Source: a virus. Taken from it: 25,299 nt of DNA. The stretch covers positions 1 through 25,299 of the IMG/VR virus record IMGVR_UViG_3300028596_000060; one strand, given 5' to 3'. The stretch's first letter is position 1; every line of letters starts with the position of its first letter. A model generated the notes under the pieces. The model saw only the letters and a program-made list of their open reading frames with translations, was not told the DNA's origin and did no database searches. Shown here one piece after another: positions 1-25,299 of this stretch. The translations under genes and the position numbers were made by a program.

Positions 1-414
1 TTCTTGATCATCGCCACGGTCTTCGCGCAGACCATGGCGATGATCAAGAAGCTCCAGGACAACAAGAAGTACGGACCGTACCGCTTGTACGTGCCGACTG
101 TTGTCGGGAACGCCCTTGACAACGACTACGACGCGACGAGCCCGTCGCAGGGCCTGACGATCCGTCAACGGCTCCTGAAGATCGAGAATCTTCAGGCGAT
201 CCGCGTGGCGGACCTCCTGCCGGCGACCAAAGTCGCGCTCGTGCAGATGACGTCGGACGTCATCGACATGGTCGTCGGGCAGACCCCGACGGTCATCCCG
301 TGGACGTCGCTGGACGGCTTCACGATCCACAACCTGGTCATGGCGATCATGATCCCGCGCGTCCGCTCGGACTACGACGGCAACAGCGGGATCTGCATCG
401 GGACCCTCACGTAA
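1..414 (+). CDS. Major capsid protein, C-terminal part (5' truncated)
   Basis: The frame is open from the first base and ends at TAA 412-414, so the gene starts upstream of the window. The visible 137 residues resemble the C-terminal half of HK97-fold major capsid proteins of the encapsulin-like DUF6260 type. Features seen are the segment YGPYRLYVP, a run of the form LRxRLLKIENLQAIRVADLLP, the stretch VALVQMTSDVIDMVVGQ, and the terminal pattern VMAIMIPRVRSDYDGNSGI. In such proteins the P-domain and A-domain strands of the capsomer lie here. Its position immediately before connector and tail genes is the usual place for the capsid gene. The N-terminal arm, any scaffolding segment and the E-loop are outside the window. 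Family assignment is from recalled motif similarity, not a search. Confidence 0.75.
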   Translation, partial: FLIIATVFAQTMAMIKKLQDNKKYGPYRLYVPTVVGNALDNDYDATSPSQGLTIRQRLLKIENLQAIRVADLLPATKVALVQMTSDVIDMVVGQTPTVIPWTSLDGFTIHNLVMAIMIPRVRSDYDGNSGICIGTLT

Positions 415-416
415 AC

Positions 417-437
417 GGAAGGGGAGCGAGCTTCCCC
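417..437 (+). other. Short hairpin after the capsid gene
   Basis: Just after the capsid stop codon two mutually exclusive short stems can form: GGAAG 417-421 with CTTCC 431-435, or GGGGA 421-425 with TCCCC 433-437. No T-run follows, so it is not a convincing intrinsic terminator. It may be a processing or stability hairpin that protects the abundant capsid message; this role is inference. Confidence 0.3.
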
Positions 438-457
438 CTCGAAAGGAGAAAGAGAAG

Positions 458-841
458 ATGGGCACAACCACGACACCGGCGGTAGTGACGGCCCCGGAGG
501 CCGCGGCGGCGGAGAAGCGCGCCGCGGTCGAAGGGGCGTCTTCCGTGGCGGACGCCGTGAAGAAGGTGGCGGACGCGGCGGTCGAGGCCGCGTCAAAGGC
601 GAAGACGGCGGGCCCGCCGCCCGAGATCACCGTCACGGCGAACGCGAAAGGGAAGTTCGTCATCCGCGGCTCCGGCCTCGGGAAGTCCGGGACGGTGAAA
701 TTCGGCCCCCACCAGGCGAACACCGTGGAGTGGGGCCCGGAGTACATCGCGGGGCAGACGCCCGGCGGGCTGTCCGGCGAGACGGAGGTCGTCGTGCACG
801 TCGACGACAGGACCTCGAAGAAGGCAACGATCGTCCTGTAG
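458..841 (+). CDS. Small protein with IPT/TIG (Ig-like) domain, possible capsid decoration
   Basis: This 127-residue protein starts at ATG 458, preceded by AGGAG at 444-448 with a 9-base spacer. Residues 1-50 are Ala/Lys/Glu-rich and probably helical or disordered. Residues 52-127 follow the IPT/TIG Ig-fold pattern: a strand ending in FVIRGSGLG, then SGTVKFG, then a VxWGPEYI segment, and a final strand with VVVHVDD. The fold call rests on this pattern. IPT/TIG and other Ig-like domains are common on phage surfaces, where they can bind glycans or proteins. Placement directly after the capsid gene suggests a capsid decoration or head-fibre protein, but this is inference; a head-assembly accessory is an alternative. 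No cysteines or membrane segment are seen. Confidence 0.6.
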   Translation: MGTTTTPAVVTAPEAAAAEKRAAVEGASSVADAVKKVADAAVEAASKAKTAGPPPEITVTANAKGKFVIRGSGLGKSGTVKFGPHQANTVEWGPEYIAGQTPGGLSGETEVVVHVDDRTSKKATIVL

Positions 842-858
842 TTGAAGTCGCCTCGAGG

Positions 859-881
859 CCGGAGGGTCTGGGACCCCTCGG
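859..881 (+). other. GC-rich stem-loop between small structural genes
   Basis: Bases 859-868 pair with 872-881 around a three-base loop (TGG). The inner five pairs (GGGTC/GACCC) are perfect, followed by one A-C mismatch, one G-T wobble and three more G-C pairs. No T-tract follows, and the RNA continues into the ribosome binding site near 885-890. It could be a weak terminator, an RNA-processing site, or a control of the next gene's translation. Confidence 0.35.
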
Positions 882-897
882 CGCAGAGGAAACGACG

Positions 898-1185
898 ATG
901 AACAGATTCTTATTGATATGGTCGCAGTTTTGGAGTCCAGCAATCATACTTTTGATTGAGCAGGTCGGACTTTTAGTCAAACAAGGAGAAAAAATCATGG
1001 CAGCGATCGATGATCTCAGAGCATTGCTTCAGCGTGTTGACGCGGCGACGACCGAGATCGCGGCGGACCTGCAGGCCCTGAAGGACAAGATCGGCACGCA
1101 GATGACCCAGGAAGAGGTCGACGAGGTGAAGGCAGGGCTGGAGGCCGCGGCCTCGAAGCTCGAAACCACGGCGGCGGGGCAGTAG
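898..1185 (+). CDS. Small helical protein with two candidate starts
   Basis: Unrecognised. From ATG 898 it is 95 residues; from the in-frame ATG 997 it is 62. The upstream start has AGAGGA at 885-890. The inner start has a better site, AAGGAG at 983-988, with an 8-base spacer. Residues 1-33 of the long form are hydrophobic (FLLIWSQFW...AIILLIEQVGLLV) and encoded in AT-rich DNA with codons (TTA, ATA, AAA) rare nearby; the remainder is GC-rich, acidic and heptad-like (IDDLRALLQRVDAATTEIAADLQALKDKI), suggesting a coiled coil. The long form would be a membrane-anchored coiled coil and the short form soluble. The short form is the safer annotation if only one is real. Small coiled-coil proteins of this kind occur in phage head or fibre modules; no function is claimed. 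Confidence 0.6.
   Translation: MNRFLLIWSQFWSPAIILLIEQVGLLVKQGEKIMAAIDDLRALLQRVDAATTEIAADLQALKDKIGTQMTQEEVDEVKAGLEAAASKLETTAAGQ
983..988 (+). promoter_or_regulatory. Strong ribosome binding site at internal start
   Basis: AAGGAG lies 8 bases before ATG 997, inside the longer frame that begins at 898. It is one of the best Shine-Dalgarno matches in the window, and supports translation of a 62-residue short form. Confidence 0.5.
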
Positions 1186-1187
1186 CC

Positions 1188-1337
1188 GTGTTCACGATAC
1201 CCATCGTCCTGTCGGGGCTCGCCTTGGCGTTCGGGAGCTACGCGGCGCTCAAGGAGCCGACGCTTGCGGCGCGGAGCTGCTTCGTGACGTCGCTCGTGGT
1301 CTTCATCCTCGCCGTCCTCGGCGGCCTGGGCCGGTAG
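1188..1337 (+). CDS. Small two-helix membrane protein
   Basis: A 49-residue frame runs from GTG 1188, two bases after the previous stop, to TAG 1335-1337, directly before the next ATG. It reads as two hydrophobic helices (residues about 2-20, IPIVLSGLALAFGSYAAL, and about 33-47, FVTSLVVFILAVLGGL) joined by a short charged loop containing KEPTLAARSC. It fills the gap between two well-supported genes exactly, which supports its reality. Function is unknown. Short hairpin membrane peptides in phages can be holin or accessory lysis proteins, but a place in the head/connector block gives no support for that here. Confidence 0.55.
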   Translation: MFTIPIVLSGLALAFGSYAALKEPTLAARSCFVTSLVVFILAVLGGLGR

Positions 1338-1919
1338 ATGGCCGTCATCGACGCGACGGTCGGCGGCGCGACCTCGAACTCGTATCTCACGACGGCCGAG
1401 GCCGACGCGTACTTCGACACGAGGACGGCGCTCGTGCCGCCGTGGGCCTCGGCCGCGGACCCTGAGGCGGCTCTGATCATGGCGACGCGTCTGATGGACG
1501 CGCTCGCGCAACCGTTCAAGACGTTCGTGCCGGGTCCTCCCGGGGACCCGGGCTATTACCGCGTCCGGCGACAGTGGACGGGCGCGGCGGCGACGTCGAC
1601 GCAGCGGCTCGCGTGGCCCCGCACGGGGATGCTCACCCGGAACGGATACCCACTCGCGTCGACCGTCATCCCGCAGGAGCTGAAGGACGCGACGGCGGAG
1701 CTCGCCGGGCAATTGCTGGCGCAGGACTTCACGCTGAATAACCAGGTCGCGCAGCAAGGTATCACGTCGGTCAAGGCCGGGTCCGTCGCCGTGACGTTCC
1801 GCGACGACATGATTTTCAAGCAAGTCATACCGGATGCCGTCTACGACTTGCTAGTGCAGTCGTGGCTGACGGATGAGGTGGTCGAGTCGGTCGGGCGGTT
1901 CGAATTCGAGGTGATTTGA
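1338..1919 (+). CDS. Head-tail connector (adaptor) protein, DnaT-like/gp6-like
   Basis: A 193-residue protein beginning at ATG 1338, directly after the preceding stop. The N-terminus has the pattern NSYLTTAEADAYFDTR followed by a region rich in Ala and helix formers (AALIMATRLMDAL), then LAWPR and a helix IPQELKDATAELAGQLL. This resembles the phage proteins annotated as 'DnaT-like' connector or HK97 gp6-like adaptor, which form a dodecameric ring beneath the portal. The DnaT-like label is a family name; there is no reason to think it acts in replication here. Location between the capsid and head-closure genes fits the adaptor role. The stop overlaps the next ATG by one base. Confidence 0.65.
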   Translation: MAVIDATVGGATSNSYLTTAEADAYFDTRTALVPPWASAADPEAALIMATRLMDALAQPFKTFVPGPPGDPGYYRVRRQWTGAAATSTQRLAWPRTGMLTRNGYPLASTVIPQELKDATAELAGQLLAQDFTLNNQVAQQGITSVKAGSVAVTFRDDMIFKQVIPDAVYDLLVQSWLTDEVVESVGRFEFEVI

Positions 1920-2137
1920 TGGCTTACTCTGTGGCGGCGTCCGGCATCATCAAGCATCTGATCGAGGAGGAGCTCATCCCGAAGGAGTCCCTCAACGTGC
2001 AGATCAACTTCCCGACCGATGGCGTCCTGACGGTTCGCTACGAGGTGTTCATGACGGGCGACAGGCTGGCGCGGTTCCAGCGGGCGTTCGCAAAGTTCCT
2101 GGCTGAGAACCCAGAGTCGGATTTGGTAGTGATATGA
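1919..2137 (+). CDS. Small hypothetical protein in connector cluster
   Basis: A 72-residue protein using ATG 1919, which overlaps the upstream stop (TGATG). Not recognised. It begins with a helix (GIIKHLIEEELIP), followed by two probable beta strands (LNVQINFP and VLTVRYEVFMTG) and a second helix (RLARFQRAFAKFLAENP). This alpha-beta-beta-alpha order gives a compact fold with no membrane segment or cysteine. Translational coupling on both sides implies co-expression with the adaptor and head-closure genes. A small connector or assembly factor is possible, but nothing in the sequence proves it. Confidence 0.65.
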   Translation: MAYSVAASGIIKHLIEEELIPKESLNVQINFPTDGVLTVRYEVFMTGDRLARFQRAFAKFLAENPESDLVVI

Positions 2138-2493
2138 GCATTCTCAGCAACGCCGTCGCGATTCTGGACTCCGTGACGCAGTCGCTCGGGCTGCAGTCCG
2201 AGGTCGTGCATTTCCATTGGACGTCGCAGAGCGACGACGGCGTGAAGGCGTTCACGCCTGCGGCGGGCACGAAGCGGAAGGCGACCTGGGACAAGCGCGT
2301 CCGTATAGTCGCGGGGCTAAATGGACAGCAGGTGACGTCGACCTCGAGCCTGATCTTCCCGCGGCCCATAGATGTGGACGCGCGCGACGAGTTCACGCTG
2401 CCCGACGGGAAGCTCGGGTTGATCGTATCGCTCAGCGGCTTCGGGGACCCGGTGACGAAGAAACCGTTCGCGACGGAAGTGTTTCTCGGATGA
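2134..2493 (+). CDS. Head closure (stopper) protein, putative
   Basis: A 119-residue protein starting at ATG 2134 in an ATGA overlap with the previous gene. The first 30 residues are helical (AVAILDSVTQSLGL) and the rest appears beta-rich (VVHFHWTSQ, KATWDKRVRIVAGLNGQQV, SSLIFPRPIDV). It ends with DGKLGLIVSLSGFGDPVTKKPFATEVFLG, matching the 'DG ... I ... hTEVyfG' C-terminal pattern of small phage head-closure/stopper proteins. These sit below the adaptor ring and seal DNA in the head. Gene order (adaptor, small gene, this gene, later gp10-like protein and tail terminator) agrees. Family assignment is inference from pattern and synteny. Confidence 0.5.
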   Translation: MSILSNAVAILDSVTQSLGLQSEVVHFHWTSQSDDGVKAFTPAAGTKRKATWDKRVRIVAGLNGQQVTSTSSLIFPRPIDVDARDEFTLPDGKLGLIVSLSGFGDPVTKKPFATEVFLG

Positions 2494-2654
2494 GCGTCGT
2501 CCACTTCTACAGGCCGATCCTCCGTTACGTCGAGGTCGGCGACGGCGAGGAGATGGCTGAGCTCGGCGATCTTCGCGCGAAGTTGTGGTTCATCCGGATT
2601 CCGTTGCGTGTTGCGGTTTGGCTCAAGTCTTGGAGACAGGAACATAAAGCATGA
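2490..2654 (+). CDS. Small hypothetical protein
   Basis: A 54-residue frame from ATG 2490 (ATGA overlap with the previous stop) to TGA 2652-2654 (ATGA overlap with the next gene). The product starts MSVVHFYRPILRYVEVGDGEE and ends in a basic, tryptophan-containing helix (LWFIRIPLRVAVWLKSWRQEHKA). Not recognised. The exact fit between coupled neighbours is the main reason to accept it. The amphipathic C-terminus might associate with membranes or another protein. Confidence 0.5.
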   Translation: MSVVHFYRPILRYVEVGDGEEMAELGDLRAKLWFIRIPLRVAVWLKSWRQEHKA

Positions 2655-4042
2655 AGCGCCTACTCTGGATCGGCGACGCGTGTGTGGATAGCGGTTTCGC
2701 GCGTGCTACGCATTACACGATGGAGGGACTCGACTATAGGCTCCGCGGCAAGTTCGATTGTTCGGTGCTGGGGCTGAACTACCTGGGCGACCCGCACCCG
2801 TACCCGTACAACGTCTACCCTTGCTGGCCGGGCCAGGACATGTGGGGCGTCGGCAGGCTGGAGCAGGCGCTGCCGTTCTGGCTCACGAATCCCGAGGCGT
2901 GCGGGATCGACGGCGCGTGGCCGATGCCCCGGCCGGACGTGGTTGTCGTGCAGAACGACCCGTGGAACGTCCCGTACTACACGGAGGTGCTCAAGGAGAC
3001 GGGGATCCCCATCGTCGCCTCGGTCCCCGTGGACGGGAAGAACTGCCGCGGCGGCACAGCGTCGGGCAAGACGATGAAGGAACTGGGGATGAACGCTCTC
3101 GCCCTGACCGTCTTCTGGACCGAGTTCGGGCGTCTCGAGGCGGAGCTCGGCGGCTACGAGGGACCGGCGGCCGTCGTGCCGCTCGGGGTCGATCGCGACA
3201 TTTATCACCCGTACGACAAGGCCGAGTCGCGGCGTTGGCTGGGGCTACCGATACCGGAGAACGCATTCCTCGCCGGATACGTCGGACGCAACCAGCCACG
3301 GAAGCGCCTCGACCTGACGCTCATGTACTTCGCGGAGTGGATCAAGAAGTACGATAGGCGCGACGCGTACCTCTTCGTCCACTGCGCGCCGACAGGCGAG
3401 ATGGCCTTCGACCTCGAGCAGCTTGTCCGGTACCTGAAGATACAGTCCCGCGTGATCGTCTCCTCGCCCGAGGCAAGGAAGGGCGAGACAGAGGAGACGC
3501 TCGCGCGGCTCTACTCGGCGTTTGACGTCCACATGTCGACGTCGCAGAGCGAGGGTTTTCATTTACCGTCGCTCGAGGCCATGGCCTGCGGCTGCGTCGC
3601 GATGGCGGGGAACTGGTCTGCGCTCGGGGACTGGGCGCGCGGCGCGGCGTACCTCGTCCCGTGCACGGGGAACATCTGCACGCACAATTCGATCAACGTC
3701 ATCGGCGGATTGCCGGACCGAGAGGCTTACGTCGTTGGGCTCGAGGAGCTGTACTCGGACCCGATCACGCGTCGGTGGTGGTCGCAGAAGGGCCTCGACC
3801 GGGCCGCCGAGCCGCGGTTCGATTGGAAGAACATCGGTGACGCGTTCGCCGCTGTCGTGGAGGGGGTTTTCAAGACCAAATCGCAGCCGCTCTGGAAGGG
3901 CGAGAAGCAGCTCCGGGATCCTTTCGAGGTCCCGCCGAAGCCCGTCGCGCCGAAGCTTCGCGTCTTGCGCGAGGGCTCCGTCCCGACGCCTGAACCTGAG
4001 GAACTGCCGGACCCCAATCCAGTTCATCGAGGATCTTTTTGA
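2651..4042 (+). CDS. Glycosyltransferase, GT4-like (GT-B fold)
   Basis: A 463-residue protein starting at ATG 2651, coupled to its neighbours. The N-terminal Rossmann-like half opens LLWIGDACVDSGFARATHY, a common start in GT-B enzymes. The donor-binding half begins near residue 207 with AGYVGRNQPRKRLDLTL, where R and K would contact the nucleotide-sugar phosphates. Near residues 298-314 is SEGFHLPSLEAMACG, the E-x7-E motif typical of family 4. The last 60 residues are proline-rich and low in complexity. The enzyme should transfer a sugar from a nucleotide sugar to an unknown acceptor in the cytoplasm. Its location among connector genes suggests virion protein glycosylation, as shown for some actinobacteriophage capsids and tails; modification of host glycans is an alternative. 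Donor and acceptor cannot be read from sequence. Confidence 0.85.
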   Translation: MKRLLWIGDACVDSGFARATHYTMEGLDYRLRGKFDCSVLGLNYLGDPHPYPYNVYPCWPGQDMWGVGRLEQALPFWLTNPEACGIDGAWPMPRPDVVVVQNDPWNVPYYTEVLKETGIPIVASVPVDGKNCRGGTASGKTMKELGMNALALTVFWTEFGRLEAELGGYEGPAAVVPLGVDRDIYHPYDKAESRRWLGLPIPENAFLAGYVGRNQPRKRLDLTLMYFAEWIKKYDRRDAYLFVHCAPTGEMAFDLEQLVRYLKIQSRVIVSSPEARKGETEETLARLYSAFDVHMSTSQSEGFHLPSLEAMACGCVAMAGNWSALGDWARGAAYLVPCTGNICTHNSINVIGGLPDREAYVVGLEELYSDPITRRWWSQKGLDRAAEPRFDWKNIGDAFAAVVEGVFKTKSQPLWKGEKQLRDPFEVPPKPVAPKLRVLREGSVPTPEPEELPDPNPVHRGSF

Positions 4043-4455
4043 TGGCTAAACTCATAGGCCTCTCGTACATGAAGGGCCGCCTGCTACGCTTCGCGCAGGA
4101 GTACCCACGAGTCGTGGGTCAGGCGCTCTACGACGAGCTGAACGAGATCGAGAAGCCGGAGTCGCAGCGCCGGATACCGAAGGACACGCATGCCGCGGAA
4201 CTTAGCGCCGTGGTGCTCGGGCCGGACATCAGGCCCGGCCGCGTCGTGGCCGCGCTGGCGTACGCCGCGCAGGGTGAGACGAACCCGAAGACCGGCGAGC
4301 TGGTCGAGACGTATATTGTCCCGCTCCACGAGAACCTCGACGCGATCCACCCGGTCGGCGAAGCGAAGTTCCTCGAGTCGGTGATGAACGAGTCTGAGCG
4401 CTTCCTCGGCGACCGCATCGCGCGGCGCGCGGGGGTCGAGAAGGTGATCGTCTGA
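4042..4455 (+). CDS. HK97 gp10-like tail completion/minor capsid protein
   Basis: A 137-residue protein using ATG 4042, which overlaps the upstream TGA. The N-terminal half carries a helix (LLRFAQEYPRVVGQALYDELNEI) and a segment with a strand (AAELSAVVLGPD). The C-terminus, YIVPLHENLDAIHPVGEAKFLESVMNESERFLGDRIARRAG, matches the 'YA ... HE ... hpvGqaKFLe' pattern of HK97 gp10-like proteins. Members act at the head-tail junction or in tail completion. Its place just before a probable tail terminator is the conventional order. Assignment is from the C-terminal pattern and synteny. Confidence 0.7.
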   Translation: MAKLIGLSYMKGRLLRFAQEYPRVVGQALYDELNEIEKPESQRRIPKDTHAAELSAVVLGPDIRPGRVVAALAYAAQGETNPKTGELVETYIVPLHENLDAIHPVGEAKFLESVMNESERFLGDRIARRAGVEKVIV

Positions 4456-4601
4456 TGTCTTTTTCGCCACTACCGCCACGTCGGCCCGATTACTTGACAG
4501 AGTTGCCATTTTCATTGGTACTGGCTTTTTTCGGCGTTATCTTGTTTTTGAGCTTCGCGTTGCTCGGCGCGACGTGGATTGTCATGAGGATATTCGGATG
4601 A
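4455..4601 (+). CDS. Small single-helix membrane protein
   Basis: A 48-residue frame from ATG 4455 to TGA 4599-4601, coupled at both ends by ATGA overlaps. It has a proline/arginine-rich N-terminus (MSFSPLPPRRPDYLTELP) followed by one long hydrophobic helix (FSLVLAFFGVILFLSFALLGATWIVM) ending in RIFG. Its DNA is noticeably more AT-rich than the neighbours, with TTT, TTG and ATT codons; this may simply reflect hydrophobic residues. The perfect fit between two coupled genes supports it. Function is unknown. Confidence 0.5.
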   Translation: MSFSPLPPRRPDYLTELPFSLVLAFFGVILFLSFALLGATWIVMRIFG

Positions 4602-4996
4602 GCTTCACCGACGAGATCAAGTCGAGGCTGGTCGCCCAAGGGGTGACGGATTTGATCCTCGTCGGCATGAAGCCCGTGCTTCCGGATGAGGCTGGAAAGA
4701 AGTTCATCACCATGCGGGAATACGGCGGACGCGCGCCGTGGCGCGTCCACAATACCGGAGCTGCGACGCGGTACGCGCGGCCGGGGCTACAGGTGATCGC
4801 GCACGCGCCGAACACGGTCGACTCCCTCGCGCTCGCGTATCAGGCTTACAACGCGCTTTGCTTCGTCAATACCGTGATAAGCGGCACGACCTACATACAG
4901 GTCAACCCGCTTCAGGAACCCTATCCTCTTGGTCTGGACACCAAGGGTCGTGTTCAATTCGTGTTCAACGTCGAGACATTGAAGACACCCTCATAG
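4598..4996 (+). CDS. Tail terminator / minor capsid protein, putative
   Basis: A 132-residue protein. ATG 4598 (ATGA overlap) is preferred over frame-open positions further upstream because it preserves the coupling seen across this cluster. An N-terminal helix (FTDEIKSRLVAQGV) is followed by mixed alpha/beta sequence: FITMREYGGRAPWRVHNTG, RPGLQVIAHAP, a helix with VDSLALAYQAYNAL, and terminal strands QVNPLQEPYPLGLDTKGRVQFVFNVETL. This layout matches the phage minor capsid/tail terminator family (PF12691-like), which caps the tail tube and joins it to the head. Its place immediately before the major tail protein supports the call. Confidence 0.6.
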   Translation: MSFTDEIKSRLVAQGVTDLILVGMKPVLPDEAGKKFITMREYGGRAPWRVHNTGAATRYARPGLQVIAHAPNTVDSLALAYQAYNALCFVNTVISGTTYIQVNPLQEPYPLGLDTKGRVQFVFNVETLKTPS

Positions 4997-5008
4997 GAGA
5001 CAGACACA

Positions 5009-5428
5009 ATGAGTCTAGCAGTAGCAGCAACAGGGATACTCGTCAAGAGGTCGGCGGGCATCAACACCACGTCGTACGTCACGGTCGGGGAGCTCACGAG
5101 CGTGACGCCGGCAGGGAAGAGCAGGAATAAGCTCGAGACGTCGACGCACAACGACGGCTCAGAGAGCTTCGTCCTGGGCATTCTCCGTCAGGGAGATCCG
5201 GGGTTCCACATCAACTACGTCGGGTCCGACGCGACGCACATTGCCATCATCGCGGACATCGACGGCAACATCCCGAACAGCTGGCAGTTCGCGTTCCCCT
5301 CGGGCGTGAAGCGCTCGGGCAACGCGCGCGTGCAGCAGTTCGTGTTCGATCCGGCGCCGGTCGATTCGATTCAGGGAGTGACGTGTGCGTTGGCGTGGGC
5401 CGGTCCCGTGACCGACTCTCCGACGTAA
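5009..5428 (+). CDS. Major tail tube protein
   Basis: A 139-residue protein with a good ribosome binding site (AGGAG 4995-4999, spacer 9) before ATG 5009, expected of an abundant product. The sequence is beta-rich: VGELTSVTPAGKSRNKLETSTHNDG, ESFVLGILRQGDPGFHINYVG, WQFAFPSGVKRSGNARVQQFVFDPAP. It matches the pattern of lambda gpV-type tail tube proteins, in which 'eltsvt' strands and a conserved loop of the form 'kr..ietT...dg...fv.Gl.d.G...f...y' form the hexameric ring. It lacks the extra C-terminal Ig domain seen in some relatives. It lies just upstream of the chaperone and tape measure genes, which is the canonical order. Confidence 0.8.
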   Translation: MSLAVAATGILVKRSAGINTTSYVTVGELTSVTPAGKSRNKLETSTHNDGSESFVLGILRQGDPGFHINYVGSDATHIAIIADIDGNIPNSWQFAFPSGVKRSGNARVQQFVFDPAPVDSIQGVTCALAWAGPVTDSPT

Positions 5429-5573
5429 AGAGGTCAGGCGCGCCACACGCGTCTTCCAGGCCGTCGGCCCCAGGCGTTTCGGTGGGTTTCGGCGCTACCA
5501 CCGGGGCGCTCCCGTCACGGCGACAATACGGGAGGGGCACATTTTCAACCAGCCGCTCTGGAGGCGGCGCATT
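5429..5573 (+). other. 145-base intergenic region with 7-bp hairpin
   Basis: This is the longest gap between genes in the window. CTCCCGT at 5509-5515 pairs perfectly with ACGGGAG at 5528-5534 around a 12-base loop, followed some bases later by ATTTTC. A weak terminator or mRNA-processing structure that lowers expression after the tail tube gene is plausible. The Shine-Dalgarno GGAGG for the next gene is at 5560-5564. No convincing gene was found in the gap on either strand. Confidence 0.4.
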
Positions 5574-6113
5574 ATGGCGACAGTACAAAATCCGGAAATG
5601 GCAGCGGAACTCAGGGGTTTGCTCGGGATCGACGATATCGAGAGGGTCGACGACACGGCGTTCAAGACCGTCGAGGTCCCGGAGTGGGGTGGAAGCATTA
5701 GGATAGGGACCATCAACGCCGGGACGATGCTCGAGTACGTCAAGTCGAACGACACGGCGGCGAAGTTCAACTCGGGCCTCAGGATGATCGTGGACAGCCT
5801 CGTCGACGCGAACGGTAAGCGCATCGGCCAGTTGAGCCACATGGAGATGCTCAAGAAGAAGAACAACATGGTCATCCAGAAGGTCGCCGAGGAGATCCTC
5901 AAGCTCAACGGTGTCGAGAAGAAGCCGTTCGATTTCCAAGACCGCTTGAAGGAAGCCGGGGAGGACCCGACGAAGCTCGGCGCTCTTATCGCCGTGCTCC
6001 GGCAGTCAGCGGACAGCCTCGAGGCGGCCGGGACGGACAAGGAGAAGCTGAAGGCGGTTGCCGCTGGGAAGGTTGAGGAAGACGCAAAAAACTCTTCAGG
6101 CGGGACGCCCTAA
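5574..6113 (+). CDS. Tail assembly chaperone, short form (gpG-like)
   Basis: A 179-residue protein starting at ATG 5574, with GGAGG 9 bases upstream. It is charged and mainly helical, with FKTVEVPEWGGSIRIGTINAGTMLEYVKS near residues 30-60 and helices around MEMLKKKNNMVIQKVAEEIL. Location between the tail tube and tape measure genes, and the downstream frameshift signal, identify it as the lambda gpG equivalent. In that system the short product and a frameshifted longer product coat the tape measure protein during tail assembly. The zero frame stops at TAA 6111-6113 after passing the slippery site at codons 171-173. A -1 shift there would yield a 300-residue fusion ending at 6475. Confidence 0.75.
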   Translation: MATVQNPEMAAELRGLLGIDDIERVDDTAFKTVEVPEWGGSIRIGTINAGTMLEYVKSNDTAAKFNSGLRMIVDSLVDANGKRIGQLSHMEMLKKKNNMVIQKVAEEILKLNGVEKKPFDFQDRLKEAGEDPTKLGALIAVLRQSADSLEAAGTDKEKLKAVAAGKVEEDAKNSSGGTP

Positions 6114-6132
6114 AGCGTTTCGCCTTCCGCCT
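6086..6132 (+). promoter_or_regulatory. Programmed -1 ribosomal frameshift signal
   Basis: The heptamer A AAA AAC occupies 6086-6092 with the zero-frame codons phased GCA AAA AAC, exactly the X XXY YYZ arrangement. Five bases after it, AGGCGG 6098-6103 pairs perfectly with CCGCCT 6127-6132, extended by G6104-T6126 and A6105-T6125 to an 8-pair stem. After a -1 slip the frame continues without stop from CTC 6092 to TAG 6473-6475. The slippery site is read directly; the stem's stimulatory role is inferred. Confidence 0.85.
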
Positions 6133-6475
6133 AGCGGCGCACATGCGGCGTCCCGACGTCTACGGGATGCTGCAGGAGATCCAGTGGAAGACGTTCGAGG
6201 ATTGGAGGATTTTCACTCAGCTGGAACCACTCGACAGGGAGGTCTACCAGCTCGCGTACATCGCCCAGATGCTGTTCAACATCCACAGGGATCCGAAAAC
6301 GCACCCGGACGGGTTGCCGATCGAGCGGTTCGTGCTGAGTTTCGACTCTGAGGAGGCGAAGCCGGAGGAGCCAGCGCAGACGGTCGAGTACATGGAGACG
6401 GTCCTCCTGGCGTGGATGGACGGGCATAACGCAAGCCTCAAAGAAAAAGGACAATGGCCGGAATCTTTGACATAG
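6092..6475 (+). CDS. Tail assembly chaperone, frameshift extension (gpT-like)
   Basis: This is the -1 frame read after the slippery site, adding 127 residues to give a 300-residue G-T fusion. It begins LFRRDALKRFAFRLAAHMRRPDVYGMLQEIQWKTFEDW. An internal ATG at 6143 exists but has no Shine-Dalgarno sequence, so expression by frameshifting is more likely than independent initiation. The region is helical and tryptophan-containing (WKTFEDWRIFTQLEP, VEYMETVLLAWMDGHNASL). The pattern FxxRxxxRFAFRLA...MQ..I....F.EW is frequent in gpT-like parts, which recruit the tail tube protein to the chaperone-tape measure complex. Its 3' end overlaps the tape measure start by 22 bases. Confidence 0.75.
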   Translation, partial: LFRRDALKRFAFRLAAHMRRPDVYGMLQEIQWKTFEDWRIFTQLEPLDREVYQLAYIAQMLFNIHRDPKTHPDGLPIERFVLSFDSEEAKPEEPAQTVEYMETVLLAWMDGHNASLKEKGQWPESLT

Positions 6476-9400
6476 GAACCCTTCAGGGGAACATCGAGAT
6501 CAGCGAGGAGATCACGAAGACCGCTGCCCGCGTGAACAGGGAGCTGGACTCTATCGGCTCCAAGTTCGACGGGATCACGAAGGGCCTAGTCATCGGTTCC
6601 GCTGCCATTGTCGGCGCGATAGGCGGGATCGCGGCGGGCATTGTCCTTCTCGGGGAAAAGGGCTCGACGATCCTTGGTGTCGAGGAGGCGTTCGACAAGC
6701 TCGCGGTGTCAATCGGGGAGACCGGCGACGCGTTGCTAGGTGGCCTGACGGAGGGGGTCAAGAGCACAGTTGACAGTTTTGAATTGATGCAGTCAGCAAA
6801 TCGCGCTCTGTCGGCCGGCGTGAAGTTGACTGCGGCGGACATGAAGACGCTCGGCAGCGTTTCCAGAGAGATGGGGAAGGCGGCAGGGACGGACGCGGCG
6901 ACGGAGCTCGACAAGCTGTTCAGGGCGCTGACGACCGGGCAGCCGCGTCTTATCCGTCAGTCCGGACTCGTGGTCGACCTGGAAAAGCACCAGAAACTGC
7001 TTGCGGCGAGTTTAGATACGACGGTAGATAAACTAAACCGTCATGGTCAAACCTTGGCCGCGCAGAACGCCATCATGGAGGCCGCGCGACAAAAGCTCGA
7101 GCTGTACGGCGAGTCGCAATTGTCATTCAAAGAGCGCGTGCAGCAGGCACAGGTCGCCGTCGGGGATTGGGTTGACACGCTCAGCAAGACGATAGCCAGT
7201 TCGCCCGCCGTGATGAAGGCGTTCGACGACGTCGCCAACGCGATAGCGGAGGCGTTTGGCGACAAGGGTCAGGGGCTGATCGACACGCTGACGAAAGGGA
7301 TTGACAAGTTCGCCGAGGGCGTGAGCTACGCCGCGCAAGGCATAGTCCCGTTGAAGAACGCGATCATGTCCGTCATCGACACGGTAAAGGGTTTCTGGGA
7401 CTGGCTTGTGGACTTGAACGACCAGTTCAAGATTACTGACACGGTCGTGAGGGTCGCGCGGGCGTCGTGGACGTTCCTCAAGGACGCATTCAACCTCGTT
7501 CGTGACGCTGCTGCCGGCGTGATCGCGGCATGGCGGCAGATGCCTGAGTGGCTCCAGCAGATTTCCAAGACGGCTCTTCTCGCCGGGGCCGGGATCACTG
7601 GCGTCACGGTGGCAGCCAACGCGGCGGCTGGCCCAATCGGGAATGTTGCCTCTAAGATGGCCGACTGGGTCCAGGGGGCAGGAGGCCTTGCGTCGCTCAC
7701 GAAGAACATAGTCCCGGCTGTTCAGAACATCGACAAGCTGATTTTTGCCATCAGTAACACGACGGTGGTCATCGGAGCGTATGTTATCGCGACGGATTCC
7801 ATGACCATCGCGACGACTTTCTGGACAGGCGCGATTGTCAAAGCAGAGGGAGCGGTCCTCACGCTGGCGACCAGCACCGGGCTGCTCGCGGCAGCGCAGC
7901 GGGTCGCGACGGGCGTGACGGCAATGGCGACGGCGTCGAAGACGGCTCTCGCCGGGATCACGTCGTTTCTTGTCAAGGAGACGATGTCGCTGCTCGCGAT
8001 GGTCGGGCTCGAGACTGCGGTCCAGCGGACGGCGACTGGGGCGACGACGCTGTATACAACGGCCAAGGGTCTTCTCGGCACGGTCACGACCTTCGTAACG
8101 GGGGTCATGACGAGGTTCACCGCGGCCATGGGCCTGACGTCGGCGGCCTTGAACGTCACTAGGATAGCGGCGGGGGCGACGACGGTCGCGATGGGTCTTC
8201 TCGGTACGGCACTACTCGCACTGACAAGCGGACCTGCCCTCGTAGCCATCACGGCACTTGCGTTTTCATTTGGGGAACTCAGCAAGGCGGTCAGCGATAC
8301 ATGGGCACGCTGGAAAGCTGGAAAGGAAATGGGGGCTGTAGAGTTTTTTACTCAACAGGATGAAGACAACTGGGTCCGCCGTATGTTCGGGATTGGGCAG
8401 GCAGCTCGCGACATGCGCGAGAAGGTTGTGGCCAATCTCCAAGCAATGGCCGAGGAAACACAGCGGTGGACGGACAACGTCACCGGCGCGGCGTTGGCTA
8501 GGGATGTTGCCGAGCTGACGAAGCGCTGGGAGTCGCTGTCGGATTCGCAACGGCGGAACGCTTTTGTCATGGGGCAGGTCGGCAAAGAGGCGCTCCTGCT
8601 GCGGAATCAAGGCATCCCGCTCCTGCATTATGAGCTCAACATCCTTGCCGACGCCGAGGAGAGAAGGACTAAGGTCTTCGAGAAGGGCAAGGGAGGAACC
8701 GACGACCTCGTCAAGTCGTTCGTAACAGCGGCGGAAGTCGCGGCGAAGATGCGACAGTCGCTCCGCGAGCTCAGCGTGCAGGCCGAGGGATTTTCACTTT
8801 TCGCGGGCGGCGACACGGAAGGGCTCCCGGTGAAGATGCAGCAGGAGTGGCTCGGAGCGCTACAGGCGATCATCGACAAGGGAGGGCAGCTCACCGCATC
8901 GCAGCAGCAGGTGTTCGACGTTCTCGACAAGACGGTCGGCAAGACGGCCGAGCTCGCCGGCATAGATGTTGGCCTATCTGAGGTAGCGCGGCAGGTGACG
9001 GCGATCGGCGGCGCGTTCGAATTATCAATACCGGCGCTAGAGAAGGTCGGAAAGCATCTGGCCGAGGTTCGGGAGCGTGGCGGCGAGATCCCTGAGGCAC
9101 TTCAACCAGCGCTCGATAGGTTCGACGCGTTTTCTATGCGTCTCAAGGACACGACGCAGGCAGCGGTCGACTCCCTTGCGGACTTTATCAACAGATCGAG
9201 GACCTTCAACGACGTGCTGGCGACGGCGCAGGCTCGGAATCTTCCAGACTATCTGGAGAAAGTTCAGGACGCCGCGGTCGCTCTTGATGACTTGAATCAG
9301 GAACTTCAACTGACTTCCGACGCCATTCAGTTCATGGGAGGCGTCGCCAGCATCGGGGCGTTGAAGCTTCAGGAGCTTGGCAAACAGTTGAAAGACTTGA

Positions 9401-11478
9401 AGGACAAGGGCGTCGCGCTGTCTGGTCCGCTTCAGGAGGCGCTGGACGTTTCCGAGCTGATGGAGTTCGAGCCGTCGACCATTCTCATGCGGATGCGCGA
9501 AGCCGGTCTCGTTCCTCAGCTCGAGCTTGATCGCCTCGCGGAGAAGGCTCGCATCACGTACAAGAAGATTCTAGAAATGGGCACGTCGACGCCTGCCATG
9601 ATCGGCAAGGCTTGGCGCGACATGCGTGAGGCGGAGGATCGAGCGAACGAGGCCGCGATTGAGAAGTGGAGGCGTCAAGTAGCGACTATCTTGGATGTCG
9701 GCGACAGCATCCAGCAAGCGGGTAGAGCGATTAACGGGTTTACTGGCCTCGCCGTGTCGGGAATTGGCCGAGTGATTTCCGCTTGGGGCGAAGCGTTGAT
9801 CGCCGTGCGTAAGTACGCCGAGAACGTCGGCGGCACGGCGACAGGCGGACAGAAGCTTTCGGCCCTCGTCGGCGGCGTCGCTGGGGTCATCGAAGGGACA
9901 GGGACAGGGACGGACCTCGAACGGGTGCTCGGCGGGGCCATGTCGGGCGCGGCGGCAGGCGCCGCGATAGGCGCGGCCTTCGCGCCCGCGACACTTGGAG
10001 TGAGCATAGCGGTCGGCGCGCTCGGAGGGGCGCTCATTGGCGCGTTCCGCGACGCTGGGCCATCGGCTCGGGAACTGCTTGAGGAGTTCGAGAAGCTCCA
10101 GGGCGGTGCGCAGGCGTTGAAGGACAAGATGAAGCTTCTAGGCGAAGAAGGGTTGGTGATGTGGTCACGCCTCCGCCCGAGCGAAGCGATCATGGAGTTC
10201 ATGGAGTCCGGAAACCTGCAGGGCGCCGTCGTGAGCCTCGTCGGGATACAGAACGCCTGGATTGGCGGGGCGGAGGCGATGGCCGGAGCCATCGACACTA
10301 TTTCCGAGGCGTTGAAAAAGCTGGATGATGATGTCAAGAGGTATGGACTGACGTGGGCGGACTTCGAGGATCCGGCTGACAGGATGCGACGGGGGTCTGA
10401 GGCGTCGGGCATCTTGATGGAGTCATTCAAGCGCCTGACTACGGCGGGGTTCTCTGCGTCGTCCATCATTCGTGGCATGGCGACAGACGTCAACGATTGG
10501 CTCGCGACGGCATTGGAGGCCGGAACGAAAATTCCGCCTGAGATCGGAAAGATTATCAAGGAGCTGATCACCTCGAAGCAGCTCACAGAGGACAACGCGC
10601 GGGCGCTCCTCGGCCTTGCTGACGACGGCATGCCGTCGCTCGCGGACATCACCGCGGCGGCAGAACGCTACGGGCTGAAGCTCGACGAGCTGGGCCCGAA
10701 GGTGCAGCAGCTCCGGATCAACGAGGCGGCGGAGCAGATTGTCAAAGACTTCAACCTCTTGATCGCGGCGGGCGTCCCGTTCGAGACGCTGATGAAGAAC
10801 ATCACGACGAAGATCGAGGGCGTCGGCGGGGAGTTCACCGAGGTCACCGTAGGGATGCAGAAGAGCATCCAGGACCTCGTGACGAAGGCCCTGACGATGC
10901 AGCTCACGCTCCCGGCGAGCATGAAGCCGATCATCGAGCGGCTGATCGAAGCGGGCGGGTTGACGGACGAGTTTGGGCAGAAGCTCGAAACCACAAGCAG
11001 ACTCCAGTTCGAGACGCCTCTCGTGGACCGCATAGACGACCTCATCGAGGCGATCGAGAGGCTCATCCTGAAGTTCCAGGATATCAGCCCGGCCATCGAC
11101 ACCGAGGTGAAGAAGGGTATCAGCTTCTGGGACAGGCTCCGCGCCGCGATGGGCGCGCCGATCCCGACGCCGGGCTTCGCGGCGCCGACACCGTCTGCTC
11201 CTCCCTCAGGACCGCAGCCGCCTGTTGTCTCGAATCCGGGCTTCGGGTCTCCTCCAGTCACGCCGGAGTCGACCTCCGGCCCCGGCTCGACGCTGCCGAA
11301 TCCGGCGCCGATCCCTCCGCCGACGGGCTCCGGGCCGTCGCCGAACATCACCATCGTCGCCTGGGACGGCGCGAGCGTGCAGAATTACCTCGAGAACGGC
11401 GGAGCCGAGGTCATCGCTCAGGCCGTCGTGCCGAAGATCCCGCGCGTCGTTGAATACTACGGCGAGGGCCAGCTCTGA
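6454..11478 (+). CDS. Tape measure protein
   Basis: At 1674 residues it is the largest gene here and directly follows the chaperone pair, as in siphoviruses. ATG 6454 lies within the end of the chaperone extension, with AAAGG just upstream. Residues about 45-66 are hydrophobic (GLVIGSAAIVGAIGGIAAGIVLL). Residues about 370-620 are Ala/Thr/Gly-rich with several membrane-like segments, and residues about 1145-1195 form a glycine/alanine-rich hydrophobic region. The rest is mostly helical and coiled-coil-like. The C-terminus has a Pro/Ser/Gly linker (about 1569-1630) then a short folded end. The protein sets tail length and may insert in the host membrane during DNA ejection. At about 0.15 nm per residue the tail would be near 250 nm. 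No lysozyme or peptidase motif was recognised. Confidence 0.9.
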   Translation: MAGIFDIGTLQGNIEISEEITKTAARVNRELDSIGSKFDGITKGLVIGSAAIVGAIGGIAAGIVLLGEKGSTILGVEEAFDKLAVSIGETGDALLGGLTEGVKSTVDSFELMQSANRALSAGVKLTAADMKTLGSVSREMGKAAGTDAATELDKLFRALTTGQPRLIRQSGLVVDLEKHQKLLAASLDTTVDKLNRHGQTLAAQNAIMEAARQKLELYGESQLSFKERVQQAQVAVGDWVDTLSKTIASSPAVMKAFDDVANAIAEAFGDKGQGLIDTLTKGIDKFAEGVSYAAQGIVPLKNAIMSVIDTVKGFWDWLVDLNDQFKITDTVVRVARASWTFLKDAFNLVRDAAAGVIAAWRQMPEWLQQISKTALLAGAGITGVTVAANAAAGPIGNVASKMADWVQGAGGLASLTKNIVPAVQNIDKLIFAISNTTVVIGAYVIATDSMTIATTFWTGAIVKAEGAVLTLATSTGLLAAAQRVATGVTAMATASKTALAGITSFLVKETMSLLAMVGLETAVQRTATGATTLYTTAKGLLGTVTTFVTGVMTRFTAAMGLTSAALNVTRIAAGATTVAMGLLGTALLALTSGPALVAITALAFSFGELSKAVSDTWARWKAGKEMGAVEFFTQQDEDNWVRRMFGIGQAARDMREKVVANLQAMAEETQRWTDNVTGAALARDVAELTKRWESLSDSQRRNAFVMGQVGKEALLLRNQGIPLLHYELNILADAEERRTKVFEKGKGGTDDLVKSFVTAAEVAAKMRQSLRELSVQAEGFSLFAGGDTEGLPVKMQQEWLGALQAIIDKGGQLTASQQQVFDVLDKTVGKTAELAGIDVGLSEVARQVTAIGGAFELSIPALEKVGKHLAEVRERGGEIPEALQPALDRFDAFSMRLKDTTQAAVDSLADFINRSRTFNDVLATAQARNLPDYLEKVQDAAVALDDLNQELQLTSDAIQFMGGVASIGALKLQELGKQLKDLKDKGVALSGPLQEALDVSELMEFEPSTILMRMREAGLVPQLELDRLAEKARITYKKILEMGTSTPAMIGKAWRDMREAEDRANEAAIEKWRRQVATILDVGDSIQQAGRAINGFTGLAVSGIGRVISAWGEALIAVRKYAENVGGTATGGQKLSALVGGVAGVIEGTGTGTDLERVLGGAMSGAAAGAAIGAAFAPATLGVSIAVGALGGALIGAFRDAGPSARELLEEFEKLQGGAQALKDKMKLLGEEGLVMWSRLRPSEAIMEFMESGNLQGAVVSLVGIQNAWIGGAEAMAGAIDTISEALKKLDDDVKRYGLTWADFEDPADRMRRGSEASGILMESFKRLTTAGFSASSIIRGMATDVNDWLATALEAGTKIPPEIGKIIKELITSKQLTEDNARALLGLADDGMPSLADITAAAERYGLKLDELGPKVQQLRINEAAEQIVKDFNLLIAAGVPFETLMKNITTKIEGVGGEFTEVTVGMQKSIQDLVTKALTMQLTLPASMKPIIERLIEAGGLTDEFGQKLETTSRLQFETPLVDRIDDLIEAIERLILKFQDISPAIDTEVKKGISFWDRLRAAMGAPIPTPGFAAPTPSAPPSGPQPPVVSNPGFGSPPVTPESTSGPGSTLPNPAPIPPPTGSGPSPNITIVAWDGASVQNYLENGGAEVIAQAVVPKIPRVVEYYGEGQL

Positions 11479-13997
11479 TGCCGACGTACGAGCTGACCAT
11501 CGACGGCGTAGTCAAGGACTGGCAGCACGGTTCTCTGCAGGTCGCGCTCGTGGGGAACGGACGCGACGTCTGGGGCTGCGACCTCTTCTCGGAGGGCAGG
11601 GTCTACGTCCCTGAGGCGGGTGTTACGGCGTCGTTGACGGAGAACGGCGGGTACCTCATCGAGGGGTTTCTCGATGCGTACGACGAGCAAGGGCCGGGCG
11701 GGGAGCACGTTGAGGATGCGCTCTACAGGCTGACGTTCGTCAGCCAGGACGTCTTGGCGTCGCGCCGGATCATCCTGAGCAAGACGTTCGCCGCCGGAAC
11801 GTCGTTGAAGGCGATCGTGGACTCGCTCGTCACGGACTACCTGTCCGTCTACGGCGTCACGTCGGACCCCACGATCCCCACGACGCCGGTTCTGACCGAA
11901 GAGCTGGTCATCAAGAACGCGAACCTAGCGGACGTCCTCGACACCCTCTCTTCTTGGTCGGGCGGGCTGCTTTGGACCATCAAGAACATGGTCCTGTCCT
12001 TCGTGACGCCCGCCCTCGCGTCCTCCCCGTTCAACATCTCGGATTCGGATAGCCCGAGGAATACGATCGGGGAGATCAAGCGGCGCACGTCGCGGAAGAC
12101 GAACAAGAACACAATCATTGTCATCGGGGGGACCGCCAACGTCATCTCGGTCCAGCAGGACCAGTTCGTCGGAGACGGCGTCACGTCGACCTTCACGCTG
12201 AGCTACCCGATACAGGGCCCCATCTATCCGGGGACCGTCGAGATATGGCCGGGGTTCTGGGCGGCCCAGGGATTCGTGGGGTTCGGCGTCGTCGAGTACG
12301 GGACATTTCCAATCCTCACGAGCAGGGAGAGCCTGGGCTTCGCCGCGTCCACTGCCGATTGGGTCTACGACCCGAACACGCTCACGGTGACGCGCCTCGC
12401 GGGGCCGGTGGCGAACGGCGAGCCGTTCTGGATTCCATATCATCGCGAGTCGCTCACGCGCGTGACGGCGGTCGACGCGGCCGACGTCGCGCTTCGTGGC
12501 CCGGACGAGATCGTCTTCGAGTTCCCTGGAATCATCCTTCAGGCCGAGCTACAGCGCATCGCCGACGCGAAGCTCGCGGAGCTTTCCGGGGACCTTGACG
12601 AGGTCGTCTACAAGACCTACAACGCCGGGATGCGCGTCGGGATGCTCCAGTCTATCGAGTGCTCGGACCGGGGCATCAACGGGGATTATCTCATCGTTGA
12701 GGTCCGCGCCCGCAGCTACGAGGGGTACGTCGAGTGGACCGTCCGGGGGATAGGCGGAGACCGTTTCAAGGGCTCGTTCAGGGACCTCTACGCCGCGTGG
12801 CTCCGCATGGGCCGCGGCGGCGGCTCCTCGGCCACGAGCCCGGTGATCCCGCAGCCGCAGGGCGGCGGCGGCCTCGGGCCTGCCCCGCCGGAGGGCGCGA
12901 TCCAGTACTACAAGGGCGCCGTCTTCATGGGCAACATCGCTTGGCGCTATCTCGAAAACGAGATACTCGCGAAGCTGTACGGCGCCGACGCGGAAATCTA
13001 CCTGCGTGGGCAGCTCGGAGGGATCAACTTCGGCGTGCCGGCCCTGCCGGCGGCCTTGGCTGTTCGCCTCGGGTCTACCTCTTCGACGCGGTTGTATTTG
13101 TCGAACACAGCGGCTGGATATTCGCCGGCGACGTTTCGCGGTGCCTGGGATGACACGACGCAGCAGATCACGAAGAAGCTCGCGACGACCAAGGTCGACA
13201 CGACCGTGCTTCACGCCACGGCGTCCGAGACGAGCACGAACAACGAGTGGGACCTGCTTAACTATCGTGGCGTCTCGGACGCCCTCGTGGGGCAGACGAT
13301 CAGCGGGACATTGTCGGGCGTGATCGTCGCGATGGCCGGAGTGTTCGCGAACCACGCGATGTACTGGCACGTGCACCTCTACGCGACGCAGGGCGATACG
13401 GACACCGTCCGACACACGTTCGTTTCGGACTATCGTGAAAATACGCCTAGTCCGGATTTTCCCGTTCCCGCGGAGTGGGGCGGTTTCACCCTCAGCCCTA
13501 TTTCCATGACCTCCGGCACGATACAGACCGGCGACAGGCTTGTATTGGAGGTTGGGGTCGTCGCGCGGAACACGCTCTCCGGGTCGCTTCAGTCGAAGAT
13601 CGGATACGGCGCTCGAGCGGATCGAGCGGATGCCTCGCCAAATTCAGCGATCGATACCTCGAGCTGGATCGACATCAACCTCGCGGCCGGCTCCGGCACG
13701 CAGGTAGCGCAGGCGTGGTCGAACACTGTGCCGGGCGACGACGACGCCCTGACGCTGGAGATCCTCGACGACGGCACTGCGCACTTCAAGAACGTCGCCG
13801 GGATCTATCTCAACGGTCTCCTTTTCTCGGGCGGGGCGGGGAGCGGGACGTTCACGATGCTGACGGCGGACCCTGCCTCGCCGGCCAACGACAGCTTCTG
13901 GCTCGTGCGGTCGGGGACTAGTCCTAACATGATTGTGAGTCTGAAGTTTAGGATCGCCGGCGTGACGTACACTATGGTGGCATTTGGGCCAATCTGA
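11478..13997 (+). CDS. Tail hub / tail tip protein with C-terminal fibre-like part
   Basis: An 839-residue protein starting at ATG 11478, overlapping the tape measure stop. Residues 1-440 look like a gp27/Tal-type hub: YELTIDGVVKDWQHGSLQV at the start, then SLKAIVDSLVTDYL, and LADVLDTLSSWSGGLLWTIKNMVLSFV, the recurring 'vLd.La...G..W.i' element of tail hub proteins. A Gly/Pro/Ser linker follows at about 445-475 (GRGGGSSATSPVIPQPQGGGG). Residues about 475-839 are beta-rich (ISGTLSGVIVAMAGVFAN, WDLLNYRGVSDALVGQ), resembling fibre or carbohydrate-binding folds. The C-terminal DPASPANDSFWLVRSG is a common fibre motif. It should form the tail tip through which the tube opens, and may bind the receptor. 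A distal tail protein is not separately visible, so this gene may combine roles. Confidence 0.7.
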   Translation: MPTYELTIDGVVKDWQHGSLQVALVGNGRDVWGCDLFSEGRVYVPEAGVTASLTENGGYLIEGFLDAYDEQGPGGEHVEDALYRLTFVSQDVLASRRIILSKTFAAGTSLKAIVDSLVTDYLSVYGVTSDPTIPTTPVLTEELVIKNANLADVLDTLSSWSGGLLWTIKNMVLSFVTPALASSPFNISDSDSPRNTIGEIKRRTSRKTNKNTIIVIGGTANVISVQQDQFVGDGVTSTFTLSYPIQGPIYPGTVEIWPGFWAAQGFVGFGVVEYGTFPILTSRESLGFAASTADWVYDPNTLTVTRLAGPVANGEPFWIPYHRESLTRVTAVDAADVALRGPDEIVFEFPGIILQAELQRIADAKLAELSGDLDEVVYKTYNAGMRVGMLQSIECSDRGINGDYLIVEVRARSYEGYVEWTVRGIGGDRFKGSFRDLYAAWLRMGRGGGSSATSPVIPQPQGGGGLGPAPPEGAIQYYKGAVFMGNIAWRYLENEILAKLYGADAEIYLRGQLGGINFGVPALPAALAVRLGSTSSTRLYLSNTAAGYSPATFRGAWDDTTQQITKKLATTKVDTTVLHATASETSTNNEWDLLNYRGVSDALVGQTISGTLSGVIVAMAGVFANHAMYWHVHLYATQGDTDTVRHTFVSDYRENTPSPDFPVPAEWGGFTLSPISMTSGTIQTGDRLVLEVGVVARNTLSGSLQSKIGYGARADRADASPNSAIDTSSWIDINLAAGSGTQVAQAWSNTVPGDDDALTLEILDDGTAHFKNVAGIYLNGLLFSGGAGSGTFTMLTADPASPANDSFWLVRSGTSPNMIVSLKFRIAGVTYTMVAFGPI

Positions 13998-14968
13998 TGA
14001 CGAGATATCTGCTTCCGCTTCCGTTCGTCTTTGCGGGTCTGGGGATGGCGTTCTACTACCAGACCACGATTATCACTTCGTCTGGGACGCTGCCGGCGAC
14101 TTGCGTCACGGGCGGGGTGTTCGTGAAGACCGGCTCTGCGCCTGGGTTTTATTTCTGCGACGCTTCGCCTGCGTGGGTCGGCCCGATTACGTCGGGCAAC
14201 GGTGACGTCGTGGGTCCGGGATCTTCGACGGACAACGCAGTCGCGCGTTTCGACGGGACGACCGGGAAGCTTCTGCAGAACACGGCCAACCTGATCGTGG
14301 CCGACGACGGGACAATCACGTTCGCCGACGGCATCAAGCAGACGTTCAACCCGGACGGAACGAATGCCGGGTTCAACGTCGGTTCGCAGGCCGGGGACCC
14401 GTCTTCGCTCGCGAACGGTGACTGCTGGTACAACTCGTCATCCGGTCAGTACAAGTGCCGGATTAACGGCGTGACGGTGTCGCTCGGACCCGGCGGGTCG
14501 GGCACGGTGTCGTGCATCGTCGCGGGGTCGGACGATAGCGACAGCGACGACACGGTTCACAACGATCCTGAATTGGCGTTCAGCGTGTCGGCGAGCACAA
14601 CCTATCTGTTCGAGCTCACCTTGCTGTTCAACACCGGGACGAGCAATACGCCCGACGCGAAGTACCTATTCACGTTGCCGGCGTCGGCGACGTTGACGCA
14701 GTCGGGCACGGCGCTGATCACCGTCACGAACGTGACGACGGCTCTTTATCAGATCGGCGAGTACGCCGCGACGACGCCAACGGCCGCGATTGCCATCGGT
14801 GTGCTGACGACGGCGACGCAGCAGGTGACGTCCGCGCAGGTCGTGGGGGTGGTCAACGTCGCCGGGACCGCAGGCACCGTGCAAGTCCAGTGGGCGCAGA
14901 ACACGACGACAGGCGGGACGCCGACTGTTCGTAGGGCGGGCAGCAAACTTTGCTATCAAGCTCAATAG
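13997..14968 (+). CDS. Tail fibre protein with hydrophobic N-terminus
   Basis: A 323-residue protein from ATG 13997, overlapping the previous stop. Residues 4-20 are hydrophobic (YLLPLPFVFAGLGMAFYY), resembling a signal or anchor, which is unusual for a virion fibre. Residues about 68-100 carry GDVVGPGSSTDNAVARFDGTTGKLLQNT, a motif common in phage tail fibre proteins. Next comes GDPSSLANGDCWYNSSSGQYKCRINGVTVSLG, also seen at fibre shafts or tips. The C-terminal 150 residues are Thr/Val/Ala-rich and beta-like (TYLFELTLLFNTGTSN, TALITVTNVTTALYQIGEYAATTP) and could form the receptor-binding tip. A fibre attached to the preceding hub is the simplest reading. Confidence 0.65.
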   Translation: MTRYLLPLPFVFAGLGMAFYYQTTIITSSGTLPATCVTGGVFVKTGSAPGFYFCDASPAWVGPITSGNGDVVGPGSSTDNAVARFDGTTGKLLQNTANLIVADDGTITFADGIKQTFNPDGTNAGFNVGSQAGDPSSLANGDCWYNSSSGQYKCRINGVTVSLGPGGSGTVSCIVAGSDDSDSDDTVHNDPELAFSVSASTTYLFELTLLFNTGTSNTPDAKYLFTLPASATLTQSGTALITVTNVTTALYQIGEYAATTPTAAIAIGVLTTATQQVTSAQVVGVVNVAGTAGTVQVQWAQNTTTGGTPTVRRAGSKLCYQAQ

Positions 14969-14977
14969 GGGAGCAGA

Positions 14978-15316
14978 ATGAGTGACATCGAAAAGAAACC
15001 TTCGGACTCTGTCCCGGCGACGACGACGTCCGAGCAGGACCGGTCGACGGCGGGGCAGCGTCGCATCAACATACTCTGGGAGTTAACACAGTCGTTTATC
15101 GCCGGATTGGTCGTGATGGCCGTGCTGTACGTCTCGTCGCGCATGATTCTGTCGGCTTTGCCGGGCGAGGCGACGATGCATCAGATCGCGAACGCGAATC
15201 TCGCCTTCGTGTTCCTAACCGGCGTGGCGAACCTCGTGATTGGGTTCTACTTTGGCCGCACGAACCACCAGCGGACGGGCGGCATCGGGATACGGGCTTC
15301 AGGAGAAACACGATGA
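14978..15316 (+). CDS. Two-helix membrane protein, holin candidate
   Basis: A 112-residue protein with GGGGAG upstream of ATG 14978. The N-terminal 30 residues are hydrophilic, with EKK and TTSEQDRSTAGQRR. Two membrane segments follow: about 37-56 (SFIAGLVVMAVLYVSSRMIL) and about 74-92 (LAFVFLTGVANLVIGFYFG), with a short loop containing LPGEATMHQI. The C-terminus (RTNHQRTGGIGIRASGETR) is basic. This layout suits a class II-type holin. It is coupled by an ATGA overlap to a lysozyme gene, the strongest argument for a lysis role. Other phage membrane proteins share this topology, so holin is an inference. Confidence 0.55.
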   Translation: MSDIEKKPSDSVPATTTSEQDRSTAGQRRINILWELTQSFIAGLVVMAVLYVSSRMILSALPGEATMHQIANANLAFVFLTGVANLVIGFYFGRTNHQRTGGIGIRASGETR

Positions 15317-15774
15317 GCGAACCAAACCCAGTGCGGCTGCGGAGCCAGCTCATCCTGCACGAGGGCAGGAAGCTGAAGCCTTACGTCGACACGCGGGGCA
15401 ACGTCACGATCGGCATCGGAAGGAACCTGACCGGGCGCGGATTATCATCCGAAGAGGTTGAGTTCCTGTACCAGAACGACGTGCGCATCGCGTGGACGGA
15501 GCTCGTCAAGGCGAAGCCGTTCGTGAAGAAGATCGACGAGGTGAGGCAGCGCGTGTTCCTCGACCTATCGTTCAACATGGGGATGCCCGTGCTCCTCACG
15601 TTCAAGCAGACGCTCGCGGCGGCCGAGCGCGGAGATTGGTGGCTCGTCGGTCAGGGCCTCCGGCAGAGCGCGTGGCAGGGTCAGGTCGGTGACGGCGCGG
15701 GCGGACGACGTGATCGCGCGGACCGGCTCATTGAAATGGTGACGACGGGCGTGGATGCCCCGGACATTCCGTAG
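15313..15774 (+). CDS. Endolysin, T4-type lysozyme (GH24)
   Basis: A 153-residue protein from ATG 15313 (ATGA overlap). Residues 13-36, LILHEGRKLKPYVDTRGNVTIGIG, match the GH24 active site with E17, D26 and T32 at the same spacing as the E-D-T triad of T4 lysozyme. The remainder, including FLDLSFNMGMPVLLTFKQTLAAAERGDW, matches the C-terminal lobe. It should cleave the MurNAc-GlcNAc bond of peptidoglycan. Length is close to T4 lysozyme (164 residues). No signal peptide or SAR helix is seen, so export would rely on the adjacent membrane protein as holin. GH24 enzymes are commonest in phages of Gram-negative hosts. Confidence 0.88.
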   Translation: MSEPNPVRLRSQLILHEGRKLKPYVDTRGNVTIGIGRNLTGRGLSSEEVEFLYQNDVRIAWTELVKAKPFVKKIDEVRQRVFLDLSFNMGMPVLLTFKQTLAAAERGDWWLVGQGLRQSAWQGQVGDGAGGRRDRADRLIEMVTTGVDAPDIP

Positions 15775-15775
15775 C

Positions 15776-17677
15776 ATGCCTACCTTCAACAACTACTCGG
15801 AATGGGGCTCCGGCATAGCCGGGGTCGGCGTCCATTGGCAGGGCGGGACGATCTGGCCGCCGGGGCACGGTGGCGGGACGCAGTGGCTCAACCCCGATGA
15901 GGTCATGGGGCAGAAGACCGGAGGCTTGGAGCCTGGCCAGCCCGTCGGCCTCTACGCGCACAACGTGCGGACGGGCGTCGACCGTCTGCTGTTCGGCGGG
16001 CCGATCTACCTCGCCCTCGGGTCCGGGCACGACCACTGGGTGCTGCGCACCGTGGAGAACGGCGTCTCGGTGGTCTACGATTCGTTCGGCCGCAGGCTCC
16101 ACGACGCCGGCCTCGCCGAGGGCGCGATGGGGCCGGACGGAAGCTACGTCGTCAAGCGCAAGTACCACTCGGCGGGTCCGTTCGACGTTCACAAGCCTGA
16201 CGGGACGACGCAGGAGATTTTGCTCGACGCGTGCCATCCTCAGCCCGACGGGCAGATCGTCCCGGCGCACGACGTCGCCGATCTCGTGAACTATGGCCAG
16301 GGACGCTTCACGTGGCGGACCGGGGCCGTGTGGCACGCGGAGGGGTTCCCGGTTCCGCAGCCGCTGACTTCGCCCGCCAACTGGTTCCGGTACGTCATGA
16401 TCGACGGCGAACTGTGGCAGATGTACCAGATGCCCGACTGGCGGTTCGTCGCGCACCCGAGTGACGATTCGAACGGGATTGTCATCAACGTCGGCGACAC
16501 GTTCAGGCCAGACGAGTTCGTCCAGCCGACCGGGTTGGTCGAAGTCGTGTGGTCCGCGACGCCGGGCGAGGAGCCGGGGAACATTCGATTGTCAAGGTTT
16601 AAGGCCACCGACCCACGTGAGCCGCTCGAACCGACGCTGCCGGTCCCGGACATCGAAGATTATCATCGACAGCTTCCGCACTTCGCGTACTTCACGCTCG
16701 ACGCGGACCGTGGGTATGGCGACTACTTCGAAGAGATACAGCACGCGTGCTGGTGCGCGACGGAATCCGATGTCGCGAAGGCGAACGAGCAGGGTTCGTG
16801 GGTCATCGCGGCCTATTTTCTCATTCGCAAGGCGCGGAAGCCCGCGATGGTGATGGTCGCGAATGACTACGCCGGGGCGCCTCCGCTCGAGGAGCAGCTG
16901 GCCGAGGCCGTTCCGATCGCCCGTGAGCTCAAGTGCGGGCTGCTCGCGATGGACGAAGGGGATTGGAAGACGATTCCCAAAGGTCTGCCTGTCGGAGCAT
17001 ACCTCGCGTTCAAGGTGTTCAGGGAACCGGATGAGTCTCTCGACACGTGGCGGAAGCGGGCCCTCGAGGCGACCGCCCGCGTGGTGGAGGCGGATTGTCA
17101 TCCTTGCTGGATTCTCGGGTGCGACGACCGGGCGCTGACGTTGTCCGATGCCTTGATCATCGAGACGCTCGACGCGGCGACGCAGATATACGTGGAGCCC
17201 GGCAGCCCGGTTCGCATGTCGGGGGCGTTCAGCTTCGCGCGCGCCTGGAAGGACCCGCAGGGCAAGCCGATTCGGCCGGGCGGCGGCATCGTCCATCCCG
17301 AGGCGTGGAAGTGGTGCAAGGCCAGTGCGGCGGCGTCGGACCCAGTCGTGTGGACGGAGTATGCGTTGCCTAACGAAGAACCAGAACCAGAGGAGCCAGA
17401 CATGGCAGCTATCGCCGAACGTCTGAAGGAAGTGTTCAAGAAGACCACGGAGATCGCGATCCAGGGCAGCACGGAGGTCGCGTTGGAGCTCAACGAAAAG
17501 GTGAACGGAAAGCGCAAGATCAAGTGCACTAACCCTGATGGGGGTGACGAATATCGTCCGATTGACAATCGAGACTGGGAACAAAGTGACATCGGCGCGT
17601 GGGAGCGGTACGGAAAGACACCTACCGCATACGTTGCGGATCGCGGCGACAAGGTCTACGTCTATCCGAGGGTCTGA
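15776..17677 (+). CDS. Large uncharacterised protein, possible glycan-active tail accessory
   Basis: A 633-residue protein; ATG 15776 one base after the lysozyme stop is chosen over an upstream in-frame ATG inside that gene. Not recognised. Residues 1-240 are rich in Gly, Trp, His and beta strands (GVGVHWQGGTIWPPGHGGG, HDHWVLRTVENGVSVVYDS). Residues about 290-520 read as alternating strands and helices (YFTLDADRGYGDYFEEIQHA, GLLAMDEGDWKTIPKGLPVGAYLAFKVF, HPCWILGCDDRALTLSDALII), which could be a TIM-barrel. A Glu/Pro linker (NEEPEPEEPD) near residue 535 precedes a short helix-strand tail. No signal peptide or membrane segment is seen. Position after the lysis genes and before a glycosidase-like gene suggests a related glycan-binding or degrading role, but no catalytic motif could be named. 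Confidence 0.6.
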   Translation: MPTFNNYSEWGSGIAGVGVHWQGGTIWPPGHGGGTQWLNPDEVMGQKTGGLEPGQPVGLYAHNVRTGVDRLLFGGPIYLALGSGHDHWVLRTVENGVSVVYDSFGRRLHDAGLAEGAMGPDGSYVVKRKYHSAGPFDVHKPDGTTQEILLDACHPQPDGQIVPAHDVADLVNYGQGRFTWRTGAVWHAEGFPVPQPLTSPANWFRYVMIDGELWQMYQMPDWRFVAHPSDDSNGIVINVGDTFRPDEFVQPTGLVEVVWSATPGEEPGNIRLSRFKATDPREPLEPTLPVPDIEDYHRQLPHFAYFTLDADRGYGDYFEEIQHACWCATESDVAKANEQGSWVIAAYFLIRKARKPAMVMVANDYAGAPPLEEQLAEAVPIARELKCGLLAMDEGDWKTIPKGLPVGAYLAFKVFREPDESLDTWRKRALEATARVVEADCHPCWILGCDDRALTLSDALIIETLDAATQIYVEPGSPVRMSGAFSFARAWKDPQGKPIRPGGGIVHPEAWKWCKASAAASDPVVWTEYALPNEEPEPEEPDMAAIAERLKEVFKKTTEIAIQGSTEVALELNEKVNGKRKIKCTNPDGGDEYRPIDNRDWEQSDIGAWERYGKTPTAYVADRGDKVYVYPRV

Positions 17678-18924
17678 TGGACACGAAGCAGTACGTGATG
17701 CACATCGCGGAGGGATCCACCGGTGGCGGCGGCGAGCCCCTCGTACGGCTCTCGCAGCGCGGCGTCCACTTCGTGCGCCCGGACGGGACGATTTTCAAGC
17801 AGCGTTCCGCGACCGGATTCTCGGCAGTCCACGAGGTGAAAGAAGGCCGGGAAGAGAAGCTGCGGACCTACATCCGCTGGCTCCTGTCGCTCGGCTTCAA
17901 CACGATCCGCGTCTTCTGCATATGGCAGAATCTCAACCTGCGCGCCGACCGCGACGCGGTGCGACGGACGTTGGAGATTTGCAAAGAGGAAGGGATCTAC
18001 GTCCACCTCGTGTGCCTATGCGACCAGGTCGACGGCTCGCCCGTCCGCATGTCGCGACAGGAGCAGCTCGACTGGATCCTCTTCTGCATCGAGTTGGCGG
18101 AGCAATTCGGCAACGTCTTCATTGAGGAGTTCAACGAGTTCGAGAAGAACGACGACGACGGCGTCTGCGGCGTAACGCAGCCTTCCGCCTACGGCGTGAA
18201 CCTCGGCACGCGGTCGTGGTGGGGCGAGGACAAGCACTGGAACAACGCAGGGTCGCTGTTGAAGTGGACGACAGGGCATACGAGTCGCGGGAAAGAGCAC
18301 GCACGGTCCTGCATTCAAGCCTTCGATGTCCAGCGACGGGGATATGGCTATCCCGGCGGCAACGCTCCGGCTACAGGGCTGCCCCACGTTCACGGCGAAC
18401 CTGCTCGGATGCTCATGGACGGCCACACGATTCAGCAGGACGCGGATTTCCAAGCTGGGTCTCTGCTCTTCGGCGCTGGCGCGTGCGCGCACGGCGACTG
18501 GAAAGGCTCGCGCGAGTCGGGGTCGGACCTACAGAACTGCGAGATCCCGACGGGCGCGGTGCTGCAGTGCGCCGAGGCGATAGGCGCGGTGCACAAGGCG
18601 CATCCCGGTATCTGGCCGATGAACACGCCGGACGGAAACTACGTGCGCGGCGGCGTGGACAATTGGAACAACGACAACAAGCCGGACTGCCCGATCCTGC
18701 ACCGCGACCGATATTTCGGCGGTCCGCCGGAGGGGCAGCAAGGCGCGCCCGCCGGTGAATACCCGGACGGATGCGCCCGCTCGTTCTTCATGGAAGTCGG
18801 CGGCAAGTGGCACGGGATTGCCATTGATCCCGGACCCGACTGGAAGCTCAAGCCGCGCGACGGCTGGCGCCTCGTGGCGCAAGCCGGATACAACGGGAAC
18901 ATGCTCGTGCTGGAGCGGAGCTGA
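17677..18924 (+). CDS. GH5-like glycoside hydrolase, putative
   Basis: A 415-residue protein from ATG 17677, overlapping the previous stop. Upstream in-frame starts would overlap the neighbouring gene by more. Early segments fit a (beta/alpha)8 hydrolase of clan A: LRTYIRWLLSLGFNTIRVFCIWQN around residues 65-90, a helix-strand DAVRRTLEICKEEGIYVHLVCL, and VFIEEFNEFE at 147-156, where N153-E154 would correspond to the NE(P) acid/base site. HGEPAR at 239-244 could supply the nucleophile E241. These assignments are motif-based guesses. The C-terminus contains Trp/Gly-rich segments (GPDWKLKPRDGWRLVAQAGYNG). No signal peptide is seen. A virion-bound exopolysaccharide depolymerase is the working idea; a binding protein with a barrel fold is possible. 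Confidence 0.5.
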   Translation: MDTKQYVMHIAEGSTGGGGEPLVRLSQRGVHFVRPDGTIFKQRSATGFSAVHEVKEGREEKLRTYIRWLLSLGFNTIRVFCIWQNLNLRADRDAVRRTLEICKEEGIYVHLVCLCDQVDGSPVRMSRQEQLDWILFCIELAEQFGNVFIEEFNEFEKNDDDGVCGVTQPSAYGVNLGTRSWWGEDKHWNNAGSLLKWTTGHTSRGKEHARSCIQAFDVQRRGYGYPGGNAPATGLPHVHGEPARMLMDGHTIQQDADFQAGSLLFGAGACAHGDWKGSRESGSDLQNCEIPTGAVLQCAEAIGAVHKAHPGIWPMNTPDGNYVRGGVDNWNNDNKPDCPILHRDRYFGGPPEGQQGAPAGEYPDGCARSFFMEVGGKWHGIAIDPGPDWKLKPRDGWRLVAQAGYNGNMLVLERS

Positions 18925-19181
18925 TGGACATCAAGGAACTGTTCGGCGAGGGTTCGTTCGAAAAGATGATCGACGACGCGCTCGCAGAGGCCGAACGGCA
19001 GTTCTACATCGCGAGGACGCCGGCGCAGATGCTGATTATCATCCTGGCGACGGCGACGCTCCGGGATGCGAAGTACAGGCTGCGATCGAAGCCGGGCAAG
19101 GCGAAGAAGCTCCGGTTGTGCCGCCCGAAGGGGCTACAGGTCAGGAAGGCGAATCTCGTGGGCCGGCGAGGGGGAAAATAA
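18924..19181 (+). CDS. Small basic hypothetical protein
   Basis: An 85-residue protein starting at ATG 18924 in an overlap with the previous TGA. Not recognised. Its N-terminal half is acidic and helical (IKELFGEGSFEKMIDDALAEAERQFYIARTP), then a hydrophobic stretch AQMLIIILATATL, and then a C-terminal third heavy in Lys and Arg (RLRSKPGKAKKLRLCRPKG, RKANLVGRRGGK). The basic tail might contact nucleic acid or phospholipid. Coupling to the membrane protein gene downstream suggests joint expression. No reaction can be proposed. Confidence 0.6.
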   Translation: MDIKELFGEGSFEKMIDDALAEAERQFYIARTPAQMLIIILATATLRDAKYRLRSKPGKAKKLRLCRPKGLQVRKANLVGRRGGK

Positions 19182-19615
19182 TGACTGAAAAGAAGCCCAT
19201 CGATACGCGGTGGCTCACCGACAACTGGCCTTGGTGGCTCGTGATCTTCTTTCTCCTCGTTTACGAGTTCTGGGCGCTCGGCACCGGGCACCGCACGCTC
19301 TCGCGCATGGTCTGGGCGTCGGCTCGGGAGTATCCGTGGATGATCCCGATCGCGCTGTCCGTCGTGTCTTGGCTCCTCATCCACTTCTTCGTCACCAAAG
19401 GGGATTGGGCGGTCGAGTTGACGTGGACCGCCGTGATCGTCGCCGTTATTTGGATTGCCTTTTTCACCCTGAAAGCGAGTGTGTCAGATGACAGCACCAA
19501 GATCGGCATTGCAACGTTCCGCGCAGACGGACACGATCGTCGCTCCGGCCGGATTCAATCCGCTGGACATGCTCAAGTACCTCAAGTATTTGCCGCTGCT
19601 CATGAAGGCGGCTGA
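19181..19615 (+). CDS. Three-helix membrane protein; 3' end overlaps next gene
   Basis: As read, 144 residues from ATG 19181 (overlapping TAA of the previous gene). It has three membrane helices: WWLVIFFLLVYEFWAL, WMIPIALSVVSWLLIHFFV and LTWTAVIVAVIWIAFFTL. After the third helix the tail (SDDSTKIGIATFRADGHDRRSGRIQSAGHAQ...) looks like out-of-frame sequence, because it runs 128 bases into the next gene. One missing T in the five-T run at 19460-19464 would instead end it at TGA 19489-19491, giving a 102-residue protein and the ATGA junction used by its neighbours. So the true 3' end is uncertain. It could be an antiholin, holin or transport-type membrane protein. Confidence 0.55.
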   Translation: MTEKKPIDTRWLTDNWPWWLVIFFLLVYEFWALGTGHRTLSRMVWASAREYPWMIPIALSVVSWLLIHFFVTKGDWAVELTWTAVIVAVIWIAFFTLKASVSDDSTKIGIATFRADGHDRRSGRIQSAGHAQVPQVFAAAHEGG

Positions 19616-19877
19616 GATCGTCGCGTCGGTCGAGGTCCTGATGGGCTCGGGCAACGGGCCCACGAAGTTGGCGGAGGCCAAGAAGCTGCTCATCGCCGCG
19701 TGGGCGGTCACCGAGGGCGTGGTCGGCAAGGACCTCGCGAACGACGCGGCCGTCGCGGCCTTGGCGGAGACGCTGATCGAGATGGCCGTGAAGCTGATGA
19801 ACATGCAGCCGGACATCGACAAGGTGGCGGGGCTCTTCCGCGCTCTCCGTCCATTGCAGATTGGAGGCACGCTGTGA
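19488..19877 (+). CDS. Small helical protein, weak similarity to LL-H-type holins
   Basis: A 129-residue protein. ATG 19488 is preferred over GTG 19479; no clear Shine-Dalgarno is visible before either. The first 30 residues (MTAPRSALQRSAQTDTIVAPAG) are polar. Next is MLKYLKYLPLLMKAAEIVASVEVLMG, a moderately hydrophobic helix, then KLAEAKKLLIAAWAVTEGVVGKDLANDAAVAALAETLIEMAVKLMNM. The latter is faintly like the C-terminal half of LL-H-type phage holins, which end in a helix of the form 'lIEaAVkelN'. This similarity is weak and unconfirmed. The stop codon overlaps the next gene's GTG (GTGA). Confidence 0.5.
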   Translation: MTAPRSALQRSAQTDTIVAPAGFNPLDMLKYLKYLPLLMKAAEIVASVEVLMGSGNGPTKLAEAKKLLIAAWAVTEGVVGKDLANDAAVAALAETLIEMAVKLMNMQPDIDKVAGLFRALRPLQIGGTL

Positions 19878-22800
19878 AAAAGATACTGCTCATCGCTGGA
19901 ATGTGGGCAGCTTTGTTGCTACCCACGCGCGCAGCGGCCCAGCCGCTACCGAACGACATACCGGACATCACGGCGAATTGCCCGAATACGGTCGTGGTAG
20001 GACAGACGCAGTCCATCGCAGTCCCCACCATTCTTCCGTGCCTCGGCATTCACGGGACCGTCAACGTGACGGCGCATCTCAGCGTCGTGAATCTGATGGT
20101 GTATCCGGGTGGGACGCTGACGTGCCGACCGCCGGCGAAGATCAGCTTCCAGCCGGTTCCGCCGGGTGATCCGGAGCTGTTCGGGACGAGCTTGATCTCG
20201 TTCGGGAAGTTCGATTGCCAAGGCACGCCGAAGACTGCTTGGACGCGCCTCACGCACGAGCTGCAGCCAGGCCAGTCGGTGGTCACGGTCGCCGAGGCAA
20301 AAGGTTGGCGCATAGGGGACGAAGTGGCGTTGCTCGATTCCCGCGAGGCGCCGGAAGAGGCATGGCCGGCGATGGGGAACCGGATGCCCGAGCGGTTCAC
20401 GCTCGCGTCCGGGGTCGGGACAATGTGGACGCTCAGCCGCGGGGCGGGATTCGAGTATCCGGGCATGCGTAACGGCGCGAAGGCGCTCGAGGGTCGCTTC
20501 ACCGCGATAGGGAATCTGACGCGCGACGTGGAGATTTTCTCCGAGAGTCCCACCGTGCGCGGCCACGTCCTGTTCAGCGGCAAGGCCGATATCGACGTCC
20601 GGTACGTGAAGTTCCGCGACCTCGGCCGAACGATGCTGACGCCGATCACGCCGACGCACCCGCGCGGCAAGTACATGGCCCATTTCCACATGATGGACCC
20701 GACCACGAAGCCGGCGTTCATCGGCAACGCGCTCGTCGGGTCGTCCAAGTGGGCGCTGACGGTGCACAGCTCGCACAATGGCACGTACACCGATCTCGTC
20801 ATCCTGGACTCGCTCGGCGCTGGGGTTATGACCGAGGTCGGCGACGAGCGTGACAACCTGTTCGAGCGCATTCTGGTGATGGGCGTGCGGGGCACGCACG
20901 CGCGAGCGGATTCCACCTGCTCGGGCGACGGCGCGAAGGGCTGCGACGGGACCGGCATCTGGATGGAAGGGACGTTGAACCGGGTGCGCAACAACGTCGT
21001 CGGCAATGCGCTCGTCTGCTACGACATCTGGGGCCGGACGATTGATCAGCGCATTCTGGAATGGGATCGGAATGAGGCCATCGGCTGCCGCGACGGCATG
21101 CAGATTTGGAACGTGCGTGGCGGCTCGGTGAACAACCAGATCGTCTGGCATTTCACGGACAACGGGCTTTACAGCTACCCGAGCGATAAGATCACGGTGA
21201 ACGATCTGATCGTGCGCGGGGACCCGCGCGTGGTGCACCCGGTCCACTATCTGTCGAAGGCTGTGTGGTGCGGCGACTACCTCTGCCAGGACTTCAAGAT
21301 CGTCCGGCCGAACATCCAGGGCGTGCGGACGGGCGTGCATTATCAATACGGGTGGTCCGGCGGTCCCGGTGAGCCTGGTGGGCCGTGGAGCGCGACTCTC
21401 CTGACGCAGACCGTGAGTGACGGGTTCTTCGACGGCAACGTATACGACCTGATGTGGCGTCAGGACAACCTCGCTCCGCAGCCGCTGTTACCCTCGATGC
21501 TGAGCATTGCGCGGAACAACCGGCACGGGCCGCTCTCGCAGTGGCACGCAGCGCGGCACGAGGGGTTGACGTCGCACATCGATGGATCGTCGACGATGCA
21601 GCCCGGCGCGACGGTGGCGTTCCAGGTCGAGGATTATCAACAGGACGCGGCGTCGGACTTTCAGGTGTTCTCCAACGAGACGAAGCCGCCGACCGGGACC
21701 GTCGTCACGCCGAAGGTGCTCGACGTCACGACGCCCGTCAGCGCTCCGCAGGCCGCGACGATCCAGATCACGCAAACGCCTCGGGTCGTGTGGCACTCGT
21801 GGCGTGGGACGATCCTCTCTACGACGCCCGACTACGACGGGATCACACCGGCCAAATGGGACGCGATCAACGCCGTCGCCGTCGACGACCTGGGCTACAC
21901 CGGCATGCGCGTGGACATGCATGCCGGCGTCGAAGGGGTGGCGGGCAACAACTACACCATCGTGAACGACAATGCTGACCCCAACGTGATCAATGCGGCT
22001 GGGTTCAACTTCTCGACCTACGACGTGGCGATGGACATCGCGGCGCGGTTCCGCCAGCGCGTGGTGACGACTGGGCAAACGCCGTTCATCCACCTGACGT
22101 ACGTCAACTTCGGCGGGCCGAGCATTCATCAGACGCCGGCCGAGTATGCCGAGTTCATGCTCGCGGTCTTTCAGCATCATCAGGCGCGGTACGGGTGGGT
22201 GCCCGACGCCGTCGAGGTCATGCTCGAGCCGAACGACGTGAGCGCATGGACCCCGCAGTCGTTGACGAACGCTTACGTCGCGGCGAGGACGCGTTTGAGC
22301 GCGGCAGGGTTCAACCCGCAGTTCCTCTACCCGGCCAACTCGAACACCGGCACCACGCCCGGATGGATCGACCAGATGAACGCGATCCCCGGCGCGATGG
22401 CGGCGACGGATGAGTTTACGTACCATCGCTATGGTGGACAGAATAGCGACCTAGACGCGATTGGTCAGCGACAGATCCAGTTCGGCAAGCGCACTGGACA
22501 AAACGAGTATTGGGGCGACTTCTTCACGCCAAACTCTGGCGCGGGCATATATCATTTCGTCGGGGACTACGGACGGGCGCGGAACTCGACGTGGACGAAA
22601 GGCATCCTGGCGGACAACTACGGATGCATTAACCAGATCGTCTACGTTCCTTCTGATGGCAGCGCTCCAAGAGCCTGCGACGTTGCGTGGCTCATGCGGC
22701 AATACACGAAATACGTGCGACCGGGCGCGCAGTGCTACGACGTGACCAACACGAGCCCGCACGAGGGCGCGATGGCCTGTAAGAATCCTGATGGCCGCTG

Positions 22801-23872
22801 GGCCGTCATCGTCGCCGGGACGCAGACGCTCGGGCCGTTCTCCGTCGGCGGGCTGCCGGCCGGGGTCTACGAGCAGTCGTTCGTCCACGCGGGGAACTTC
22901 TCGACCACGAAGTTTCCGGACGTGACGATCGCGGCCGGCGGCATCATCCAAGCCTCACTGCCGATGAACGGGGCCTACACGATCGTGTCGAAGACCGGCA
23001 CTCCGCCGCCGCCAGACGCGGACGGCGACAAGGTTCCGGACAGCCTCGACAAATGCGCCAACACCCCGGCCGGAGCAACGGTCGATGTGAACGGGTGCGC
23101 GCTGACGCAGCTCGACAGCGATGGCGACAAGGTCAACGATGCGGTTGATAAGTGCCCCGGAACACCACTCGGTACGACGGTGGACGCGACCGGCTGTCCG
23201 ATCGTGCAGCCGGTCACGATGACGGTCGCCTACGCGGGTATCACACGCGACGCCGTGTCGAACCTCACGCTCGCGGGCGACGGCATCAACGACCCGGCGT
23301 TCACGCTAACGTTCCCGGTGCCGACGACTGTCACGCGTGTCCGCGTGCTCGCCAGCGTGGGCGGTGCGTGGGACACGGATCCGGGAGTCTGGATCGTGTG
23401 CGTGGCTCAGTCGGCGACTGGCCCGTGCGTGAACACGGCTACCGGGGCATGGACGTCAACAGCGACCACCTTCACGGTGTTCGTCTCCGAGGGTGGCGCA
23501 CCGAGATTTCCAAATGGGTCGACGGCGACGATCACCGTCACGGTAGGTGGTATCAATGTTGTCGGGACAGTGAAGATCGGGACTGTGCCGCAACCGAAGC
23601 CCGTGGCGACGGCGACCAAGGTCTGTTCGTACAGCGTGACCGACGTTCCGCCGACGACCGACACCGGATGGAGCGTGCAGTTCGAGCGACGGCTGGGTCC
23701 GACCGGGACGTGGGTCAACCACGGACCGAGCGACGGCTCCGCGGTCGGCGGATACTCCAGCGCGGTTGATCTGGCGCACGGCGCGTGGGAGTTCCGGTCC
23801 GTCTGGACGCGCACCGGATCGTCGCCGGTCATCGGGGCCACGGTCGCGGCGACGGTCGGGAATTGCATGTGA
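19874..23872 (+). CDS. Secreted multidomain protein: signal peptide, G8/beta-helix, GH-A-like barrel, TSP3 repeats
   Basis: A 1332-residue protein starting at GTG 19874 (GTGA overlap). This start opens a Sec signal peptide (KKILLIAGMWAALLLP, cleavage after AAA22); earlier starts would bury it. Residues about 50-600 resemble G8-domain/CEMIP-type beta-helices: VYPGGTLTC, GWRIGDEVALLDS, NLTRDVEIFSE, RGHVLF and VRYVKFRDLGRT, then HFHMMDP and many NNQIVWHFTDNG-like coils. Residues about 638-980 look like a clan-A (beta/alpha)8 glycosidase with E785 in VMLEPND as acid/base, FTYHRYGG, and E878 in TGQNEYWG as nucleophile. Residues about 1048-1111 hold two calcium-binding thrombospondin type 3 repeats (DADGDKVPDSLDKC, DSDGDKVNDAVDKC). 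The final 220 residues are beta-rich. It is probably a secreted glycan-degrading enzyme; substrate unknown. Confidence 0.75.
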   Translation: MKKILLIAGMWAALLLPTRAAAQPLPNDIPDITANCPNTVVVGQTQSIAVPTILPCLGIHGTVNVTAHLSVVNLMVYPGGTLTCRPPAKISFQPVPPGDPELFGTSLISFGKFDCQGTPKTAWTRLTHELQPGQSVVTVAEAKGWRIGDEVALLDSREAPEEAWPAMGNRMPERFTLASGVGTMWTLSRGAGFEYPGMRNGAKALEGRFTAIGNLTRDVEIFSESPTVRGHVLFSGKADIDVRYVKFRDLGRTMLTPITPTHPRGKYMAHFHMMDPTTKPAFIGNALVGSSKWALTVHSSHNGTYTDLVILDSLGAGVMTEVGDERDNLFERILVMGVRGTHARADSTCSGDGAKGCDGTGIWMEGTLNRVRNNVVGNALVCYDIWGRTIDQRILEWDRNEAIGCRDGMQIWNVRGGSVNNQIVWHFTDNGLYSYPSDKITVNDLIVRGDPRVVHPVHYLSKAVWCGDYLCQDFKIVRPNIQGVRTGVHYQYGWSGGPGEPGGPWSATLLTQTVSDGFFDGNVYDLMWRQDNLAPQPLLPSMLSIARNNRHGPLSQWHAARHEGLTSHIDGSSTMQPGATVAFQVEDYQQDAASDFQVFSNETKPPTGTVVTPKVLDVTTPVSAPQAATIQITQTPRVVWHSWRGTILSTTPDYDGITPAKWDAINAVAVDDLGYTGMRVDMHAGVEGVAGNNYTIVNDNADPNVINAAGFNFSTYDVAMDIAARFRQRVVTTGQTPFIHLTYVNFGGPSIHQTPAEYAEFMLAVFQHHQARYGWVPDAVEVMLEPNDVSAWTPQSLTNAYVAARTRLSAAGFNPQFLYPANSNTGTTPGWIDQMNAIPGAMAATDEFTYHRYGGQNSDLDAIGQRQIQFGKRTGQNEYWGDFFTPNSGAGIYHFVGDYGRARNSTWTKGILADNYGCINQIVYVPSDGSAPRACDVAWLMRQYTKYVRPGAQCYDVTNTSPHEGAMACKNPDGRWAVIVAGTQTLGPFSVGGLPAGVYEQSFVHAGNFSTTKFPDVTIAAGGIIQASLPMNGAYTIVSKTGTPPPPDADGDKVPDSLDKCANTPAGATVDVNGCALTQLDSDGDKVNDAVDKCPGTPLGTTVDATGCPIVQPVTMTVAYAGITRDAVSNLTLAGDGINDPAFTLTFPVPTTVTRVRVLASVGGAWDTDPGVWIVCVAQSATGPCVNTATGAWTSTATTFTVFVSEGGAPRFPNGSTATITVTVGGINVVGTVKIGTVPQPKPVATATKVCSYSVTDVPPTTDTGWSVQFERRLGPTGTWVNHGPSDGSAVGGYSSAVDLAHGAWEFRSVWTRTGSSPVIGATVAATVGNCM
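23010..23206 (+). repeat. Two thrombospondin type 3 repeats (coding)
   Basis: Two tandem units of about 30 residues occur within the large secreted protein. Each begins D-x-D-G-D-K-V-x-D, followed by DKC, a short TP turn, TVD and a closing GC. The Asp spacing is that of calcium-binding thrombospondin type 3 repeats, and the two Cys per unit could form disulfides outside the cytoplasm. Such repeats are widespread in secreted and outer-membrane proteins of Gram-negative bacteria. Confidence 0.8.
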
Positions 23873-23885
23873 GCAACCGTTCTTT

Positions 23886-23890
23886 GGAGG
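23886..23890 (+). promoter_or_regulatory. Ribosome binding site for GTG start
   Basis: GGAGG lies 7 bases before GTG 23898. It is a near-consensus site and decides the non-ATG start of the following fibre-like gene, whose frame has no earlier plausible initiation codon after the preceding stop. Confidence 0.7.
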
Positions 23891-23897
23891 ATAGGTA

Positions 23898-25299
23898 GTG
23901 TCAGCAGTCCTGCTCGTCGGGAGTCGCAGCGGCCTGTCGATGGAAGCTGCGACTCGCTATCTCTCGATCGGTCACGGCATGCCGTTGGCGTTTATCACCG
24001 AGGCCAACTCGCAGGTGGTCTTTCGTGAGCCCGGAACGCTCTCGAAACTCTGGGTGCGGGTGAACAGCAACGACCACACCTCGTTGGCTTACCGCGTCAG
24101 GATCAACGGGTCCGACGGGAACCTCACCTGCTCCTACGGGTCCAGCGAGACGGGCATCAAGAAGGACGACACGAACAGCGACGCCGTCGCCGCAGGCGAT
24201 ACGCTCTCTTTGAGCGCGGTGGCGAGTGGAGGTACGGCGGCGGCCCACGTGGTCTGGGTGCTGGTGTTCACGCCGACCACGGACTCACCGACGCTGTACA
24301 CGAATCAAGCGAATTTCGACGTCTCGACTTCAAGCGTCACGGAGTTCATCGGGTTCGCGGGTCGGTCCAGCCTTGGGTCCGTGGAGGCGGACCATCGGTT
24401 CCGCGCGCTAGTGGCGGGACGCCTGAAGTACTTGCGTTTGCGCGGCACGAACAACGGCGCGAACACGGTGACGTTCCGCTCGCGCGTGAACGGTGTGAAT
24501 GGCAACCTCGTCGTGGCGATCGCGGGCGGGGGCTCGCACGGGGAGGACACGACCAACGAGGATACGATCGCGGCCGGGGACGACATCGGCCTCTCGGTCA
24601 CGACCGGCGCGGGCATGGTCGCAAGCAGCTTCCCGCTGCTGCACTGCACGTTCATCCCCGACAGCGGGTTCCAGTACGTGTCGATGATGGACCAGGCGTT
24701 CCTGTCCCCGTCGACGACGTATTACTTCTCGGCGGGCGGCTCGCTGGACAGCTTCGCGACGGAGGCCGAATGTTCTCTGGAGGCGCGGTTCGCGCAGCGT
24801 CTGTCGAAGCTGGCGATCTACGTGTCCACGAACGGCAACTCGTCGTCGAGCACGTTCCGGCTCCGCATCAACGGGGCGAACTCCACGCAGGTGATCACCA
24901 TAGGGGCCGGCGTGACGGGATTCCTGCAGGACGCGACGCACACGGACGACGTCGCGGCTGGGGACCTCATCGATTATCAATTGGTGACAGGCGCGGGCGG
25001 CTCGGACATCACGCTGACCTACGCCGTCATGCTGTCCGAGGAAGTCGCGGGCGACGAGACGATATGGCAGATGGACGATCTCCCGATCCCCGCGCTGCCG
25101 GATCTCCTCGCGGTCGTGGACGACGTGGCCGGGACGCCGACCACGAAGAAGGCCACGCTAGCGAACATCATCTCGGCCCTCGCGCTGAGCAACGTTGTCA
25201 TTCAGGTGAAGACGGTAGGCTCCGGCACGTACACGCCGACGGCTGGCATGAAGAAGGTCCTCGGCATCGCGGTCGGAGCGGGTGGGGGCGGGGCAGGCG
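23898..25299 (+). CDS. Tail-fibre-like protein with three tandem repeats (3' truncated)
   Basis: The frame opens at GTG 23898 and runs off the window with no stop (at least 467 residues). Residues about 45-380 contain three tandem units of about 125 residues. Each has a segment like LSKLWVRVN or RLSKLAIYV, then FRLRING, then a turn D-x-(V/I)-(A)-AGD and a beta stretch. After them comes DDLPIPALPDLL and VVDDVAGTPTTKKATLANI, a common phage fibre motif. Next is VKTVGSGTYTPTAGMKKVLGIAVGAGGGGAG, the start of a glycine-rich tip region often found on receptor-binding fibres. The protein is probably a fibre or receptor-binding appendage. Its short spacing from the secreted enzyme gene suggests co-transcription. 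Confidence 0.75.
   Translation, partial: MSAVLLVGSRSGLSMEAATRYLSIGHGMPLAFITEANSQVVFREPGTLSKLWVRVNSNDHTSLAYRVRINGSDGNLTCSYGSSETGIKKDDTNSDAVAAGDTLSLSAVASGGTAAAHVVWVLVFTPTTDSPTLYTNQANFDVSTSSVTEFIGFAGRSSLGSVEADHRFRALVAGRLKYLRLRGTNNGANTVTFRSRVNGVNGNLVVAIAGGGSHGEDTTNEDTIAAGDDIGLSVTTGAGMVASSFPLLHCTFIPDSGFQYVSMMDQAFLSPSTTYYFSAGGSLDSFATEAECSLEARFAQRLSKLAIYVSTNGNSSSSTFRLRINGANSTQVITIGAGVTGFLQDATHTDDVAAGDLIDYQLVTGAGGSDITLTYAVMLSEEVAGDETIWQMDDLPIPALPDLLAVVDDVAGTPTTKKATLANIISALALSNVVIQVKTVGSGTYTPTAGMKKVLGIAVGAGGGGAG
24030..25035 (+). repeat. Three degenerate tandem repeats of about 380 bases
   Basis: Comparable positions of the three units begin near 24030, 24418 and 24797, a period of roughly 380-390 bases. 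They are recognisable at protein level (GTLSKLWVRVN, GRLKYLRLRGT, QRLSKLAIYVS; then RVRINGSDGN, RSRVNGVNGN, RLRINGANST; then DAVAAGDTL, DTIAAGDDI, DDVAAGDLI) but have diverged in DNA, implying an old duplication. Confidence 0.75.

Follow-up and report, generated by a model that had tools for sequence, protein, structure and literature searches.

The glycosyltransferase (GT) gene described here probably serves the late-expressed glycosylation of a putative virion acceptor. It lies in a stretch of 25,299 nucleotides (IMG/VR virus record IMGVR_UViG_3300028596_000060, positions 1 to 25,299; hereafter, the window). The original prediction had proposed that a capsid, tail tube or fibre protein is glycosylated, and it is supported in part. 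Virion glycosylation stands as the best reading, given the fixed genomic slot of the gene, the soluble sugar-tailoring enzymes that accompany it in relatives, the match to chlorovirus B736L and that of one partner family (c25) to Che8 gp110. The enzyme family and the principle were already known; what is new is the slot, the choice of a GT4 enzyme and the exchangeable toolkit.

The GT open reading frame (ORF) is complete and encodes 463 amino acids (aa) from an ATG start, with a catalytic part at residues ~1-408 and a disordered Pro-rich tail at ~411-463. The protein scored above the Pfam cut-offs for Glyco_trans_1_4 (PF13692; 38.4 bits, cut-off 27) and Glycos_transf_1 (PF00534; 34.6 bits, cut-off 26.4), and matched the PHROG glycosyltransferase family phrog_2170 (E=2e-22). 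In the family alignment A7, composed of the window GT and 54 viral relatives (55 members), both residues of the E-x7-E pair (E301/E309) were invariant, as were G15, D103, D128, R213, R217 and K218. This confirmed the complete enzyme with an E-x7-E motif that had been predicted. AlphaFold returned a confident GT-B model (pLDDT 84, pTM 0.84), a fold search of the PDB with this model retrieved GT-B proteins, and the GT (P0001) presented no TM-like segment. Judged from sequence and model, the protein is an intact, soluble GT-B/GT4 enzyme, which would be expected to catalyze retaining sugar transfer.

The following features surround the GT gene in the window:

4 to 414, plus strand: major capsid protein (MCP), C-terminal part (DUF6260, phrog_771; homologous to annotated MCPs)
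458 to 841, plus strand: small protein after the MCP, family c22, assigned by position and family; possibly a decoration protein
1338 to 1919, plus strand: head-tail adaptor Ad1 (DnaT_2; PF20557, E=2.6e-26; phrog_477, E=2e-29)
2134 to 2493, plus strand: head-closure/connector protein (weak match to phrog_3881 head-tail connector, E=0.0016; conserved family cl8); upstream border of the slot
2490 to 2654, plus strand: 54-aa ORF overlapping the stop of the closure gene and the start of the GT gene (from translation and junction sequences)
2651 to 4042, plus strand: GT4-type glycosyltransferase of predicted GT-B fold (Pfam, PHROG, alignment A7, AlphaFold; closest PDB entry 3oy2)
4042 to 4455, plus strand: gp10-like protein (position; conserved family cl9, present in many loci); downstream border of the slot
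4598 to 4996, plus strand: tail terminator (PF12691, E=7.7e-7)
5009 to 5428, plus strand: tail tube protein (phrog_158, E=1.1e-10), of a type found mostly in cassette-minus phages
5574 to 6113, plus strand: tail assembly chaperone (phrog_344, E=4.7e-14)

The chaperone gene is followed by one for a Phage_tail_T-like protein and by an ORF of 1674 aa, which weakly matches a tail-protein family (phrog_1204) and presumably encodes the tape measure protein. Two sibling contigs (L008 and L013), belonging to the same phage, extended the gene map upstream of the window with the terminase large subunit, the portal, several ADP-ribosyltransferase-like proteins, a DUF2213 protein and the remainder of the MCP, which is complete (366 aa) at L008:4664-5764. 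The portal protein (Phage_portal_3; L013:4439-7039, minus strand) has a 2'-5' RNA ligase-like domain fused to its C-terminus. Three ADP-ribosyltransferase-like proteins of 585 aa, 441 aa and 574 aa, the last being a Mu-F fusion, are encoded between the portal and the DUF2213 protein (L013:2183-3940, L013:861-2186 on the minus strand, and L008:3-1727, respectively).

The GT had been described as translationally coupled between the head-closure and gp10-like genes. The stop-start overlaps are real, with the gp10 start coinciding with the GT stop (TGATG) and the 54-aa ORF ending 4 nt inside the GT start; it is this ORF, however, and not the closure gene, that stands directly upstream. The label "gp10-like" holds as to conserved family and position, on which the name rests because neither Pfam nor PHROG gave a match. 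A scan of window positions 400-6600 revealed no sigma-70-type promoter-like site, terminator-like sites occurred at chance level only, and the GC content (0.65) and GC3 (0.85) of the GT are the values of its neighbours. The overlaps, the lack of a promoter-like site in that interval and the neighbour-like GC together make the GT look like an established late-operon gene. The 54-aa ORF has a GC3 of 0.73, below that of the neighbouring genes.

Relatives of the GT are encoded by at least 587 IMG/VR viral stretches, as retrieved in a collection scan with profile A2 (profile A1, made of six divergent GTs, was too diverse); the locus analyses drew on the best 80 per scan of these. GenBank phages contributed only seven matching records, corresponding to five phages, with 24-28% identity over the whole protein. 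The gene directly after the GT, surveyed in 70 distinct loci, encoded a tail tube protein in 22, a tail terminator in 21 and a gp10-like protein in 18.

Avoiding selection on the GT, we have also assembled a locus set chosen by capsid protein or adaptor Ad1, with slot counts limited to distinct loci having the closure-to-tail junction in view (n=47). The junction between head-closure and gp10/tail-terminator genes held a GT4 in 29 of the 47, was empty in 17 and held something else in one. Of the 17 empty sites, 15 had closure and gp10/terminator genes that directly adjoin or overlap each other (-35 to +1 bp), as in locus L257 (...GGCTGA/TGGCG, the slash marking the junction); the empty junctions of L257, L276 and L241 are of the type TGATG or ATGA. 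Filled slots span 1.2-11.7 kb in the pooled set, where 36 of the 37 cassettes end with the GT4 and 9 hold it alone, and the operon strand carries 150 of 153 cassette genes. Recurring in tens of distinct phages, this arrangement is not due to chance. The GT relatives of phages S-EIV1 and TJE1 lie outside structural modules.

A Pfam census covered 108 genes lying upstream of the GT as far as the last recognised head gene. Glycos_transf_2 accounted for 20 matches, followed by Glyco_transf_7C (7), DegT/DnrJ/EryC1 aminotransferases (6), sugar C-methyltransferases (Methyltransf_13/14; 4), radical SAM and B12-binding proteins (4), hexapeptide transferases (4) and cupin/Polysacc_synt_C (2). Several methyltransferase families were present, including Methyltransf_24/RMNT_CmcI, with both O- and C-methyltransferases. 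By these family assignments, the interval content is a predicted sugar-tailoring toolkit. TM-like segments were seen in 9 of 153 cassette genes, mostly where the slot also holds non-glycan genes. The window phage carries a minimal cassette, the GT plus the 54-aa ORF: neither sugar-synthesis genes nor accompanying sugar-modifying enzymes were found in the window, whereas many relatives have them in their slots.

Some slots had further content. A B12-binding radical SAM protein encoded in one glycan slot (L079:4333-5934) has relatives in several loci. Most of the TM-like slot genes, one of them lipoprotein-like, are held by L028:2577-7703 and L033:2390-7744, and the scanned slot genes included, as non-glycan cargo, a muramidase-type endolysin.

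The closest described system is the virion glycosylation of phages Corndog and Che8. In Corndog, the portal and protease genes enclose those of an O-methyltransferase, two GTs and an N-acetylglucosaminyltransferase, and modification of its capsid has been proposed (PMC4351075). PMC12363180 reports glycosylated virion proteins in Che8, Corndog and Myrna (see also PMC11256854 for virion glycosylation), and names Che8 gp110 and Corndog gp38 as essential for glycosylation, the former for that of the capsid. Krili, a Corndogvirus with the gene order of Corndog, stood in for Corndog in our sequence comparisons. As in Corndogvirus (cluster O) and Che8 (gp108-110), phage-encoded GTs are combined with a methyltransferase in the slots of relatives, and the location inside the structural operon, seen in Corndog and Krili, is found again in the window gene order and the conserved slot. 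The Corndog slot lies, however, between portal and protease instead of closure and gp10, the Che8 GTs lie at the 3' genome end, and the GTs of these phages are unrelated in sequence to that of the window and include no GT4. Profile A7 gave no match to Che8 108-110 or Krili 32-35, and the window GT4 accordingly showed no homology, in these two phages, to GTs with a demonstrated role in virion modification. Cassette family c25, from the slots of relatives, remotely matched Che8 gp110/Krili gp35 (hhalign 92.8%).

The best PDB match of the GT family profile was B736L of chlorovirus PBCV NY-2A (PDB 3OY2/3OY7; E=7e-27, runner-up 1.7e-7), which also came first by fold (TM 0.81). The RNxxRKRLD motif and the E-x7-E region are common to both proteins; B736L differs in coming from a eukaryotic virus, and the identity over the fold alignment is ~19%. 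Chloroviruses glycosylate their own MCP; for B736L, the donor was inferred as GDP-Man and the acceptor was not established, with mannose being absent from the capsid glycans of its virus (PMC9614988).

Among other phages, Pontimonas phage phiPsal1 and Microcystis phage Mae-JY09 encode GT relatives between the MCP and neck/adaptor genes, slightly upstream of the closure-gp10 slot. The second GT of phiPsal1 matches cassette GT2 family c11 (E=3e-29), and this phage also has a methyltransferase; in the literature searched, we found no published test of virion glycosylation for either phage. In Synechococcus phage S-CBS4, the slot is that between portal and MCP. The GT lying here among portal and head genes is a closer relative (25% identity, 88% coverage), and after it come a c11-type GT2 and a methyltransferase. 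The original prediction could tie the context of the GT to no described case; with the Corndog-type GTs between portal and protease, and the relatives near head genes in phiPsal1, Mae-JY09 and S-CBS4, it has become less isolated.

As to the acceptor, co-occurrence of the GT with particular capsid or tube genes had been suggested as a check. In the GT-independent set, picked by MCP or Ad1, the cassette accompanied one tail-tube type in 23 of 23 cases (23 plus, 0 minus) and the other in 2 of 10 (2 plus, 8 minus; Fisher p=3e-6, without correction for relatedness). The window tube, however, is of the second type, being 58-65% identical to those of cassette-minus phages and 22-33% to those of nine cassette-plus phages. 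Since the window and three other phages break the rule, tube type as a target marker is a lead only. Comparison of the Ser/Thr content of virion proteins between cassette-plus and cassette-minus phages gave no convincing target, with only the TMP reaching p=0.03, uncorrected for ten tests. By MCP and Ad1 the window phage stands nearer to cassette-plus phages, and by its tube to cassette-minus ones; the two parts meet in a mosaic junction between terminator and tube.

A more specific proposal would be that tail-tube (or neck/tube) glycosylation is widespread in uncultured siphophages, with the GT4 of the closure-gp10 slot and an exchangeable sugar-diversifying toolkit decorating the tube. This would be consistent with the 23/23 versus 2/10 association, the other tube type of the window phage speaking against it, and we regard it as tentative and rather doubtful.

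Virion glycosylation in general could proceed as follows. The GT, as the constant member of a glycan cassette in a fixed late-operon slot between head-closure and gp10-like/tail-terminator genes, would be made together with the head and tail proteins, use a nucleotide sugar supplied by the host (GDP- or UDP-linked) and transfer the sugar, in the cytoplasm, to a protein of the phage virion. The acceptor would most plausibly be abundant and exposed, such as the tail tube or capsid protein. In relatives, the extra enzymes (GT2s, DegT aminotransferase, O/C-methyltransferases and B12-radical SAM proteins) may diversify the sugar, the GT4 adjoining gp10 being kept while the other cassette enzymes vary. 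The benefit might be shielding, adhesion or stability.

Several findings speak against virion glycosylation: the minimal cassette of the window, the missing match of the GT4 to the Che8 and Krili GTs, the mannose-free capsid glycans of the virus that encodes B736L, and the location of the S-EIV1 and TJE1 relatives. The fixed location of the GT could instead reflect co-expression or insertion tolerance, and not a virion target. If the slot were a permissive insertion point of the late operon, the GT would be moron-like cargo with no functional tie to the virion, and the clean empty sites, the variable cassette content, the endolysin-type gene in some slots and the weak correlation between GT4 and structural-protein divergence (rho -0.1 to 0.44) are all compatible with this. 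We consider it quite improbable, as the slot genes are overwhelmingly glycan-related, the GT4 sits at the downstream edge in 36/37 cases and there are precedents of structural-operon GTs modifying virions. Moreover, the promoter and terminator of its own that a moron would have were not found: no promoter-like site was seen from 400 to 6600, terminator-like sites were no more frequent than expected by chance, and the gene borders show stop-start overlaps. The same embedding in the late operon, lack of a promoter-like site and conserved placement among head-tail genes make it unlikely that the substrate of the GT is a glycan on the surface of the infected host (LPS, capsule or teichoic acid), be it for superinfection exclusion or for keeping progeny off debris. 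LPS and capsule are commonly built by GT4 enzymes, related GT4 genes are found on chromosomes, mainly of Verrucomicrobia, outside recognisable prophages, and late expression could still help to free progeny from debris; yet the cassette enzymes are soluble, and no GtrA/flippase/polymerase or acyltransferase families were found among the 25 commonest cassette families. A gtrABC-type seroconversion cluster would comprise the membrane flippase GtrA, GtrB and a GtrC that spans the membrane; here, the GT has no TM segment and GtrA is missing from those 25 families.

A virion acceptor and late expression would equally fit a GT acting specifically on tail fibre or other receptor-binding proteins and so altering host recognition. 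The window does encode large tail proteins, including the CEMIP-type one described below, but the cassette adjoins neck and tail-tube genes instead of fibre genes, and this option is very improbable. Some phages glycosylate DNA bases with GTs, and a role of this kind on modified bases of the phage DNA was weighed as well. With cassette partners that are sugar-tailoring and GT2 enzymes, and no base-modification genes in the window or in the sibling-contig genes examined (the contigs being incomplete), it appears exceedingly improbable.

To our knowledge, virion glycosylation among phages has been proven in only a few mycobacteriophages. From the presence of a GT at the same junction in many uncultured relatives, often with a sugar-making toolkit, it would seem that these phages sugar-coat their own particles. 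If true, the recurrence in many environmental phages of such a cassette, conserved and exchangeable, beside the genes that join head and tail would point to sugar-coated virions as a common trait, which would bear on the shielding and adhesion of phages, their host range and phage therapy. The slot offers a concrete place in the genome to look for virion glycosylation, with natural cassette-minus relatives as controls.

Two further observations were made. A 1390-aa tail-region protein encoded at window positions 19700-23872 contains a CEMIP-type beta-helix (PF24606, E=7e-12). In Verrucomicrobia genomes (L094-L112), the related GT4 lies in a conserved chromosomal neighbourhood that is not prophage-like, with upstream genes encoding proteins of ~507, ~389 and ~533 aa and a downstream gene encoding one of ~300 aa.
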